Below the pieces are notes generated by a model, which was not told the DNA's origin, ran no database searches, and worked only from the letters and a program-made list of their open reading frames with translations. Shown in pieces: positions 1-64,000 of a DNA stretch of 64,000 bases. The first letter of the stretch is position 1, and every line of letters starts with the position of its first letter. Source of the stretch: Balneola sp. (lineage in GTDB: Bacteria; Bacteroidota; Rhodothermia; Balneolales; Balneolaceae); contig JANQSE010000006.1 in assembly GCA_028284195.1 (NCBI GenBank), positions 310,001 through 374,000 of the forward strand. The letters run 5' to 3'. Both the position numbers and the translations under genes were made by a program.

Positions 1-1217
1 AAATCGCGAACAGGAAAAGAGTTAGAAAGCATGATAAAACTCTTTTTGGGAATGAGCTTGTTTGCCTGTTCAAAAATGTAACCATCTGTTAGCGGGGAGG
101 AGGGTTGCACATGCTCTTCTAAGAACGCTTTAAATTTCTTTGAAGTTTTTCGCCATTCGCTCAACCATTTAGAGCTTGCGTTCCCGTTTATATCCGGGAT
201 GGAAAGCTCGTTTTTAAGATATATTGTCCGGTTTGTTGGTATGTCTCCATCATTTGGAAACCGGGGATGTGCAAAACTAATCTGATGAACATCAGCGCAA
301 TCTTTCAGCAGTAATTGCAATCCTTTGGAAACAGGGAATCTGCCTATCCTCAGAATTAGATCGGGTTTTAAGGTTTCTCTGTTTTCCTTCGTTTTCAAAA
401 ATCCTGAGTAGCCCGAAATAATGTATTTAGAGTTGCTGAGATTGGAACCCGGTTCAGCTACAACGGGTGCGGAAAGGATACGGGCAAGAGGGGCGATGAA
501 TCTGGTTTTATCCCAAACGGTTGTTGTTCCTGCAACAATCAAAGGCCTTTCTGCAGATATTAGTTGAGACCAGAATTTTTCGCCAAGCTCAGTTTCTCCG
601 ACAGCTTGAGAATAATCGGTTTGGGAGCGTTTTGAGTGACTCTCGTTTTCTTCCTGAATCTGTTTTAAAAAATCATTTTCCGGTTCAAACGGCTTGTTAA
701 ATGCAAAATTAATGTGAGATACACCTGCATCAGCTAATGATCTTTCTACTGCTTGTTTTGCTGCAACTTCAATTCGGTGTTGTTTTTGAATATCAGAACT
801 CGGCTCTCCTGCTTCGTGGAAGAACACGGGCTGTTCTCCAAATATCTTAATTTGATCGATGGTTTGAGAAGCTCCGATATTTCTTAAATGGGGCGGACGA
901 TCGGCACTGGCAATAATCAGAGGAGTTGCTGAACTGGCAGCTTCAAAAACAGCCGGGGCATAATTAGCCAGCGCCGTACCCGAAGTGCATACAAGCACTG
1001 CCGGTATGCCTAATGCTTTTGATTTACCGAGAGCAATGAAAGATGCCGAGCGCTCATCAATGGCTACGGTTGATTCGAACCCCGGATGTGCAGAAAAAGC
1101 AAGAGTTAGAGCAGTAGAACGGGAACCGGGAGAAATAACAACTTCAGTGATTCCTTCTTCAAATAATGACCGGACAAACAGGGTACTCCAGTAAAAAGCG
1201 AGGTTTTCAATATTCAT
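1..1217 (-). CDS. menD: MenD, 2-succinyl-5-enolpyruvyl-6-hydroxy-3-cyclohexene-1-carboxylate synthase (partial, C-terminus outside window)
   Basis: ThDP-dependent enzyme that joins isochorismate and 2-oxoglutarate in menaquinone synthesis, in the cytosol. I translated the minus strand from the ATG at 1217. The N-terminal ThDP (Pyr) domain shows ISPGSRSTALTLAF, then AIDERSASFIALG, whose Glu is the conserved ThDP-activating residue, then VCTSGTALANYAPAVFEA. The reading frame stays open to the window edge, giving about 405 of the usual 550-580 residues, so the C-terminal ThDP-binding domain is off-window. The start ATG overlaps the menF stop as ATGA, so translation is probably coupled to menF, which makes its substrate. 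Identity is secure; only the end is missing. Confidence 0.95.
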   Translation of the reverse strand, partial: MNIENLAFYWSTLFVRSLFEEGITEVVISPGSRSTALTLAFSAHPGFESTVAIDERSASFIALGKSKALGIPAVLVCTSGTALANYAPAVFEAASSATPLIIASADRPPHLRNIGASQTIDQIKIFGEQPVFFHEAGEPSSDIQKQHRIEVAAKQAVERSLADAGVSHINFAFNKPFEPENDFLKQIQEENESHSKRSQTDYSQAVGETELGEKFWSQLISAERPLIVAGTTTVWDKTRFIAPLARILSAPVVAEPGSNLSNSKYIISGYSGFLKTKENRETLKPDLILRIGRFPVSKGLQLLLKDCADVHQISFAHPRFPNDGDIPTNRTIYLKNELSIPDINGNASSKWLSEWRKTSKKFKAFLEEHVQPSSPLTDGYIFEQANKLIPKKSFIMLSNSFPVRD

Positions 1218-2683
1218 TTTTCAGCATATTCTAAAGCGGATAACATGGGGATAAATTTCAGATTGGTTTCTTCCCATTCTTTTTCCGGATCGGAACCCTC
1301 CACAATTCCGCATCCTGCAAAAAAATGTACTTCATCTTTTTTGATGAGCCCGCTGCGGATAGCAACAACGAATTCACCATTTCCATTGGCATTTATCCAA
1401 CCAACAGGTGCTGCATACCATCCCCGGTCAAAATGTTCGAACTGTGGAATGTAAGGAACTGCGCTATCTTTGGGGAAACCACCTACGGCAGGGGTGGGGT
1501 GTAGGTTTTTGAGCACTTCTGTTTTTGATACACCATCTTTAATGGTGGCAGTAATGGGCGTGTATAAATGCTGAACATTACTGAGTTTTTTTATTGTTGG
1601 TTTATTTGGTGCATCAACCGATTTAGAATAATTATTAAGATTCTTCTTAATGGCTTTCAATACAATCTCATGCTCGTTCAGGTCTTTTTTGCTCTTTAAC
1701 AGCTGCGCTGAGAGCTTTGCATCTTCTGAGGCAGATTTTCCACGAGATGTACTTCCTGCCAACCCTTCAGTAAGTATGTAATCTTTGTTGAAAAGTGCCA
1801 GGCGTTCCGGAGTACAGCCTATAAAGCTTGCCGTTTTATCCTGCCTGATCAGGAAAGAATAACAATCGGGATATTGATGGCGAAGACGATTTAGAATTCG
1901 TGTGTCGGATACTGGTTTATCAATGTTAATCCTCAGCTTTCTTGCTAAAACAATCTTATTGTATTTGTTCTTTGCGATATGAGATGTAGCTTTTTCAATG
2001 GAGGCTTTCCAATGTTCAAATTCTGCAGAATTTTGATCAGGAATTGTAAAAATGTGGCGTTCATCCAGTTTTGGATCAATAGTATAAGAATCAGCACTGC
2101 AAAAGTGATCTAATTCACAAAGCCTGTATGCAATTTTAGCCTCAAGCTTCTTTGGGTTTATAGAATCGCTCAGCTGTAAAGTGAGGGTAAGTGCAGCATG
2201 CTCTCCTTCAACAATAATAGACCATTCGGGCAAGGTAAAAGAAGCTGCATTAAAACTTTTCCATAGCTTGTTTATGTTGTGGTCAAAAAATGAAAAACCT
2301 CCAAACAGGTGCGGCACTGCTTTTGAATGATTAATACTCGAAAAATGGAATATTTGAGAGATAACCGATTTTCCTAACCGTGAAGCTTCTTTAAACCGAT
2401 TTCTACCGGTAGTTTTAACTCTTTCTATTTCACCTCCGGCTGCAATCGAATACTGATCTATTGGTTTTTCCCAGTAGTATTCAAAAGCTTCTTTATTATT
2501 GTTTTGTTCAAGAACGGCGAGAGGATCAATCTTTGGGATGCGGAAGGTTAATGAGAAATAGGAACTTTCTCCTTTATGAAATGCAGAAACAGCCGCTTTC
2601 AGTGTTTGGGAAAGCTTTTGCGGTTCTACCTGCTTATGTAGGTGCGTAAGTAAGAGAGAGTTCTGTAAGCTATTTGCAGGCAT
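1214..2683 (-). CDS. menF: MenF, isochorismate synthase
   Basis: Converts chorismate to isochorismate, the first committed step to menaquinone. The 489-residue protein has a poorly conserved N-terminal half and a typical chorismate-binding C-terminal half. Visible motifs include FIGCTPERL, the TEGLAGSTSRG loop, LHPTPAVGGFP, and near the end the metal/acid cluster GCGIVEGSDPEKEWEETNLK. These separate it clearly from plain hydrolases. Anthranilate and salicylate synthases share this fold, but the 4-nt overlap with menD fixes the role as menaquinone-specific. It is the first gene of a menF-menD transcript running toward the window edge. A 22-bp perfect palindrome lies 17 bp upstream of the start. 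Confidence 0.95.
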   Translation of the reverse strand: MPANSLQNSLLLTHLHKQVEPQKLSQTLKAAVSAFHKGESSYFSLTFRIPKIDPLAVLEQNNNKEAFEYYWEKPIDQYSIAAGGEIERVKTTGRNRFKEASRLGKSVISQIFHFSSINHSKAVPHLFGGFSFFDHNINKLWKSFNAASFTLPEWSIIVEGEHAALTLTLQLSDSINPKKLEAKIAYRLCELDHFCSADSYTIDPKLDERHIFTIPDQNSAEFEHWKASIEKATSHIAKNKYNKIVLARKLRINIDKPVSDTRILNRLRHQYPDCYSFLIRQDKTASFIGCTPERLALFNKDYILTEGLAGSTSRGKSASEDAKLSAQLLKSKKDLNEHEIVLKAIKKNLNNYSKSVDAPNKPTIKKLSNVQHLYTPITATIKDGVSKTEVLKNLHPTPAVGGFPKDSAVPYIPQFEHFDRGWYAAPVGWINANGNGEFVVAIRSGLIKKDEVHFFAGCGIVEGSDPEKEWEETNLKFIPMLSALEYAEK

Positions 2684-2699
2684 TTATGTCCCTGAATTA

Positions 2700-2721
2700 A
2701 CTTTCAATTTAAATTGAAAGT
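2700..2721. promoter_or_regulatory. 22-bp perfect palindrome upstream of menF
   Basis: A perfect AT-rich dyad with half-site ACTTTCAATTT lies in the 93-bp gap between the DUF4290-like gene and menF, 17 bp before the menF ATG. There is no loop and no T-run, so it fits a dimeric repressor operator better than a terminator. It could also form a cruciform or RNA hairpin covering the menF start. Function is inferred from position and symmetry only. Confidence 0.5.
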
Positions 2722-2776
2722 AAGGAAAGGCTTGGCAAAATGCTAAGAAAGTATGCTCTTTTACAGGTTGTGTAAG

Positions 2777-3088
2777 TTACAGGGCATCATCATCTTGCCC
2801 TGACGAAAACGGGTTGATAATCTCATATTCGGTTGGGTCATATTCTGCCAGTTCGAAGAAATAATCCCAGGCATCTTTACTTTTGCCATTTTCATCTACC
2901 CAGGTTGGATGGCTTTGTTTGATAAGCCCCACAGCCCGTTTGGCATATTTAAGTCGTTCTTCTGTGTCTTTTATTCGTGGAAGAGCGGTTATCATTAAAT
3001 CAAGATTGTAGCCGCAGTCAAGGTCTTTAGGTTTTTTTTGTTCTATGAACATCCGGGAGATTTTGGAGTGATAGTTAGCAATTGGCAA
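2777..3088 (-). CDS. DUF4290-like small cytosolic protein
   Basis: A 103-residue soluble protein without signal peptide or membrane segment. The central part (ALPRIKDTEERLKYAKRAV, then the stretch around DAWDYFFELAEYDPTEYEI) resembles the N-terminal half of the DUF4290 family known from Bacteroidota, in which a helical segment is followed by a Trp-Asp-(His/Tyr) motif and a Pro-Phe/Tyr ending. It is about half the usual DUF4290 length and ends in an acidic tail (DDDAL). No function is known for the family. It precedes menF on the same strand by 93 bp and might be co-transcribed, although the palindrome between them suggests a separate control point. The family assignment is from memory of the motif, hence moderate. 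Confidence 0.6.
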   Translation of the reverse strand: MPIANYHSKISRMFIEQKKPKDLDCGYNLDLMITALPRIKDTEERLKYAKRAVGLIKQSHPTWVDENGKSKDAWDYFFELAEYDPTEYEIINPFSSGQDDDAL

Positions 3089-3341
3089 GAAGGTATTAAT
3101 TAATAGAAAAAGTTACTATAAATGATAGTTTCAGGAGCTTTGTAATTTAATCGGAAAGAAAAAGGTGGTTTTACGCTGTCTGAAGTGATCTGTTCAGTAA
3201 TGCTCATTCTATAAAGAGATATTCCGGTCAAATCAAAAGAAACAAAACAGATTGGTAAAGCTGCTTAAAATTTTTGGGAGTAAAAGTATGGAAAATTTAT
3301 TGGGGCAGATAAAAAATAATGCCCCTGCCTTTAATATTCCT

Positions 3342-3349
3342 TAGCTTTG
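3342..3349 (+). promoter_or_regulatory. Candidate -7 box (TAGCTTTG) for the cysteine synthase gene
   Basis: TAGCTTTG matches the Bacteroidota -7 consensus TAnnTTTG and lies 26 bp before the ATG at 3375. No convincing TTG is seen at the usual -33 spacing. The rest of the 286-bp gap (3089-3374) is AT-rich. It holds a short GGGGCA/TGCCCC inverted repeat at 3302-3325 and nothing else recognisable. Confidence 0.35.
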
Positions 3350-3374
3350 GTCATCTAAGAAATTGTAAAGTCAG

Positions 3375-4358
3375 ATGTACTATAACTCTATAATTGAAGC
3401 TGTTGGCAATACGCCGCTGGTTAAACTTCAGAAATTAACAGGAGGTTCTGAAGGGGCTCTGTTGGCTAAAGTGGAATATTTTAATCCCGGCCAAAGTGTA
3501 AAAGACAGAATGGCCATTAAAATGATTGATGACGCCGAAGCCAATGGGCTGCTAAAACCCGGAGGCACTATTATTGAAGGGACTTCCGGAAATACAGGAA
3601 TGGGGTTGGCACTGGTGGCTATACAACGCGGGTACAAATGTATTTTTACTACTACCGATAAACAAAGCCAGTCGAAAGTAGATATTTTAAGAGCATTGGG
3701 TGCAGAAGTAATCATTTGCCCGACTAATGTAGAGGCTGATCACCCCGATAGCTATTATTCTGTTTCAAAAAGATTGAGTGAAGAAACACCAAACTCGTAT
3801 TACCCCAATCAGTACGACAACCAAAGCAACACAGCAGCACACTATGAGAGCACCGGGCCTGAACTATGGGAACAAACAGAAGGCAAAATTACTCACTTTG
3901 TTGCTGGTATGGGAACAGGGGGTACAATAACTGGAATCGGGAAATTTTTGAAAGAGCAAAACCTCAATGTTAAAGTGATTGGGATTGATAGTGTGGGTTC
4001 GGTGTATAAAAAGTTTTTCGAAACCGGAGAGTTTGATGAGAATGAAATTAAACCGTACATGACAGAAGGTATTGGAGAAGATATTATACCCGAGGCCATA
4101 AATTTTGATTTTATTGATGAGGTGATTCAGGTAAATGACAAGGATTCGGCAGTTATGACACGCCGGCTTGCTAAAGAAGAAGGCTTGTTTGTAGGCTGGT
4201 CGTGTGGTTCGGCAGTCCAGGGGGCGTTACATTACATTAAAGAAAATCCCTTGCAACAGAACGACGTAATGGTGATAATACTGCCGGATAGTGGTACCCG
4301 CTACATCAATAAAGTATATAACGATGAATGGATGAAACAACAAGGATTTTTAGATTAA
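3375..4358 (+). CDS. PLP-dependent cysteine synthase / cystathionine beta-synthase family protein
   Basis: Fold-type II PLP enzyme of sulfur amino-acid metabolism, cytosolic, 327 residues. The PLP-binding lysine is K43 in NPGQSVKDRM. The substrate loop is EGTSGNTGMG (68-77), the phosphate-binding glycine loop GTGGTITG (180-187), and the cofactor-side serine motif is GWSCGSAV (274-281). The segment around DKQSQSKVDILRALGAEV and the ending LPDSGTRYINKVYNDEWM resemble the catalytic core of cystathionine beta-synthase more than classical CysK. There is no C-terminal CBS regulatory pair. It could therefore make cysteine from O-acetylserine or cystathionine from serine and homocysteine; sequence alone does not decide. 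DUF3467 follows 12 bp later, so the two are probably one operon. Confidence 0.88.
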   Translation: MYYNSIIEAVGNTPLVKLQKLTGGSEGALLAKVEYFNPGQSVKDRMAIKMIDDAEANGLLKPGGTIIEGTSGNTGMGLALVAIQRGYKCIFTTTDKQSQSKVDILRALGAEVIICPTNVEADHPDSYYSVSKRLSEETPNSYYPNQYDNQSNTAAHYESTGPELWEQTEGKITHFVAGMGTGGTITGIGKFLKEQNLNVKVIGIDSVGSVYKKFFETGEFDENEIKPYMTEGIGEDIIPEAINFDFIDEVIQVNDKDSAVMTRRLAKEEGLFVGWSCGSAVQGALHYIKENPLQQNDVMVIILPDSGTRYINKVYNDEWMKQQGFLD

Positions 4359-4370
4359 AAAAGAAATAGT

Positions 4371-4688
4371 ATGGCAGATCAAAATCAAACAATGAACCCG
4401 GGACAAATGGAAATTGAGCTTAAAGAAGAGGAGGCTACGGGTACTTATTCTAATCTGGTAATGATTACACACTCTCCATCAGAATTTATTCTCGATTTTA
4501 TTGCAGTAATGCCGGGCGTTCCAAAAGCAAGGGTTGTAAAACGCATGATTTTAACTCCCGATCATGCAAAGCGATTAGCTAATGCATTGAATGATAATGT
4601 TAAAAAATTTGAGGAAGAACACGGAGCAATTGTATCTAAAGATAAAGTAGATATCCCGATGTATCGCGGGCCTTTGCCGGAAGCCTGA
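4371..4688 (+). CDS. DUF3467 domain protein
   Basis: A 105-residue soluble protein of the DUF3467 family. The diagnostic stretch runs from YSNLVMITHSPSEFILDF through the VKRMILTPDHAKRLANAL helix, where target-independent family members share a beta hairpin followed by a helix with the Thr-Pro-x-His/Glu-Ala motif. The acidic N-terminus and the short C-terminal tail are variable in the family. The biochemical function is not known. It follows the cysteine synthase gene by 12 bp and ends one base before the stop of the convergent LptG-type gene, so the two transcripts face each other without a spacer or an obvious terminator. Confidence 0.85.
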   Translation: MADQNQTMNPGQMEIELKEEEATGTYSNLVMITHSPSEFILDFIAVMPGVPKARVVKRMILTPDHAKRLANALNDNVKKFEEEHGAIVSKDKVDIPMYRGPLPEA

Positions 4689-4689
4689 T

Positions 4690-5772
4690 CTATTTTTTTG
4701 CGGTAATAAGAAGAGCAAGGCCAACTATAAAAAAACTGATGTGAGCCATAGAAGCGGCAATTTCGGGTGGAATGGTTCCATAATACCCAAAAGGTTCAGC
4801 AATTTTCATAAATGCCAGATACAAGAAGCTGATAGTTAACCCGGCGGCTATATATAATCCTTTGCCGCCTTGCCGGCGAACGGAAGCAACTGCAAAACCT
4901 ACTATAATTACTACGATAATAGAAAGTGGGTACACCAATCGTCCATAGAACTGAACTTTGGGAAGATTTGCATTACCTGCTCCACTTCGTTCAATAGATT
5001 CTATGTAATCTAAAGCCTCAGCATAGGTAAGCTGATAAATATCTGAGGTTGAACGGGAAAGGTCTCTTGGGTAAACAGATAATGAGGTATCTATTTCAGC
5101 CTGGCTGATTTCCATATAGCCGGAGGGGTGAAAAATACGTTTTGTTACATTTTTAAGTTTCCATTTTGAGGTTTCATCATCCCAAAGCATTTGGTTAGCC
5201 CTTGTGGTGCTTCGTACTCCTGATTCGTTAGTTTCTGTGAATGAGACTTTATATGCAATGTTGCGGGCTGCGTCATAATAATTCACTTGTAAGATGCTGT
5301 TTTCGGATAGCTGGCGATATATGTCATTATCATCGATACTTTTAGACTTCTTTTTTAAATACTTTTTTTCGAATGCAATTCGAACTTTATTTGAGGTAGG
5401 GATAATGTTTGCATCTAAGAAACTAATGGTACCTGCACAAAATATTGCAAACACCAGATATGGTACAATCAAACGATAAAGGCTTACCCCTGCAGCTTTC
5501 AACGCAGTAATTTCAATTCGTTCAGAAAGCTGGCCGGTTAAAAAAAGGCATGCTGTAAATACTGCAACAGGTAAAATCAAACGAGTCATTTCGGGTATGT
5601 AATTCAGATAATAATCCCCCCAGACCTCAGCCATTTTAGCACCTTTATCGGTATAGTCATCACTGTTTTCAGAAAAATCGATCATCACGAAAATGAACAC
5701 TAAAATGACTATGACAAATAGTGTGATAGTAAGTAGCCGTAGAAATATGTATCGATCAAGCTTATTAACCAT
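4690..5772 (-). CDS. LptG-type YjgP/YjgQ family permease
   Basis: A 360-residue inner-membrane protein with the LptF/LptG layout: three N-terminal membrane helices (first at about 10-32, then around 65-80 and 100-122), a periplasmic beta-jellyroll region (about 125-265), and three C-terminal helices from about 270. Motifs include the N-terminal DRYIFLRLL and the ALKAAGVSLYRL coupling segment that contacts the LptB ATPase. With its partner it extracts lipopolysaccharide from the inner membrane toward the Lpt bridge. The start overlaps the end of the upstream permease gene by 8 bp, so the two are made together. The F versus G assignment is tentative, hence no symbol; lptB is not in the window. 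Confidence 0.88.
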   Translation of the reverse strand: MVNKLDRYIFLRLLTITLFVIVILVFIFVMIDFSENSDDYTDKGAKMAEVWGDYYLNYIPEMTRLILPVAVFTACLFLTGQLSERIEITALKAAGVSLYRLIVPYLVFAIFCAGTISFLDANIIPTSNKVRIAFEKKYLKKKSKSIDDNDIYRQLSENSILQVNYYDAARNIAYKVSFTETNESGVRSTTRANQMLWDDETSKWKLKNVTKRIFHPSGYMEISQAEIDTSLSVYPRDLSRSTSDIYQLTYAEALDYIESIERSGAGNANLPKVQFYGRLVYPLSIIVVIIVGFAVASVRRQGGKGLYIAAGLTISFLYLAFMKIAEPFGYYGTIPPEIAASMAHISFFIVGLALLITAKK

Positions 5773-7189
5773 CTTTTCTGAACAGGCTTATCAGTTTTGT
5801 TTCTGTAGTTAATTTAACAAGAAGAACAATACCAATTATTGAGAACACGGTATTAAATGCCCACATACCTACAATTGGCGTAACAAAAAGGCGATCGGCA
5901 AGTTTTTCCCCTTGTATTAACGAAATCCAGTAAATGGTGAGAATAACTGCACTAATTATTGCAGCTATACCAAAATTTCCTCTTCTGGTCATAATTCCGA
6001 TGGGTGCACCAAGCAGCACAAATACAATACACGAAAAAGGGATGGAAAATTTTTTATGGATCTCCACTAAATACCGGTTTATGCTTTTTTCTCTGAAGCG
6101 CACGTTTGCCTGGGTGTTTTGAAATGCAGATTTATAGGTTTTAAGATCAGAAATAGCATTTTTGAGTATTTTCTGCTGCTCTGATTTGCCAGGAAGATTA
6201 TCAAGCACTATTAGGCTGGTTATTAAAATTGAATCTTTTTCGGCGACATCGTCTAGAGTTCTTTTTCTTCCTCTCCGTTCAGTAAATTTGTTTATTCTTG
6301 GTACAGTTAAGTTAAAATTTAAAGCTTCAAAATATTGGTCGTCTATTTCTTTATTCAAAGAATCAACCATGATTTGCATTGCCTGGATATTCATGGTGCG
6401 ATCACTTCTGTTTCTGCGGTTAGGATCTGATTTTTCGAAGGCAAGATCTGCAAGATCAAAAGTAATTCTATGGTTCTTGAAATTAGTTTTTTCGATAGTA
6501 ACTTTATTTCGATTGCTGGTTTTTGGGTACTTTTGCATAACCCCGTTCGTCAAATACAGAGTAAGCATTTCTTCATTTTCTGTAAGTAAAATCCCTTTTT
6601 CTGCTGTTATGTATGCTTGATCTGTGGTACGAGTTGCATCCTGGAACAAGGTGATTTCATATAAGCTGTCTGTTTCACTGTCAATTCTGTCAACCAAAAA
6701 GGTGTATCCGTCAATACCGGTATAAAACTCATTGGGTTTTAGGTCAAATCCTGGCTTCTTCAATCTTATGTCAATAAAAAGTGATCTGGATTTATGGTTT
6801 GCTTCCGGCAAAACATTATTCGAAAACCAAATAAGCCCGGCACACATAAGAATACTTGCAAATAAAACAGGAGATATAACTGTTAAGGGATGAACCCCGG
6901 ATGCACGGATAGAAGTAAGTTCATTGAGTTCAGAAAATTTCCCAAAGGCCATTAATGTTGCAACCAATACTGCCATTGGCGCAGCCAATACTACCATATA
7001 AGCCAGATTTGTAAAAATCAGATCAGTAATTACCGAGATGGGGATATCCTTGCCAATAAGCTTATCGATATGAAGTATCAGAAATTGAAGCAGCAATAAA
7101 AACATGAGTGTTAAAAAGCAGAACAGAAAAGGGCCTATATGCCTTTTTAGAAGATCTAATTGTATGTTGTTAAGGGTTTTTTTGAACAT
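5765..7189 (-). CDS. LptF-type YjgP/YjgQ family permease
   Basis: A 474-residue inner-membrane permease, longer than the usual 360-390 because the periplasmic domain is enlarged. The N-terminus LLKRHIGPFLFCFLTLMF begins helix 1; the coupling segment ELTSIRASGVHPLTVI follows helix 2; the last three helices lie near 385-470. An extra charged stretch at about 245-350 (including RRNRSDRT and FTERRGRKRTLDD) sits between the jellyroll and helix 4. That insertion is commonly seen in Bacteroidota members but has no assigned role. It probably forms a heterodimer with the overlapping downstream LptG-type protein in the LPS exporter. The gene is divergent from sprA across a 129-bp gap. Confidence 0.88.
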   Translation of the reverse strand: MFKKTLNNIQLDLLKRHIGPFLFCFLTLMFLLLLQFLILHIDKLIGKDIPISVITDLIFTNLAYMVVLAAPMAVLVATLMAFGKFSELNELTSIRASGVHPLTVISPVLFASILMCAGLIWFSNNVLPEANHKSRSLFIDIRLKKPGFDLKPNEFYTGIDGYTFLVDRIDSETDSLYEITLFQDATRTTDQAYITAEKGILLTENEEMLTLYLTNGVMQKYPKTSNRNKVTIEKTNFKNHRITFDLADLAFEKSDPNRRNRSDRTMNIQAMQIMVDSLNKEIDDQYFEALNFNLTVPRINKFTERRGRKRTLDDVAEKDSILITSLIVLDNLPGKSEQQKILKNAISDLKTYKSAFQNTQANVRFREKSINRYLVEIHKKFSIPFSCIVFVLLGAPIGIMTRRGNFGIAAIISAVILTIYWISLIQGEKLADRLFVTPIVGMWAFNTVFSIIGIVLLVKLTTETKLISLFRKDG

Positions 7190-7318
7190 TGGAATTATAT
7201 AACTACACTAATTCTGCTTCTTTGACGTAAATGATAGGAATTTATTGATCAAATATTTTATGAAAGAACAGTATTTCGCTTTCAAGATATTTGAATATAT
7301 GTTATTATCGATGCCGGT

Positions 7319-10300
7319 TTGCAAACATCAACGGATCTAAACAAAGCCTATTTTCATACTGCTACAGAATTAAGATTTATCAATCAGGGTTTTTTCTTCT
7401 TTTTGAAATTTTCTATTAGGCTACTTTATTTCTCAGCATTAATGCTATTATGTTTGATATATGTTCCATTTCAGGACGTGAATGGGCAAAATATATCTGT
7501 GATTGATACATCAAAAGTAATTCCCGATTCAGCGTTAATAGGAATAAAGTTTTACTATCCGTTTACAAAAAACCAGGTTAGTACTCTGGTGCAAAGAAAG
7601 GCTCCCAGGCTGTATAAATTGAGCAATTCTTCAGATGATATTCTGGTGATTTGGGATTCTGCATCAACGTATCAGGTACAACAGCGAGTAAAAGGGTATA
7701 GCACTTTTCTGCCAAGTATTATCACTTTCGAAGAGTATACCACAGCCTTAAAGCGAAAACAGAAGCAGGAAATAAATTTCTTATTAATCGAAGAAGGTAA
7801 AGCTCAGGAACAACAGGGGAAGGGACTTCTGGATTTTAGCCTAAAAATACCAGGAGGAGAGAACTCGGCCTTCACAACAATTTTTGGAAAACCTGAAGTA
7901 AACTTGCGGGTAAATGGATCTGCAAATATGAATGTGGGGGCTTCTATCCAAAATGTGGAAGACCCTAATATTCCCGAAGACCTTCAAAAAAGGGTGGATC
8001 CACTTTTTAATCAGAATCTGCAGCTAAATATTCAGGGTTCAATCGGTGATAAGCTTACAATTGCAACCGATTGGGATACAGAAAGGACTTTTGATTTCCA
8101 AAACCGTTTAAAAATTGCCTACACAGGGTATGAAGATGAGATTATCAAAAATATAGAGCTTGGAAACGTATCCATGGAAACCGGTAATTCGCTGGTTAAA
8201 GGTGGTGGGGCTCTTTTTGGTATTAAGGCAATTGCAGAGGTTGGAGATCTCAGGGTAACTTCGGTTGTGTCTCAGCAGAAGGGTGAAAGTAAAACTCAAA
8301 CGTTCACGGGAGGCTCTCAGGAATTCGAGTTTTCTTTACGGCCCACTGATTATGAAAACGATCAGCATTTTTTCCTGGATTTCTATAACAGACAGCAATA
8401 CCAAAGCAATATGCTGGATTTTCTGCCAAATATCGGAACGGCATATCTTATATCTGAACTAAATGTATGGATTGAAGATGCTACAGGATCTACAGATGCC
8501 GGAGCTGTACGTGCATATGCTTTTGTTGATCTTGGGGTTGTAGAAAACCCAGATGGAACATTCGGTTTACCCAGCATGGAAAATGATCGATTGGATGACC
8601 AAAAACTGGAAGCCCGCCGTAATAACAATTCTGTGCAAATTGATGACTTGAACACCAAAGGAAGTGTTCAGCCAAACACGTTCTACAAAAAATTAATATT
8701 TGGAGAAGATTATACATACAATGCAGCTTTAGGTATTATTAGCTTAAATCGCAGAGTTGGTAATAATGCTACATTAGCTGTTTCTTACTCTTATACAAGT
8801 CCGATTGACGGCAGCACTATAGAAATAGGGGATTTAAATTCACAGACTGGATTTAGTTATTTTAAATTATTGCGCCCCAGAAACCTAACCCCTGATGATT
8901 TTTCCTGGGAGTTAACCCTTCGAAACGTATATTCTTTGGGTATAACCAATGTAGCCAGAGACGGACTTACTCTCGATCTTGAGATAACAAGAGATAACCA
9001 ATCAGTAGATAGAATTCCCGGACGTGCAACTCCTTTATTGGTTGATCTTGGCCTCGATTTGCAAAATTCTGAGCAAGCCCTTCAATCAGATAACCAAATC
9101 GATTTTGATGGTACACGGTTTGATCCTATTACAGGAAAAATTTTCTTTCCCTATTTAGAGCCATTTGGAGACAGAATTGAGGATTTAGTAACTGGATTAA
9201 TGACAGATGAATCAGAACTAATCTTTGATTCTCTATACACCTCTAAAAAAGAAATATCCTCTGAAAGTACTCAAAACCGTTTTTACGAATTGTCAGGAGT
9301 TTCAAAAGGGGGAGTTTCCAGTTCGTTCTTTATTGGTGGGGCCGGAGGATTGGTAGAAGGTTCTGTGAAAGTATTTGCGAATGGAGCTGAGCTTATTGAA
9401 GGTATTGACTATGAAGTGGATTATTCTTTTGGAAGCGTAACCATACTTAATGACAAGTTTTTAGCCCCCGGGCAAAATATTACGATAGAATTCGAAAACA
9501 ACCAGTTATTTTCGATCGGCCAGAAAAACTTTACCGGCATACGGGCAGAGTATTTATTGTCTAACGATGTAAGCCTTGGTAGTACTGTATTCAGGCTAAA
9601 TGAACAGCCATTATCTGATAAGATCAGGATTGGGAATGAGCCCATCAACAATACAGTATTAGGTTTTGATGCAAAGGCGAAATTTGATACACCCTGGATA
9701 ACCCGGTTTATTGATCGTATTCCTCTTTTGCAAACCAGGGCAGAATCTAATCTCAGTTTCAGCGGCGAATTTGCACAACTACGTCCGGGTGTTGCTCAAA
9801 CAAATGCAGTACGAGATGCTATAAAAGACGGTATTTTATTTCGGGATGAGGAGAACGGGCTTTCTTTTATAGATGATTTTGAAGGTGCTGAGTTCAGTAT
9901 TCCCTTTAAATTTGCGGTTAGATGGAACCTGCCGAGTGCACCTGCTGCTATTCCGGGATATGCACCCGATGCTGATATTTTTAACAACAACTCCCCCATG
10001 CAGCCCATGTCTGATACTCAATCAAAAGTTGAAAGATCTGACCTGCGTGCTCAATTTTCGTGGTACGAACTTCCCAGAGATCCAGCTCAGGTTTTACGCA
10101 ACCCCCAAATAACTCCGGAGTCAAGAACGGTTCGAGTGCAGGATGTTTTTAGAGGCCGGGAAACCAATAGTCCTCAGGATGAGATCATTACTACTCTGGA
10201 TGTATTTTATAACCCAACCGAACGCGGACCTTACAACTATAATCCAAAATTAAAGGAAATCACAGAAAATGAACCGGAACGAATGTGGGGTGGAATGACC

Positions 10301-13300
10301 ACAGCACTACCTACCGGTCAGGAAGATCTGGCTCAAAACAATATCGAATTTCTCGAATTTTGGGTACAAAGTGTTTTACCGGATGGAGCAGATCCGTCTG
10401 CCCAGGACATTAATGATAATTATACAGGCAAGATCTATATTGACCTTGGCATTATTTCGGAAGATGTGATCCCGAATTCTGATGTAAACTCAGAAGATGG
10501 CTTAGCTGTGAATTTAGAAAGCCTTGAAATAGATGATCTTGGCAGATCTTACATTCCGGGAATCAGGCCTCCGCCTCAAGGCGAATTTTCGAATCAAAAC
10601 CGCAGCCTGGAAGATGTTGGGTTGGATGGAGCACCCAACAGCAATGGATTTGAAGGCCGTAGTGAACAAGCCTTATTCAGTGACTTTATAGATTCTATGA
10701 GAGTAGCTTATGGAAGCGGCAGCGAAGTATTTCAAAGAATTGAAAGAGATCCATCTAATGATGATTACGTGTACTTTGGTGAATCTCAGGTTGATGGATT
10801 AAAGCTGCATGAAAGATTCCATCGAATGCGTGGATACTATGATGGTAATACCCCGAATGCCGGTGGCGAAAAAAGAGCGGTTACCTTAAAGCCTGAAAAA
10901 GAAGGATTAATAACTGCATCAAACGTCCAAATAGAAAATTCTTACTTCCAGTACGAAATTGATTATAACCCTGCAGATTTTGCTAATCTGGAGGTTGGTT
11001 CTCCCGGTACTTTTATAGTAGATAAAGTAGATGGCGGAAGCCAGGAGCGAACCTGGCGTCTCATTCGTATCCCACTTAACGATTTCGTTCGTAAAGTAGG
11101 AAATATCACCGATTTTCAGAATATATCGTACATGCGGGTTTGGATGAGTGGGTATAAAAAACCGTTTACACTTCGCTTTGCTACATTTGAATTTATAGGA
11201 AGTCAGTGGAGGGAAGAAAAGAATATTGCGGAATCAAGGAGTTCAAACGCAGATTTTAAAGTAGCCACTATAAACATTGAAGAAAATGCCAGCAGACGGC
11301 CGATCCCATATCGCCAACCGGAAGGCTCCATAAGGGCAGTAACAAGAAGTTCTCAAATCCAGACTCTGCAAAACGAACAATCACTTGTTCTGCAAACAGA
11401 AGGCCTCCAGTCTCAGGAAATTAATCTTGTTAAACGAGTATATCCGGGAGGGCTGAATTTTCTGAATTACTCTAACATCCGGATGTTTGTTCATGGAGAG
11501 GGGTACGACAATAGAACTGATGCCGAGCTTGTAGTGCGAATGGGAGCAGATCTGGATAATGATTTTTATGAATACCGTCAGCCTGTTACCCCAACAGATC
11601 CAAATTTTAATTTTGGCCCTTTCAGCCCTGATGAGGGGGGGCGCCTCGATACCGAAGCAGAAGAGGTATGGAAGTACGATGAAAACAGTATGAATATCAT
11701 TATTTCGGCATTGAATGTATTGAAACAAGAACGAAACAATGCAGAAGTACTGACTTCTGAATTATACGAGCGAACCGATCTTTTGGGAGAGGGAACTGCT
11801 CCCGGTGCTGTAATAGCAATAAAAGGGAATCCTTCTCTTGATAAAGTTTCTGAATTTGCGATTGGCATCAGGAATCCAAACGACCCTAATGATCCGAGCT
11901 CGCCGGGAGTACCGGTATTAGATGCTGAATTTTGGGTGAATGAGTTAAGAATTTCCGGCTTTGATAATGAAAACGGGTGGGCGGCCAATGCCAAAGCAAA
12001 TATCAAGCTGGCAGATTTTGCCACCATGAATGCCAATATTACTCGTCAAACAACCGGGTTTGGAGGATTGGATTCCAGGTTAGGCCAAAGAAGTGTTTCT
12101 GACAATTTGGGGTATTCGGTTTCATCTACTGTAAATTTGCATAAATTAGTGCCAGACCGGTTTGGGTGGTCTTTTCCGGTTACCGTTTCTGCTCGTAGAA
12201 ACTCTTCGACACCTAAATTTTTGCCAGACCAGGGGGATATAAGGCTTAATGATTTTATCTCCTCAGTAGAAAGCAGGGATATACCGAAGTCACAAAAACA
12301 GGATATCATTGATCGAAGAATTAATGAAATTCAAACCACATCGGAAAATTATTCTCTGAATGTTTCCAACATCTCAAAAACCAATTCCAAAAGTAAGCTC
12401 GCTCAATATACGCTTGATAAAACCCGGCTAAGTTATGTGTACAACCAGGGAAGTTCGAGAAACCCTCAGCTTCAGTTGCAAAATAACTGGAACTACACCA
12501 CTTCTTTAGCCTATAATTTGTCTTTTCCAAGAGTACGGTTATTCAGGCCATTCAAGTTTACGGAAAGCTTGCCGGGATTAAGCGTGCTTTCGGGTTTAAG
12601 GGTGGGTTACATGCCGTCAAGTATTACAGCTTCTGCAAGTTTGGCCAGGAGCTACGAAGAACGGAGAAGAAAAATTTTAGGAAATCCAACAATTCTTCCT
12701 TTGCAGCAAACAGATTCTTTTACAAGCAGATCTAACTTTGGTTTTAATTACAGCCTCACTCCATCCATTATCACTTCATTTCGGTCGGCGGCCAATTTCG
12801 ATCTTACAAGTGCAGGAAGGGAGTCTCTCAATCAAACCGGAGTAGATAGCTTAGAATACAGATTAAAACCAACTTTTGAAGTATTAGGTGATATTGTAAC
12901 GGATACATTAACTGCCCGTCGATCAAGCTACAGCGAATCCTATACAGCCAGCTGGCGGCCTAAATTCAATAATATAAAAGCACTGAGATGGATAACCTAT
13001 AATGCTACTTATGGTGGCGGATTTCAGTGGAACAACAGCCCTAGAGGCTCAAATCTTGGAGCTCGCATTTCTAATTCATTTGACCTAACAAATACATTTA
13101 AGTTTAATACCGGAGCAATAATTAATGGTATTGGTTTTGTTGATAAGATTAAGAAAGCCGATATCGCTGAGGGAAAAGCACGAAAAAGCAGTAATGTGAA
13201 TATTCCGGATTCTTTAGCAAGTAAAGGAAGTATTTTAGATGATATAAGATATGTTGGGAGAAAGTTGGTGCTTGCTTTGTTCAGTATGAGATCCATAGAT

Positions 13301-14638
13301 ATTAGCTACAAAAAAGGAAAAAGTTCTAACCAGTCAGGTTATAATGGAGAATCCCAGATCTATTATGCATTTGGTAATGAGAGCTCAGATAATTTTTCAC
13401 CTCCTCTTGGATATCGTATTGGTTTGTTCGATGATATCACCAGGTCGCAGCTAATTCGTAATATAAATGCTGCATCAGATATACAGGTTCCAATCAATAA
13501 AAATTTTTCGGACAACCTGACAATGGGTACAACATTGAAACTATTCGAAAACATTTCTATTGACCTTGATTGGGCTACACGTTGGGATGAGAAAAATACC
13601 GAAACACTAACTTTAAGCAGTAGTACTGATGTTTCATCAGTATTTATATCATCAGGAAACATCAGTTCATCGGTTTGGGCGTTTGGCCAGGGGTACGAAC
13701 AGTTTTTTAGAAGTCAATTAAGAACTGCCTTTGAAGATTTAGATAATGGTGTTATAGATGATGCCAATGGCGGCAATAACGATGGGAAAACCGTATTGAA
13801 CCGCGTAACCTTGCAAGATGATTTTAGAAATGCATACTTAAGTGGAAATACCGCTGGGATAGGGCAAAAAACGTTTACACCAATCCCTAAACCAAACTGG
13901 CGTATTACTTGGCAGGGAGTGGAGAAAATAATTCCATTTATCGGGCCGGCGATGAATCGCGCGTCGCTTTCTCACGGATACAGGGGATCGTACAGGCTGG
14001 GCTGGCAATTTATAAATCAACAAGGGCAGCCGACAACTCAATCTTTGGGGAATCTCGTTACAATTAATGATATCAGGGATGAATTTGAACCGAATTCTAT
14101 TACTGTTGACCAAAGATTCAGCCCGTTAATTCAGTTGAATATCACGTGGAAGTCGACATTAAGAACCGATTTTGGATTCGAGACAAGTAAGCTTACCACA
14201 TTTTCGCTGTCCAGCAATACGGTATCAGAACGAAGATCAAAAGGATTTAAATTCAATTTTAATTACACATTCCGAAAAGTCAGAATCCCGATTTTTCCAA
14301 AAATTAAAAACAACATTGATGTGGCTCTTAACGGAACATTCAGCGAAGATGGTGACAGAAACTTTCGGTTATCCGATGACCTGACACGGGCTTTTACTGA
14401 TTTCATCCAGAATGGTACCGGAACTAATGTAAATCAATACACGGTAAACCCTGCTGCGAATACAGGGCAAAAACGATACACAGGATCTTTGGTTTTAGGT
14501 TACAGGATATCGCAATCCATTAATTCTAATTTTGAATATACCTATAACCGCATAGTCCCGAATGGTGGTTCTTCTATTCCCCCAAGAACTAACCAGGAAA
14601 TTCGTTTCAATATCAGAATTGCTATACGTTCGCGGTAA
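7319..14638 (+). CDS. sprA: SprA, type IX secretion outer-membrane translocon
   Basis: A giant outer-membrane beta-barrel that forms the protein-conducting channel of the type IX secretion system; family members are 2,300-2,500 residues and this one is 2,439. Characteristic stretches include NLRVNGSANMNVGAS and DKLTIATDWDTERTFDFQN near the N-terminus, and a C-terminal half rich in amphipathic strands ending in a basic strand (RFNIRIAIRSR). No ATG lies at the front: the longest frame begins with TTG at 7319, while a second TTG at 7403 gives a better signal peptide beginning KFSIRLLYFSALMLLC. I give the longer frame but favour 7403. The 3' end overlaps lnt by 17 bp, tail to tail. No T9SS cargo gene with a sorting domain was recognised nearby. 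Confidence 0.93.
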   Translation: MQTSTDLNKAYFHTATELRFINQGFFFFLKFSIRLLYFSALMLLCLIYVPFQDVNGQNISVIDTSKVIPDSALIGIKFYYPFTKNQVSTLVQRKAPRLYKLSNSSDDILVIWDSASTYQVQQRVKGYSTFLPSIITFEEYTTALKRKQKQEINFLLIEEGKAQEQQGKGLLDFSLKIPGGENSAFTTIFGKPEVNLRVNGSANMNVGASIQNVEDPNIPEDLQKRVDPLFNQNLQLNIQGSIGDKLTIATDWDTERTFDFQNRLKIAYTGYEDEIIKNIELGNVSMETGNSLVKGGGALFGIKAIAEVGDLRVTSVVSQQKGESKTQTFTGGSQEFEFSLRPTDYENDQHFFLDFYNRQQYQSNMLDFLPNIGTAYLISELNVWIEDATGSTDAGAVRAYAFVDLGVVENPDGTFGLPSMENDRLDDQKLEARRNNNSVQIDDLNTKGSVQPNTFYKKLIFGEDYTYNAALGIISLNRRVGNNATLAVSYSYTSPIDGSTIEIGDLNSQTGFSYFKLLRPRNLTPDDFSWELTLRNVYSLGITNVARDGLTLDLEITRDNQSVDRIPGRATPLLVDLGLDLQNSEQALQSDNQIDFDGTRFDPITGKIFFPYLEPFGDRIEDLVTGLMTDESELIFDSLYTSKKEISSESTQNRFYELSGVSKGGVSSSFFIGGAGGLVEGSVKVFANGAELIEGIDYEVDYSFGSVTILNDKFLAPGQNITIEFENNQLFSIGQKNFTGIRAEYLLSNDVSLGSTVFRLNEQPLSDKIRIGNEPINNTVLGFDAKAKFDTPWITRFIDRIPLLQTRAESNLSFSGEFAQLRPGVAQTNAVRDAIKDGILFRDEENGLSFIDDFEGAEFSIPFKFAVRWNLPSAPAAIPGYAPDADIFNNNSPMQPMSDTQSKVERSDLRAQFSWYELPRDPAQVLRNPQITPESRTVRVQDVFRGRETNSPQDEIITTLDVFYNPTERGPYNYNPKLKEITENEPERMWGGMTTALPTGQEDLAQNNIEFLEFWVQSVLPDGADPSAQDINDNYTGKIYIDLGIISEDVIPNSDVNSEDGLAVNLESLEIDDLGRSYIPGIRPPPQGEFSNQNRSLEDVGLDGAPNSNGFEGRSEQALFSDFIDSMRVAYGSGSEVFQRIERDPSNDDYVYFGESQVDGLKLHERFHRMRGYYDGNTPNAGGEKRAVTLKPEKEGLITASNVQIENSYFQYEIDYNPADFANLEVGSPGTFIVDKVDGGSQERTWRLIRIPLNDFVRKVGNITDFQNISYMRVWMSGYKKPFTLRFATFEFIGSQWREEKNIAESRSSNADFKVATINIEENASRRPIPYRQPEGSIRAVTRSSQIQTLQNEQSLVLQTEGLQSQEINLVKRVYPGGLNFLNYSNIRMFVHGEGYDNRTDAELVVRMGADLDNDFYEYRQPVTPTDPNFNFGPFSPDEGGRLDTEAEEVWKYDENSMNIIISALNVLKQERNNAEVLTSELYERTDLLGEGTAPGAVIAIKGNPSLDKVSEFAIGIRNPNDPNDPSSPGVPVLDAEFWVNELRISGFDNENGWAANAKANIKLADFATMNANITRQTTGFGGLDSRLGQRSVSDNLGYSVSSTVNLHKLVPDRFGWSFPVTVSARRNSSTPKFLPDQGDIRLNDFISSVESRDIPKSQKQDIIDRRINEIQTTSENYSLNVSNISKTNSKSKLAQYTLDKTRLSYVYNQGSSRNPQLQLQNNWNYTTSLAYNLSFPRVRLFRPFKFTESLPGLSVLSGLRVGYMPSSITASASLARSYEERRRKILGNPTILPLQQTDSFTSRSNFGFNYSLTPSIITSFRSAANFDLTSAGRESLNQTGVDSLEYRLKPTFEVLGDIVTDTLTARRSSYSESYTASWRPKFNNIKALRWITYNATYGGGFQWNNSPRGSNLGARISNSFDLTNTFKFNTGAIINGIGFVDKIKKADIAEGKARKSSNVNIPDSLASKGSILDDIRYVGRKLVLALFSMRSIDISYKKGKSSNQSGYNGESQIYYAFGNESSDNFSPPLGYRIGLFDDITRSQLIRNINAASDIQVPINKNFSDNLTMGTTLKLFENISIDLDWATRWDEKNTETLTLSSSTDVSSVFISSGNISSSVWAFGQGYEQFFRSQLRTAFEDLDNGVIDDANGGNNDGKTVLNRVTLQDDFRNAYLSGNTAGIGQKTFTPIPKPNWRITWQGVEKIIPFIGPAMNRASLSHGYRGSYRLGWQFINQQGQPTTQSLGNLVTINDIRDEFEPNSITVDQRFSPLIQLNITWKSTLRTDFGFETSKLTTFSLSSNTVSERRSKGFKFNFNYTFRKVRIPIFPKIKNNIDVALNGTFSEDGDRNFRLSDDLTRAFTDFIQNGTGTNVNQYTVNPAANTGQKRYTGSLVLGYRISQSINSNFEYTYNRIVPNGGSSIPPRTNQEIRFNIRIAIRSR

Positions 14639-16169
14639 ACCTCTTTTTAATGAGAATCCAAATCCATGATGGTATTACGATTAGGAGGCATAAGTAACTA
14701 AACCAATCCCCGAATTTGGTGAATAAAGTCATGGTATTTTTATGAGGGACTTCAAAATTAAATCCTGTCTTTGTCCAGTAATGCGTTTTTATAATTACTC
14801 TGCCTGAGGGATCAATGATTCCCGAAGTGCCGTTGTTAGCACTTCGAACAATCCAACGGTCAAATTCAATAGCACGTAATCGCGCATAAGAAAAATGCTG
14901 AACATGGCCACTTGAATTTCCCCACCAACCATCATTTGTAATAATTGTGATAAAATCTGTTCCATTACGAACGAATTCCCGAATCCATTCTGGATAAACA
15001 GAGTCGTAGCAGATTAACCCTTGTGTAGTAAAATTGTTTTCTATAATAGCAATGGGTTCTGTCCCTTTTCCGAACTGTGCTATTCGGCCCCAGTTAAACC
15101 ACCTGAAAACATCAATAGCATTAAAGAAGTCAACAAAAGGGAAACGTTCCACAATAGGCACTAAATTATGCTTGTCGTATCTCGAAACCTTTCCGGATTT
15201 GTTTACATAAAGTGCTGAATTGAAAAAATTTCGGGCACGCCCCTGAAATGTATCTCTGTAAAGCGTTGGAGGAGTATCATATAGCTTGTATAATCCGGTT
15301 CCACTAATGAACGCCGTATTCCAGGCTTTCGCAGAATCTGCTACTCTGTTTGTTGTAACTGAGTTTATATAAGTAACACCGTCTATGGCGTTTTCAGGCC
15401 ATACAACGAGATCGGTTTCGGGGGCTTTCGTTCTTTTAGTAATACTGAAAAGACTGTCCAAAACTTCTCTTTTATCCCTCATTCCACCATAATCGAGATA
15501 AGAATCATGGTTTGGTTGAATTACCGTTACGTTGGTTGTACTGCTTACCGGATTGATACCAGAGCCCACGTAGTACAAAAATGAAGTGCCTGAAGGTAGC
15601 AACAAGCTAAAAGTAGCAGCAATAGCAATTATCTGGTTCTTTTTCTTTATAGCTGAATAAGCAAGTGAAGCTGTAAAGATCACCCAAAAAGTAATTCCTA
15701 AATGGCCGGTGGCCGAAATGTATTGGACAAGCCCTATTTGGTTGGCCCATGCATTACCGATTGAAAGCCAGGTCCAGGATAAATCCCAGTTGTGATGGAG
15801 AAACTCATAAGCTACCCATGCAGAAGCTTGCAAAAGGGCGATGTGCCAACTTTTTTCGAAGCTCCGGGAAAAACCCCTGAAAAGAACAAGAGGAATTGTC
15901 ATAATAACTGCATTCGCCAAAATAGCAGCAATGCCGGCAATTGCACTCGCCATCATCAGCCAGTAGGTTCCAATTAAATTCCAAAGTACAAAACCAAAAT
16001 ATCCGTAATACGCTAATTGTTTATTTGAATCGCATTTTTCTGAAAGATGAAAAAGAAGCACAAATGCCGGGATAGTCAAAAAGGATAAATCAACCGGAGG
16101 AAAACTGAGCCCCAATAGGAGTCCTGCTGTTAGAGAAACCTGAAGTTTGTTATCAAGAAATTTATTCAT
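14622..16169 (-). CDS. lnt: Lnt, apolipoprotein N-acyltransferase
   Basis: Adds the third acyl chain to the N-terminal cysteine of lipoproteins at the periplasmic face of the inner membrane. The 515-residue protein has five to six N-terminal membrane helices, a nitrilase-like domain from about 212, and a final helix near 490-510. The catalytic triad is visible: E259 in VVWPENAIDG, K333 in SRYDKHNLVP, and C387 in GLICYDSVYPEW. The loop TNDGWWGNSSG and the ARLRAIEFDRWIVRSANNGTSGI block also match. It follows rsmI by 37 bp on the same strand, probably as one transcript. Its last 17 bp overlap the 3' end of sprA on the opposite strand. Confidence 0.95.
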   Translation of the reverse strand: MNKFLDNKLQVSLTAGLLLGLSFPPVDLSFLTIPAFVLLFHLSEKCDSNKQLAYYGYFGFVLWNLIGTYWLMMASAIAGIAAILANAVIMTIPLVLFRGFSRSFEKSWHIALLQASAWVAYEFLHHNWDLSWTWLSIGNAWANQIGLVQYISATGHLGITFWVIFTASLAYSAIKKKNQIIAIAATFSLLLPSGTSFLYYVGSGINPVSSTTNVTVIQPNHDSYLDYGGMRDKREVLDSLFSITKRTKAPETDLVVWPENAIDGVTYINSVTTNRVADSAKAWNTAFISGTGLYKLYDTPPTLYRDTFQGRARNFFNSALYVNKSGKVSRYDKHNLVPIVERFPFVDFFNAIDVFRWFNWGRIAQFGKGTEPIAIIENNFTTQGLICYDSVYPEWIREFVRNGTDFITIITNDGWWGNSSGHVQHFSYARLRAIEFDRWIVRSANNGTSGIIDPSGRVIIKTHYWTKTGFNFEVPHKNTMTLFTKFGDWFSYLCLLIVIPSWIWILIKKRFTANV

Positions 16170-16206
16170 GCCTGTTTTTTAGTTTTCAAATACCGGTATG
16201 ATGGGT

Positions 16207-16890
16207 TTATTCCTTATATCCTTTTCCAGCCACAACAACAGCAATTTCTCCTTTAATAGCATCTCTGTTTTCAAATTCTTTCCGTAACTCAAAGATGCTA
16301 CCTCGTTTAACTTCTTCAAATTTCTTTGTTAATTCACGTGCAACTGCAGCCAAACGATTTCCTCCAAAATGTTCTTCCAGTTCTTTCAATAGCTTTACAA
16401 TGCGGTGTGGGCTCTCGTAGAAAATGATGGTTCGTTCTTCTTCAACCAGTTGAGCAAGTTTTTTTTGTCGCCCTTTTTTGGGAGGCAGAAAGCCCTCAAA
16501 GCAATACCTGTCGGATGGAAGTCCGCTGGCGACCAAAGCAGTAGTAGCAGCATCCGGCCCCGGTATAACCGAAACATCAATGCCTAGTTGCTTTACAGCC
16601 CGGACTGCTAAAAATCCCGGATCTGAAATGCCGGGTATGCCTGCATCCGAAATTAAAGCCACCGATTGCCCGCCTCTTAAAATATTCAATACATGCTCCA
16701 CTTTTTGATGTTCGTTATGTTGATGAAACGAAAACGTGGGTTTATTGATCTCAAAAGCCTTTAGCAGTTTACCAGAAGTACGGGTATCTTCACATGCAAT
16801 GTAATCAACCGATTTTAACACTTCGATTGCCCGGGGTGAAAAATCGCCTAAGTTGCCAATAGGGGTTGCTACGATATAAAAAACAGCCAT
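16207..16890 (-). CDS. rsmI: RsmI, 16S rRNA (cytidine-1402-2'-O)-methyltransferase
   Basis: SAM-dependent ribose methyltransferase of the tetrapyrrole-methylase fold that modifies C1402 of 16S rRNA in the decoding centre. Motifs in order: VATPIGNLGDFSPRA at the N-terminus, DYIACEDTRTSGKLL, ALISDAGIPGISDPG (SAM pocket), VIPGPDAATTALVASGLP, FEGFLPPKKGRQKK and the IFYESPHRI block. At 227 residues it lacks the C-terminal helical extension of E. coli RsmI (286 residues), which is normal in this phylum. It is the first gene of a likely rsmI-lnt transcript. Just upstream, the VOC gene diverges. Confidence 0.95.
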   Translation of the reverse strand: MAVFYIVATPIGNLGDFSPRAIEVLKSVDYIACEDTRTSGKLLKAFEINKPTFSFHQHNEHQKVEHVLNILRGGQSVALISDAGIPGISDPGFLAVRAVKQLGIDVSVIPGPDAATTALVASGLPSDRYCFEGFLPPKKGRQKKLAQLVEEERTIIFYESPHRIVKLLKELEEHFGGNRLAAVARELTKKFEEVKRGSIFELRKEFENRDAIKGEIAVVVAGKGYKE

Positions 16891-16892
16891 CT

Positions 16893-16900
16893 TATCTTTG
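16893..16900 (+). promoter_or_regulatory. Candidate -7 box (TATCTTTG) for the VOC gene
   Basis: TATCTTTG is an exact TAnnTTTG match in the 65-bp gap between the divergent rsmI and VOC genes, giving a leader of roughly 50 nt. A TTG lies 24 bp upstream (16866-16868, inside rsmI), slightly farther than the usual -33 spacing. Orientation and position fit the VOC gene. Confidence 0.4.
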
Positions 16901-16955
16901 AAATTGACGAGAAGATATCGATTATTGGCAAATTCTTAATCTTTAATTAACTAAA

Positions 16956-17342
16956 ATGAATTTTAAACCAACCGGACTTAATCACATCACAATAAGGGTA
17001 AACAGGATTGATGCCTCCAGAGAATTTTATGAAGATGTTTTGGGATTTCGGGTGGTTCGAACCATGGGACAAAGTATAGCGGTGTACGATGTAGGGGGAG
17101 GAGATACGTTGGTGATTGTGGAAGCGGAAACCAGCTACGACCCTGCTTCACGGGATTTCAGAGTAGATCATTTTGGATTTTATGTAGAATCGCCGGAGAA
17201 AGTAGATGAACTTGCGGCATATTTCCGGGAGAAAGAAGTAACTATTATGAGCGGCCCTGCTAACCGGAAAAAAGGAAGGTTTTTATTTATATCTGATCCC
17301 GATGGAAATATGATCGAATTCATGTACGAGGAGGAAAAATAG
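16956..17342 (+). CDS. VOC (glyoxalase/bleomycin-resistance fold) family protein
   Basis: A 128-residue soluble metalloenzyme-fold protein made of two beta-alpha-beta-beta-beta modules. Candidate metal ligands are H10 in GLNHITIRV, H72 in VDHFGFYV and E121 in GNMIEFMYE, the spacing expected for a glyoxalase-type site. The loop FISDPDGNMIEF is the common VOC ending. The substrate cannot be told: members include glyoxalase I, dioxygenases, fosfomycin and bleomycin resistance proteins and many unassigned proteins. Nothing in the neighbourhood (a small membrane protein 43 bp downstream) points to a pathway. Confidence 0.85.
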   Translation: MNFKPTGLNHITIRVNRIDASREFYEDVLGFRVVRTMGQSIAVYDVGGGDTLVIVEAETSYDPASRDFRVDHFGFYVESPEKVDELAAYFREKEVTIMSGPANRKKGRFLFISDPDGNMIEFMYEEEK

Positions 17343-17385
17343 AGCACATGTATCCAACCATTAGTTTACATCAATCAAAAATAAT

Positions 17386-17718
17386 ATGAAAAGCAAAAGT
17401 AAAATAGAGAAGGAACTGGACCAGAAAGAACTTGAAAACAGTATCAACCGAACTCTCAGAAATCAGGAACTGGACAGGGAATTTGAAGAAAAGATTAATA
17501 GAAACTACCGACCACTTGAACTTGCTGCTATTAAATTCTTTGGTAATTTATTTATAGGATATATGTTTTTCTTTATTATCCGGTTTTTCACAAGGAGGTT
17601 TGCTGTATTTGGAGGAGAAATCGTTCAAGGCATGTTGCTTATCCTGCATATACTTATTTGGGGAATTGCTGTGATATCTTTAGTTACAAAAAAGTCTCCC
17701 TGGGATAGATTTTTTTAA
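17386..17718 (+). CDS. Small two-helix membrane protein, unrecognised
   Basis: I do not recognise a family. The 110-residue protein begins with a highly charged, probably coiled-coil stretch of about 45 residues (KIEKELDQKELENSINRTL and similar). Two membrane helices follow: about 53-68 (FGNLFIGYMFFFIIRFF) and 78-99 (around MLLILHILIWGIAVISLV). A basic patch FFTRRF between them and the short tail KKSPWDRFF suggest both ends are cytosolic. There is no signal peptide. It lies 43 bp after the VOC gene on the same strand and overlaps the 3' end of the convergent LCIB-like gene by 4 bp. It could be a membrane anchor or a sensor of unknown partner. Confidence 0.65.
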   Translation: MKSKSKIEKELDQKELENSINRTLRNQELDREFEEKINRNYRPLELAAIKFFGNLFIGYMFFFIIRFFTRRFAVFGGEIVQGMLLILHILIWGIAVISLVTKKSPWDRFF

Positions 17719-18440
17719 GTAAAATCGAGGACTTTTTTACCCCTGATGTCAAAATAATCTTCTTTATCCCAATCGGTATTTATAAGAATACCCCCCATTA
17801 GATAAACTTTATATCCTGATAATATTTTACTACTGTTTTCAAGCATCTCGTTAAAATCCTGATGAATTGAGTCGTACATTTTTTCAGTAGATGTTTTAAG
17901 AGGATGCTCGGCTGCAAGAATTTCGTCCTTAAACCTGCCAAGCGTATTAACCACCCGTTCTTGTTGGTAATCACTGTCAGAGTACGATGAAAAAGAAGTT
18001 TGTTCTTTAATGGCATTCAATCCCGCAACAAGCGACCCACAGTTTGCTGATGACATTTTCTGCCGCTGGCGATGCATAACCCCCAGTTTACCATCTTTCG
18101 AGATCCCAATATGTGGCCCGTATAAAATAAAAGCCCCGCCTTTATCAGGAATATGGCTTGCAAAAGCTGCGATTCCAGTTTTACCTGTAAAGGGATAACC
18201 CGAAATACCCCCAAACCTGAAAGGCCCTGGCCCTGCAAATAACTTACTGAATAAATTGAATGAGTTGTTCACTTCATCAGCACAGATTGAAGTACCCCAA
18301 ATGGTTCTGGACAAAATAAATCCATGAAGGTTTAATTCACTGGTAATTTTTTGCTCAAGTTCACGAATACTGATAGCATTTGGGTAGTGTTGTTTAATGG
18401 TTGGCATGTAATAACAGGTTTTGCTTTTTAAGTTTGCCAA
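17715..18440 (-). CDS. LCIB-type (limiting CO2-inducible B) carbonic anhydrase-like protein
   Basis: A 241-residue soluble protein whose middle matches the LCIB/LCIC family first known from algal CO2 concentration. I see SICADEVN (Cys53-x-Asp55), a Gly-rich stretch through GYPFTGKTG, SHIPDKG with His96, YGPHIGISKDGKLGV (108-121), and SANCGSL with Cys134. In the family the zinc is held by two Cys and one His with an Asp-Arg pair as in beta-type carbonic anhydrases. Cys53, His96 and Cys134 are the expected ligands, Asp55 the dyad acid, and R75 or a nearby Arg its partner. Catalysis is inferred: some family members are active and others are not. ATG codons at 18440 and 18407 are both possible starts. 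The gene diverges from the DEAD-box helicase across 262 bp in which I see no other feature. Confidence 0.78.
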   Translation of the reverse strand: MANLKSKTCYYMPTIKQHYPNAISIRELEQKITSELNLHGFILSRTIWGTSICADEVNNSFNLFSKLFAGPGPFRFGGISGYPFTGKTGIAAFASHIPDKGGAFILYGPHIGISKDGKLGVMHRQRQKMSSANCGSLVAGLNAIKEQTSFSSYSDSDYQQERVVNTLGRFKDEILAAEHPLKTSTEKMYDSIHQDFNEMLENSSKILSGYKVYLMGGILINTDWDKEDYFDIRGKKVLDFT

Positions 18441-18702
18441 TTATAAAAAGAATTATTCAACCAATCTCATTATTACCACTTTTAATCCGTACCTTTAAGG
18501 TTATTGAATGTGTGAGTTCACGATAAGACTGGAAATTTTACTTCTGTAACAACCTTCAGGTTTATAGAACATGCTGGCTTTATAAATAACTCAGGTAGTC
18601 TGCCTGCCTCTTGTCATTAGCTCACCTTTTTTACCAAAAAATAATTCCGGGCAAGAACCACACAGCACAATTTTTTGAACGGGATAAAAATGAATACAAT
18701 TT

Positions 18703-20454
18703 ATGTCAACGTTCAAAGAGCTGGGGCTTAGACAAGAACTGCTTGATGCCATCGAAAAGCTAGGTTTTACAGAGCCAACCAAAGTACAGGAATTAGCTAT
18801 TCCGGCTATTCTTGCTTCTCAGCGTGATCTGATTGCACTTGCACAAACAGGAACGGGAAAAACTGGAGCCTTTGGGCTGCCAAGCCTGCATCAGGTTGAT
18901 ACGGATTCGGATGCTGTACAGGTCTTAGTGCTTTCCCCAACAAGGGAGCTTGCTATTCAAATAGCACGAGACCTTAAAGATTTTGCCAGATACCAAAAAG
19001 GAATAAAAACAGTAGCTGTTTATGGAGGTGCAAATATATCTTCCCAAATAAAGGCACTTAATAATGGCTGCCAGGTTGTGGTTGGTACACCAGGGCGTAT
19101 GCTGGATCTCATCAACCGCAAAAAACTGGATGTCCGAAATGTTCGCACACTTGTTCTTGACGAAGCCGACGAAATGTTGAACATGGGGTTCCAGGATGAT
19201 TTGGATGCGATTCTAGCTGATACACCTACAGAAAAACAGACGCTGCTGTTTTCGGCAACCATGCCAAAAGCCATCGCTAAAATGGCAAAGAAATACATGA
19301 ATGACCCCGAAGAAATTGAAGTAGGAGAACGAAACGCCGCCGCCAAGAATGTAGAACATCACTATTACATGGTTCATGCAAAAGACAGATATGAAGCCTT
19401 AAAGCGTATTGTGGACATGAATCCAAACATATATGGAATTATATTTTGCAGAACACGCCGTGAGACTGCGGAGATTGCTTCAAAACTAAACAAAGACGGC
19501 TACGATATTGATTTATTGAATGGAGATCTTTCGCAGGCGCAACGTGATAATGTAATGAACCGCTTTCGCACCAAAGACCTTCAACTTTTGGTGGCAACAG
19601 ATGTAGCCGCTCGCGGCCTGGATGTGGACAATCTTACCCACGTTATTAATTACAATTTACCTGATGATCTGGAAGTGTACATTCATCGCAGTGGCAGAAC
19701 AGGCCGTGCTGGGAATTCAGGAATTTCCATTTCAATTATTCATACCAGAGAAACACGAAGAATTCGTGATCTTGAGAAAATGTCGGGTAAAGATTTTATC
19801 AAAAAGAGTGTGCCAAATGGCGAGGAAATCTGTGCAATCAGAATGCTGGATCTGATCGATACAGTGAAGGAAACTAAGATCAAAGAAGAGCAGCTTCAGA
19901 AATTTCTGCCGCAGGCAATGGAAAAACTTGCAGATCTGGATCGGGAAGAATTAATTAAGCACTTTCTTTCTGTAGAGTTTAATCAATTCCTGGATTATTA
20001 CACCGGGGCAAATGATTTGAATGCCAATAGTGGAGGAGAAGGTAAAAAAGGGAAATCCGGCCGGGACAGAAAAAGAGGCCGTGGAGTTACCCAAGCCGGG
20101 TACGAACGTTATTTCATTAATGTTGGGAGAAGGGATGGGCTGAATCCTGTTAGAATGATGGGTTTGATTAACGAGCAGTTAAATGGCTCTAAGCCGGATT
20201 TTGGTAAAATTGATATACAGAATAATTTCTCTTTCTTTGAAGTTGAAACGGGCTACGGTGTTGCTTTAATTAATGGGGTAAAAGGTTCTAAATTTGAAGG
20301 GAGAGATGTGGCTATTGAACCTGCTCAACAAGAACAAAGAAATAACGCTGGCAGGGGTCGTAAAAAAAGTGGTGGTGGAAAACGCAGAGGCGGCGCATTT
20401 CCAAAAGAAAAACGATCCGGTGGAGGAAAAGGAAAAAGAAACAGGAAGCGATGA
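18703..20454 (+). CDS. DEAD-box ATP-dependent RNA helicase (DbpA/CsdA-like)
   Basis: ATP-driven RNA unwinding enzyme of ribosome assembly or cold adaptation, cytosolic, 583 residues. The RecA1 motifs are the Q motif around FTEPTKVQELAIP, AQTGTGKT (47-54), PTRELAIQ, TPGRMLD, DEAD (153-156) and SAT. RecA2 has IIFCRTRRETAEI, ATDVAARGLDV and HRSGRTGRAG. After a helical linker, residues from about 460 resemble the DbpA-type RNA-binding domain (YFINVGRRDGLNPVRMMG). The last 40 residues are a Gly/Arg/Lys tail that would bind RNA loosely. The ATP-grasp gene starts in an ATGA overlap with the stop. The upstream gap allows a long leader, as is usual for cold-induced helicases. Confidence 0.93.
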   Translation: MSTFKELGLRQELLDAIEKLGFTEPTKVQELAIPAILASQRDLIALAQTGTGKTGAFGLPSLHQVDTDSDAVQVLVLSPTRELAIQIARDLKDFARYQKGIKTVAVYGGANISSQIKALNNGCQVVVGTPGRMLDLINRKKLDVRNVRTLVLDEADEMLNMGFQDDLDAILADTPTEKQTLLFSATMPKAIAKMAKKYMNDPEEIEVGERNAAAKNVEHHYYMVHAKDRYEALKRIVDMNPNIYGIIFCRTRRETAEIASKLNKDGYDIDLLNGDLSQAQRDNVMNRFRTKDLQLLVATDVAARGLDVDNLTHVINYNLPDDLEVYIHRSGRTGRAGNSGISISIIHTRETRRIRDLEKMSGKDFIKKSVPNGEEICAIRMLDLIDTVKETKIKEEQLQKFLPQAMEKLADLDREELIKHFLSVEFNQFLDYYTGANDLNANSGGEGKKGKSGRDRKRGRGVTQAGYERYFINVGRRDGLNPVRMMGLINEQLNGSKPDFGKIDIQNNFSFFEVETGYGVALINGVKGSKFEGRDVAIEPAQQEQRNNAGRGRKKSGGGKRRGGAFPKEKRSGGGKGKRNRKR

Positions 20455-21350
20455 ATAAGTTTGACGTAGTTATTTTAACTGCCGCGCGGTACTTGAACCC
20501 AACAACTATTAATACCTATGTACAGAATATTCTTAAAGAGGAGGACCTGCTAAAAAAAGCTTTACAAAAAAAAGGTTTAAAGGTTATTCGTAAGGCTTGG
20601 TCAGATCCGGACTTCGATTGGTTAACAACTACATGTGCCATATTCAGAAATACCTGGGATTACTTTGACCGGTTTGATGAGTTTCAGAAGTGGCTGGATC
20701 ATGTGGAAACCCAAACCCAATTGATAAATCCTGTTCAGCAAATCCGATGGAATATGGATAAGCACTATCTGCAGGATCTAAAGGATAAAGGCATTCATGT
20801 TGTCGAAACGGTATATATTAACAAGGGAGATCAAAGATCGCTTTCCTCCATGATTGAGGGTCTGGGCTGGAAGGATGTGATCTTAAAACCAACCGTTGCA
20901 GGTGCCGCACGTCATACCTACAAATTGAACCCGGAAAATATAGCGCAGCATGAAGCCATTTTCACTGAACTGATTGCCCGGGAAGATATGATGATCCAGC
21001 CGTTTCAACATAATATCGCTGCTAAAGGGGAAGTATCTTTTATGGTGATTGGGGGAAGCTTTACACACGCCATATTAAAAAAAGCTAAATCAGGTGATTT
21101 TAGAGTTCAGGATGATTTTGGCGGATCGGTACATAATTATAAAGCTTCGCAGGAAGAAATTGCCTTTGCCGAAAATGTGGTAAAAGCCTGTGATCCTCTA
21201 CCTGTTTATGCCCGGGTTGATGTAATGTGGGATAACGAAGATAAACCTGCCGTTTCAGAAGTAGAATTGATTGAGCCGGAGCTGTGGTTTAGGGAATGTC
21301 CGGAAGCCGCAGATTTATTGGCAGAAAAAGTGTTATTTGAGTTCCTTTAA
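20451..21350 (+). CDS. ATP-grasp domain protein (RimK/glutathione-synthetase fold)
   Basis: A 299-residue soluble protein with an N-terminal Rossmann-like part (FDVVILTAARYLNP) and an ATP-grasp core: VILKPTVAGAARHTYKL at about 143-159 carries the ATP-clamping Lys, DMMIQPFQHNIAAKGEVSFM follows, and the magnesium-binding end is YARVDVMWDN ... VSEVELIEPELWF near 260-285. Related proteins are often annotated as RimK-like ligases or glutathione synthetase homologues, forming an amide bond from a carboxylate and an amine. The substrate is unknown here. Its ATG overlaps the helicase stop by 4 bp, so expression follows the helicase, though no functional link is evident. Confidence 0.85.
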   Translation: MNKFDVVILTAARYLNPTTINTYVQNILKEEDLLKKALQKKGLKVIRKAWSDPDFDWLTTTCAIFRNTWDYFDRFDEFQKWLDHVETQTQLINPVQQIRWNMDKHYLQDLKDKGIHVVETVYINKGDQRSLSSMIEGLGWKDVILKPTVAGAARHTYKLNPENIAQHEAIFTELIAREDMMIQPFQHNIAAKGEVSFMVIGGSFTHAILKKAKSGDFRVQDDFGGSVHNYKASQEEIAFAENVVKACDPLPVYARVDVMWDNEDKPAVSEVELIEPELWFRECPEAADLLAEKVLFEFL

Positions 21351-21368
21351 AATATAATTCATAGTTTG

Positions 21369-21384
21369 ATTTACGTACGTAAAT
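21369..21384. promoter_or_regulatory. 16-bp perfect palindrome ATTTACGTACGTAAAT
   Basis: The palindrome lies between the ATP-grasp stop and the SRPBCC start, ending 34 bp before the latter's ATG. Its size and central ACGT dyad fit a helix-turn-helix dimer operator. No regulator gene is adjacent. Position suggests control of the SRPBCC gene; this is inference. Confidence 0.45.
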
Positions 21385-21418
21385 GGTTTAATTATTTGCT
21401 CAGGAAATTATTAGCACT

Positions 21419-21919
21419 ATGAATGATAAATGGAAAAGCTTCACAAAAAAGATTGCTGTGAAAGCATCGATACAAACTATTTATGATGCTTGGACAACCC
21501 AGGAAGGATTGGAAAGCTGGTTTTTGCGGAGCGCTGAGGCAACAAAGAAAAATGGAAGTGTCCGGCCGGTAGGAGAGCGGTACCAGGCAGGAGATGTGTT
21601 TCACTGGTTATGGCATGGATATCCCGATGAAGTGTACGAGAAGAGAGAAGTATTAGAAGTGAATGGTACCGATTATTTCCGCTTTATGTTTACTGATGAA
21701 TGTGATGTGGAGGTGAAATTATCTGAAATTAATGAGGGATATGTAATGGTGGAAGTATCTCAACATAATATTCCCATTGAAGAAGACCCAAAAAAGAATC
21801 TTTATGTGGGCTGTGGTGAGGGCTGGTCGTTCTATATGACCAATTTGAAATCTATACTGGAAGGCGGGATTGATTTAAGAAATAAGGATAAAAGCCTGGA
21901 AGGGGTTTTTAATGCCTGA
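21419..21919 (+). CDS. SRPBCC / AHSA1-like domain protein
   Basis: A 166-residue helix-grip-fold protein of the activator-of-Hsp90 (AHSA1) type within the START/SRPBCC group. The N-terminal strand and helix (IAVKASIQTIYDAWTTQEGLESWF) and the C-terminal long helix (VGCGEGWSFYMTNLKSILEGG) are typical, with the conserved W near the front and the G-W-x-x-x-x-x-N-L-K pattern near the end. These domains form a hydrophobic pocket; ligands are generally unknown. A leading basic segment (MNDKWKSFTKK) is not a signal peptide. It sits alone between a 16-bp palindrome upstream and a 17-bp stem hairpin downstream that it shares with the convergent YHS gene. Confidence 0.85.
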   Translation: MNDKWKSFTKKIAVKASIQTIYDAWTTQEGLESWFLRSAEATKKNGSVRPVGERYQAGDVFHWLWHGYPDEVYEKREVLEVNGTDYFRFMFTDECDVEVKLSEINEGYVMVEVSQHNIPIEEDPKKNLYVGCGEGWSFYMTNLKSILEGGIDLRNKDKSLEGVFNA

Positions 21920-21933
21920 CAGATAATTAAAAG

Positions 21934-21984
21934 AACATGTGATTGAGTGAAGGAAGATTTAACCTAATCACTCAATCACATGTT
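21934..21984. terminator. Perfect 17-bp inverted repeat between convergent genes (bidirectional terminator or dyad)
   Basis: The arms AACATGTGATTGAGTGA (21934-21950) and its exact reverse complement (21968-21984) enclose a 17-nt loop. The structure fills the gap between the SRPBCC stop and the YHS stop. There is no T-run directly after the stem on the plus strand, though a T-rich stretch follows about 12 nt later inside the YHS gene end. Convergent placement suggests a shared terminator. Confidence 0.6.
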
Positions 21985-21986
21985 TA

Positions 21987-22457
21987 TCAATTTCCTTTTT
22001 TTTCAGCCTTAATTTTTGGCCAGTTTTTTTCGGCACTTTTTTTGAGATTATCTTCGTCTTTGTTCCATTTTGGCAGAGTGTTAACTAGTAGCCTGTTGTA
22101 AAACAGATGAAGCTTTCCATCCACAATCTTAAAAGTTTTAGGGTTTGCATCTGCGGTGTACCCTTTACTAACTGCGTAAGCGCACCAACCACCGTAAACA
22201 GGGGCATATTTTGTAGGGTTGGCTTTGAATAGATCAAGGTTTTCTTGACTAATGAATTGATACTTTGCTCCTTCATGTATAAAGGTCAGATCCTTTTTTC
22301 CTTTTGTGGGTTCTCCATTACTAAAGTAGCTGATAGGGTCGTAACCTTTGATGGCCACGCCTTTATCAAGATTTAAATGTCTCGTGTTAACTTGTTGAGC
22401 TATGCTCAAAGAAGTTAAAGCAAATAAAAGAGTAAAAGTGAGTGATAATTTTTTCAT
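21987..22457 (-). CDS. Secreted YHS-domain protein
   Basis: A 156-residue exported protein. Residues 1-20 (KKLSLTFTLLFALTSLSIA after Met) are a signal peptide with a likely cut before QQVNTRH. Residues about 33-80 form a YHS-like domain (VAIKGYDPISYFSNGEP, then YQFISQENLDLFKANPTKYAP), followed by YGGWCAYAVSKGYTA. The same arrangement occurs in many single-domain periplasmic proteins of marine bacteria. YHS domains can bind metals such as copper, but only one cysteine is present here, so metal binding is unproven. A 12-bp palindrome ATGTTTAAACAT (22485-22496) lies upstream. Confidence 0.85.
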   Translation of the reverse strand: MKKLSLTFTLLFALTSLSIAQQVNTRHLNLDKGVAIKGYDPISYFSNGEPTKGKKDLTFIHEGAKYQFISQENLDLFKANPTKYAPVYGGWCAYAVSKGYTADANPKTFKIVDGKLHLFYNRLLVNTLPKWNKDEDNLKKSAEKNWPKIKAEKKGN

Positions 22458-22590
22458 TCTAAATAAATCAGTAGTTATGTTTTAATGTTTAAACATCAAT
22501 TTAGTTCGTTTTTAATAAGTAAATGTCACAGAACTATAAAATAATCAGACTCAATTTTTAGCTTCGGTTGAATTTAATCCAGAGAAAAAT

Positions 22591-23073
22591 CTAAAGCTTA
22601 GTAGGATTTGGAGCGTCTCCATATATTTCTTTCGGATCGAATACTTTCTCGGATTCTTCAAATCTTAGCTCTCCGTCTTTTTGGAAGAATTCTTCTCCTG
22701 TAGGAACGCTTCGATAGAAGCATGACCGGTAGCCAACATGGCAGCTAGCCCCATTTCCCTGAACTTCTACCCGCAGCCATACGCAATCCTGGTCATCATC
22801 AATACGCATTTCTTTAATGATTTGTGTAAGCCCTGAAGTAGCTCCTTTATGCCAAAGTGTTTCGCGGCTGCGGCTGTAATATATAGCTTCGCCGAGTTCA
22901 ATCGTTTTTTTAAGAGCTTCCTCATTCATGTAACCGTGCATCAACAATTCTCCCGAAGAGAAATCGGTGGTTACCACAGGAATGAGTCCATCTTCCTGAA
23001 ATTTAGGAGCCAGATCATTGGCTTCTTCTACTTGTTCGACCGTGAGTCTTTTTTTGAATGTGATTTCTTTCAT
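22591..23073 (-). CDS. hisI: HisI, phosphoribosyl-AMP cyclohydrolase
   Basis: Opens the purine ring of phosphoribosyl-AMP, the third step of histidine synthesis. The recognisable block is [20 protein letters not shown], then [15 protein letters not shown] and the zinc/magnesium site around [15 protein letters not shown] and [13 protein letters not shown], holding the conserved Cys and Asp ligands. The protein has only the HisI domain, with no HisE fusion. I place the start at 23073 (MKEITFKK): an in-frame ATG at 23088 would take its first codons from the neighbouring intergenic repeat. No other his gene is in the window; hisI is the last gene of the folE-cysS-yidD-hisI run, separated from yidD by a repeat. 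Confidence 0.95.
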
Positions 23074-23083
23074 GTGCGTATTT

Positions 23084-23179
23084 GTCATCCTGAGTCTCGT
23101 CCCGAAAGCCTTCGGGACTGGGCAAAGGATCTACACGTTAAGTTCATTTTGAAGATTCTTCGCTTTTGCTCAGAATAAC
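23084..23179. repeat. Intergenic dyad repeat (GTCATCCTGAG ... GGATCT type) overlapping the yidD 3' end
   Basis: The plus-strand arm GTCATCCTGAG (from 23084) runs through an internal hairpin, GTCCCGAA/TTCGGGAC, to AAAGGATCT (about 23132). A second arm on the minus strand (23153-23179) reads GTTATTCTGAG ... GAAGAATCT. Together they make a large imperfect inverted repeat. The same GTCATxCTGA ... GGAT core is seen at 57591, and this type is common between genes in Bacteroidota. The yidD stop and last 12 codons lie inside the minus-strand arm. Confidence 0.75.
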
Positions 23180-23440
23180 TTCGTTATCATTTAATTTCTT
23201 TTTTGGATTATCGGGTACCGGATCAAACCCATCACCGCCCCAGGGGTGGCAACGGCTAATTCTTTTCAATCCCAACCAAAATCCTTTTAATGGCCCCCAT
23301 TCGTTTACAGCCTCAACCATGTACTGCGAACAAGTGGGGGAGTATCTGCAACTACTGCCCATCCAGGGGGAAATTGCCAGCTGGTAAAAACGTACAAAGC
23401 CAATAATCAATTTGCTGAATATGAGCTTTATAACATCCAT
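23144..23440 (-). CDS. yidD: YidD, membrane protein insertion efficiency factor
   Basis: A short membrane-associated protein that aids YidC/Sec-dependent insertion. The conserved core is present: amphipathic N-terminus ([17 protein letters not shown]), [17 protein letters not shown] with the three-cysteine pattern, and [21 protein letters not shown]. The 98-residue length is slightly more than the usual 70-90. The extra tail [15 protein letters not shown] is encoded mostly by an intergenic repeat arm and is probably not part of the ancestral protein. Its ATG overlaps the cysS stop (TAATG), which fixes the start and implies coupling to cysS. The usual rnpA/yidC neighbours are absent. Confidence 0.95.
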
Positions 23441-24894
23441 TAGTCAATGCTGAAGGACGTTCCTTCTTTTCCATCCATAAGTTGCACGCCCAGCTTTTTC
23501 AAGTCATCACGAACTTTATCTGAAAGATCAAAGTCCTTGTTATAACGTGCTTCTTTTCTGATCTCAATTAATAACTCAATTAAACCTTCTGTTAGGTTGC
23601 TGTCATTGCCTGAGCTTTCATCAGGCCAGATTCCCAAAACCTCATCAGCAAATGTTTGAATCAAAGATCTTATTTCACTGATATTGACAGGAGTTTTGTT
23701 TTCTGTAATCGATTTTCTTAGTTCTTTTAACGTATCAAAAAGTACCGCGATAGCTTGTGCCGAGTTAAAATCATCATTCATTACGGCTTCGAAAGCGGTT
23801 TTAAAGCTGTCGAGATCAAAGGCTTCTCCATCCTCAGGAGCAGCCTTTTCGATTACCGAGATCATAGAATGGAAGTTTTTTAACCCTGTTTCAGCAGCTT
23901 CAAGAGCGCTTTCAGAGAAATCGGTGGTACTTCGGTAATGGCTTTGAAGCAGAAAGAACCGAATTACCTGCGGGTTCCAGGCTCTGCTTAAAAGCGTATG
24001 ATCTCCGGTAAAAAACTGATGTAAATTGATTGCATTGCCCAAAGACTTACCCATTTTCTGGCCTTCCAGGGTAACCATATTATTGTGCATCCAGTATTTC
24101 ACAAATTCAGTACCATGTGCGCATTCTGATTGAGCGATTTCACATTCATGATGCGGGAACTGATTTTCCAATCCCCCGCCGTGTATATCAAAACTTTTGC
24201 CAAGATATTTGTTGCTCATAGCCGAGCATTCGATGTGCCATCCGGGATAACCGGCCCCCCAGGGAGAATCCCATTTCATCAAATGATTGTTATCTGCTTT
24301 TTTCCAGAGTGCGAAATCTTCGGGGTTCTTTTTGCCCGAAGCAGTTTCAACTCTGGTTCCTGATTCAGCCTCATCCAATTCACGTCCGCTTAGCTTGCCA
24401 TAATCTTCATCAGAGCGAACATCGAAATATACATTTCCATCGGCATTATAAGCATGGCCGTTTTCGATAAGCTGTTCAATCATGGCGATTTGTTCCGGAA
24501 TATGCCCCGTTGCCCTGGGGGAAATATCAGGCCGAAGTACATTCAGTGCATCCATATCTCTGAAATAGGTGTAGGTATATTTTTCAGCGATCTGCATTGG
24601 ATCAACTTGTTCAAGGCGGGCTTGTTTTCCCAATTTATCCTCACCTTCGTCGCCATCACCAATCAGATGCCCTACATCGGTAATATTTTGAACGTAACGA
24701 ACTTTATATCCCAGATAACGGAGGTATCGCAATACTATATCGAAGGAGACATAGCTTTTAGCATGACCAAGATGAGCATCGCCGTATACTGTTGGTCCGC
24801 ACACATACATCCCGACAAATGGTGGGTTCAGTGGTTCAAAAAGTTCCTTTTTTCTGGATAGTGTGTTATAAACGTACAGTTTTTGTTCAGCCAA
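23440..24894 (-). CDS. cysS: CysS, cysteinyl-tRNA synthetase
   Basis: Class I aminoacyl-tRNA synthetase, 484 residues, charging tRNA-Cys. The HIGH motif appears as HLGH (41-44) after the zinc-ligand C32 in [11 protein letters not shown]. Further zinc ligands are C223 (WHIECSAMS), H248 and E250 or C251 in [10 protein letters not shown]. The KMSKS loop reads KMGKS (280-284), a frequent variant. The C-terminal DALR-like helical region holds a probable short anticodon-binding end ([19 protein letters not shown]). It sits 5 bp after folE and shares one base with yidD, so the three form a tight transcript. No T-box-like leader was seen. Confidence 0.97.
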
Positions 24895-24899
24895 AACGA

Positions 24900-25601
24900 T
24901 TACAGATCAGTGTCAGTTTTGATGAAATCGATGAATTTTTGTTGAGTTTCTTTCTGTTTGAAAGCTCCTCTGAACTCCGTAGTTATTGTACTGCTCGAAA
25001 TGTCCCGTATTCCACGGGTTGAGACACACAGATGTTTGCTATCAATAAATACGGCTACATCCTCGGTACCCATGGCTTCACTTAAAGCATCAGCAATTTG
25101 AAGGGTAAGCCGTTCCTGAACTTGTGGACGTCTTGAATAGTAATCCACCAACCGATTGATTTTAGACAAACCTATAACTTTACCGGAAGCAATATAAGCT
25201 ACGTGTGCCTTGCCAATAAAAGGCAAAAAATGATGCTCGCAAAAAGAGGTAACCTGGATATTCTTTTCGATTACCATATCGTTGTAATCGTAATTATTGC
25301 TAAAAGTGCGTGCTTCAGGTTTGTTCTTTGGGTTAAGCCCGTTAAAAATCTCTTTTACGAACATTTTTGCTACACGGTATGGGGTTCCTCTGAGGCTGTC
25401 GTCAGTAAGGTCTAAACCAAGCGTGTGCATGATCTGTGCAAAGTGTTCCTGGATGATCTCGATCTTTTCTGGATCAGAGAGATCGAACGCATCATCGCGA
25501 AGCGGGGTAAGTTCTGAAGTACCTATATGAGCTTCGCCCAGGTCTTCAGCGGTAATCTTATCTAAGTCAATGTTATCCAATATGCTGGAATTTTCTTTCA
25601 T
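24900..25601 (-). CDS. folE: FolE, GTP cyclohydrolase I
   Basis: Makes 7,8-dihydroneopterin triphosphate from GTP, the entry to folate and pterins. From the ATG at 25601 (MKENSSILD) the 233-residue protein has a variable acidic N-terminal 60 residues, then the T-fold core: LRGTPYRVAKMF, the zinc site SFCEHHFLPF (C121, H124) and C192 in DSKHLCVSTRG, with GLSKINRLVDYYSRRPQVQE between. The frame is open to an ATG at 25664, but those extra codons are weakly protein-like and run up to an intergenic repeat, so I prefer the downstream start. It is the first gene of the folE-cysS-yidD-hisI run. Confidence 0.95.
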   Translation of the reverse strand: MKENSSILDNIDLDKITAEDLGEAHIGTSELTPLRDDAFDLSDPEKIEIIQEHFAQIMHTLGLDLTDDSLRGTPYRVAKMFVKEIFNGLNPKNKPEARTFSNNYDYNDMVIEKNIQVTSFCEHHFLPFIGKAHVAYIASGKVIGLSKINRLVDYYSRRPQVQERLTLQIADALSEAMGTEDVAVFIDSKHLCVSTRGIRDISSSTITTEFRGAFKQKETQQKFIDFIKTDTDL

Positions 25602-25668
25602 GGAAATAATAGCCGTTTCGGTGGCTCTAAACAGAACATCAAAGTTAAGGGTTCCTGCAAACAAATAC

Positions 25669-25761
25669 GAATATCCAATACTGAATGATGAATGTTCAAC
25701 AATTAAATTACCTTTCTAAAATATTGAGCGTTGGATATTCCCTGATGGATGTTGGATATTC
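25669..25761. repeat. Intergenic dyad repeat (GAATATCCAA ... TTGGATATTC)
   Basis: Arm GAATATCCAA at 25669-25678 is matched in inverse by TTGGATATTC at both 25731-25740 and 25752-25761, around an AT-rich middle containing TTACCTTTCTAAAAT. The unit fills the gap between the divergent folE and Dabb genes. It resembles a palindromic element common in Bacteroidota intergenic space; I see one copy in this window. Confidence 0.7.
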
Positions 25762-25791
25762 ACTTTCAAACTTAATTCTAATCACTAGAAA

Positions 25792-26115
25792 ATGATAAAG
25801 CACATTGTAATGTGGAAATTGAAAAAGGCAGCCGAAGGCAAAACCATGCAGGAGAATGCCGAGATAATGAAAGAACTGCTTGAAGGATTACCTGCAAAAA
25901 TAGATGAGCTGGATTCAGCAGAAGTAGGTATTAATACGGTAGAAGCAGAGGATGAGACCATCTGTGATGTGGTATTGATTGCCGAATGCAAAGACCAGGA
26001 AGCGTTACGGGCATATGCTGTGCACCCCGATCATCAAAAAGTGGTCCAGTTTATTTTGAAAGTAACGACTGAACGAAGAGTGGTAGATTATTTTTTGGAT
26101 GAATCTAGTATATAG
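25792..26115 (+). CDS. Stress-responsive Dabb (dimeric alpha-beta barrel) domain protein
   Basis: A 107-residue soluble protein of the Dabb family. The start IKHIVMWKLKKAAEG has the conserved His-x-x-x-Phe/Trp-Lys pattern; ELLEGLPAKIDELDSAEVGIN is the helix and turn; and ALRAYAVHPDHQKVVQF is the typical His-Pro-x-His end. Family members form dimers and are implicated in stress responses in plants or in polyketide cyclisation, but many bacterial members have no known role. The start is the only ATG and follows the repeat region. The Smr gene comes 21 bp later. Confidence 0.88.
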   Translation: MIKHIVMWKLKKAAEGKTMQENAEIMKELLEGLPAKIDELDSAEVGINTVEAEDETICDVVLIAECKDQEALRAYAVHPDHQKVVQFILKVTTERRVVDYFLDESSI

Positions 26116-26136
26116 TATTTAGAACTCAGTATTTAG

Positions 26137-26403
26137 ATGGAACCAGTAGAACTTCCCATAGATGGTATTTTAGATCTTCATCTTTTCAACCAAAAAGAGC
26201 TGGGGGATTTGATCCCGGATTATATTGAAATCTGCCTCAAGAAAGAGATTTTTTCTATTCGGATTATTCATGGAAAGGGGAAAGGAGTACTTCGAAGAAC
26301 AGTTCATAGTTTACTGGAAAAAAACGAGCATGTGGTTTCATACCGGCTTGCCGATGACAGGAGCAGCTGGGGAGCTACTTTGGTGGAGCTTAAGAAAGGC
26401 TAA
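26137..26403 (+). CDS. Smr (MutS2 C-terminal) domain protein
   Basis: An 88-residue stand-alone Smr domain. The two diagnostic elements are the LDLH motif (near 12-15, in DGILDLHLF) and the HGKGKGVLR loop (47-55), followed by the beta strand VVSYRLADDRSSWGATLVEL. Smr domains nick or bind branched DNA or cleave RNA, usually attached to MutS2 or PPR proteins; here only the domain is present. The short N-terminus (MEPVELPI) leaves no other module. It follows the Dabb gene closely. After its stop, 125 bp of AT-rich sequence lead to the ECF sigma gene. Confidence 0.88.
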   Translation: MEPVELPIDGILDLHLFNQKELGDLIPDYIEICLKKEIFSIRIIHGKGKGVLRRTVHSLLEKNEHVVSYRLADDRSSWGATLVELKKG

Positions 26404-26528
26404 CAATCATTGGTCGTCCGATTTCTGCAAATAACCAATAACTAAAAACCATCAACAAAACCTGTAACCTTTCTAAAAATCACAAGTGTACATTACCAGA
26501 CAACACGAACGCGGGGAAGAGACGGTAA

Positions 26529-27092
26529 GTGAATTCAACTACAGATAAAGCTTTAATGATGAAAGTGAAGGATGGAGACCTGGACAAACTGGGGCTACTG
26601 TTCGAACGCTATAATCGCCTGCTTTACAGTTTCTTTTATAAGAAAACGTTTCAGCCCGAAGTGAGTGAAGATCTTGTTCAATCGGTGTTCGAGCGCATGC
26701 TCAAATACCGAAGCACCTATTCAGGATCAGGGGCATTTACAACCTGGATGTTCAGCATTGCTCGTAATGCGCATATCGATCATTATCGCAAACACAAAAA
26801 GCATAATGAAAAAGAAGAGCTTGATGAAGAACGGATTGTGGGCTCTAATCCTGAATTTGGTGAAATAGACGAACGAACCAAACGAAAAAGAATACTGGAG
26901 CTTGCGCTTGCCCGGCTTGAAGAGGACAAAAAGGAAGTAGTGATTTTAAGCCGATACGAAGGCTTGAAGTACGCTGAAATTGCTGAAATTCAAGGAGTGA
27001 CTGAAAGTGCGGTTAAAGTAAGATTCTTTAGGGCAATGAAAGATTTAAAAGGCATTGCACACACACTAAGTGAGGAATACAGTGATGAATAA
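26529..27092 (+). CDS. ECF-type RNA polymerase sigma factor
   Basis: A 187-residue extracytoplasmic-function sigma factor. Region 2 holds EDLVQSVFERMLKYRSTYSG followed by AFTTWMFSIARNAHIDHYRKHKK, the -10 recognition and melting part. After an acidic linker, region 4 reads ALARLEEDKKEVVILSRYEG and YAEIAEIQGVTESAVKVRFFRAM. The start is GTG at 26529, preceded by GGGGAAGAGACGG as a possible ribosome site. The next gene, a single-helix membrane protein, starts 8 bp before this stop, the usual sigma/anti-sigma coupling. Its target regulon probably includes the downstream DUF4097 genes, by position only. Confidence 0.92.
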   Translation: MNSTTDKALMMKVKDGDLDKLGLLFERYNRLLYSFFYKKTFQPEVSEDLVQSVFERMLKYRSTYSGSGAFTTWMFSIARNAHIDHYRKHKKHNEKEELDEERIVGSNPEFGEIDERTKRKRILELALARLEEDKKEVVILSRYEGLKYAEIAEIQGVTESAVKVRFFRAMKDLKGIAHTLSEEYSDE

Positions 27093-27870
27093 AAAATATG
27101 AAAAACTAATAGCCGAATACTTTGGTAGCGAACTATCTGAAGAAAAAAAGGCAGAAATAGAAAAATTAATGGCCAGTGGCGAAATCGATCTGATTGATTT
27201 TAAAGCCATGGAGCAGTTACACGATGAGTTGGATATGGTCGCAGTTCCAGAACCCTCACCTGAAATGAGCAACAGGTTTTATCAAATGCTGGAAGAAGAA
27301 AAGGCATCTACGCGATCTTCTTCAAATATCAACATTGTTGAAAAGCTAAATGAGTTATTTGCGGCCATCACAATGCCAAAACTGGCGTATGCATTCGTAT
27401 TACTAATTGTTGGCGCGTTTATTGGAAGCTGGGTTGGGAACAGTAACAGCGAACTCGAAGAACTTACCACACAAATGCAGGCAATGCGCGAAATGATGGT
27501 GGTTAGTATGCTGGAAGGGGCTTCAACCACAGACAGACTCCGGGCAGTAAATATAAGTGCTGAATTGCCAACTGCCGATGAGAAGGCTGTGAGAGCTTTA
27601 CTCTTTACTTTGAGCAATGATGAAAGCACCAATGTAAGAGTACAGGCCATAGAAACCCTGAAAAAATGGAGCGAAGACGAGAGGGTTCGCGAAGGATTAG
27701 TAAATGCGATTGGCGTGCAGGAATCCGATATAGTAATTATTGCTTTAGCAGATGCTATGATAGAGTTAGGGCTGGAAAGGTCAAAAACTGAATTCGAAAA
27801 CCTGATGAAAGAACGCCAACTAAATGTAAGTGTAAAAGAAAAACTACAAAACACAATAGCAGCCTTATAA
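27085..27870 (+). CDS. Membrane-anchored HEAT-repeat protein, probable anti-sigma partner
   Basis: A 261-residue single-pass protein starting at ATG 27085 (MNKKYEKL), overlapping the sigma gene by 8 bp; a more upstream in-frame codon is less likely. The N-terminal 95 residues are cytosolic and helical (a short acidic anti-sigma-like segment with ELSEEKKAEIEKLMASGE). A membrane helix spans about 102-121 (LAYAFVLLIVGAFIGSWVG). The periplasmic part has a coiled stretch, then HEAT-like helical pairs from about 165 (TNVRVQAIETLKKW ... DSDIVIIALADAM-type pattern). No zinc HxxxCxxC motif is present. Position and topology suggest it holds the sigma factor; the HEAT domain would be the sensor. Confidence 0.75.
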   Translation: MNKKYEKLIAEYFGSELSEEKKAEIEKLMASGEIDLIDFKAMEQLHDELDMVAVPEPSPEMSNRFYQMLEEEKASTRSSSNINIVEKLNELFAAITMPKLAYAFVLLIVGAFIGSWVGNSNSELEELTTQMQAMREMMVVSMLEGASTTDRLRAVNISAELPTADEKAVRALLFTLSNDESTNVRVQAIETLKKWSEDERVREGLVNAIGVQESDIVIIALADAMIELGLERSKTEFENLMKERQLNVSVKEKLQNTIAAL

Positions 27871-27877
27871 GTAGATT

Positions 27878-28762
27878 ATGATGAAGAAAGTATTAGCATT
27901 ATTACTTATTGGAATAGTAACGGCACAGGTTTCTGCTCAGAACCGAAGGGTAACAGAAGGTGTTGATATACAAATAAAGAAAAGTGCGCTAGAATCTATT
28001 GAAAAGTTTAATGTCCGAAATATAAACGGAGACCTTAAAGTTGAAGGCTATGATGGGGATGAGATTTTGGTTACAGGAACCAAAACTATTCGGAAAAGAA
28101 AAGGCAGATTAGATCAAAAAATAATTGATGAGATCTATTTAAGGCAGGAAGTACATGAAGGAACTGTGTATGTATTTATTCAGGCCCCCGGGGTTGAGGT
28201 GGATTTTAAAGATGGAAAGATGAGATACAGTATGAATTGGAATCGTAACCGCTGGGATGATGATTATGACGAAGTTGATTTTGAATTTGATCTCGAAGTA
28301 AAAATGCCAAAGAAAATGATGGTTGAAGCTTCAACGGTAAATGGCGGAGAAGTTTTGGTAGAAAATATGCTAGGGGGCGTTAAAGCCGGCAATGTAAATG
28401 GCGGTGTGTTTTTGAAAGATGTTGCCGGCAAAACCAAAGCCCATACCGTTAATGGCGATATCGAGGTATATTTTGCAGAAAACCCAACGGAAGACTGTCA
28501 ATTTAATACTGTAAATGGCAGTATGGAGATTTTTACTCCCAATAACTTATCGGCTGTGGTAACCTTCGAAAGTTTGCACGGTGATTTATATACAGATTTT
28601 GAACAAGTAACTCGGTTAAAACCCCAATTGAACAAGGAAAAAGACGGAAAAGGCTATCGGTATCGAATTGGAAAATCCACACCTATTCAAATAGGAAACG
28701 GCGGGCCTAAGATGGAATTCGAAACGATTAACGGAAACGCCTACATCCGCAAAAGAAAATAA
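27878..28762 (+). CDS. Secreted DUF4097 family protein (beta-helix repeat), first copy
   Basis: A 294-residue exported protein. The first 21 residues (MKKVLALLLIGIVTAQVSAQ after Met) are a signal peptide. The rest is a series of short beta-strand repeats of the DUF4097 type: VNGGEVLVEN, VNGGVFLKDV, VNGDIEVYF, VNGSMEIF and HGDLYTDF. These repeat every 18-24 residues and probably wind into a beta-solenoid. A charged insertion near 110-125 (NWNRNRWDDDYDEVDFEFD) is distinctive. Function is unknown; members are often next to sigma/anti-sigma genes. It begins 7 bp after the HEAT-repeat gene and is followed by a second copy, so the four genes look like one operon. Confidence 0.82.
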   Translation: MMKKVLALLLIGIVTAQVSAQNRRVTEGVDIQIKKSALESIEKFNVRNINGDLKVEGYDGDEILVTGTKTIRKRKGRLDQKIIDEIYLRQEVHEGTVYVFIQAPGVEVDFKDGKMRYSMNWNRNRWDDDYDEVDFEFDLEVKMPKKMMVEASTVNGGEVLVENMLGGVKAGNVNGGVFLKDVAGKTKAHTVNGDIEVYFAENPTEDCQFNTVNGSMEIFTPNNLSAVVTFESLHGDLYTDFEQVTRLKPQLNKEKDGKGYRYRIGKSTPIQIGNGGPKMEFETINGNAYIRKRK

Positions 28763-28783
28763 TAATCAAGAAAAAACAGAATC

Positions 28784-29587
28784 ATGAAAAAATTAATATA
28801 TACTCTATTTAGTGCATTTGTTGCTTTGGCTTTAATACATCCTGCTTCAGCTCAGGATGATATAACCGTTCCATTATCAAGCCCTGGAAAAGCCGGGCAC
28901 ATAAAGATCGATCTGGTATATGCCGATAACATTGTTGTTCAGTCTCATTCCGGGCAGGATGTAATTGTACAATACAGCGGCGAAGATGACGACGAAGACT
29001 GGAACAAGCGTAAAAATGGTTTGAGGAGAATTTCATCAGGCGGGCTAAGCCTGGAAATTACAGAAGACAATAACACTGTTATTATAAACAGCCAGCCCCA
29101 CAATAACGACCTTGAGCTAAAGGTACTTGTACCGGCCAATTTCTCTGCCAAAATAAATGCCGTTCATGGAGATGTGGAAGTACATGGATTAACCGGAGAA
29201 ATTGAAATAGAATCGGTGAACGGAGATGTGGAGATAACCAAGATATCCGGCTCTGCTCTTATTAATAGTGTAAACGGAGATATTGAAGCTCGTTTTGATC
29301 AGGTAAACCCCGATGCTCCAATGTCTTTTACCGGTGTTAATGGCGATATAGAAATAAGCCTGCCTGGGAACGCAAAATTTTCTGCAAAAATGAAAACCGA
29401 TTGGGGAGATATTTATACTAATTTTGAAATGGAAATAGACAGAAGCCCTAAAGACAATCAGGTTTCTTCAAAAAAAGGAAAGTATAAAGTTACTGTAAAC
29501 AAATGGGTTTACGGAAGTGTGAACGGTGGCGGAACTCAATATCTATTTAAGACACTTCACGGAGATATCTCAATTCGTAAAAATTAG
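28784..29587 (+). CDS. Secreted DUF4097 family protein, second copy
   Basis: A 267-residue exported protein with a signal peptide ending about residue 23 (ALALIHPASAQ). The mature part again shows the recurring VNGDVEI-type strands: VHGDVEVHGL, VNGDVEITKI, VNGDIEARF, VNGDIEISL, WGDIYTNF and HGDISIRKN at the very end. It is clearly a paralogue of the preceding protein but lacks its acidic Asn/Trp-rich insertion, and is shorter. It lies 21 bp downstream. A hairpin-forming inverted repeat follows before the DUF5916 gene. Confidence 0.82.
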   Translation: MKKLIYTLFSAFVALALIHPASAQDDITVPLSSPGKAGHIKIDLVYADNIVVQSHSGQDVIVQYSGEDDDEDWNKRKNGLRRISSGGLSLEITEDNNTVIINSQPHNNDLELKVLVPANFSAKINAVHGDVEVHGLTGEIEIESVNGDVEITKISGSALINSVNGDIEARFDQVNPDAPMSFTGVNGDIEISLPGNAKFSAKMKTDWGDIYTNFEMEIDRSPKDNQVSSKKGKYKVTVNKWVYGSVNGGGTQYLFKTLHGDISIRKN

Positions 29588-29640
29588 TAAACCCAGGTAA
29601 CGATACAAAATTGGGTTCGTCTAAACGATAACTGAAATTT

Positions 29641-29679
29641 GAACCTGTAAGCATTTTAGGGAGAGTGTCTTACAGGTTC
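29641..29679 (+). terminator. 11-bp stem hairpin between DUF4097 and DUF5916 genes
   Basis: GAACCTGTAAG (29641-29651) and CTTACAGGTTC (29669-29679) are perfect inverted arms around a 17-nt loop. No T-run follows directly, so it may be an attenuator or processing hairpin rather than an intrinsic terminator. It divides the 121-bp gap between the two genes. Confidence 0.45.
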
Positions 29680-29708
29680 CTTACCACTATTACATCAAGG
29701 AAACTATT

Positions 29709-32498
29709 ATGCGGAAATTAGCAGCTACTATACTATTACTATGTCTGTGTTATGGAGCTCAGGCTCAAAAAATAAGCCCTGCTGAAACTGATAGCCAGCA
29801 GAGAGGAAATACAAAAGCAAAAAATGAACATATTGACTACAGGTACGGATATGTTCTAAACCCTACCATGGATGCGGTCAGAATCGATAAAAAAAATATA
29901 AAACTAGACGGTTTTCTGGATGAAGATATCTGGGCAAGCGCACCTGTTGCAACAGGTTTCACACAACGTGCACCAAAAGATGGAGGAACACCCTCACAAA
30001 AAACAGAAGCCAGAATACTTTATACAGATAAAGAAGTGTTTGTTGGTATAATGGCTTTTGACACTGCTCCTGATTCAGTAATTGCATCTTTGTTCAGGAG
30101 AGATGGCAACGAAACCAGTGATTGGGTGTATGTAAGCTTTGATAGTTACAACGATAAACGAACAGCATTTACTTTTGCGGTAAACCCAAGAGGCGTTCAA
30201 AAAGATATTTTGTATTTCGATGACAGAGGCGAAGATGTACGTTGGGATGCCGTTTGGGAGGCAGAAGCTGAAATGCTTAATAATGGCTGGTCTGTTGAGA
30301 TGAGAATTCCGCTTTCTCAACTTCGTTTTAGTTCTAAAGATCAGGTAAAATCCTGGGGGGTTAACTTCCAGCGTAGAATTGCCCGTCATCAAGAGTTTAA
30401 TTTTTGGTCGCCAACTCCTCAATCCGAATCTGGTTCAGTATCATTATTTGGAAGGCTTAATGGTATTAGGGATTTGAATGAGCCAAGAAGGCTAGAAATA
30501 ACTCCCTATACTTCATCTGTTTTAGAAAGTGCACCTGGTAATTCAGCAAATCCTTATTATGAAAGAAATGAGCTTGATGGAAATTTTGGAGGCGATATTA
30601 AATATGGAGTTACTTCAGATCTTACTCTTACAGCAACCATTAATCCGGATTTTGGCCAGGTAGAAGCCGATCCCGCTACTATAAACCTATCACAGTTTGA
30701 GCAGTTTTTTCCTGAACGCCGGCCATTTTTCTTAGAAGGGAACGAAATATTCCGATTTGGCGGCACCAGAAGCTTTAACAATTTTGGAAACCCCAATACA
30801 TTTTATTCCAGAAGAATAGGAAGGGCACCTCAGGGTGATATTTCCAGTGCAAGAGTATTTGATGGAGATACATTATATGATGCAAGCCAGGCGAACTCAG
30901 TTTTTACTGATGTGCCAAATCAAACCAGAATTTTGGGTGCAGCTAAATTGAGCGGTAAAACAAAATCAGGCCTTTCAATTGGTACATTGTATGCAAGAAC
31001 GGTTGAGGAGGAATCTCCTTATACAGTAAACTTTAATAATGGAACTACACAAGAAGGAAATTTTATAGCGCAGCCATCCAACAACTATTTAGTAACTCGC
31101 TTAAAACAAGATTTTAATGGGGGTAATACTGTAATTGGAGGATTCTTTAGCGGGATGAACCGGGACATTAACAATACCTACTTTGAACCACGGCTTCATA
31201 GTTCGGCTTTTATAACGGGAGCTGACTTTGAGCACGGATGGAAAGACAGGAGCTGGATTGTAAGTGGTACTGCTTCTGTAAGTTCCGTATCAGGCACAAA
31301 GGAGGCGATAACAAGAACCCAGAACGCCCCGCAAAGATATTACCAACGGGTAGATTCGGACGGGCTTTCTGTTGATCCAGATAAAACCAGTTTGAACGGA
31401 TTAGCATCAGAGTTGAGCTTGCAAAAAGCTAGTGGAGAGCATTGGACATGGTCAGTAACCGGGTCAATAGTAACGCCCGGCTATGAGACCAATGATGTGG
31501 GTTTCCAAAACAGGGCAGATTACAGAGCCATTTCAACGGGTTTGCAGTATCAGGAAAATGATCCTAAGAGGCTGCAATCTTATCAATTATGGAGCTATAC
31601 TACCCATGCCTGGAACTTTGATAACGATTTGATTTCCAGAGGATATAATGCAGGTGGTTGGTTTCAATTCAAAAACTTATGGTCCTTCAATATAAATGGA
31701 AATGCTAATTTCGATACCATTTCTGATCGAATTACAAGAGGGGGGCCAACATTTAAGATGCCTGGTAGCTGGAATTTCAATTTCAATATAAATTCAAACA
31801 GATCAAAAAAGGTATCAGGGGGGACAGGACAATTCCACAGAGAAGACCGGGTTGGAGAGTACGATCATTTTTATTGGGGATATATATCTCTAAGGCCAAC
31901 AACATTTATCCAGATTACGATAGAGCCTGAGTATGGAGTACAAAATGATGTAGATCAGTTTGTTCAAACTCGTGCACAAGGGGATGCGGCATTGGATGCT
32001 AATAATACATTCGGAAACCGATACATTTTCTCTGATATTCGTCAGGCTAATTTTTCAACTGAATTCAGATTAAACTGGACATTCAACACTAAAATGAGTT
32101 TACAAACTTATGTTCGCCCATTTATTGCAGCGGGCGAATACTACAACCTGAAAGAGTTCAATAATCCCGGAGGGTTTGGGTTTGATATATATGGGGAAGA
32201 TAAGGGAACAATAACAAGAAATAGTGATGGCACACAAACAGTGGATCCCGATGGTTCCGGAGGGGAAGCTCCGTTTGATGTGAGAAGATTAGATTTTAAT
32301 GTAACATCTCTTCAGGGCAATGCCGTTTTTAGATGGGAATATCGTCCGGGTTCAACACTGTTCCTTGTTTGGCAACAGCAAAGAGATGGGTTTAGACCGA
32401 ATGGGGAGTTCAATTTTGGCGAAGATTTTGGGAACTTATTTAATCCGGAGCCTACCAATGTATTCTTAGTGAAACTAAGCTATTGGTTTGGTTCTTAA
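29709..32498 (+). CDS. DUF5916 family protein (CBM9-like domain plus outer-membrane barrel)
   Basis: A 929-residue exported protein. A signal peptide covers about 1-19 (RKLAATILLLCLCYGAQA after Met). Residues about 55-225 match a family-9 carbohydrate-binding-like domain: IKLDGFLDEDIWASAP, then VSFDSYNDKRTAFTFAVNPRGVQ and GWSVEMRIPLSQLRF. The remainder is DUF5916: the conserved INPDFGQVEADPATINLSQF, FFPERRPFFLEG and the FYSRRIGR block, then alternating strands to a terminal WFGS, as in an outer-membrane beta-barrel. Members are thought to be outer-membrane proteins acting on glycans; no substrate is known. An intrinsic terminator follows directly. It probably belongs with the envelope genes upstream but has its own hairpin-separated leader. 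Confidence 0.88.
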   Translation: MRKLAATILLLCLCYGAQAQKISPAETDSQQRGNTKAKNEHIDYRYGYVLNPTMDAVRIDKKNIKLDGFLDEDIWASAPVATGFTQRAPKDGGTPSQKTEARILYTDKEVFVGIMAFDTAPDSVIASLFRRDGNETSDWVYVSFDSYNDKRTAFTFAVNPRGVQKDILYFDDRGEDVRWDAVWEAEAEMLNNGWSVEMRIPLSQLRFSSKDQVKSWGVNFQRRIARHQEFNFWSPTPQSESGSVSLFGRLNGIRDLNEPRRLEITPYTSSVLESAPGNSANPYYERNELDGNFGGDIKYGVTSDLTLTATINPDFGQVEADPATINLSQFEQFFPERRPFFLEGNEIFRFGGTRSFNNFGNPNTFYSRRIGRAPQGDISSARVFDGDTLYDASQANSVFTDVPNQTRILGAAKLSGKTKSGLSIGTLYARTVEEESPYTVNFNNGTTQEGNFIAQPSNNYLVTRLKQDFNGGNTVIGGFFSGMNRDINNTYFEPRLHSSAFITGADFEHGWKDRSWIVSGTASVSSVSGTKEAITRTQNAPQRYYQRVDSDGLSVDPDKTSLNGLASELSLQKASGEHWTWSVTGSIVTPGYETNDVGFQNRADYRAISTGLQYQENDPKRLQSYQLWSYTTHAWNFDNDLISRGYNAGGWFQFKNLWSFNINGNANFDTISDRITRGGPTFKMPGSWNFNFNINSNRSKKVSGGTGQFHREDRVGEYDHFYWGYISLRPTTFIQITIEPEYGVQNDVDQFVQTRAQGDAALDANNTFGNRYIFSDIRQANFSTEFRLNWTFNTKMSLQTYVRPFIAAGEYYNLKEFNNPGGFGFDIYGEDKGTITRNSDGTQTVDPDGSGGEAPFDVRRLDFNVTSLQGNAVFRWEYRPGSTLFLVWQQQRDGFRPNGEFNFGEDFGNLFNPEPTNVFLVKLSYWFGS

Positions 32499-32522
32499 TT
32501 ATCAGCCAAAATTAATCTCTGA

Positions 32523-32551
32523 GGGAATACTGATTAGTATTCCCTTTTTTG
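32523..32551 (+). terminator. Rho-independent terminator after the DUF5916 gene
   Basis: GGGAATACT (32523-32531) pairs with AGTATTCCC (32536-32544) around a 4-nt loop, followed by a run of six Ts. It lies 25 bp past the stop. This is a well-formed intrinsic terminator on the plus strand. Confidence 0.85.
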
Positions 32552-32606
32552 TTAGAGCGGGTAACAACAAAGTATATCACTTATTCAAAATTGCTACCTT
32601 TAATGC

Positions 32607-34451
32607 GTGAGCGAGCAAAAAACAAATATTGATATTTCAGAAAAAGTTGCCCATCTGCCTCTGTCTCCCGGTGTATATATTTATAAGGATAAAAACGGAA
32701 GTATACTTTATGTAGGAAAGGCAAAGAAACTCAGAAACAGGGTGCGTTCTTATTTTCAGGGTTCAAGGACGGTTGATGGAAGAATAAAAACGATGATTTC
32801 TAAGATAGATGATCTGGAAGTTGTTGTAACTGATTCGGAAGCGGAAGCTTTAATTCTGGAGAATAATTTCATTAAACAATATCAGCCCAGATACAATATT
32901 ATGTATCGGGATGACAAATCTTACCCATACATTTGTATTACTAAAGATTCCAAGCCAAGAGTATTTCCTACAAGAACCATCATCAAAGATGGAAGTAAAT
33001 ACTTTGGCCCATATGACAGCGTAACCACGATGAAACGGATGTTAGAAACCATCCGGAAAGCATTTAATATGTGTACCTGTGCTGTTTCTGCCAAGAATAT
33101 CGATCGAACAAGAGGTATTCCCAAATGGCATTCCTGCTTTGATGATTATTTGCAAAGCTGCTCAGGTGATTGGGATGAAGAGGTATATCAGGTAGTCGTT
33201 AAAAAGGTAGAGCGGCTGCTGAACGGGCAGACTGAAGTTTTAATTCGGGAACTTAAAGACGAGATGGAAATAGCATCTTCTGCACTGGATTTTGAAGAAG
33301 CCGCAAAACTGAGAGATAGTATTTTAGCAGTAGAGCGTTACAGCAGAAAAATGAAAATGGTTGCCGATCGAAAAATAGATCGGGATGTGTTTGCTCTTAC
33401 AATAGATGAAGATCTTAAAGAAGCATGTGGAGTGCTATTTAAAGTACGTGAGGGGAAGCTGATTGGTAAATTTCATCGCTTTCTAAAAAATATAGACGGC
33501 CTTAAGCAAACAGTGCTCTTACAGTCTTTTGTGGAAGATTATTATACTGGGCAATACACAGCTGCCATTCCTGATGAGGTATATATCAGCAATGGGTTAG
33601 AAGACGACGAACCTTTGATTCAATATTTGTACCAAGAAAAAGGAAAAAAAGTACCGGTACATGTTCCACAAATAGGAGAGAAAGCGCAATTAATAAAAAT
33701 GGCAAAGGCGAATGCAAGGCTCCATTTGAACGAGCGGCGGCTCGAAAAAGAAAAAGCCGAAAGAGATCGAATTCCACACGCGGTAAAGGAACTCAAAGAA
33801 CATCTGAAACTATCACGGCTACCGAGACGGATTGAGTGCTTTGATAACTCAAACCTCCAGGGAACCGACCCTGTTGCTTCTATGGTAAGTTTTGTGGACG
33901 CCAAACCACGAAAAAGTGAATACAAACGGTTCCATATAAAAACAGTAGTTGGCCCCGATGATTTTGCTTCCATGAAAGAGATATTAACTCGCCGTTATTC
34001 AAGGGTGATGAAAGAAGGACTTCAAATGCCAGACTTGATTATAGTAGATGGAGGCAAGGGACAGCTTAGCTCGGCTGTAGAAGCTTTAAAGGAGATCGGA
34101 TTTTACGGAGAGTGCGATGTTATTGGATTGGCAAAAAGATTAGAAGAAGTATTTTTGCCCGGTAAATCTGATTCCATTATGATTCCAAAAAAATCCACAG
34201 CGTTAAAACTCATTCAGCAGGCAAGGGATGAAGCTCACCGGTTTGCTATCACTTTTCATAGAAAAAAAAGGTCTAAAAGAACATTGGTAACAGAGTTAAC
34301 CGAGATAGATGGGGTAGGGGAAAAAACTTCACAAACATTGCTCAAGGAGTTTGGCTCCGTTAAGAAGATTAAAAACGCTTCAAAAACAGAAATCCAAAAA
34401 CTGATAGGAGAGAAAATAGGGGAGAATGTGTACAACCATTTCAGTGGTTAG
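32607..34451 (+). CDS. uvrC: UvrC, excinuclease ABC subunit C
   Basis: Nuclease that makes both incisions in nucleotide excision repair, 614 residues. The N-terminal GIY-YIG domain covers about 14-95 (PGVYIYKDKNGSILYVGKAK). The UVR motif for UvrB binding is near 205-240 (ALDFEEAAKLRDSI). The RNase H-like second nuclease spans about 380-530 (IECFDNSNLQGTDPVASMV and DLIIVDGGKGQLS). A helix-hairpin-helix pair closes the protein (LTEIDGVGEKTSQTLLKEFG). The start is GTG at 32607; the ATG 4 nt upstream is out of frame and stops after nine codons. A short hairpin (34472-34490) lies after the gene. Confidence 0.96.
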   Translation: MSEQKTNIDISEKVAHLPLSPGVYIYKDKNGSILYVGKAKKLRNRVRSYFQGSRTVDGRIKTMISKIDDLEVVVTDSEAEALILENNFIKQYQPRYNIMYRDDKSYPYICITKDSKPRVFPTRTIIKDGSKYFGPYDSVTTMKRMLETIRKAFNMCTCAVSAKNIDRTRGIPKWHSCFDDYLQSCSGDWDEEVYQVVVKKVERLLNGQTEVLIRELKDEMEIASSALDFEEAAKLRDSILAVERYSRKMKMVADRKIDRDVFALTIDEDLKEACGVLFKVREGKLIGKFHRFLKNIDGLKQTVLLQSFVEDYYTGQYTAAIPDEVYISNGLEDDEPLIQYLYQEKGKKVPVHVPQIGEKAQLIKMAKANARLHLNERRLEKEKAERDRIPHAVKELKEHLKLSRLPRRIECFDNSNLQGTDPVASMVSFVDAKPRKSEYKRFHIKTVVGPDDFASMKEILTRRYSRVMKEGLQMPDLIIVDGGKGQLSSAVEALKEIGFYGECDVIGLAKRLEEVFLPGKSDSIMIPKKSTALKLIQQARDEAHRFAITFHRKKRSKRTLVTELTEIDGVGEKTSQTLLKEFGSVKKIKNASKTEIQKLIGEKIGENVYNHFSG

Positions 34452-34471
34452 TTCGTCCTGTTTTCGGATGT

Positions 34472-34490
34472 GATGTTAGTAGCTAACATC
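34472..34490. other. Small hairpin in the uvrC-sigma gap
   Basis: GATGTTAG (34472-34479) and CTAACATC (34483-34490) are inverted around TAG, 20 bp after uvrC. No T-run follows. The remaining 195 bp up to the sigma gene are AT-rich with no gene or motif I can name. Confidence 0.4.
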
Positions 34491-34685
34491 AACATGTGAT
34501 ATGAACCCTGTGCGTGATCAATTAAAATAGATGAAGCCAAAGCCTTAGCTCTTCGTGAAAAAGTTCAAGGCTGCAGGTTAAACGTTCTTTGCTAATTAAT
34601 ATACGATTGGTTGAACCAGAGGGAGTAACTCTGATTTATCTAAGGTATTGGCAAAGGGCAAAACCAAATTTAACGGGTAACTGTT

Positions 34686-35330
34686 ATGGAACTATTAAAG
34701 AGAACTACAAAAGCGTCGTACAAAGATCTTAGGGACAGAGATCTTGTAAGATATTTTAGAAAAAAAGCAGATGAAGCTGCATTTAACGAATTGATGAATC
34801 GCCATCAGGCAAAGGTTTATTCGTACATATACAGTATGGTAAACAATCCGGAAATAGCTAATGATATATTTCAAGAAACGTTTACCAAGGTAGTTACCAA
34901 GATGGACGACACCTATAACGAACAAGGTAAATGGATTGCCTGGGTAATGCGGATTGCGCACAACGCAACAATTGATTATATAAGAAAACAAAAACGCTAT
35001 ATCGACGTTAATTCGTGGTACGACGATGAAGATTCTCACTCAGATTACTTTGATAGAATGACTGACGAGAGTTGGATAGATGCTGATGAACAGATGGTAG
35101 AAGGTGAAACAAAGTCCAGTTTAATGGCTCATATCGCCAAATTACCTGAAGAGCAGCGCACCGTTGTACTTTTAAGGCATTATTATGAAATGCCCTTTAA
35201 AGAAATCGCAGAATTGACTAACGTATCCATTAATACGGCGCTAGGCCGCATGCGATATGCGTTGATTAATTTGCGAAAGCACTTTGAGGAAGAAAGACAA
35301 CATGAGTTCAAACATGCTAATAAACGATGA
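34686..35330 (+). CDS. ECF-type RNA polymerase sigma factor (second)
   Basis: A 214-residue ECF sigma factor. Region 2 is evident: DEAAFNELMNRHQAKVYSYI, then NDIFQETFTKVVTKMDD, and WIAWVMRIAHNATIDYIRKQ. An acidic linker (DDEDSHSDYFDRM) precedes region 4, which reads PEEQRTVVLLRHYYEMPFKE, then IAELTNVSINTALGRMRYALINLRKHF. It differs from the factor at 26.5 kb in length, linker and region-4 sequence, so it is a separate system. The downstream membrane protein starts within its 3' end (29-bp overlap), the usual sigma/anti-sigma layout. No other likely target genes follow before parA. Confidence 0.92.
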   Translation: MELLKRTTKASYKDLRDRDLVRYFRKKADEAAFNELMNRHQAKVYSYIYSMVNNPEIANDIFQETFTKVVTKMDDTYNEQGKWIAWVMRIAHNATIDYIRKQKRYIDVNSWYDDEDSHSDYFDRMTDESWIDADEQMVEGETKSSLMAHIAKLPEEQRTVVLLRHYYEMPFKEIAELTNVSINTALGRMRYALINLRKHFEEERQHEFKHANKR

Positions 35331-35874
35331 AGACTGTATTCGGTACCTTATGAGGGAGATGGATCCCTCTGAGGAAACCGAATTTGAAAGGGAAATGATG
35401 AGCAATGAAAACCTGCTCATAGAAGTAGAAAGTTTAAGAAGTACATATAATAAAGTTAAAAAATTACCAATTCGGCAAACACCAGCCCAGGTGTTAGAAA
35501 AAGTAAGAGAGTTAGCTGTGGCCGAACAGAGAAAAAGATTGAGGACATCTTTCAGGTTGATAGGCTGGTTTGGAAAAACAGTTGCCGCCGCCGCTTCCAT
35601 TTTACTATTGATATCTGCAAGTGTATACTTTTTCGATGTTGGGATTAGCAGCAAAAAAACCGAAACAGTTGTAGAAAAATCGCAGATACAGCCATGGGTA
35701 GATAGAAATCAGATACTAAAGATATCTGACAGGATTGATGTTATTAGAGCACAGCAGATTGGGGACGATTATGAGAAAAGTTTTGATAAACTTACTCCGG
35801 TAAAAGAAGTTTCTTCATCTAGATCTTCTCGAAGGCAGGGTGTATTGTTAACAAGTTCTTCAGGTAACCAGTAG
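35302..35874 (+). CDS. Probable anti-sigma factor (single-pass membrane protein)
   Basis: A 190-residue protein from ATG 35302 (MSSNMLINDEDC); an in-frame TTG further upstream lies deeper in the sigma gene and is unlikely. The N-terminal 80 residues are soluble and helical, with EDCIRYLMREMDPSEETEFE as an anti-sigma-like binding helix set. One membrane helix is near 95-112 (TVAAAASILLLISASVYFF), followed by about 75 periplasmic residues with no recognised domain and a Ser/Arg-rich end (SSSRSSRRQGVLLTSSSGNQ). No zinc-binding HxxxCxxC is seen, as is common in this phylum. The role rests on gene overlap and topology. Confidence 0.78.
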   Translation: MSSNMLINDEDCIRYLMREMDPSEETEFEREMMSNENLLIEVESLRSTYNKVKKLPIRQTPAQVLEKVRELAVAEQRKRLRTSFRLIGWFGKTVAAAASILLLISASVYFFDVGISSKKTETVVEKSQIQPWVDRNQILKISDRIDVIRAQQIGDDYEKSFDKLTPVKEVSSSRSSRRQGVLLTSSSGNQ

Positions 35875-35879
35875 CGCTT

Positions 35880-35910
35880 TGTGGATAACTTACCGGCAGG
35901 ATGTGAATAA
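35880..35910 (-). promoter_or_regulatory. Two tandem DnaA-box-like sites upstream of parA
   Basis: TGTGGATAA (35880-35888) is the exact complement of the DnaA box TTATCCACA. TGTGAATAA (35902-35910) differs at one base. Both have the same orientation and lie 22 bp apart, two helical turns, in the 108-bp gap between the anti-sigma gene and parA. An AT-rich stretch follows (35935-35965). Two sites are suggestive but not enough to call an origin. Confidence 0.5.
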
Positions 35911-35982
35911 GTATTTTTGTATGAGATACTGCCTCGCTTTATATTAAATTTTATGCCAGAAAAAAAGAAAAGCGAGTAATTA

Positions 35983-36780
35983 ATGGGTAAAGTAATCTCC
36001 ATAGCCAATCAAAAAGGTGGAGTCGGTAAAACTACTACAGCAATAAATTTAGCGGCCAGTTTAGCTGCTATCGAACATCCTACACTTGTTATAGATATTG
36101 ATCCTCAAAGTAATACAACTAGTGGCCTTGGTATAGATGTAAAAACGGTAACCAATTCTATATACGAGGTACTTATTGGTAGCGTTGATATTCAGGATAC
36201 TATCAGAACAACAGAATTAGACTTTCTTGATTTGGTACCGGCTCACATAAATTTGGTGGGTGCCGAAATTGAGATGATAGACAGAGAAGACAGAGAACGA
36301 ATTTTGGATAAGGCTATATGGGAATTAAGAGATAAGTATGATTTTATCATTATTGACTGCCCACCCTCTCTTGGATTGCTAACTATTAATGCATTAACCT
36401 CATCCAATTCCATTGTCATACCGGTTCAATGTGAATATTTTGCTTTAGAAGGTCTCGGGCAGCTGCTAAACACTATTAAGATTGTTCGTCAACATCTTAA
36501 TCCAGATTTAGATATTGAAGGCGTTTTGTTAACCATGTATGATACCAGAACAAGATTATCTAACCAGGTGGCCGAAGAGGTAAAACGCTATTTTGATGAT
36601 CGGGTATTTAAATCTGTAATTACCAGAAATATTCGGTTAGCTGAAGCACCCAGCTTTGGCAAACCGGCTTTGTTATATGATTCAATAAGTACAGGCAGTA
36701 AAAATTATCTGGCGCTTGCTCGTGAGCTTATAAAGAAGAATAAAAAATTATTTAAAGACAGCCCGGTTCTTTCCAATTAA
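35983..36780 (+). CDS. parA: ParA/Soj, chromosome-partitioning ATPase
   Basis: Deviant-Walker ATPase that moves or positions ParB-parS complexes on the nucleoid, 265 residues. The P-loop is [14 protein letters not shown], with the signature lysine K11 and the ATP lysine K16; Walker A' is [14 protein letters not shown]; Walker B is [13 protein letters not shown]. No N-terminal helix-turn-helix domain is present, so it is the Soj (chromosomal, short) type. parB follows 11 bp later. DnaA-box-like sites lie upstream. A matching parS (a near-palindrome around CACGTG) was not found in the window by eye. Confidence 0.95.
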
Positions 36781-36791
36781 GAGAGTGTTAC

Positions 36792-37736
36792 ATGGCTAAA
36801 AAAGTTTTAGGACGAGGTTTAGGAGTTTACTTTCCAGAATATGATTCTGGTGAAGGTGATAATAGCTCGCAAAAACCGAAAAGAGAACCCATTGCAAAAG
36901 CGGGACAGAAGAAAAAACAGGAAGTAGCGGTTGACCCCGCAGAACTTGCAAATGTAGTACTACATATCCCGGTTGATGATATTCGGGCAAACCCTAATCA
37001 GCCCAGAAAAGAGTTTGATGAAGAACGCCTTGATGAGTTGGCGAGTTCAATAAAAGAGCACGGTATCATTCAACCTATTACAGTCAGGTATATCGGTGAA
37101 AAGAAGTTCGAACTGATAAGTGGTGAACGGCGTTTAAAAGCATCAAAGCTAGCCGGACTTAGCGAGGTTGCAGCGTATGTTCGTAAAGCTGATGACGAGC
37201 AAAGTATGGCTTTTGCCTTGATTGAGAATATTCAGCGTGAAGACTTGAATGCTTTAGAAGTAGCTTTGGCATACCAAAGGTTATTGGAAGAATTTGATTA
37301 TACGCAAGCTCAGGTAGCAGAAAGGGTGGGGAAAAACCGTACCACTGTTACTAATATGCTTCGGTTGTTAACCCTTCCGGATTTCATTCAGAATTCTCTC
37401 AAAAATAATGAGATTTCGATGGGGCATGCGAGGGCTTTAATAACTATTGAAGAAGAAACCAGCCAACAAAAACTCTTAAAAAAGGCAATTAAGAATGAAT
37501 GGTCTGTTCGGCAGATAGAAGAAGCTGTTCGTGGCTTTGGTGGTTCAAAGACAAATAAGAAAAGCAAGAAGTCTAATAAAGAAGATCTTTTTTATGAAAA
37601 TATATCGTCCAGGCTTAGGCAAACATTTAGTACAAAAGTTCAGGTAAAACCCAAAGCAAAAGGTGGGGAAATCAAAATTGAATACTACTCTCAGGATGAC
37701 CTGGAACGCATTCTTGCTATTCTTGATACGGTTTAG
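36792..37736 (+). CDS. parB: ParB/Spo0J, chromosome-partitioning protein
   Basis: CTP-dependent DNA clamp that loads at parS, 314 residues. The N-terminal CTPase/ParB domain (about 58-150) has the signature NPNQPRKEFDEERLDEL, then GERRLKASKLAGL and the arginine patch IENIQREDLNALEVA. The helix-turn-helix TQAQVAERVGKNRTTVTNML (about 175-194) reads parS. A Lys-rich linker (SKTNKKSKKSNKEDL) precedes a short C-terminal dimerisation part. The front (MAKKVLGRGLG) is the usual ParA-activating peptide with a glycine-arginine pair. The DUF5683 gene begins inside its 3' end. Confidence 0.95.
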   Translation: MAKKVLGRGLGVYFPEYDSGEGDNSSQKPKREPIAKAGQKKKQEVAVDPAELANVVLHIPVDDIRANPNQPRKEFDEERLDELASSIKEHGIIQPITVRYIGEKKFELISGERRLKASKLAGLSEVAAYVRKADDEQSMAFALIENIQREDLNALEVALAYQRLLEEFDYTQAQVAERVGKNRTTVTNMLRLLTLPDFIQNSLKNNEISMGHARALITIEEETSQQKLLKKAIKNEWSVRQIEEAVRGFGGSKTNKKSKKSNKEDLFYENISSRLRQTFSTKVQVKPKAKGGEIKIEYYSQDDLERILAILDTV

Positions 37737-38334
37737 TGCTACATTTTTTGTTTTATATGTGTGTTTCAATATTCAGTTAAATGCACAAAACACAAAACAA
37801 TCTGAGGTTCGGTTTTCAGCAGATTCTCACTTCATGAACATCAGCTTCGATAGTACATCATCAACATATCCTAACCCGAAAACAGTATTAAGACGATCGA
37901 TGATTATTCCAGGCTGGGGACAAATCACAAATAAGCAAGTTTGGAAAGTGCCCATTGTATACGGTTTATTAAGTGGTTTAACCTACTATAGTATAAACCT
38001 CACCAAAAACTATCACGATTATAGAGCTGCTTATTATAATTCTTTTGCAAATAATACAGATATGCGTTTTGGCCCAACGCCAGGAAGGCTACAAGGACAA
38101 AATGTAAACAGTCTTAGAAGCAACAGGGATTTTCTTAGAAACCGCAGAGACTTTATTTATGTAACCATTTTTTTGGCATATGTACTAAATGTTGTGGATG
38201 CATATGTGTTTGCTCATTTACGTTCTTTCGATGTGTCAGATGATTTGGTTTTAAAGCATGAATTTATTCCCAACACAATTACTACCCCTTATTCAGCAGA
38301 TATACCTGCTATATCACTTAAATTAAATTTTTAA
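37696..38334 (+). CDS. DUF5683 family membrane/exported protein
   Basis: A 212-residue protein from ATG 37696, overlapping the end of parB by 41 bp; a GTG at 37663 is in frame but lengthens the N-terminus unhelpfully. The first 30 residues are a hydrophobic signal segment ending near NIQLNAQ. The DUF5683 core RRSMIIPGWGQITNKQVWKVP starts near 75. Two more hydrophobic stretches follow (VPIVYGLLSGLTYYSINL and IYVTIFLAYVLNVVDAYVFA). Family members follow parB across Bacteroidota, implying a conserved but unknown link. No enzymatic motif is visible. Confidence 0.85.
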   Translation: MTWNAFLLFLIRFSATFFVLYVCFNIQLNAQNTKQSEVRFSADSHFMNISFDSTSSTYPNPKTVLRRSMIIPGWGQITNKQVWKVPIVYGLLSGLTYYSINLTKNYHDYRAAYYNSFANNTDMRFGPTPGRLQGQNVNSLRSNRDFLRNRRDFIYVTIFLAYVLNVVDAYVFAHLRSFDVSDDLVLKHEFIPNTITTPYSADIPAISLKLNF

Positions 38335-38337
38335 CAA

Positions 38338-39045
38338 ATGACCGATAATTCAAATCCGGAACATCTTAAACGAAGACAATATCAGGAAGGAAATAACAAA
38401 GATATTTGGAGTGTATTCAAAATTATGGGAGAGTTGGTAGATGGGTTTGATACACTTTATAAAGTAGGTCCCTGCGTGTCTATTTTTGGATCTGCAAGAA
38501 CTAAGCCCGGAGATAAATACTATGAACTTGCAGTAGAAACTGGTGAGCTTATTACTAAGAAAGGTTTTGGCGTAATTACTGGGGGCGGGCCTGGTATAAT
38601 GGAAGCCGGGAATAAAGGTGCTGCACAAGAACAAGGTAGATCAGTAGGCTTAGGTATTGAATTGCCTTTTGAGCAAGGCATGAATAAATATGTGAACAAA
38701 GAATACTCCGTTGATTTTAATTATTTCTTTGTTCGAAAAGTGATGTTCGTTAAATATGCTCAAGGTTTTATTGTATTCCCAGGCGGTTTTGGTACTCTGG
38801 ATGAATTATTTGAAAGCTTAACCTTAATTCAAACTCATAAAATCAGCCAAATTCCAATTGTTCTATTTGGATCTGAGTACTGGTCTGGATTGGTAGACTG
38901 GATTAATCGAACCATGAAGGAGGCAGGCACTGTTTCAGAAAAAGATACTAACTTATTTCATGTAACCGACAGCAAAGAAACAGCAGTTGACATTATCTGT
39001 GACTTTTATGATAAAAAAGATCCCAAACCAAATTTTTACTTTTAA
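38338..39045 (+). CDS. LOG family protein (lysine-decarboxylase-like nucleotide phosphoribohydrolase)
   Basis: A 235-residue cytosolic protein of the TIGR00730/LOG family. The signature PGGFGTLDELFE (about 148-159) carries the catalytic Glu, and GGGPGIMEAGNKGA (81-94) binds the phosphate. Related enzymes cleave N6-modified adenosine 5'-monophosphate to free base and ribose 5-phosphate; others only bind nucleotides. The SIFGSARTKPGDKYYELA opening is the usual Rossmann start. It follows the DUF5683 gene after 3 bp, so it is likely the last gene of the parAB transcript. A 10-bp stem inverted repeat (39057-39066/39085-39094) follows. Confidence 0.92.
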   Translation: MTDNSNPEHLKRRQYQEGNNKDIWSVFKIMGELVDGFDTLYKVGPCVSIFGSARTKPGDKYYELAVETGELITKKGFGVITGGGPGIMEAGNKGAAQEQGRSVGLGIELPFEQGMNKYVNKEYSVDFNYFFVRKVMFVKYAQGFIVFPGGFGTLDELFESLTLIQTHKISQIPIVLFGSEYWSGLVDWINRTMKEAGTVSEKDTNLFHVTDSKETAVDIICDFYDKKDPKPNFYF

Positions 39046-39181
39046 CCAGAAACATGAGGATTTATTAAAGAGTTGAGATCATACAATAAATCCTGAAATT
39101 GATAGGTTATTGGTTTTAGATATGGAGCTTTTTTGTTTAAATTAAAAGCTTTGAAATAAACAAAACATCAACATTAGAAAT

Positions 39182-40195
39182 ATGAAGGTTTTTAACAAAA
39201 GTTTCTTAATACTTTTTATTGGATTATTGGCTTCCAATGTAATGGGGCAAAGTACCTACGAAGATGCAGTAAAGTTGTACAACAGTGCTGGAGAAAAAGC
39301 CAAAGCAAAAAATTTCGATGACGCAATTTCATCATACAAACAAGCTGCAGAAATTGGTGAGCAGCTCGGCACAGCGCAGGGAACAGATATTAAAGCACGT
39401 TCTGAGCAGCAAATTCCAAAAGTTTACCTGAATAAAGCTGGTAACTTGTTTAATGCTTTTAGAAGCTCTAAACAAATTCCTGATTTAGATATTGCAATTT
39501 CTGCTTTTGAAAAAGCTGTTGTAATATCAAAAGAATATGGTGATGTTCAGGTTGAAAGAAGAGCTGCCGGATATGTTCCTCAACTGTATTTCCAAAAGGC
39601 GAATATGCTTTTTAAACGAGAAAATTATGCCGGAGCAGATGAGGCGTTAGATCAGGCAATAAGAGCGAATGCTAACTACGCTCAGCCTTATTACCAAAAA
39701 GGATTGGTAGCAAAAAAACTTGACCCCGAAAATATTGATATTGTTCTCAGATGGTTCGATCAAGCTATTGCAGTTGGTACTAAAACCAACAGAGGTCAGG
39801 TAGTACGTCAAGCTACAAAAGCAGCCCATAACGAACTTTTGTACCATGGAGCTTCATTAATTGAATCAGGAGATTATAACAAATCCATAGAACTGTTAGA
39901 GCATGCTCTTAACTATGATGATGAATCTGCAGATGTTTATTACCGTTTGGCTGAAGCTCATAACAAAAAAGGCAGCTATGACAACGCAATAGAGAATGCA
40001 AACCTGGCATTAAAGTACGAGCAGGGTGGTAAAAATGATAAAGCAAAGATCTATTTTGAACTAGGCTTGGCTTATAAATCAAAAAACATGAAAGCTGAAG
40101 CGTGTTCTGCATATAATGATGCTTCTTTTGGATCCTTCAGAGAACCTGCAAAATACTCGATGGAATACGAGCTAAAATGTAAATCCACAAAATGA
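39182..40195 (+). CDS. Exported TPR-repeat protein
   Basis: A 337-residue protein with a signal peptide at about 1-22 (KVFNKSFLILFIGLLASNVMG after Met) and a string of helix-turn-helix TPR units. These include EKAKAKNFDDAISSYKQAAE (32-51), the block around ENYAGADEALDQAIRANANYA (about 145-165), LIESGDYNKSIELLEHALNY (about 225-245) and KKGSYDNAIENANLALKYEQ (about 265-285). Two cysteines near the end lie in the last unit (EACSAYNDASFGS and ELKCKS). TPR proteins act as scaffolds; the partner is unknown. It has its own 136-bp leader and a strong downstream terminator, so it is a single-gene unit between LOG and transketolase. Confidence 0.82.
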   Translation: MKVFNKSFLILFIGLLASNVMGQSTYEDAVKLYNSAGEKAKAKNFDDAISSYKQAAEIGEQLGTAQGTDIKARSEQQIPKVYLNKAGNLFNAFRSSKQIPDLDIAISAFEKAVVISKEYGDVQVERRAAGYVPQLYFQKANMLFKRENYAGADEALDQAIRANANYAQPYYQKGLVAKKLDPENIDIVLRWFDQAIAVGTKTNRGQVVRQATKAAHNELLYHGASLIESGDYNKSIELLEHALNYDDESADVYYRLAEAHNKKGSYDNAIENANLALKYEQGGKNDKAKIYFELGLAYKSKNMKAEACSAYNDASFGSFREPAKYSMEYELKCKSTK

Positions 40196-40213
40196 TTTTC
40201 ATTGATATGTTTC

Positions 40214-40247
40214 AAACCTCTCACATTAATTTGTGAGAGGTTTTTTT
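40214..40247 (+). terminator. Rho-independent terminator after the TPR gene
   Basis: A 12-bp stem, AAACCTCTCACA (40214-40225) with TGTGAGAGGTTT (40232-40243), a 6-nt loop and a T-run to 40247. It lies 18 bp after the stop. Confidence 0.85.
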
Positions 40248-40345
40248 ATGTCCAAGCTATCAATTTCTATTTATTCTTTCGAACTCAATAAGGCTTTTCC
40301 TATCTTCTTTGCCATTAAATTTCGACTGACAAACTAACTACTTTT

Positions 40346-42346
40346 ATGTCCCCTTCGCTCGATCAATTGTGTGTAAATACAATCAGAACTCTTTCAATGG
40401 ATGCAGTTCAGAAAGCTAACTCAGGCCACCCCGGAATGCCCATGGGAATGGCTGATGTGGCTTTTGTACTGTGGACGAAATTTCTAAAGCACAATCCCAA
40501 AAATCCGGAGTGGATTGACAGAGATCGGTTTATTTTATCTGCCGGGCATGGATCTATGTTGATTTACAGTTTGCTTCACCTCACTGGCTATGACCTGAGT
40601 TTAGAAGAGATCAAAAATTTTCGCCAAATGGGAAGTAAAACCGCGGGACATCCAGAATATGGTGTTACACCCGGTGTTGAGATGACAACTGGCCCGCTGG
40701 GGCAGGGATTTGCAACTGGTGTAGGAATGGCAATGGCAGAGCAATTTCTGGCAGGTAAGTTCAATACAGAATCTCATAAAATTGTAAATCATTATACATA
40801 CGCTATTGTAAGTGATGGTGACTTAATGGAAGGGATTTCTCATGAAGCAGCATCACTGGCGGGGCATTTAAAGCTCGGTAAGTTAATTTATTTGTACGAT
40901 GCCAACTCAATTTCAATTGATGGTTCAACCGATCTGGCATTTACCGAAGATCCGGTAAAAAGGTTCGAAGCATACAACTGGCATGTTCAGGAAATTGATG
41001 GACACAATCATGCTGAGATAGAGAATGCTATTCAAAATGCACAAAAGGAAACCTCTAAGCCTTCTATTGTAATTTGCAGAACTCATATTGGATTCGGAAG
41101 TCCTAACAAACAGGATTCAGCATCTTCTCATGGTTCACCACTAGGTGAAGAGGAAATAAAGCTTACCAAAGAGATATATGGGTGGGATCCGGAAAGGCAG
41201 TTTTTTATTCCGGAAGAAGCCCTGGTTGTTTTCAGGCAGGAAATAGCTAAAGGAGACGCCGCTGAAAAATCCTGGAATGATGTAATGGGATCATTCAGGA
41301 AAGAGCATCCTGAAAAAGCAATTACTTTTCAAAATTGGATGAGTGGTAAGCTTGCAGTAGATATCGAAAAATTGTTACCTGTGTTTGAAGCAGATGCAAA
41401 AGGAACAGCAACGCGGGGAGCTTCGGGAATTGTGTTGAATGATCTTAAAGATGAAATTGATAACCTGTTCGGTGGTTCTGCAGATCTTGAAGGAAGCGTC
41501 AAAACCAATTTAAAAGGCGAAGGAAGATTTGGTTTGGATGGCGCAACAGGCAGAAATGTGCACTATGGTGTTCGGGAACATGGAATGGCTGCCGCATTAA
41601 ATGGGATGGCATTACATGGAGGGTTAATTCCATTTGGTGGAACGTTCTTCGTATTTACCGATTATTGCAGGCCATCGATTCGGTTGGCTGCTTTGATGAA
41701 AACACCATCAATTTTTGTGATGACCCACGACAGTATTGGTTTGGGTGAAGACGGGCCTACTCATCAACCGGTAGAACATTTAATGAGTTTAAGAGCAATG
41801 CCAAACGTTTTAGTAATAAGGCCTGGTGATGCTAATGAGGTTGCTTATGCATGGAAAGCAGCCATTGAACATAAGACAGGCCCTACCATTTTAGTACTTA
41901 CTCGTCAAAATATTCCTACGTTCGAACGCGGAGAACATAATAAACCGGAGCTCACTCAAAAAGGGGCATACATACTTTCGGATTCAGGGAAATCAATACC
42001 TGATGCTATTCTGATTGGGACAGGTTCGGAAGTTTACCTTGCGATGGAAGCCCAAAAAGAGCTTAAAGAAAAAGGGATAGATGTTCGTGTAGTAAGTATG
42101 CCTTGTTGGGAGCTATTTGAAAACCAAGATTCAACATATATAGAGAAAGTGCTGCCATCTTCTGTTAAAAACAGAGTAGCTGTAGAAGCAGGATCTACTT
42201 TTGGCTGGGAACGTTGGGTTGGAAGTGAAGGTACTGCCATAGGAATAGATACTTTCGGAGAATCTGCTCCTTATCAGGAATTGTATAAGCATTTTGGTAT
42301 TACTACTAAGAAAGTGGTAGAAGTTGTATTGGCTCAAAAGTTTTGA
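40346..42346 (+). CDS. tkt: Transketolase
   Basis: ThDP enzyme of the non-oxidative pentose phosphate pathway, transferring two-carbon units between sugar phosphates. The 666-residue full-length form carries all signature parts: [16 protein letters not shown], the [17 protein letters not shown] loop, the ThDP motif [18 protein letters not shown] with DANSISIDG, the IGFGSPNKQ strand, the catalytic Glu in [13 protein letters not shown] (about 415), and [19 protein letters not shown] in the pyrimidine domain. The C-terminal third domain is complete. It stands alone between a terminator and an intergenic repeat. Confidence 0.97.
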
Positions 42347-42366
42347 GCTTTTGTTCTGTTATAAGA

Positions 42367-42391
42367 GTCATTCCCGCGCAGGCGGGAATCT
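42367..42391. repeat. Short hairpin repeat GTCATTCCCGC ... GCGGGAATCT
   Basis: ATTCCCGC (42370-42377) and GCGGGAAT (42382-42389) form an 8-bp GC-rich stem with a 4-nt loop, 24 bp after the transketolase stop. The sequence matches a widespread bacterial intergenic repeat type (CATTCCCGCGCAGGCGGGAATCT-like). It may also act as a weak terminator. Confidence 0.6.
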
Positions 42392-42431
42392 GAAATGTAG
42401 TTGAAAGAACTGTTTTATTTATTCACTTTAA

Positions 42432-43004
42432 AACATATCCCGTATCAGGCGCATTGCAGATTTTTCGAGGTTATTCGAATATTTAAAGCCTTATAAGAAC
42501 CTGTTGGTTCAATTGGCACTAGGCCTCGGCATTGGAAGTATCCTACAACTCATCTTTCCATTTTTAACCCAATCCATTGTAGATATTGGGATAAATACCA
42601 GGGATCTCAATTTTATATATCTTATTCTTATCGCCCAGATCATGTTGTTTGTAGGGCGGACCGGAGTAGAGTTCATCCGCTCCTGGATTTTACTGCACAT
42701 GAGTACCCGTATCAACATTTCTATTCTTTCCGATTTTCTGATCAAACTCATGAAGCTATTCATGCCATATTTCGATGCAAAAATGACGGGAGATATTAGG
42801 CAACGTATGGAAGATCATGTGCGGATTCAGAATTTTTTAACCAGTCAAACCCTGAGTACGCTATTCTCTTTTGTGAACTTACTGGTATTTGCATTAGTAC
42901 TGGCCTATTACAACATGCTCATTTTTACGGTTTTTCTGGTGAGCAGTATCTTATACATCATCTGGGTATTAGAGAATCTTTCCTATAAATTTCAATTAAA
43001 TTAG
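42432..43004 (+). pseudogene. Remnant of a peptidase-containing (bacteriocin-type) ABC exporter, membrane domain only
   Basis: An open frame of about 190 codons without a proper start: it opens after a TAA at 42429 and reads FEYLKPYKNLLVQLALGLGI, then SIVDIGINTRDLNFIYLIL, the segment around WILLHMSTRINISILSDF and AKMTGDIRQRMEDHVRIQNFL. These are the first membrane helices of C39-peptidase-type ABC exporters. The peptidase domain before it and the ATPase domain after it are missing; after IIW the frame leaves the family and ends in NLSYKFQLN. The only in-frame start (TTG, 42504) gives a 166-residue piece that cannot act as an exporter. I read it as a doubly truncated gene. Confidence 0.8.
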
Positions 43005-43322
43005 AAGAAATATTCAGCAGTATAGATGTTAATTCAAGTAATTTATTAATAAATGCCTATGATCGTAATAGAAAAGATAGGTTCTATATAGTGTATTCCC
43101 TGGAAGGTATTTGAAAATTGGATCGTGATACCTATTGAAGAAAGTTATAGCCGTTTTGTTTTTGTGTTTTGTTAGGGTTGCTTTTTTGTAAAGCTCTATA
43201 GAATTATGATACCATCTATGAAGGATGCGATTCGGCCGGCCAATTATAGCACCACAGGCATTTTACCACTTTCAAAAACAAAGGATTTCCATTATAATTC
43301 TAAGTATTATTAATCATCTCAT
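43005..43322 (+). other. Gene-poor degenerate stretch before the RND operon
   Basis: 318 bp without a confident gene. Two short open pieces are seen: one around 43013-43127 encoding KLEEIFSSIDVNSS followed by AYDRNRKDRFYIVYSLEGI, and one around 43207-43311 encoding IRPANYSTTGILPLSKTKDF. Both look protein-like and both are cut by stops. I do not recognise either; they may be tails of lost genes. No clear promoter for the RND operon was seen. Confidence 0.5.
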
Positions 43323-46300
43323 TTGCTGCTTCGAAAGCCCATAGCTTCTATTATTCTTGTTTTTGCCGTGCTCATTTTTGGAAGCATTACTCTTTCACGG
43401 CTTTCGATTGAGCTTTTACCGGATGTAAACCCACCGACATTACTTATAAGTACCGAATATAAAGGTGCTCCAGCTGCCGACGTAGAGTATCACATCAATG
43501 AGCGGTTAGAAGGTACATTGGGTTCGGTTCGCGGAGTACAGCAGACCCGGAGTTTATCCCGCCAGGGGCAAAGCCTGATTTTCCTCACTTTTAAATGGGG
43601 AACAGATATGGATCTCGCTTTTTTGAATGTGCGGGAAAAACTGGATCAGGTTCGCCCACTACTTCCACAAAATGCCGAACGGCCGCAATTGGTGTATTCT
43701 TCCGCATCAGATGAACCCATTGCCACCATTGCGGTAACCTTGAACAATGCCTCAAATCAGGATTTTTCGAACCGACTGGCAACAAAACGCTGGGCAGAGC
43801 AGGTATTTACCCGCCGCCTTGAGCAGCAAGAAGGCATAGCGCAGGCCTTGCTGGTAGGGCAGGTAGAACCCGAAGTTCAAATAAATTACGACCCCAAACT
43901 AATCGATCGTTATGGGCTTTCTTTGATGCAGGTTCGTCAGATTATCAGTGATGCGAATGTGTTTTCTTCTACCGGTGAACTGCGCGATGGTTGGTATCGC
44001 TATGCTATTAAGATCCAGAGCAGAATTGAGTCTATAGAAGACATACAATCCATTCCGGTTATCTCTCTTGCAAACGGAAGGGTACTTACATTAGACGATA
44101 TTGCCGATATAGAGATCAGGGAAGCAGATCCTTCTTCTTTTGCCATGCTCGACAATCAAGAGGTACTGAATGTACTGGTAAAAAAAGAGTATGGAGCCAA
44201 TACCGTTACTGTATTTGAAACGTTACAGCAAATGATGGAGGAAATCCGCAGTCAAAACCCCGAGTTCAACATCCAGGTTATCCGGGAAGATGCTACCTAC
44301 ATCGAAAACTCCATTTCTAATTTATTGCAAACGCTGATAATTGGTGGTGTGTTGGCTTTCTTTGTATTGTTTTTATTTCTGGACGATGTGCGGAGCCCGT
44401 TTACTATTGGTATCTCCATTCCGGTAAGCGTTTTTCTCACTTTTGTGATTATGTATGTATTCGAAATCCAGCTCAACATTATTTCTTTGAGTGGGCTTAC
44501 ACTCGGGATCGGTTTACTGCTCGATAATTCCATTGTGGTTCTTGAAAACATCAATCGCTATGTAAAGCTTGGTTACGACAGGTACGAAGCTGCTTCAAAA
44601 GGAACCAAAGAAATTGCGCTGGCAGTTACCGCATCTACATTTACAACCATTTCCGTTTTTCTTCCATTGATTTTTCTTGGTGGATTTGAAGGGGCTTTTT
44701 TTCGCGATCTTGCCGCAACGCTTTCTATAAGTTTGTTATCCTCTCTGTTAGTAGCACTGGTAATTCTTCCTGTTTTTGTAGCCCGGTTTGGAGGCAGCGG
44801 AACCGGATTTCTTTCAAAAATTACGCAAATGCTCGGGCAAATTATTGAGCGTTACGAAAGTACTTTAAAGGTAGCTATCAAAAAACCATTTTATCCGGCA
44901 GCCATCACGTTTATTGCAATGGTTTTAGCTTTGTATGCTTTTTTAATTGTACCTAAGAACTCTTTACCCGAAGGAGAACCTAATCGTATTGAATATTTGG
45001 TAACCATGCCGGGAAATACCTCTCTGAAATCCGCCAAAGAAGCATCCAGAACGGTATCGAACTTTATTATGAGAGAAACCGGTGCAGAAGATATAATTTC
45101 GATAGGAGGTTATACCGATAACACAAGTTTGGGATCTATTCAGGATGAAGGGTTAAATAAATTCAAGGTGGTAGTACCGGTGCAAGGCTGGAGCGAAGTT
45201 CGCAAGGCAGAGGTTCTTTTTGCAGAACTGGCTAAAACCTACGCTGAATGGAGTTTCAGTAAGCAAGAAGATTCGCGTATAGGAGGGGTATCATCATCGG
45301 TAGAAGCTCCGGTGCAATTCAGCATTGTTGGTATCGACAGAAATTTGAGTAGAAAAGTAGGAGCAGCCTTCAACCGGTTTCTGGATCAATCTTTTGGAGG
45401 CATCCAGCTCACAGAAAAGTTTCCACAAACAATAGAGGCGTATCAACTTCAGCTAAAGAACGACCGCCTGCTGTTTTATGAAATTACAGAAAGGGATGTG
45501 ATTGCCTATCTGGAATCGTTAAGCCGCGGTATGTATGTAACAGATTGGAACCGCCAGGACGAGCAGATTGCTATCCGGTTATTGGGAACGGGAGAAGAAA
45601 TAAATAATCCGGCTGACATTCGCCTTAATATCAAAAACAAAATTATCCCATTAACCGAAATTGCCCGGATTGAAGCCATTCAGGAAGCAGAGCAAATTGA
45701 GCGGCTGGAACAATCTGCTATTCTTACATTCAACTCCAGCTTCTCTTTTACTGATTGGTGGTGGCAGGGTGGTGAGATACAGAATGCAGTAAATGCCTTT
45801 ATGCAGCAAACGGGATATGAGATTAAAGTTGGCGGTACTGCACTTCAATTAATCTCTTTGCTCAAAGAATTAGCGTTGCTGTTGTCAATTAGTGTGCTGC
45901 TTATTTATTTGATCCTGGCCATACAGTATGAAAACCTTAAATACCCGCTGATCATTATTTTGGCAATTCCATTTGCATGGATTGGTTCGGTATTCGCACT
46001 ATATGTAACGGGAATCAGTTTAAATGCTCTTTCTTTTATGGGAGTACTTATACTTACAGGGATCGCTGTGAACGATTCAATCCTAAAAGTAGATTTTATG
46101 AGACGTTATTATGAAGAAACCGGAAATCTTCAGGAAGCGATCAGCGAGGCAGGAAAAAACAGATTCCGTCCGGTTGTGATGACAAGCCTCACCACCATTT
46201 TGGGGCTTATTCCAATGCTTATTCCATTTGGCGATGGTTATGTACTAAGGCAGTCTTTGGCTATCGCATTAATGGGAGGTATGGTAACCAGCACTTTGCT

Positions 46301-46397
46301 TACATTATATTTAATCCCGTTAGTCTTTAAATGGATTGAAGGGAGGAAAGAGAATAAAAACTTAGAAAAAACCCAGAACCCTGCAGATGCTGTCTAA
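43323..46397 (+). CDS. RND efflux transporter permease (first)
   Basis: A 1,024-residue inner-membrane pump of the AcrB-like superfamily: 12 membrane helices, two large periplasmic loops. The first helix is KPIASIILVFAVLIFGSITL, then IELLPDVNPPTLLISTEYKGAP. The helix-4 relay motif reads GIGLLLDNSIVVLENINRY, with one Asp where AcrB has an Asp pair. The segment STFTTISVFLPLIFLGGFEG is typical. The only available start is TTG at 43323, giving MLLRKPI; family members usually have six to ten more residues, so the true 5' end may be lost in the degenerate region upstream. The MFP gene follows 60 bp later. Confidence 0.9.
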   Translation: MLLRKPIASIILVFAVLIFGSITLSRLSIELLPDVNPPTLLISTEYKGAPAADVEYHINERLEGTLGSVRGVQQTRSLSRQGQSLIFLTFKWGTDMDLAFLNVREKLDQVRPLLPQNAERPQLVYSSASDEPIATIAVTLNNASNQDFSNRLATKRWAEQVFTRRLEQQEGIAQALLVGQVEPEVQINYDPKLIDRYGLSLMQVRQIISDANVFSSTGELRDGWYRYAIKIQSRIESIEDIQSIPVISLANGRVLTLDDIADIEIREADPSSFAMLDNQEVLNVLVKKEYGANTVTVFETLQQMMEEIRSQNPEFNIQVIREDATYIENSISNLLQTLIIGGVLAFFVLFLFLDDVRSPFTIGISIPVSVFLTFVIMYVFEIQLNIISLSGLTLGIGLLLDNSIVVLENINRYVKLGYDRYEAASKGTKEIALAVTASTFTTISVFLPLIFLGGFEGAFFRDLAATLSISLLSSLLVALVILPVFVARFGGSGTGFLSKITQMLGQIIERYESTLKVAIKKPFYPAAITFIAMVLALYAFLIVPKNSLPEGEPNRIEYLVTMPGNTSLKSAKEASRTVSNFIMRETGAEDIISIGGYTDNTSLGSIQDEGLNKFKVVVPVQGWSEVRKAEVLFAELAKTYAEWSFSKQEDSRIGGVSSSVEAPVQFSIVGIDRNLSRKVGAAFNRFLDQSFGGIQLTEKFPQTIEAYQLQLKNDRLLFYEITERDVIAYLESLSRGMYVTDWNRQDEQIAIRLLGTGEEINNPADIRLNIKNKIIPLTEIARIEAIQEAEQIERLEQSAILTFNSSFSFTDWWWQGGEIQNAVNAFMQQTGYEIKVGGTALQLISLLKELALLLSISVLLIYLILAIQYENLKYPLIIILAIPFAWIGSVFALYVTGISLNALSFMGVLILTGIAVNDSILKVDFMRRYYEETGNLQEAISEAGKNRFRPVVMTSLTTILGLIPMLIPFGDGYVLRQSLAIALMGGMVTSTLLTLYLIPLVFKWIEGRKENKNLEKTQNPADAV

Positions 46398-46457
46398 AAG
46401 ACTCCCAAGGAGAAACAGGTTCAGCGTCACGTACTTTTTAATTAAATAGAATTATCT

Positions 46458-47519
46458 ATGAAAAGACTTTATCAGCTGCCGATACTTATAGTTTTGCCGT
46501 TATTACTTTTGGTTTCCTGCAAATCAAAAAAAGAAACTCCCGAAACACCCGAGCTCGAAAGCATAGAGATTTTGCCCGAAGTAGTATTTGATATAGTTGA
46601 TGATGAGCCGCTCCGTTTTTATGTAGAGAGCAGGGGAGTGGTAGAGCCGGATCAAAAAATACTGATAACACCCAGAATCGGGGGCTTTGTAGAAACACAT
46701 AATGTTGTTGAAGGCAGGTTATTAAAGAAAGGGGATATCATCCTGCAATTTGATCAGAAAGAGTGGAAGTTCAGAAAAGACGATGCCTACAACAAATACC
46801 TGAAAGCCAAAAACAAATACGAAACAGAGCTACGGCTAAGAAGCGAGCTGAATGGAGATACCAAGCAAAACGAGTTAATGAAAATTAATACCGGCCTTGC
46901 CGAAGCAGAACTAAATTACGAAAGGGCTAAATTAGATTATAGTTATACCTCCATTAAAGCACCTTTTGATGGATACATCTCAACCAAAGAAGTGATTTCG
47001 AAAGGAGCTTACGTTGGCGCAGGAAGAGAGCTGGGAAGTTTTGTGAACACAAATAAAGTTAAGATCCGTTTCGATGTACTGGAGAAAGAAATTGCTGAAT
47101 TAAAAGCAGGAATGGCCGTAGAGCTTACAGGCCCTTCCGGAAATAACTTTTCAGGAACAATTGTGGCAATTTCACCAGAGATCAATCAGGAATCAAAAAC
47201 CGGGCAGGCTATTGTTGAAGTTGATAACAGCAGCAGAGAGCTAAAAACAGGTATGACTGTTGAAGGAAGAATTTTTGTACGTGATGCTACATCGAAAATA
47301 AGAATGCCGCGTGAAAGCCTGTTAAGCCGCGATGGCAGAACCCTGGTTTTTAAGCTAAATAGCGGCGAGGTAGAATGGATTTATGTTACCCCTGTGGAAA
47401 TGAACACAGAGTGGGTACTTATCGATCACGAAGATATTAACCCCGGAGATACACTTGCCGTAGATAAGCATTTTAGTATAAGCCATCAGCAAAAAGTGAT
47501 TCCGCTAATGGCAAACTGA
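46458..47519 (+). CDS. RND periplasmic adaptor (MFP) lipoprotein
   Basis: Membrane-fusion protein linking the inner-membrane pumps to an outer-membrane channel. The 353-residue product has a lipoprotein signal (LPILIVLPLLLLVSCKS), with the lipobox ending in C21. Then follow a biotinyl-lipoyl half-motif (LITPRIGGFVETHNVVEGRLLKKGD-type, about 75-100), an alpha-hairpin (110-155), the second lipoyl half (IKAPFDGYISTKEVISKGAYV, about 170-190), and a beta-barrel (RFDVLEKEIAELKAGM onward). A membrane-proximal part ends the protein. It lies between two pump genes, four bp before the second, so it probably serves both. No TolC-type channel gene is present nearby. Confidence 0.9.
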   Translation: MKRLYQLPILIVLPLLLLVSCKSKKETPETPELESIEILPEVVFDIVDDEPLRFYVESRGVVEPDQKILITPRIGGFVETHNVVEGRLLKKGDIILQFDQKEWKFRKDDAYNKYLKAKNKYETELRLRSELNGDTKQNELMKINTGLAEAELNYERAKLDYSYTSIKAPFDGYISTKEVISKGAYVGAGRELGSFVNTNKVKIRFDVLEKEIAELKAGMAVELTGPSGNNFSGTIVAISPEINQESKTGQAIVEVDNSSRELKTGMTVEGRIFVRDATSKIRMPRESLLSRDGRTLVFKLNSGEVEWIYVTPVEMNTEWVLIDHEDINPGDTLAVDKHFSISHQQKVIPLMAN

Positions 47520-47523
47520 GCCC

Positions 47524-50500
47524 ATGATAGAAATTTTCAGGCGAAAATATCTTATTTCTTTTTTCTATGTAATAGTGTGCATTGTAGGGCTTTCTGCCTG
47601 GATAAACATACCCGTAGAAAATGCGCCCGAGCTAAACCTGCCATCCATTACCGTTTCGTATGGTTGGGGGAATACTGCTCCTGAAATTATGGAGCAGGAA
47701 ATAACCCGTAAAGTAGAAAGTGCCGCCAATAATCTTAGAAATGTAAACCAGGTTCGTTCCATTACCCAATCGGGGCGTTCGTCGGTAACCATTACCTTCA
47801 ACAAAAATGCACCGGTAGAATTTCGTGCTCTTGAATTGCGGGAGCAGCTCTTTTCATTAGAGCAGCAACTACCGGCGGCAGTAAGCCCGGCCCGGATAAG
47901 CAGGAGTATTCCCGAGGAGTTGGAAGACCAACAGACATTTATTGTTTACACACTAAGTGGGGAGTTAGAGGGAAGAGCTTTGCTGGAATATGCCCGTCAA
48001 TCCATAAAAACAAAGCTGCTGGGAATTGAAGGTATTTCGGATGTGGAATTGATCGGGGTAGATGATCCGGCTTTAATTGTTGAGTTCGATCGTCTTCAAT
48101 TAGAAAAGTACGGGCTTTCGGCTCCGGCTATTACCAGAGAAATTCGTGAAAAGCTAAGCTGGCGGACTTCAGGATATTTAGATGAAGCGGGATCTCGTTA
48201 CAGCCTGGTTTTGCCGCCCGAATTTAATAATACAACAGATATTGCAAATCTGGATATTTCAATTCCGGGAAGCATCAGAACCCTAAAACTTGATGAAGTA
48301 GCAAAGGTTCAGGTAAGCGATTATCCATCCAAAAGTTTACGGCGCATAAATGGCAGTACGGCACTAACTATCCGTATCAATAAAGAACCCGGAGCCGATG
48401 CAATGGGATTGGCAGAATTAACGCTTAACGAAATAGAGTCAATCCGTGAGATATTGCCCAGTGGTATGACCCTTCGCTTACAGGTAGATTCTACAGAAGA
48501 ACTCCGTGAGCAGTTCGATCAGCTGGCCAATCAGGCCATGTTAAGTGCAGCACTGGTTTTTCTGGTAGTGTTGATATTCATAAGGAAAATCCGGGCCCCT
48601 TTTGTGATTGTAGGGAGTGTGTTCTTCTCGGTACTGATGAGTATCACAGTTCTGTTCTTATTTGATTATACATTAAATGTAATTACCCTAGCGGGATTAA
48701 CTATTGCCTTAGGTATGCTTATTGATAACGCTGTGGTGGTTTTTGAGCAGATTAATCCCGGCTTACCGGCAGAAAAAAACGACCGGATAGAGCATATTCG
48801 GAAAGAATTTCCAAAATCTGTAATTCCTGTGTTAGGTAGTACATTTACTACGGTGGGTATATTTGTTCCCTTATTGTTTGCGATGGAAGAGCTCAGGTTA
48901 TTTTTAGTTCCACTGGCAGTCGCACTTACTATTACGCTGATAAGTTCCGTGATTATTGCTTTTACCTGGATTCCATACGCATTGATATGGCTCACCCCCA
49001 AAAAAAGAAAAAAAGAAGAAGGCAAGCCAAAAAGGGTTTTAAATATCAATCTAAAAAAGGGAATACTCAAATTGCTTTTCTACCGCAGCAAGTTTCGCTG
49101 GGTATTTTCGGTTGTATTGCTGTTTGTAATTGGAATTCCTCTTTTTTTGATAGAAACACCGGAAGATTGGGAAGAAACCGACTGGCCGGAGTTCACTAAA
49201 AGTTATTTTGATAACCGTGAAGATATAGATCCCTGGATAGGAGGCCTAACCTACAAATTTGCTAAAGAAACCTATTTTGGAAGCCCCTGGAGAAGAAATA
49301 TGGAAGAAAGGATTACCGTCTATATTCGCAGCCCGCAAGGCACTCCATTATCTGAAATCGATAAAATTGCCCGGAATTACGAAGCCATAGCAAAAACATA
49401 CGAGCATGCTTTTTCTTTTTACGAAGCCCGGCTTTCAGAAGATTTTGGAGCATACCTCACTTTTTCCATCAAAAATGAATATTTGAGCAAAGTGGATCCC
49501 TATTATTTTAAAGGAGAGGCCATTTATATAAGTGCGCAAACCGGAAATTTTGCGACTTCTGTTTCAGGGTTAGGTGATGGGCACAGCACTGGTTTTGGGG
49601 GAGGTTCGGCCTCGCAGAGAATAAGCCTTACAGGATATGCCTATAATGAGTTATACAACCTTGCTCTTGAAATAAAACGCAGATTGGAAAAAAACCGGCG
49701 GGTACGCGAGGTTGACATCAATAACAGTTCTTACTACCGCAGAGACGATTACTACCAGTACAATCTTGAACTTAACGACTCTAAGCTGCTCGCCTCAGGG
49801 CTAAACCGGAGAGAAATCTTAAACGCTTTGGAAATGGATATTAACCGTGAGAATTCACTCGGGAAAGTTGAGTTTGAAGGGCAGGAGATGTACCTGATTG
49901 GCCGTACCGAAAGTGCCCGGTTGTACGAGGAAGACCTTATGGAAAATATGAGAGTTACAAATACGTCCAGTTTTGATTTAAGTAGCTACGGAAATATTAA
50001 AAAAGAAAAGGCATTAACGGAAATCAGAAGAGTAGATCAATCTTACCAAAGAGTGATTACCTTCAATTTTTTGGGTAACTATCGCATGGCCCAGGAGTAC
50101 ACAAAAAACCTCTTAGAAGAAGTACCAGTTCCGGTAGGGGCCAGCATTAATTATGGGTTCAGCGGGTTTCGCTTTAATGATGATAATCAAACAAAAAATC
50201 TCTGGCTGGTCATAGTACTTAGTGTATTAAGTGTATGGATGATTGTTTCGGCATTGTTGGAAAGCTGGACAGGGCCCCTGTTCGTAATTTTGACGATTCC
50301 ATTTAGTGCAATAGGAATTATGACCGGCACATTGGTAAACGATTTAAGTTTTGACCGGGGAGCCATAGCCGGAGCTTTGCTCTGCATTGGGGTAGTGGTA
50401 AATAATGCCATTTTGTTGGTTCATCAGCGAAAGCTGGAATCTGGTGATGGCGTAAACGGGCTAAGAGCCTGGTATTATGTATTCAGAAAAAAAATGCGCC

Positions 50501-50676
50501 CGATTCTTATTACCACAACAACTACAATTATTGGTTTGATACCAATGATACTTTACGGAACTAATGAGTTTTGGGAAAACCTTGCCATTATCGTGATTTG
50601 GGGGTTGCTGTTCAGTACGGTGCTGCTCTTTTTATTTTCGGGGATATGGAGCAGAAAGCTCATAAAAACAGCTTAG
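47524..50676 (+). CDS. RND efflux transporter permease (second)
   Basis: A 1,050-residue RND pump distinct from the first. It opens with FRRKYLISFFYVIVCIVGLSAWINI; the helix-4 relay region reads IALGMLIDNAVVVFEQINPG, again with a single Asp. Between helices 6 and 7 is a basic stretch (TPKKRKKEEGKPKR), and the second porter loop carries the unusual GLGDGHSTGFGGGSASQ glycine-rich stretch and a YYRRDDYYQYN tyrosine-rich segment. It starts 4 bp after the MFP stop. Two different pump subunits around one adaptor recall the MdtB-MdtC heteromer, but these two are only distantly similar. A sequence resembling the 3' end of rpoN begins 13 bp after the stop. Confidence 0.9.
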   Translation: MIEIFRRKYLISFFYVIVCIVGLSAWINIPVENAPELNLPSITVSYGWGNTAPEIMEQEITRKVESAANNLRNVNQVRSITQSGRSSVTITFNKNAPVEFRALELREQLFSLEQQLPAAVSPARISRSIPEELEDQQTFIVYTLSGELEGRALLEYARQSIKTKLLGIEGISDVELIGVDDPALIVEFDRLQLEKYGLSAPAITREIREKLSWRTSGYLDEAGSRYSLVLPPEFNNTTDIANLDISIPGSIRTLKLDEVAKVQVSDYPSKSLRRINGSTALTIRINKEPGADAMGLAELTLNEIESIREILPSGMTLRLQVDSTEELREQFDQLANQAMLSAALVFLVVLIFIRKIRAPFVIVGSVFFSVLMSITVLFLFDYTLNVITLAGLTIALGMLIDNAVVVFEQINPGLPAEKNDRIEHIRKEFPKSVIPVLGSTFTTVGIFVPLLFAMEELRLFLVPLAVALTITLISSVIIAFTWIPYALIWLTPKKRKKEEGKPKRVLNINLKKGILKLLFYRSKFRWVFSVVLLFVIGIPLFLIETPEDWEETDWPEFTKSYFDNREDIDPWIGGLTYKFAKETYFGSPWRRNMEERITVYIRSPQGTPLSEIDKIARNYEAIAKTYEHAFSFYEARLSEDFGAYLTFSIKNEYLSKVDPYYFKGEAIYISAQTGNFATSVSGLGDGHSTGFGGGSASQRISLTGYAYNELYNLALEIKRRLEKNRRVREVDINNSSYYRRDDYYQYNLELNDSKLLASGLNRREILNALEMDINRENSLGKVEFEGQEMYLIGRTESARLYEEDLMENMRVTNTSSFDLSSYGNIKKEKALTEIRRVDQSYQRVITFNFLGNYRMAQEYTKNLLEEVPVPVGASINYGFSGFRFNDDNQTKNLWLVIVLSVLSVWMIVSALLESWTGPLFVILTIPFSAIGIMTGTLVNDLSFDRGAIAGALLCIGVVVNNAILLVHQRKLESGDGVNGLRAWYYVFRKKMRPILITTTTTIIGLIPMILYGTNEFWENLAIIVIWGLLFSTVLLFLFSGIWSRKLIKTA

Positions 50677-50689
50677 CAGTTGGTTCCAG

Positions 50690-50797
50690 GCTGATGAGTT
50701 GAATGAACAAGGCTATAAAGTGGCACGTCGTACGGTAAGTAAATACAGAGAGCAATTAAATGAACCCGTGGCCAGACTTAGGAAGCAGATTATTTAG
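50690..50797 (+). pseudogene. Remnant of the rpoN (sigma-54) 3' end
   Basis: The 36 codons from GCT (50690) to TAG (50797) read ADELNEQGYKVARRTVSKYR, then EQLNEPVARLRKQII. ARRTVSKYRE is the RpoN box, the DNA-recognition signature found only at the C-terminus of sigma-54. There is no start codon and nothing of the rest of the ~480-residue protein upstream, where the RND gene ends. This is a displaced 3' fragment; an intact rpoN must lie elsewhere, if present. Confidence 0.85.
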
Positions 50798-50869
50798 CTG
50801 GTTTTTTAGTTAATATTTAAGAAATAGTTTTCGCTCATTAAGATTTCGTGTGCAAAGAACAACAACTTT

Positions 50870-51118
50870 ATGGGGAAACATATTGATGAGAAGGACATGA
50901 TAGTTTTAAAAACGGGTAAGTCAACTATCGGTAACGCCAGGTATGATGTGGTGCAGTGTAAAAAGGGTATAACTCACGTCTCTATGAAGAGGAACATCAT
51001 TATTCTGGTTACTCATGAGAATGAAATAGCGGAGTATTCAAGAAGGATTGTCCGTCTTCGTGATAGGGTTATCGAGTTGGATGAGAAAGTAGAGAATCCG
51101 GTTTTAGCGGCTCAATAA
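50870..51118 (+). pseudogene. Remnant of an ABC transporter ATPase 3' end (LolD/MacB-type)
   Basis: An 82-codon frame from ATG 50870. The second half reads IIILVTHENEIAEYSRRIVR followed by LRDRVIELDEKVENP, which matches the H-loop (VTHE) and C-terminal end of LolD/MacB-type ABC ATPases. The first 40 codons (around DEKDMIVLKTGKSTIGNARY) do not show an intact Walker A, Q-loop or signature motif. I read it as a 3' remnant with unrelated or decayed sequence fused to its front, possibly still translated. It is followed by a strong bidirectional terminator. Confidence 0.7.
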
Positions 51119-51137
51119 AAATAAGAATCTCCCTAAC

Positions 51138-51173
51138 AAAAAAGGCACTCGTCATAAGACTGTGCCTTTTTTT
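51138..51173. terminator. Bidirectional rho-independent terminator
   Basis: AAAAAAGGCAC (51138-51148) pairs with GTGCCTTTTTT (51162-51172) around a 13-nt loop; A-run and T-run flank the stem on both sides. It lies between the ABC-ATPase remnant (plus) and the DUF6588 gene (minus) and can serve both. Confidence 0.8.
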
Positions 51174-51199
51174 ATAATGTAATGTAAACTGTGCTTTAA

Positions 51200-52201
51200 T
51201 CAGTTTCTTAGTCCAATACCAATACCAATATTGCCAGTCAGATATTCAGCAGCTGTAGCTTCTGCGTAAATACGTACAGGGCCTAACTTAAATTGAGCGC
51301 CTGCAAGTGCATGGAAAGATGCTTCACTATCTTCAGAATAGGAAACAGGATCAGAGATCGTTCCTGCAAACGGGCCCGATCCAATGGTGTAGTCGCCAAG
51401 CATATCTAGTTCGAACGTACCTTTTTGGAAGCCTACGCCGGCATAAGCAGAAACGAATGGAAGGGTTTTACCCACCAAAGCATTTAGTACAAAAGTATTG
51501 GTAGTAGTTTCTACTTTCTGATCGGTGGCACCAGTATTAAATGCAAGATTTGCATTTAAGTTGATGGAAGTAAATGCTCCCATTACTGAGATATCAACAG
51601 GAAGAAGCTTGCCTCCGGGAATCCATTGTGTTAAGTCATGTTTTAGGCCTGCTCCTAGTAAAGAAAGATCTCCATATTTACTACTTGATACTTCGGGGAT
51701 ATACCGGACTGTGATGTCGGTGCTTTTAATTAATCCGAGGTTTGCTTGTATCATAGGTGCGGGTACATAGCTAAACCCTGTACCGCCGGGTATGGTTAGT
51801 GATCCTCCAATGAAATTCAATGTTTGTCCTGATCCTTCTTTTCCTGCAATGGTGTTTGAAGAGGTACCGGTAACAGTAATGTCATTTGTCAGGCCAATAT
51901 CATTGGCATCAAAAGTTTGAACAGAATTAGGAACAACAGCTGCGGCTATGCGTAGCTGTAAACTAAATCCCAATGTTTTTGTAGGTGCTGCTTTGGTTGT
52001 CCAACCAGAGTTAAGGGAAGTGCTTAAACCAGTTGGCAAAGGTTTCAGATAAGCCTTTGTTAAGGCGGTGGCGTTCTCTGAACCAGCATTAAGAAATGCT
52101 TCAATTTCTTCAAGCTGTGCTTTAGCCGGGGCAGCAGCAATAACTGCTAGTAGAAAACTAACGAGAATAATTTTTGTGAATGTTCTGTAGCGATTAATCA
52201 T
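51200..52201 (-). CDS. Exported DUF6588 family protein
   Basis: A 333-residue exported protein. The signal peptide covers about 1-28 (IILVSFLLAVIAAAPAKAQ), with a likely cut before QLEEIEAFL. The mature part starts with LNAGSENATALTKAYLKPLP, the usual DUF6588 opening in which a short N-terminal helix precedes a small beta-barrel. The barrel strands alternate hydrophobic residues (VRYIPEVSSSKYGDLSLLGA, then LTGNIGIGIGLRN at the end). Such proteins probably sit in the outer membrane; no function is known. It is a single gene with its own terminator and an 86-bp gap to rsgA. Confidence 0.82.
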   Translation of the reverse strand: MINRYRTFTKIILVSFLLAVIAAAPAKAQLEEIEAFLNAGSENATALTKAYLKPLPTGLSTSLNSGWTTKAAPTKTLGFSLQLRIAAAVVPNSVQTFDANDIGLTNDITVTGTSSNTIAGKEGSGQTLNFIGGSLTIPGGTGFSYVPAPMIQANLGLIKSTDITVRYIPEVSSSKYGDLSLLGAGLKHDLTQWIPGGKLLPVDISVMGAFTSINLNANLAFNTGATDQKVETTTNTFVLNALVGKTLPFVSAYAGVGFQKGTFELDMLGDYTIGSGPFAGTISDPVSYSEDSEASFHALAGAQFKLGPVRIYAEATAAEYLTGNIGIGIGLRN

Positions 52202-52287
52202 ACAATCTCCTGTGTTTATAATTGATTATCCAAATATCTGTATTTATTTGCAGAGTATGAATACCCTTTTTGGAGTATTTGAATTTC

Positions 52288-53199
52288 TTAATTTTTCAGC
52301 GATTCAAGCATATTTATATATGCATGGTACCTGTTAGCATCTATTTCCCCTGCTTCAAACGCCTGTATTACCCCACAGTTGGGTTCATGCACATGTGTAC
52401 AGGTATTGAACTTACATTCTTCTCTGGGTTTAATCATTTCAGGGAAATAAAGGGACAATTCCCAATCTTCTATATTTACCAGGCCAAATTCTCGTATTCC
52501 TGGTGTATCAGCCAAATAACCACCAATACTTAAGGGAATTAATCGTGCGAAAGTGGTGGTGTGTTTTCCTTTATTTGAAAAACTGGAAATCCCGCCGACT
52601 TTATAATCATACTCAGGATCAATAGCATTTAAAATACTTGTTTTTCCAACTCCCGAAGGCCCAATAAAGGCAGATACTTTATCAGTCAGGTTAGTTTTTA
52701 ATTCTTCAATAGAGTTTTTGTCTTCAATACTGCATGTTATTACGGGATATCCCAGTGAAGAATAAATGTGCTGCATTTCTTCAACGAATTCCAGGTCACT
52801 TTCTTTGGCCAGATCCATTTTGTTGATGATAATACCGGCTGGTACTTCGTAAGCTTCGCAGGTAACCAGGAACCGGTTAATGAACCCCTCGTTAAGCTTG
52901 GGTTTACGAATGGATTGAACTACAAAAGCCTGATCTAAATTAGAAACAAGTATGTGCTCACCCCGTTTTCCGTGAGTTGCCTGCCGGGTTATGTAGTTAT
53001 CTCTTTCATGGATGTTCCGGATGTTACCTGATCCATCGTCATTAATAACGAAGTCAACAATATCACCTACGGTAATAGGATTGGTTACTTCTTTTTCGTT
53101 CAGCCGGAATTTGCCCGGAAGTCTGCTGTTTATAATTTCATTTCCAGTATCAACCTTATACCAGCTTCCTGTAGATTCAATAACTCGTCCTGTTTGCAT
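52288..53199 (-). CDS. rsgA: RsgA, ribosome small-subunit-dependent GTPase
   Basis: Circularly permuted GTPase that checks the 30S subunit late in assembly, 303 residues. An OB-fold covers about 1-75 (ESTGSWYKVDTG, then GDIVDFVINDDG). The GTPase motifs come in permuted order: G4 NKMDL (about 122-126), G1 GPSGVGKTS (about 180-188), then G3 DTPGIREFGL. A C-terminal zinc-binding part carries CKFNTCTHVHEPNCGV with three Cys and one His. It is the only gene between DUF6588 and lon. The 163-bp gap to lon contains a short ATGTCCC/GGGACAT inverted repeat (53251-53277). Confidence 0.95.
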   Translation of the reverse strand: MQTGRVIESTGSWYKVDTGNEIINSRLPGKFRLNEKEVTNPITVGDIVDFVINDDGSGNIRNIHERDNYITRQATHGKRGEHILVSNLDQAFVVQSIRKPKLNEGFINRFLVTCEAYEVPAGIIINKMDLAKESDLEFVEEMQHIYSSLGYPVITCSIEDKNSIEELKTNLTDKVSAFIGPSGVGKTSILNAIDPEYDYKVGGISSFSNKGKHTTTFARLIPLSIGGYLADTPGIREFGLVNIEDWELSLYFPEMIKPREECKFNTCTHVHEPNCGVIQAFEAGEIDANRYHAYINMLESLKN

Positions 53200-53362
53200 T
53201 CCAGAAGATACACTCTTTACCGGAATTTGAAACTAATGGAAGAAGGTGCTATGTCCCACGGAATAAATTCGGGACATTTCCATCACATCGTTATTTATAA
53301 CACGAACTAAAGTCCTTAGCTCGGAAACTGAATAACGTTTATCAAGCCCGGCTACAGGCAGT

Positions 53363-55888
53363 CTAATTATTAACCGTTACTGATTCTGTTTTCCCATTTT
53401 TCCCGGCAACGGCGCTTTTATGTGCATCACTTACTTTGAAATATTCGAAAGGGTTCCGAACCGAGTCTTTTTCGAGCATGAGGTCTAACACCCCGTCCAT
53501 TCGTTCCAAATAATCGACTTTAAGATCACCAATTACATCGGTTTCTATTTCTGCTACATCTTTTTCGTTTTTTTTTGGAAGCAGAACCTGCTTAATGCCA
53601 GCCCGTTTTGCAGCAAGCACTTTCTCTTTAATTCCGCCCACAGGAAGTACAAGTCCCCGAAGGGTAATTTCTCCTGTTAGTGCAATGCTGCCTTTAACTT
53701 TTCTTTGGGTAAAAATGGAGGCAATAGCGGACATCAACGAAACACCGGCCGAAGGGCCGTCTTTTGGAACAGCACCCGCTGGTACGTGAATATGTAAATC
53801 CCAATACTTAAAAGCTTCTTCAGGGATCCCCACCTTATCAGCATGAGCTTTTAGGTAGGAAATAGCCAGCATAGCCGATTCTTTCATCACTTCACCAAGC
53901 TGTCCGGTTATATTCAGTTTACCTGAACCTTTCGACACACTTGCTTCGATAAACAGGATGTCTCCGCCAAATGGTGTCCATGCCAAACCTGTGGCCACAC
54001 CCGGAACAATGGTTCGTTCTGCAGCATCGCTAAAGAATTTTTGTTTGCCCAGAAATTCTTCTACATCATCTTCAGTAACTTCGAATTTTTCGATTTCGCC
54101 GGCAGCTACTTTTGCAGCTACGCCACGGGTAACTCCTGCAATCTGGCGTTCCAGGTTTCTTACGCCGGATTCACGGGTATATTCATCAATTACTTTCTGA
54201 ATAGCTTTACCATCAATCGAGATCTGTTCATCTTTGAGGCCGTTTTCTTTTACCTGTTTTGGAATGAGGTATTTCTTTGCGATCTCCGTTTTTTCTTCCA
54301 GTGTGTAACCGCTGATGTTTATGATCTCCATTCTGTCACGAAGCGGAGCGGGAATGGTATCTAAGCTATTTGCAGTGGCAATAAAGAGAACTTTTGAAAG
54401 ATCATACTCAAGTTCCAGATAATTATCACTGAATGTATCGTTTTGTTCGGGATCAAGTACTTCAAGAAGGGCAGAGGTAGGATCTCCCCGGTAATCAGCA
54501 CCTACCTTATCAATTTCATCAAGCATAATAACAGGGTTTCCTTTTCCTGCTTTCTTCATTGCGCGAATAATTCGTCCTGGTAAGGCACCAATATAAGTTC
54601 TCCGGTGTCCTCGAATTTCAGCTTCATCACGAATTCCACCAAGGCTGAACCGTTCGAACTCTCTGTTTAAAGCTCTTGCAATTGATTTGCCAAGCGATGT
54701 TTTACCAACACCCGGAGGGCCGTAAAAACAAAGAATAGGAGCTTTCATATCTTGTTTAAGTTTAAGCACAGCCAAATATTCGATGATCCTCTTTTTAACT
54801 TTTTCCAGCCCATAATGATCTTCATCCAGTACTTTCTTGGCAAATTTTAGATCAAGCTTGTCTTCCGAGTATTCTTCCCATGGCAAATCAAGAATCCATT
54901 CTACATAGCTGTGAATGATTCCATAATTAGGAGAAGCGTTTGGGGTCATTTCCAGCCTGCGAAGTTCTTTTTCTGCTTCTTCTTTGGCATGCTCAGGAAG
55001 TTTCTTTTTAGCAAGTTTTTCTTTCAGTTTTTCAACTTCCTGCTGTTCAGCGTCTTCACCTAGTTCTTCCTGAATGGCCTTCATTTGCTGGCGCAGGTAA
55101 AACTCTCTTTGTTGATCGTCGATATCCGATTTTACCTTGGTTCGGATCTTCTCGCTCATATTAAGTACTTCCACCTCCTGTTCTAAAAATTCCATGACCT
55201 TATTCAGGTTTTTTGAAAATTTTTGGATTTCCAGGAGTTCCTGCTTTTCGCCGATAGAGACATTCAGATTAGAAGAGATGAAATTCAGCAAAAAAGTAGG
55301 GCTGTTGATGTTATTTACAGCAATGGTAGCTTCTGATGGAATGTTAGGAGACAGGTTGATAATTCGGGTTGCGGTTTCCTTAATGTTTCTTATGGAAGCA
55401 TCCAATTCAACTCCCTGAATGTCCATTTCTTTGGGATAAGCCTTTACCTTAGCTTTGAAATAAGGATCGCTTTGTACGAACTCTTCTACTTCGAAACCTG
55501 ATTTGCCCTGAATTACTATGCTCTTACTACCATCCGGCATTTTTATAAGTTTGATGATCCTGGCCATAGTACCAACAGTGTGCAGATCTTTTGCCTCCGG
55601 GTTTTCTACATCTTCCTTTTTTTGGGTAACTACACCAATAATTTTATCGCCTGCATACGCTTCTTTTACTAATGCCAGTGATCGATCCCGGCCTACCGTA
55701 ATTGGAACAACCACACCTGGAAAAAGTACAGTGTTTTTTAAAGGGAGTATTGGTAATTCTTCCGGAATTATGGATTCGGTAAGTTCGCGCTCTTCCTCCT
55801 CCGACATTAAGGGTATTGCCTGTTCAAAATCATCAAAACTCGCATCTGATTCATCGAAGGCATCAAAACTGTTAAAACGGTCTTTCAT
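53363..55888 (-). CDS. lon: Lon, ATP-dependent protease La
   Basis: AAA+ protease that degrades misfolded and regulatory proteins, 841 residues. The N-terminal LAN domain spans about 45-255 (ELPILPLKNTVLFPGVVVP). A long coiled helix region precedes the AAA module: Walker A GPPGVGKTS at 390-398, Walker B VIMLDEIDKV, and the SLGGIRDEAEIRGHRRTY pore-loop block. The proteolytic dyad is S713 in PKDGPSAGVSL and K756 in GGIKEKVLAA, 43 residues apart as in E. coli Lon. The N-terminus has an acidic 40-residue extension. It is monocistronic in appearance. No heat-shock promoter was recognised. Confidence 0.97.
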   Translation of the reverse strand: MKDRFNSFDAFDESDASFDDFEQAIPLMSEEEERELTESIIPEELPILPLKNTVLFPGVVVPITVGRDRSLALVKEAYAGDKIIGVVTQKKEDVENPEAKDLHTVGTMARIIKLIKMPDGSKSIVIQGKSGFEVEEFVQSDPYFKAKVKAYPKEMDIQGVELDASIRNIKETATRIINLSPNIPSEATIAVNNINSPTFLLNFISSNLNVSIGEKQELLEIQKFSKNLNKVMEFLEQEVEVLNMSEKIRTKVKSDIDDQQREFYLRQQMKAIQEELGEDAEQQEVEKLKEKLAKKKLPEHAKEEAEKELRRLEMTPNASPNYGIIHSYVEWILDLPWEEYSEDKLDLKFAKKVLDEDHYGLEKVKKRIIEYLAVLKLKQDMKAPILCFYGPPGVGKTSLGKSIARALNREFERFSLGGIRDEAEIRGHRRTYIGALPGRIIRAMKKAGKGNPVIMLDEIDKVGADYRGDPTSALLEVLDPEQNDTFSDNYLELEYDLSKVLFIATANSLDTIPAPLRDRMEIINISGYTLEEKTEIAKKYLIPKQVKENGLKDEQISIDGKAIQKVIDEYTRESGVRNLERQIAGVTRGVAAKVAAGEIEKFEVTEDDVEEFLGKQKFFSDAAERTIVPGVATGLAWTPFGGDILFIEASVSKGSGKLNITGQLGEVMKESAMLAISYLKAHADKVGIPEEAFKYWDLHIHVPAGAVPKDGPSAGVSLMSAIASIFTQRKVKGSIALTGEITLRGLVLPVGGIKEKVLAAKRAGIKQVLLPKKNEKDVAEIETDVIGDLKVDYLERMDGVLDLMLEKDSVRNPFEYFKVSDAHKSAVAGKNGKTESVTVNN

Positions 55889-56007
55889 AAAAATATTGGT
55901 TCTCAGAATTTTTTGATTATTACAGGCAAATACGAAGCCAAACTTTAGCGGATTTCAAAGCGTCATGTTTTTATGCTGCCTGGCAGGTTTACAGGGCAAA
56001 GTGTCAG

Positions 56008-57531
56008 TTACAGGTGAAACTGCAATACAGCTACTCCTGCACCAGAAATATTTGTAGCGGTTGTAAATGAGCGCGAAGCAACCATCATTGCCAGCGAAAG
56101 ATCCCAAAACTTAGTTTCGAATGCAGTTCCAAGGTTAAATGAACCCGGTAATCCCGGCGTGAATTGAAGCCCCCCTCGCAGAGGAAGGAAATTCAAAGGC
56201 CGTAGTTCTGCTCCGACCGAGGTAGTAACTTTAGTGGTATTAAAGGCACTATTCGAAATGCCAATATTCATATCACCCATAAGTTTTAGGCGATCCAGTT
56301 CAATTAAAATGCCTCCATTTAAGGCAGTAGGTAACAAGGCAGAAAAGGAATGCTCATTAAATTGGTTTGAATGTTGAGAAAATGGATTACCATCTCCATA
56401 TTGATCAACAAAATTCAGATACTGGCCCGGAGCCCCTACAAATGCTTCGTTAACAGAAGTTGGGAAGTCTGATGCGGCAGATTCGGTATTTATTTCGTCT
56501 AAAGACAGAGTTTGATTGTTGTAGTTAACGAAACCGATATCAGTAACCGAAAAAGATACTCTTAGCGATCGCCGGGTTTGTTGCCGATTGGATCTTAAAG
56601 TTGAAAGATCGCTGCCAAATGTGATGAGGTAGGTAAATCCTACATCTAATCCAATGCCATAGCCGTGTATTTCAGCAACTTCATTTTCAAAAGCACTCAC
56701 GTTTTGTATTACCGCATCATTTGCTGTTGTGCCGCTTAAATAAGCAAGGGCAGCGTCCGAAATATTTCCGGCAGATTGGTATTCAAAACTTTGCATTCGT
56801 GATATATCGGGAGAACCAGAGCTTTGCTCGTACCGGTTTTTCCATGATGCATCAAGATAAGGCCCGGCAAATATAAATTTTGGTGCGATACCTACTATAA
56901 AATTATCAAGCCGGGAGCTTAAACCATTGATAAAAGGAATTGATTCAGAATATCCAAAGGAAAGTTCATGGAGAACCTGATATTTGTGAACGAGGTTTTG
57001 ATTCGAAATGGTTACCCCGTTTTGTACAACTTCATTATCAGAGTACCAATTTCTTCCTGCTTCGAAACCAGACCCGATCCTTGACCTGAAAGCGATGGAA
57101 TAAGCTTTTGTTTGTTTTTTCCAGCTAAGCCCAAAAACAATGGATTCTAACCGTGCCTGATGAACAGAGCTAAGCCGCTCTCTTTTGTAATGGGTATCTA
57201 TAATTGTGTTCCGGTCAACAGGTGAAATGGCATAGTCGCCTGGATTGTATGTTTCGAAATAGGACAGGTAATTATTTTTTTGAGCGTTGGGATTCTCAAA
57301 ATTCACAATTCCATTAAAAAAGGAGCCCCCTACAAAAAATCCGAGATTTATAGTACGGCTTTTGTCATTGATTAAAAGGTTGGCAGGGTTATAAAAATTT
57401 GCGCTATAATCGGTAATATATGTACTTCCCCCGCCGCCCAAGGCCATATTTTTTGGCGTTAAAACCGGTTGCGCGAAGCTTGTACACAAGCATGCAACGC
57501 TCATGATTATGGATGTGTGGATCTTCTTCAT
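56008..57531 (-). CDS. Outer-membrane beta-barrel protein (DUF5723-like)
   Basis: A 507-residue exported protein, starting at ATG 57531 (MKKIHTSIIMSVACLCTSFA) because the longer frame from 57555 adds eight residues before the signal peptide. After the cut near AQPVLTPKN, the sequence is long alternating strands with MALGGGGSTYITDYSANFYNP at the front, resembling the DUF5723/PorV-like barrel opening found in Bacteroidota (Asn-Pro-Ala-Asn near the first strand). The last strand ends in LQFHL with a terminal Leu. No ligand or partner is known. The family name is from memory of the opening motif and so is tentative. Confidence 0.65.
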   Translation of the reverse strand: MKKIHTSIIMSVACLCTSFAQPVLTPKNMALGGGGSTYITDYSANFYNPANLLINDKSRTINLGFFVGGSFFNGIVNFENPNAQKNNYLSYFETYNPGDYAISPVDRNTIIDTHYKRERLSSVHQARLESIVFGLSWKKQTKAYSIAFRSRIGSGFEAGRNWYSDNEVVQNGVTISNQNLVHKYQVLHELSFGYSESIPFINGLSSRLDNFIVGIAPKFIFAGPYLDASWKNRYEQSSGSPDISRMQSFEYQSAGNISDAALAYLSGTTANDAVIQNVSAFENEVAEIHGYGIGLDVGFTYLITFGSDLSTLRSNRQQTRRSLRVSFSVTDIGFVNYNNQTLSLDEINTESAASDFPTSVNEAFVGAPGQYLNFVDQYGDGNPFSQHSNQFNEHSFSALLPTALNGGILIELDRLKLMGDMNIGISNSAFNTTKVTTSVGAELRPLNFLPLRGGLQFTPGLPGSFNLGTAFETKFWDLSLAMMVASRSFTTATNISGAGVAVLQFHL

Positions 57532-57590
57532 ACTTTTTAATAGCTGCCGCTGCATGTACTATTCTTTAATTAGTTTGTTCCTTCATTAAA

Positions 57591-57628
57591 GTCATTCTGA
57601 TCCCGACAGCAGGCTGGTTCTGGATGAC
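57591..57628. repeat. Short dyad repeat GTCATTCTGATCCCGA ... GGATGAC
   Basis: GTCATTCTGA (57591-57600) and the inverted TGGATGAC (57621-57628) flank a GC-rich centre. It is related to the arm found at 23084 (GTCATCCTGAG). It lies in the gap between the helicase stop and the DUF5723-like start. Confidence 0.5.
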
Positions 57629-57648
57629 CTCAAAAAACATTGAAATAA

Positions 57649-59943
57649 TTAACCAATTACCTGAAGCGGCGCTGCTTTCAACATTAGCTTCTTTTGTCCT
57701 CTTGATTTGAAAAATACAACAACTTTAGCATCCATTCCTAATCCACTTCTGCTTATGATTTTCCCCGGGCCGAATTTAGCATGTTGAACCAACACGCCAA
57801 CCTGGAACGGGTCTTCTCCATCCTGCAAGTCGTACTGAATAGTACTTCCACTTGCTGATTTATATGTTTTGCCGCTCGCGGGCGTTTCCCAGTCATATTC
57901 TATATTTGTCGAGTTTTTACCAGATGGTGATTCATCCAGCGAAAACCGGTCTCCTTTTTGAGAGATGGTGGCTCCGGTTTCAGTTCGCACAACTCCCGCA
58001 TCCACTTCATCAATAAACCTGGAGCGAACTTGCCTTTGTTCTTCTCCAAATTTATGGCGGTTTCGTGCATGGCTGAAATACAATCGCTCTTCTGCTCGGG
58101 TTATGGCTACATAAAAAAGCCTTCGTTCTTCTTCAATGTCCACTTCAAAACCAATTCTGGAGCCAACAGGGAAGAGGTTTTCTTCTAACCCTACCACAAA
58201 CACCGTTGGGAATTCGAGGCCTTTAGAGGCATGAACGGTCATTAATGTAACCGCTGGTTTGCTCTCATCAAATTTATCAGCATCGGTTATCAGGCTTATT
58301 TCCTGCAAAAACGCACTTAAAGAAGCATTGGGGTTACCTTTCTCGTAATACGAAATGGCGTTTTGGAATTCCAGGATGTTGTCGCGGCGCATCATAGATT
58401 GCTGGGTATTTTCCTCAACCAATGCTTTCATATAACCTGATTGCTCCAGAACACTCCGGGTTGATTCTGTCAGGCCAATTCCTTGTTCGAGCTTTCCACG
58501 CAGTCGGTCAATCATATCAACGAATTCACGAATACGAACTTTTGCAGGTTTATAGATTTCAGCACTTTCTACTTCCTGTAAAATTGACCAAACGGACCGC
58601 CCCTGGCTGCGAGCTTTACTTCTCAGATCCTGGATGGATTTATTGCCTATTCCGCGCGAAGGTTCATTAATAATTCGAATCAGATTGGTTTCGTCATTTG
58701 GGTTCACCAATAGGGTTAGGTAAGCAAGTACGTCTTTAATCTCTTTGCGTTGATAAAAGGAGAGCCCGCCAACCAATTGATATGCTATATCTTTTCTGCG
58801 AAGAGCTTCTTCAAAAACACGCGATTGATAATTCGTTCGGTAAAGAATAGCAAAATCATTATTGCTGTACCCATGCCGAAGTTTTAGTTCATGGATGTAA
58901 CTTGCCACACGGTTTGCTTCGTCTCTTTCATCATAGTTATCCAGCAGGATAACCGGATCACCATAAGCCTGTTCGGTCCACAGTGTTTTTTCGAGCTGCC
59001 TGGAGTTTTTTTTGATGATGGAATCAGCACATTGAAGGATCGACTTAGTGGAACGGTAATTCTGTTCCAAAGGAATTTGAGCAGCATTTTCGTAATCTTC
59101 CTGAAAGTTCAGGATGTTTGAAATATCAGCCCCGCGGAAGGAGTAGATGCTTTGAGCATCATCACCTACTACACAAATGTTCTGATACTTTGAAGCCAGC
59201 ATTTTGGTGACTTTATATTGCGCGTGGTTCGTATCCTGGTACTCATCAATCATTATGTATTTGAAACGATCCTGGTATTTCTCTAACACCTCCGGGAATT
59301 GCTCAAATAGCTCGATAGGCTTAACCAGGAGATCATCAAAATCCATCGCATTACTTTCTTTTAAACGGTTAATATAGATCTTATAAACCTTGGCAGTGAT
59401 GTCATCAAGTGTACTGCCCACAAACTTGTTTTGGTATGTGTCGGGGTCAATCAATTGGTTTTTTGCATCACTGATCTTGTTTCTGATTGTTTTTGGCTTG
59501 ATCTCTTTTGGATCAAAGTTTAATTCCTGCAGGATTTGTTTGATGACTGTTTCCGAATCGCTGGTGTCGTAGATAGTGAAGTCTCGTTCAAAGCCAATTT
59601 TGTCGGCTTCAAATCGCAGGATCTTTGAGAAAATAGAGTGGAAGGTTCCCATCCAAAGCTTTTGTGCTTTATCTCCAATCAAACCCTTAATTCGCTCTTT
59701 CATTTCCCGGGCTGCTTTGTTGGTAAAGGTAAGTGCCAAAATTTCATTTGGAGCGGCTTTTAATTGCTGCAGCAGATGAGCAATGCGGTAGGTAAGTACA
59801 CGTGTTTTGCCACTTCCGGCTCCGGCAATAATAAGCAAAGGGCCGTTAGTATGAGCCGCAGCTTTGCGTTGCTGTTCATTTAATTCCTTTAGAAAATCAG
59901 GCTTTCCCTGAGGAGTTTCGGGTTGGAGTTTGAATTTTTTCAT
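57649..59943 (-). CDS. UvrD/PcrA family superfamily-1 DNA helicase
   Basis: ATP-dependent 3'-5' helicase of repair and replication-restart, 764 residues. Motifs: Q motif ELNEQQRKAAAHTNGP, Walker A GAGSGKT (41-47), LTFTNKAAREMKER (Ia), DEYQDTN (II), VGDDAQSIYSFRGA (III), and in the second RecA domain LTLMTVHASKGLEF (V) and RRLFYVAITRAEERLYFS (VI). The C-terminal 70 residues form a Tudor-like end (VLVQHAKFGPGKI), as in PcrA. I chose ATG 59943 (MKKFKLQPE). An ATG at 59961 would add six codons that come from the end of the adjoining DUF559 element. A diverged copy of the first 30 codons lies beyond that element. Confidence 0.94.
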   Translation of the reverse strand: MKKFKLQPETPQGKPDFLKELNEQQRKAAAHTNGPLLIIAGAGSGKTRVLTYRIAHLLQQLKAAPNEILALTFTNKAAREMKERIKGLIGDKAQKLWMGTFHSIFSKILRFEADKIGFERDFTIYDTSDSETVIKQILQELNFDPKEIKPKTIRNKISDAKNQLIDPDTYQNKFVGSTLDDITAKVYKIYINRLKESNAMDFDDLLVKPIELFEQFPEVLEKYQDRFKYIMIDEYQDTNHAQYKVTKMLASKYQNICVVGDDAQSIYSFRGADISNILNFQEDYENAAQIPLEQNYRSTKSILQCADSIIKKNSRQLEKTLWTEQAYGDPVILLDNYDERDEANRVASYIHELKLRHGYSNNDFAILYRTNYQSRVFEEALRRKDIAYQLVGGLSFYQRKEIKDVLAYLTLLVNPNDETNLIRIINEPSRGIGNKSIQDLRSKARSQGRSVWSILQEVESAEIYKPAKVRIREFVDMIDRLRGKLEQGIGLTESTRSVLEQSGYMKALVEENTQQSMMRRDNILEFQNAISYYEKGNPNASLSAFLQEISLITDADKFDESKPAVTLMTVHASKGLEFPTVFVVGLEENLFPVGSRIGFEVDIEEERRLFYVAITRAEERLYFSHARNRHKFGEEQRQVRSRFIDEVDAGVVRTETGATISQKGDRFSLDESPSGKNSTNIEYDWETPASGKTYKSASGSTIQYDLQDGEDPFQVGVLVQHAKFGPGKIISRSGLGMDAKVVVFFKSRGQKKLMLKAAPLQVIG

Positions 59944-59957
59944 ATAAATATCCGGAG

Positions 59958-60459
59958 ACATCCCCCGTCATGCTAATCGCATGACACCCCCTTCAAAGGG
60001 GGAATTTTCGGGGCGCATGTATTTTCAGGTCAATCTCAATGTATTAATTATGTATTGCAGATGTTGAAGAACACTGTCTAAATCTTTTTTGATATCCAGA
60101 TCATCAATTCTGATAAAATGAACACCCAGCTTCTCAATTTCTTTTTGCCTTTTTTCGTCCAGAATAATAGCTAGTTCTGAATCATGAGAACTTCCATCAA
60201 TCTCAATAGCTAAATATAATTCATGACAAAAGAAATCAACGATATAGTTTTTTATAGGAACTTGTCGATGGAACTCAACTCCTAGTTTCTTTTTTTGAAC
60301 TTCTTTCCATAAAAGAACCTCGCTTAGGGTACTATTCTTTCTTAGCTCTCTGGCAAGCTGCTTTAATTGAGGATTATATGGAAGAATTTTATTCGGCATT
60401 GAAGTCCCTCTTTGAAGGGGGATGATTAATTTCGTTTAGAAATTAATCCGGGGGGATGT
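59958..60459. mobile_element. 502-bp DUF559 unit with hairpin-bearing terminal inverted repeats
   Basis: Both ends share the 9-bp inverted sequence ACATCCCCC (59958-59966; complement at 60451-60459). Each is followed by an inner hairpin: GTCATGC/GCATGAC at 59967-59985, and GATTAATTTC/GAAATTAATC at 60424-60448. Next comes a CCCCCTT/AAGGGGG-type stem (59987-60002; 60406-60421). So the order end-hairpin-stem is mirrored although the hairpin sequences differ. The only gene inside is the DUF559 nuclease-like frame. No target duplication is evident. Mobility is inferred from the mirrored ends and from the split helicase copy flanking it. Confidence 0.6.
60025..60399 (-). CDS. DUF559 endonuclease-like protein (Vsr/PD-(D/E)XK-type)
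   Basis: A 124-residue protein of the DUF559 family, related in fold to very-short-patch-repair endonucleases. Visible features: the helical front KQLARELRKNSTLSEVLLWKEVQ, the strand VEFHRQVPIKNYIVDFFC, then LYLAIEIDGSSHDSELAIIL, where Asp (VDFF) and Glu-x-Asp (EIDG) stand as the probable catalytic acids, and KRQKEIEKLGVHFIRIDDLD. The start is the ATG at 60399. It is the sole gene of the 502-bp unit bracketed by mirrored hairpin ends. Family members occur in many copies in Bacteroidota genomes. DNA cleavage is inferred from the fold; the role in movement is a hypothesis. Confidence 0.88.
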   Translation of the reverse strand: MPNKILPYNPQLKQLARELRKNSTLSEVLLWKEVQKKKLGVEFHRQVPIKNYIVDFFCHELYLAIEIDGSSHDSELAIILDEKRQKEIEKLGVHFIRIDDLDIKKDLDSVLQHLQYIINTLRLT

Positions 60460-60471
60460 TGTTGCTCTGCG

Positions 60472-60567
60472 AGTAATAAGCAAAGGGCCATTAGTATGAG
60501 CTACTGCTTTTCGTTGTTGCTCATTTAATCCTTTTGGAGCTTTAGATTGGAGTTTGAATTTTCTCAT
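60472..60567 (-). pseudogene. Remnant: diverged copy of the UvrD/PcrA helicase 5' end
   Basis: On the minus strand from ATG 60567 the frame reads MRKFKLQSKAPKGLNEQQRK, then AVAHTNGPLLIT, which matches the first 39 codons of the intact helicase (MKKFKLQPETPQG ... LNEQQRKAAAHTNGPLLI) apart from an eight-codon deletion and several substitutions. The similarity stops just before the Walker A glycines, where unrelated sequence (CTCTGCGAG) and then the element end begin. It is too diverged for a recent duplication. Confidence 0.8.
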
Positions 60568-60580
60568 GCTCGAATTTACA

Positions 60581-60674
60581 CACCCCTTAATCCCCTCTCA
60601 AGAGGGAAACTTGTTGATTGAGTAATATTCTTAATTAAAACGTTCCCCTCCCTGGAGGGGACAGGGGAGGGTTG
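60581..60674. repeat. Intergenic dyad repeat (CACCCCTTAATCCCCTC / GTTCCCCTCC type)
   Basis: Left arm CACCCCTTAATCCCCTCTC (from 60581) contains the small stem CCCTCT/AGAGGG. The right arm (60642-60674) is its imperfect inverse, carrying CCCCTCC/GGAGGGG and ending in GGGGAGGGTTG. About 30 bp of AT-rich sequence separates them. It abuts the valS stop. Its layout, a G/C-rich box next to a stem, resembles the ends of the DUF559 unit. Confidence 0.65.
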
Positions 60675-60675
60675 C

Positions 60676-63336
60676 TTATTCAAAATCGCTTAGCTGTTCT
60701 TGTAATTTGGCAAGGTTAGCTTCGCCATCACGCTTTTTGTTGCGCTCGTTTTCTATCACAGCTTCCGGAGCATTTTCAACAAAGTTTGCATTATTCAGTT
60801 TTCCGTTAACTCCTTTTAAGAAGCCTTCCACTCTGGATATCTCTTTTTTAATACGCTCAATTTCTTTATCCACATCAATCAGCCCGAACATCTGAACATA
60901 GATCTCATCATTGCCAACCAGTGCTGATGCACAAGCTTTTGGCTTCTCAAAATCTTCTGCTATAAATAACGATTTTATGGATTGGAGCTTCCGGATGATC
61001 CATTCATTTTCAGTAATCCGATCTGCATTTTTTGATTTTATCAACACTTCAATGTCATCTTTTGGGGAGACACTCATTTCTGAACGGATATTCCGTAAAG
61101 CAGAGATCATTCCCTGTATGGAGTTAAATAGAGAAACATCTTCTTTGTTCACTTTCTCTGCATCATATTCCGGCCAGTTTGAAATACAAAGAGCCTGATT
61201 TTTGCTGCGTTCGTTGATATGCTGCCAGATCTCTTCGCTAATGAACGGCATAAACGGATGCAAAAGCTTCATTAACTGCTCGAACATGCCCAGAGCTATA
61301 TTCATTTTAGCCAGGTCAAATTTGTCACCATACTTAGCCGGTTTTGCCAGCTCGATGTACCAATCACAAAAGTCATCCCAAATAAGCGAATACACTTTTT
61401 TCAGTGCATCATTCAATTTGTAGTTCTGGAAATCTTTTTCAATCTCTTTGATGGTTTGATGGATGCGGGACATCATCCAGCGATCCACCAGATTTTCTGA
61501 ATCGATTTCGGTGGTTGGCTTATAGGTGACGCCTTCTTCCATATTTAAAGCCAGGAACCGGAAAGCGTTCCAGATCTTGTTGGAGAATTTTTTACCCTGG
61601 TCGCAAATAGCAGGATCGAAGGGAAGGTCGTTCCCGGCTGGAGTAGAGAATAACATGCCCATTCGCACTCCATCGGCACCATATTCAGAAATTAGCTCAA
61701 GAGGATCAGGTGAATTCCCAAGGCTTTTGCTCATTTTTCGGCCTTGTTTATCGCGTACAATACCAGTGTAGTACACATTTTTGAATGGAAGTTCGCCACG
61801 ATATTCATATCCGGCAATAATCATTCTTGCCACCCAAAAGAACATGATCTCAGGGGCAGTTACCAGGTCATTAGTGGGGTAGTAGTAGTTGATTTCATCT
61901 TTCTTGTAAAATCCATCAAATACTGAAATAGGCCATAGCCAGGAAGAGAACCAGGTATCCAATACATCTTCTTCTTGCTTAAGGTCATTTTCTGTAAGAT
62001 TTGAATTTTCGGATTTCTCACGGGCTGCCTGAACCGCTTCTTTCAGGGTTTTTGCCACCACAAAGTCATCATCACCTTCCCCGTAATAATAGGCCGGGAT
62101 TCGATGTCCCCACCAAAGCTGGCGGCTGATACACCAATCGCGAACATTCTCCATCCAGTGACGATAGGTGTTCTTGAATTTTTCAGGGTGAAAACGAATA
62201 TTGTCATTCATCACGTTTTCTAAAGCAGGCTGGCTTAGCTCTTTCATCGCCACCCACCATTGCAAAGAAAGGCGTGGTTCAATTACGACATCGGTCCGTT
62301 CCGAGAAACCAACTTTGTTTTGATAATCTTGGGTCTTAACCAGGTTTCCTGCTTTGTCGAGATCTTTTTCAATGTGCTTACGAACTTCAAAACGATCCAT
62401 GCCTGTGTAAAGTTCGCCTTCTTTACTTACTGTGCCATCCACATTCATCATGTTGATGGTTTCCAGGTTATGTTGCTGCCCGATTTCGTAATCGTTCACA
62501 TCGTGGGCAGGAGTTACCTTTAAGCAGCCTGTTCCGAACTCCATATCCACATAATCATCCAGGATAATTGGCACTTCACGACTTACCAATGGAACTATTG
62601 CTTTCTTTCCATGCAGGTGAGTGTAACGTTTGTCGTCAGGATGGATACAAATGGCAGTATCGCCAAGAATGGTTTCCGGGCGGGTGGTAGCTATGGTAAC
62701 ATATTCATCAGAGTCTGAAATCTTATATCGAACATGATACAGTTTGGAGTTTACTTCTTTATATATAACCTCTTCATCACTTAAAGCGGTTTTGGCAGCA
62801 GGATCCCAGTTAATCATCCGTGCTCCGCGATAGATTTTTCCTTTGTTATATAGATCAATAAAGGTATCGATCACACTTTCAGAGTAAGCTTCATCCATTG
62901 TGAATGTAGTACGATTCCAATCGCAGCTTGCACCAAGCTTTTTAAGTTGTTCAAGAATGATGCCCCCATGTTCGTGAGTCCAGTCCCAGGCATGTTCTAA
63001 AAACTCATTTCTGCTTAAATCCGATTTTTTGATTCCCTGCTCACGAAGCTTACGAACTACTTTTGCTTCGGTAGCGATGGAGGCGTGATCGGTTCCCGGA
63101 ACCCAGCATGCGTTAAAGCCCTGCATTCTGGCTTTGCGGGTTAATACATCCTGAATAGTGTTGTTCAACATATGTCCCATATGCAATACTCCGGTTACAT
63201 TTGGTGGAGGTATTACAATAGTGAATGGCTCTCTGTCATCCGGTTCTGAGTGGAAGTAATTATTTTCCATCCAGTAGCTGTACCATTTGTCTTCAACTTT
63301 GGATGGATCGTATTGTGCTGGAATTTCTTTTTTCAA
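60676..63336 (-). CDS. valS: ValS, valyl-tRNA synthetase
   Basis: Class I synthetase, 886 residues, charging tRNA-Val with an editing domain. The HIGH motif reads HMGH (52-55) in PPPNVTGVLHMGHMLN, and the KMSKS loop is exact at 534-538 (GRKMSKSLGNSPDP). The editing (CP1) domain includes TTRPETILGDTA and CLKVTPAHDVNDYEIG. After the anticodon-binding domain (about 615-750), the last 65 residues form the valine-enzyme coiled coil (VDKEIERIKKEISRVEGFL). Start at 63336 is the only reasonable ATG. The gene is preceded by a -7-like TATATTTG and followed directly by an intergenic repeat. Confidence 0.97.
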   Translation of the reverse strand: MKKEIPAQYDPSKVEDKWYSYWMENNYFHSEPDDREPFTIVIPPPNVTGVLHMGHMLNNTIQDVLTRKARMQGFNACWVPGTDHASIATEAKVVRKLREQGIKKSDLSRNEFLEHAWDWTHEHGGIILEQLKKLGASCDWNRTTFTMDEAYSESVIDTFIDLYNKGKIYRGARMINWDPAAKTALSDEEVIYKEVNSKLYHVRYKISDSDEYVTIATTRPETILGDTAICIHPDDKRYTHLHGKKAIVPLVSREVPIILDDYVDMEFGTGCLKVTPAHDVNDYEIGQQHNLETINMMNVDGTVSKEGELYTGMDRFEVRKHIEKDLDKAGNLVKTQDYQNKVGFSERTDVVIEPRLSLQWWVAMKELSQPALENVMNDNIRFHPEKFKNTYRHWMENVRDWCISRQLWWGHRIPAYYYGEGDDDFVVAKTLKEAVQAAREKSENSNLTENDLKQEEDVLDTWFSSWLWPISVFDGFYKKDEINYYYPTNDLVTAPEIMFFWVARMIIAGYEYRGELPFKNVYYTGIVRDKQGRKMSKSLGNSPDPLELISEYGADGVRMGMLFSTPAGNDLPFDPAICDQGKKFSNKIWNAFRFLALNMEEGVTYKPTTEIDSENLVDRWMMSRIHQTIKEIEKDFQNYKLNDALKKVYSLIWDDFCDWYIELAKPAKYGDKFDLAKMNIALGMFEQLMKLLHPFMPFISEEIWQHINERSKNQALCISNWPEYDAEKVNKEDVSLFNSIQGMISALRNIRSEMSVSPKDDIEVLIKSKNADRITENEWIIRKLQSIKSLFIAEDFEKPKACASALVGNDEIYVQMFGLIDVDKEIERIKKEISRVEGFLKGVNGKLNNANFVENAPEAVIENERNKKRDGEANLAKLQEQLSDFE

Positions 63337-63413
63337 TTTCTATTACATTTTGCCGCTAAACCACCAAATCACAGAACAGGATGATTTAGGTCTTGCCTGA
63401 GTTAATAAGCGGG

Positions 63414-63421
63414 CAAATATA
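63414..63421 (-). promoter_or_regulatory. Candidate -7 box (TATATTTG) for valS
   Basis: On the minus strand TATATTTG is an exact TAnnTTTG match about 78 bp upstream of the valS ATG. Possible TTG elements lie about 28-34 bp further upstream, farther than usual. The 194-bp gap holds nothing else recognisable. Confidence 0.35.
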
Positions 63422-63530
63422 CAAAATGCTTAGGATAAGTATTGGAAAGCAATTCAAGTGAGAATTAATTTGGAGTTAATTTTTTTTAAGTTTATTAGCA
63501 AACGTTTTAAATAAAATAACATGGAGAAAT

Positions 63531-63752
63531 ATGAAAAAATTAAAGATCACTAAGAATAAAGTAATTGGTTTATTCAGTTTCATAGTTTTGATTATGAGCT
63601 TGATAGTAACACCAAAAGTTGAAGCTTTCGAAATGGATATAATCACGATAACTTGTGCAAATGAGGCAAGTGTTTGTGCAGTTGTAGAGTCTGGCGATCA
63701 AACCGATATCTACTTAGGTAAACTTAAAAAAATAACCATCGATTACGATTAA
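63531..63752 (+). CDS. Small secreted peptide with two cysteines, unrecognised
   Basis: A 73-residue exported peptide. The first 32 residues form a basic-then-hydrophobic signal (KNKVIGLFSFIVLIMSLIV) with a likely cut after PKVEA. The mature 41 residues (from FEMDIITITCANEASVCAVV) contain two cysteines eight apart that could form one disulfide, and a Lys-rich end. The VEA-cut and short Cys-bearing mature part recall the NVEALA peptides of Bacteroidota, but the resemblance is loose and I do not assign it. A good terminator follows. The downstream gene is also exported. Confidence 0.6.
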   Translation: MKKLKITKNKVIGLFSFIVLIMSLIVTPKVEAFEMDIITITCANEASVCAVVESGDQTDIYLGKLKKITIDYD

Positions 63753-63765
63753 TAAATTATTAACC

Positions 63766-63795
63766 AAAAGGGGTATTAAAGAATGCCCCTTTTTA
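63766..63795 (+). terminator. Rho-independent terminator after the small secreted peptide gene
   Basis: AAAAGGGGTATT (63766-63777) pairs with AATGCCCCTTTT (63782-63793, one G-U pair) around a 4-nt loop, followed by Ts. It lies 13 bp past the stop. Confidence 0.8.
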
Positions 63796-63821
63796 TATAG
63801 ACTCATTTTTACAAGGATTAT

Positions 63822-64000
63822 ATGAAACGTTGCTTTTTTGTTTTAGTGATATGTTTCCTGAGTTTTTCATCCATAAAAGCTCAAGAAATAGAATTGAAAA
63901 AAAGTTATGAATACGAACTGCCTGATGGATACGATTGTACATTATTGGATGCTACTAATGGCAAAGTTGCAATTACTTGTCCAGATGCTCATTCTTTTTT
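63822..64000 (+). CDS. Exported protein, N-terminal part only (runs off window)
   Basis: The ATG at 63822 opens a frame that continues to the window edge (59 codons). Residues 1-20 (KRCFFVLVICFLSFSSIKA after Met) are a signal peptide with a cut before QEIELKK. The visible mature part (SYEYELPDGYDCTLLDATNG, then KVAITCPDAHSF) holds two cysteines and looks like the first strands of a beta-rich domain. The family cannot be told from this much. It lies 69 bp after the small secreted peptide gene with a terminator between. Confidence 0.65.
   Translation, partial: MKRCFFVLVICFLSFSSIKAQEIELKKSYEYELPDGYDCTLLDATNGKVAITCPDAHSF

What the first reader, a model, noticed from the sequence alone, without database searches (positions are those of the whole stretch)
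59958..60459. A 502-bp DUF559 nuclease unit with mirrored hairpin ends
The sequence shows one DUF559 gene enclosed by ends of identical architecture but different hairpin sequence: ACATCCCCC, a 7-10 bp hairpin, then a CCCCCTT/AAGGGGG stem, in inverse orientation at the two sides. DUF559 belongs to the Vsr-like endonuclease group. Conserved box and stem with variable hairpin is what one expects if the structure, not the loop sequence, is recognised. This suggests a small self-contained mobile unit in which the nuclease acts on its own hairpins, comparable in logic to REP elements and their RAYT transposases. Movement itself is inference.
Basis: partly seen in the sequence, partly recalled or inferred. 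Interest (0 to 1): 0.72.

Follow-up and report, generated by a model that had tools for sequence, protein, structure and literature searches.

The report
DUF559 nuclease elements with triplex-DNA ends
A small DNA-cutting enzyme gene here sits between two mirror-placed sequences that can each fold into a three-stranded DNA knot. The same arrangement recurs in some 20 bacterial phyla, which suggests that this enzyme family is the long-missing engine behind a very common class of bacterial repeat DNA.

Summary
Window 59958-60459 holds an intact DUF559 gene between inverted ends of box, hairpin and C/G stem; 60 shuffled windows gave no such fold. The "conserved box" is explained: it matches the stem's purine arm read backwards by the purine-motif triplex code (G to G, A to A/T). 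Each end can therefore fold as an intrastrand DNA triplex; the variable hairpin is the linker to the third strand. Across 142 DUF559 loci, 31 different arm/box pairs co-vary far beyond arm/box swaps. Triplex motifs are 25-fold enriched beside DUF559 genes and absent beside 30 Y1 transposase genes. End type follows the protein tree across phyla. Relatives show empty sites, gene-bearing alleles and gene-less solo copies, and some units lie in frame inside genes. The fold is that of I-Bth0305I homing endonuclease and Vsr. The repeats are known as intrastrand triplex motifs (PMC4666352), whose authors found no mobility gene nearby; E. coli's DUF559 gene, ycjD, lies beside one. That DUF559 mobilises them is inferred; cleavage and transposition are not shown.

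The parts
60025..60399 (-). DUF559 nuclease gene, 124 aa, Vsr/EDxHD-like fold
   Evidence: PF04480 E=4.7e-25; AF2 pLDDT 94.5; Z 15.2 to NGO0050 3hrl, 12.3 to I-Bth0305I, 10.5 to Vsr
59987..60002 (-). left end: triplex stem CCCCCTTtgAAGGGGG (minus-strand reading)
59967..59985 (-). left end: hairpin linker GTCATGC-GATTA-GCATGAC between stem and third strand
59958..59966 (-). left end: box GGGGGATGT; GGGGGAT is the third strand matching the purine arm (3'-5' GGGGGAA) by G:G, A:A/T
   Evidence: 7 of 7 positions
60406..60421 (+). right end: triplex stem CCCTCTTtgAAGGGGG (one mismatch)
60424..60448 (+). right end: hairpin linker GATTAATTTC-GTTTA-GAAATTAATC
   Evidence: I21
60451..60459 (+). right end: box GGGGGATGT, third strand GGGGGAT
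   Evidence: register read by eye
60578..60674 (.). neighbouring gene-less pair (solo): box ACACACCCC, stem 60591-60607, spacer, triplex stem TCCCCTCCCTGGAGGGGA 60644-60661, box GGGGAGGG
   Evidence: holds the only short-linker triplex motif in the 64-kb window
60464..60567 (-). diverged duplicate of the uvrD 5' end (81% to uvrD), broken off at the unit's right edge
   Evidence: absent in 7 genus mates

Best explanation
The unit is a member of a widespread family of small REP-like selfish elements. Its coding core is a DUF559 nuclease with a Vsr/EDxHD homing-endonuclease fold. Its ends are inverted intrastrand-triplex motifs: a pyrimidine/purine hairpin whose purine arm is matched, across a short loop or a second hairpin, by a G-rich third strand. 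Shown: anatomy, triplex-code covariation, association with DUF559, end type tracking the protein tree across phyla, presence/absence, solo copies and in-frame insertions. Inferred: single-stranded or supercoiled DNA folds into the triplex, the cognate DUF559 recognises that fold rather than a base sequence, and it nicks or cuts beside it. Repair or replication then copies or moves the pair, with or without the gene. Recombination between the flanking pairs leaves gene-less solos, as solo LTRs do.
For: Anatomy in the window. Cross-phylum loci: inverted repeats flank DUF559 (score >=16) in 43/73 loci against 0/132 control windows 1.4 kb away. Triplex motifs 1.65/kb beside DUF559 against 0.066/kb elsewhere in the same loci, and 0 beside 30 Y1_Tnp genes. 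Covariation: own arm/box score >=7 in 259/432 against a mean of 72 (max 85) in 30 swaps; with the register set on G only, A positions read T 208, A 113, G 35, C 5. End type on the protein tree: A 14 changes vs 39.3 shuffled, B 9 vs 22.1, 0/500 as low. Alleles: pdxJ-era empty (G003), solo (G004, G006), pair-gene-pair (G001, G002, G007); hutU-hutI empty in 3 genomes, gene-bearing in 4, internally deleted in 1; the two solos match different flanking pairs of the gene-bearing allele. Strict motif present only in genomes with DUF559: 11/11 where 78/148 have it. dN/dS 0.04-0.27 in most ortholog pairs. Fold nearest to I-Bth0305I and Vsr.
Against: No cleavage, binding or transposition was measured. 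No target-site duplication or exact shared junction rule was found. Boxes face the gene in most loci but face outwards in the window. 35 of 122 stand-alone genes show no short-linker motif. Some genomes hold many type-C solos but no type-C DUF559 gene (G002, G006, G001). The association of motif with gene across genomes is phylogenetically non-independent. Part of the covariation signal comes from shared G-runs, though the swaps control for composition.
Confidence: 0.62

Rival explanations
1. Homing model: the nuclease is a homing endonuclease that cuts gene-less pairs so that repair copies the gene into them; the triplex pairs themselves spread by another route.
For: Closest characterised fold is the homing endonuclease I-Bth0305I; pair-gene-pair and pair-only alleles at one site.
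Against: Does not explain why the pairs multiply and why the end type follows the protein tree across phyla; no allele-specific target was identified.
Confidence: 0.2
2. Passenger model: triplex repeats are unstable hot spots made or moved by host replication, and DUF559 genes are caught between them.
For: Triplex motif loci are rearrangement-prone in E. coli (PMC4666352); E. coli lacking ycjD carry another gene cluster at the site.
Against: One gene family, not random genes, lies between inverted motifs in ~20 phyla; end type follows its phylogeny; the protein is under purifying selection.
Confidence: 0.1
3. Cellular repair enzyme: DUF559 proteins are very-short-patch repair nucleases, and the flanking hairpins are incidental terminators.
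For: Vsr fold; Caulobacter DUF559 protein VsrA causes an SOS response without the ScmA methylase, and VSP repair was proposed (PMC12907096).
Against: Genes are patchy, several per genome, and interrupt operons or lie in frame inside genes; terminators need no third strand matching the stem.
Confidence: 0.05
4. RAYT (Y1 HUH) transposases of the same genomes move the repeats.
For: All 8 genus genomes encode Y1_Tnp proteins.
Against: 0 of 30 Y1_Tnp loci have a triplex motif within 650 nt of their centre; their own flanking repeats are different.
Confidence: 0.03

Closest known systems
Intrastrand triplex motifs / TMECO and PIT elements (Holder et al. 2015, PMC4666352)
   Same: Hairpin plus purine-motif third strand, second loop TTA or CCG; one lies between E. 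coli ycjD and fabI. Triplex shown by CD and NMR there.
   Different: Described as repeats with no associated mobility gene; the DUF559 core, inverted pairing, arm/box types following the enzyme and hairpin-linked variants are new here.
REP/REPIN and RAYT (GTAG REPs; PMC3733652)
   Same: Inverted hairpin pairs, gene-bearing and gene-less copies, one enzyme gene flanked by its own repeats.
   Different: Enzyme is a Vsr-fold nuclease, not a Y1 HUH transposase; the defining feature is a third-strand box, not a GTAG tag.
EDxHD/Vsr-like homing endonuclease I-Bth0305I (PDB 3r3p)
   Same: Catalytic fold (Z 12.3, 95 residues, rmsd 2.5).
   Different: No intron and no added DNA-binding region; single 124-residue domain between triplex ends.
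NGO0050 of Neisseria gonorrhoeae (PDB 3hrl)
   Same: Same family, solved structure (Z 15.2). A gonococcal DUF559 gene (L136) has triplex-capable ends GGGAGAGAG-CTA-GAGAGAGGG.
   Different: Function never assigned; that L136 is NGO0050 is inferred from family and position, not checked by name.
CGTC-tagged REPs (PMC3733652)
   Same: Palindromic pairs in alphaproteobacteria and Bacteroidetes, reported to lack a dedicated transposase.
   Different: Relation to triplex motifs not tested here.

Membership tests
DUF559 / Vsr-like (EDxHD) nucleases | sequence profile and fold | tested here: met
   PF04480 E=4.7e-25; invariant R20 E27 W31 D55 E66 D68 H72; Z 15.2/12.3/10.5 to 3hrl, 3r3p, 1cw0
DUF559 / Vsr-like (EDxHD) nucleases | nuclease activity | not testable with these tools
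   needs purified protein
Intrastrand triplex motifs (TM/PIT) | hairpin plus third strand by the G:GC, A:AT, T:AT code | tested here: met
   window left end 7/7; family-wide covariation
Intrastrand triplex motifs (TM/PIT) | short second loop (1-6 nt in the ITxF search) | tested here: not met
   window ends use a hairpin linker of 20 and 29 nt; most relatives have 3 nt
Intrastrand triplex motifs (TM/PIT) | triplex forms in solution | not testable with these tools
   shown for TMECO in PMC4666352, not for these sequences
REP-RAYT | Y1 HUH transposase as the enclosed gene | tested here: not met
   enclosed gene is DUF559; Y1_Tnp loci lack triplex ends
REP-RAYT | inverted hairpin repeats with gene-bearing and gene-less copies | tested here: met
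Homing endonuclease gene | insertion exactly into the cleaved allele, copied by repair | tested here: inconclusive
   presence/absence alleles exist; no cleavage site known
Insertion sequence / MITE | terminal inverted repeats | tested here: met
Insertion sequence / MITE | target-site duplication | tested here: inconclusive
   no short duplication seen at inspected loci; the window has a long diverged uvrD duplicate
Vsr mismatch repair | partnered cytosine methyltransferase | not tested
   -
CGTC REPs | CGTC tag | not tested
   -

The most novel reading that the evidence does not exclude
DUF559 proteins are structure-specific nucleases for intrastrand DNA triplexes and the engine of a bacteria-wide class of mobile element with triplex ends. 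The abundant triplex repeats of E. coli, cyanobacteria and others would then be its gene-less derivatives.
Probability: 0.5. Interest if true: 0.95.

Novelty: categorically new. Interest (0 to 1): 0.85.

Why it matters
Intrastrand triplex motifs were reported in many copies in over 260 bacterial genomes, and CGTC REPs in 5 phyla, in each case with no mobility gene known (PMC4666352, PMC3733652). Here one enzyme family is tied to the triplex motifs by position, covariation and phylogeny, which makes the question directly testable with small proteins and oligonucleotides, including E. coli YcjD and the already crystallised NGO0050. It would also be a natural biological use of DNA triplexes, with compensatory stem/third-strand changes as evolutionary evidence that the triplex matters in cells. 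And it offers another reading of DUF559 proteins lately proposed as mismatch-repair enzymes.

Tried and rejected
RAYT/Y1_Tnp as the mover: the genus has many, but 0 of 30 loci have triplex motifs. Watson-Crick pairing of box with stem, direct-repeat and A:C codes were compared with the triplex code: all weaker or absent. The finding's literal sequence as the family signature: too narrow, the arm/box pair varies. Clean empty sites in E. coli: genomes without ycjD carry an efflux gene cluster after sapF instead, so no simple empty allele. A solo near a YgjP-like gene (L069) turned out to be nested in another repeat. A target-site duplication was looked for by eye and not found. The uvrD 5' duplicate is not explained: it is as far from relatives as the intact copy. 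E. coli did not ring in the control of the genome search although K-12 has ycjD, so that search has false negatives. PHROGs, PADLOC and NCBIfam add no function.

Full report
WHAT IS IN THE WINDOW. The finding is accurate to the base. ACATCCCCC occurs twice in 64 kb, at 59958-59966 and, inverted, at 60451-60459. The C/G stems at 59987-60002 and 60406-60421 are the only two in the window at up to 2 mismatches, where shuffles give 0.1. Between them lies an intact 124-codon DUF559 gene on the minus strand. A gene-less pair of the same kind lies about 120 bp further on (60578-60674). The unit sits between uvrD and a diverged copy of uvrD's first ~104-125 nt. In seven genus mates the region beside valS has neither the unit nor the duplicate.

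THE BOX IS A THIRD STRAND. Listing the stems and boxes of many DUF559 loci showed that the box changes with the stem: CCCCTCT goes with GGGGTGT, CCCCTCC with GGGGTGG, CCCCCTT with GGGGGTT or GGGGGAT, CCCCCCT with GGGGGGT, CCCTCCT with GGGAGGT, CCCTTCCC with GGGATGGG, and CTTCCCCTT with GATGGGGT. Read against the purine arm in antiparallel direction this is the purine-motif (reverse-Hoogsteen) triplex code: G on GC, and A or T on AT (established rule). Own arm/box pairs score 7 or more in 259 of 432 cases; swapping boxes among loci gives 72 on average and never more than 85 in 30 trials. With the register fixed on G positions only, A positions of the arm are met by T 208, A 113, G 35 and C 5 times, and G positions by G in 1053 of 1058. 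There are 31 distinct matched arms, and the linker is 3 nt in most. Watson-Crick pairing of box and 3' arm shows no signal in the same test. In the window the linker is itself a hairpin: left end stem CCCCCTT/AAGGGGG, linker of 20 nt, third strand GGGGGAT, 7 of 7; no such fold arises in 60 shuffles of the window. Hairpin-linked ends with other, matching sequences occur in L029 (AGAGAGAG) and L225 (GAGGGATT).

IT BELONGS WITH DUF559. A scan of named genomes gave 80 loci from about 20 phyla. Upstream and downstream flanks form inverted repeats in 43 of 73 loci, against 0 of 132 control windows. C-rich hairpins are about 23 times denser beside the gene. Over 122 stand-alone genes with full flanks, 87 have a short-linker triplex motif within 450 nt and 49 have one on both sides. 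Density is 1.65 per kb against 0.066 per kb elsewhere in the same loci, and 0 at 30 Y1 transposase loci. Plasmid-collection loci extend this to Neisseria, alphaproteobacteria and Deinococcus, where the unit lies between paaD and paaZ. On a tree of 137 proteins the stem/box type clusters irrespective of host phylum: one clade of 18 with nearly only CCCCCTT ends spans Balneolota, Acidobacteriota, Myxococcota, Planctomycetota, Nitrospirota and others. In 148 Bacteroidota genomes the strict type-A motif occurs in 11, all with a DUF559 gene, where 78 of 148 have one (hypergeometric p 6e-4, uncorrected for phylogeny).

IT MOVES OR IS LOST. Between pdxJ and era, one genus member is empty, two have a gene-less pair and three have pair-gene-pair. 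The two gene-less alleles match different flanking pairs of the gene-bearing allele, as expected from recombination between direct copies. Between hutU and hutI three genomes are empty, four have the gene and one has it internally deleted. A type-C pair gives 7 to 25 matches in five genus mates, 3 in the window's genome and none in two. Some units are in frame inside genes: a DUF559 domain interrupts HsdR just before its Walker A motif (EcoR124 HsdR residues 267-300 correspond to query 273-512), and others lie in Eco57I-type methylase genes, with the ends translated into PLPSRERGE-like peptides. Most ortholog pairs show dN/dS of 0.04-0.27, so the protein is kept functional.

THE ENZYME. AlphaFold2 gives mean pLDDT 94.5. 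The best solved matches are NGO0050 (Z 15.2), the homing endonuclease I-Bth0305I (12.3) and Vsr (10.5). DUF559 is therefore a Vsr-fold nuclease by structure; activity is inferred.

RELATION TO KNOWN WORK. Holder et al. 2015 (PMC4666352; [quoted passage not shown] coli form, and wrote that they never found mobility genes near them. E. coli's DUF559 gene ycjD is present in 3365 of 5426 genomes. About 165 bp after its stop lies such a motif (stem, TTA linker, GGGTGAGGGG), and the gene's own 3' end runs into a degenerate C-rich hairpin. Di Nocera et al. 2013 (PMC3733652) left CGTC REPs without a transposase. A 2026 paper (PMC12907096) proposes mismatch repair for a Caulobacter DUF559 protein. No paper found in the library links DUF559 to triplex repeats; most subscription papers are not held.

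WHAT IS SHOWN AND WHAT IS INFERRED. Shown by computation: anatomy, covariation, association, phylogenetic tracking, allele states, fold. Inferred: that the triplex forms in cells at these ends, that DUF559 recognises it, and that cutting there drives spread. Open points: no target-site rule, two orientations of the boxes relative to the gene, solos in genomes that lack the matching gene, and the uvrD duplicate.

Noticed in passing
60464-60567: A diverged (81%) duplicate of the uvrD 5' end stops at the unit's right edge; intact uvrD follows on the other side. Could be a very long target duplication or an old allele; unexplained.
   Followed up: partly
L034:427-3303, L032, L041, L142: DUF559 units lie in frame inside restriction-modification genes (HsdR, Eco57I-type methylases) at different positions; large-ORF DUF559 hits are common in Bacteroidota.
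   Followed up: partly
L153, L154, L163, L169: DUF559 fused in frame upstream of queG or an inositol-phosphatase gene with translated hairpin peptides between.
   Followed up: no
L234 (own genome, upstream of era): Scar with a DUF559 N-terminal remnant and a box remnant just upstream of era.
   Followed up: no
E. coli sapF-fabI locus (L255-L258): Genomes without ycjD carry an MFS/outer-membrane efflux cluster after sapF instead of a plain empty site.
   Followed up: partly
L106-L135: Y1_Tnp genes of the genus have other palindromic repeats at their sides, apparently several distinct REP families.
   Followed up: no
L247 (hutU-hutI, G002): Internally deleted DUF559 unit keeping the pair and both gene ends: a MITE-like derivative.
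   Followed up: no
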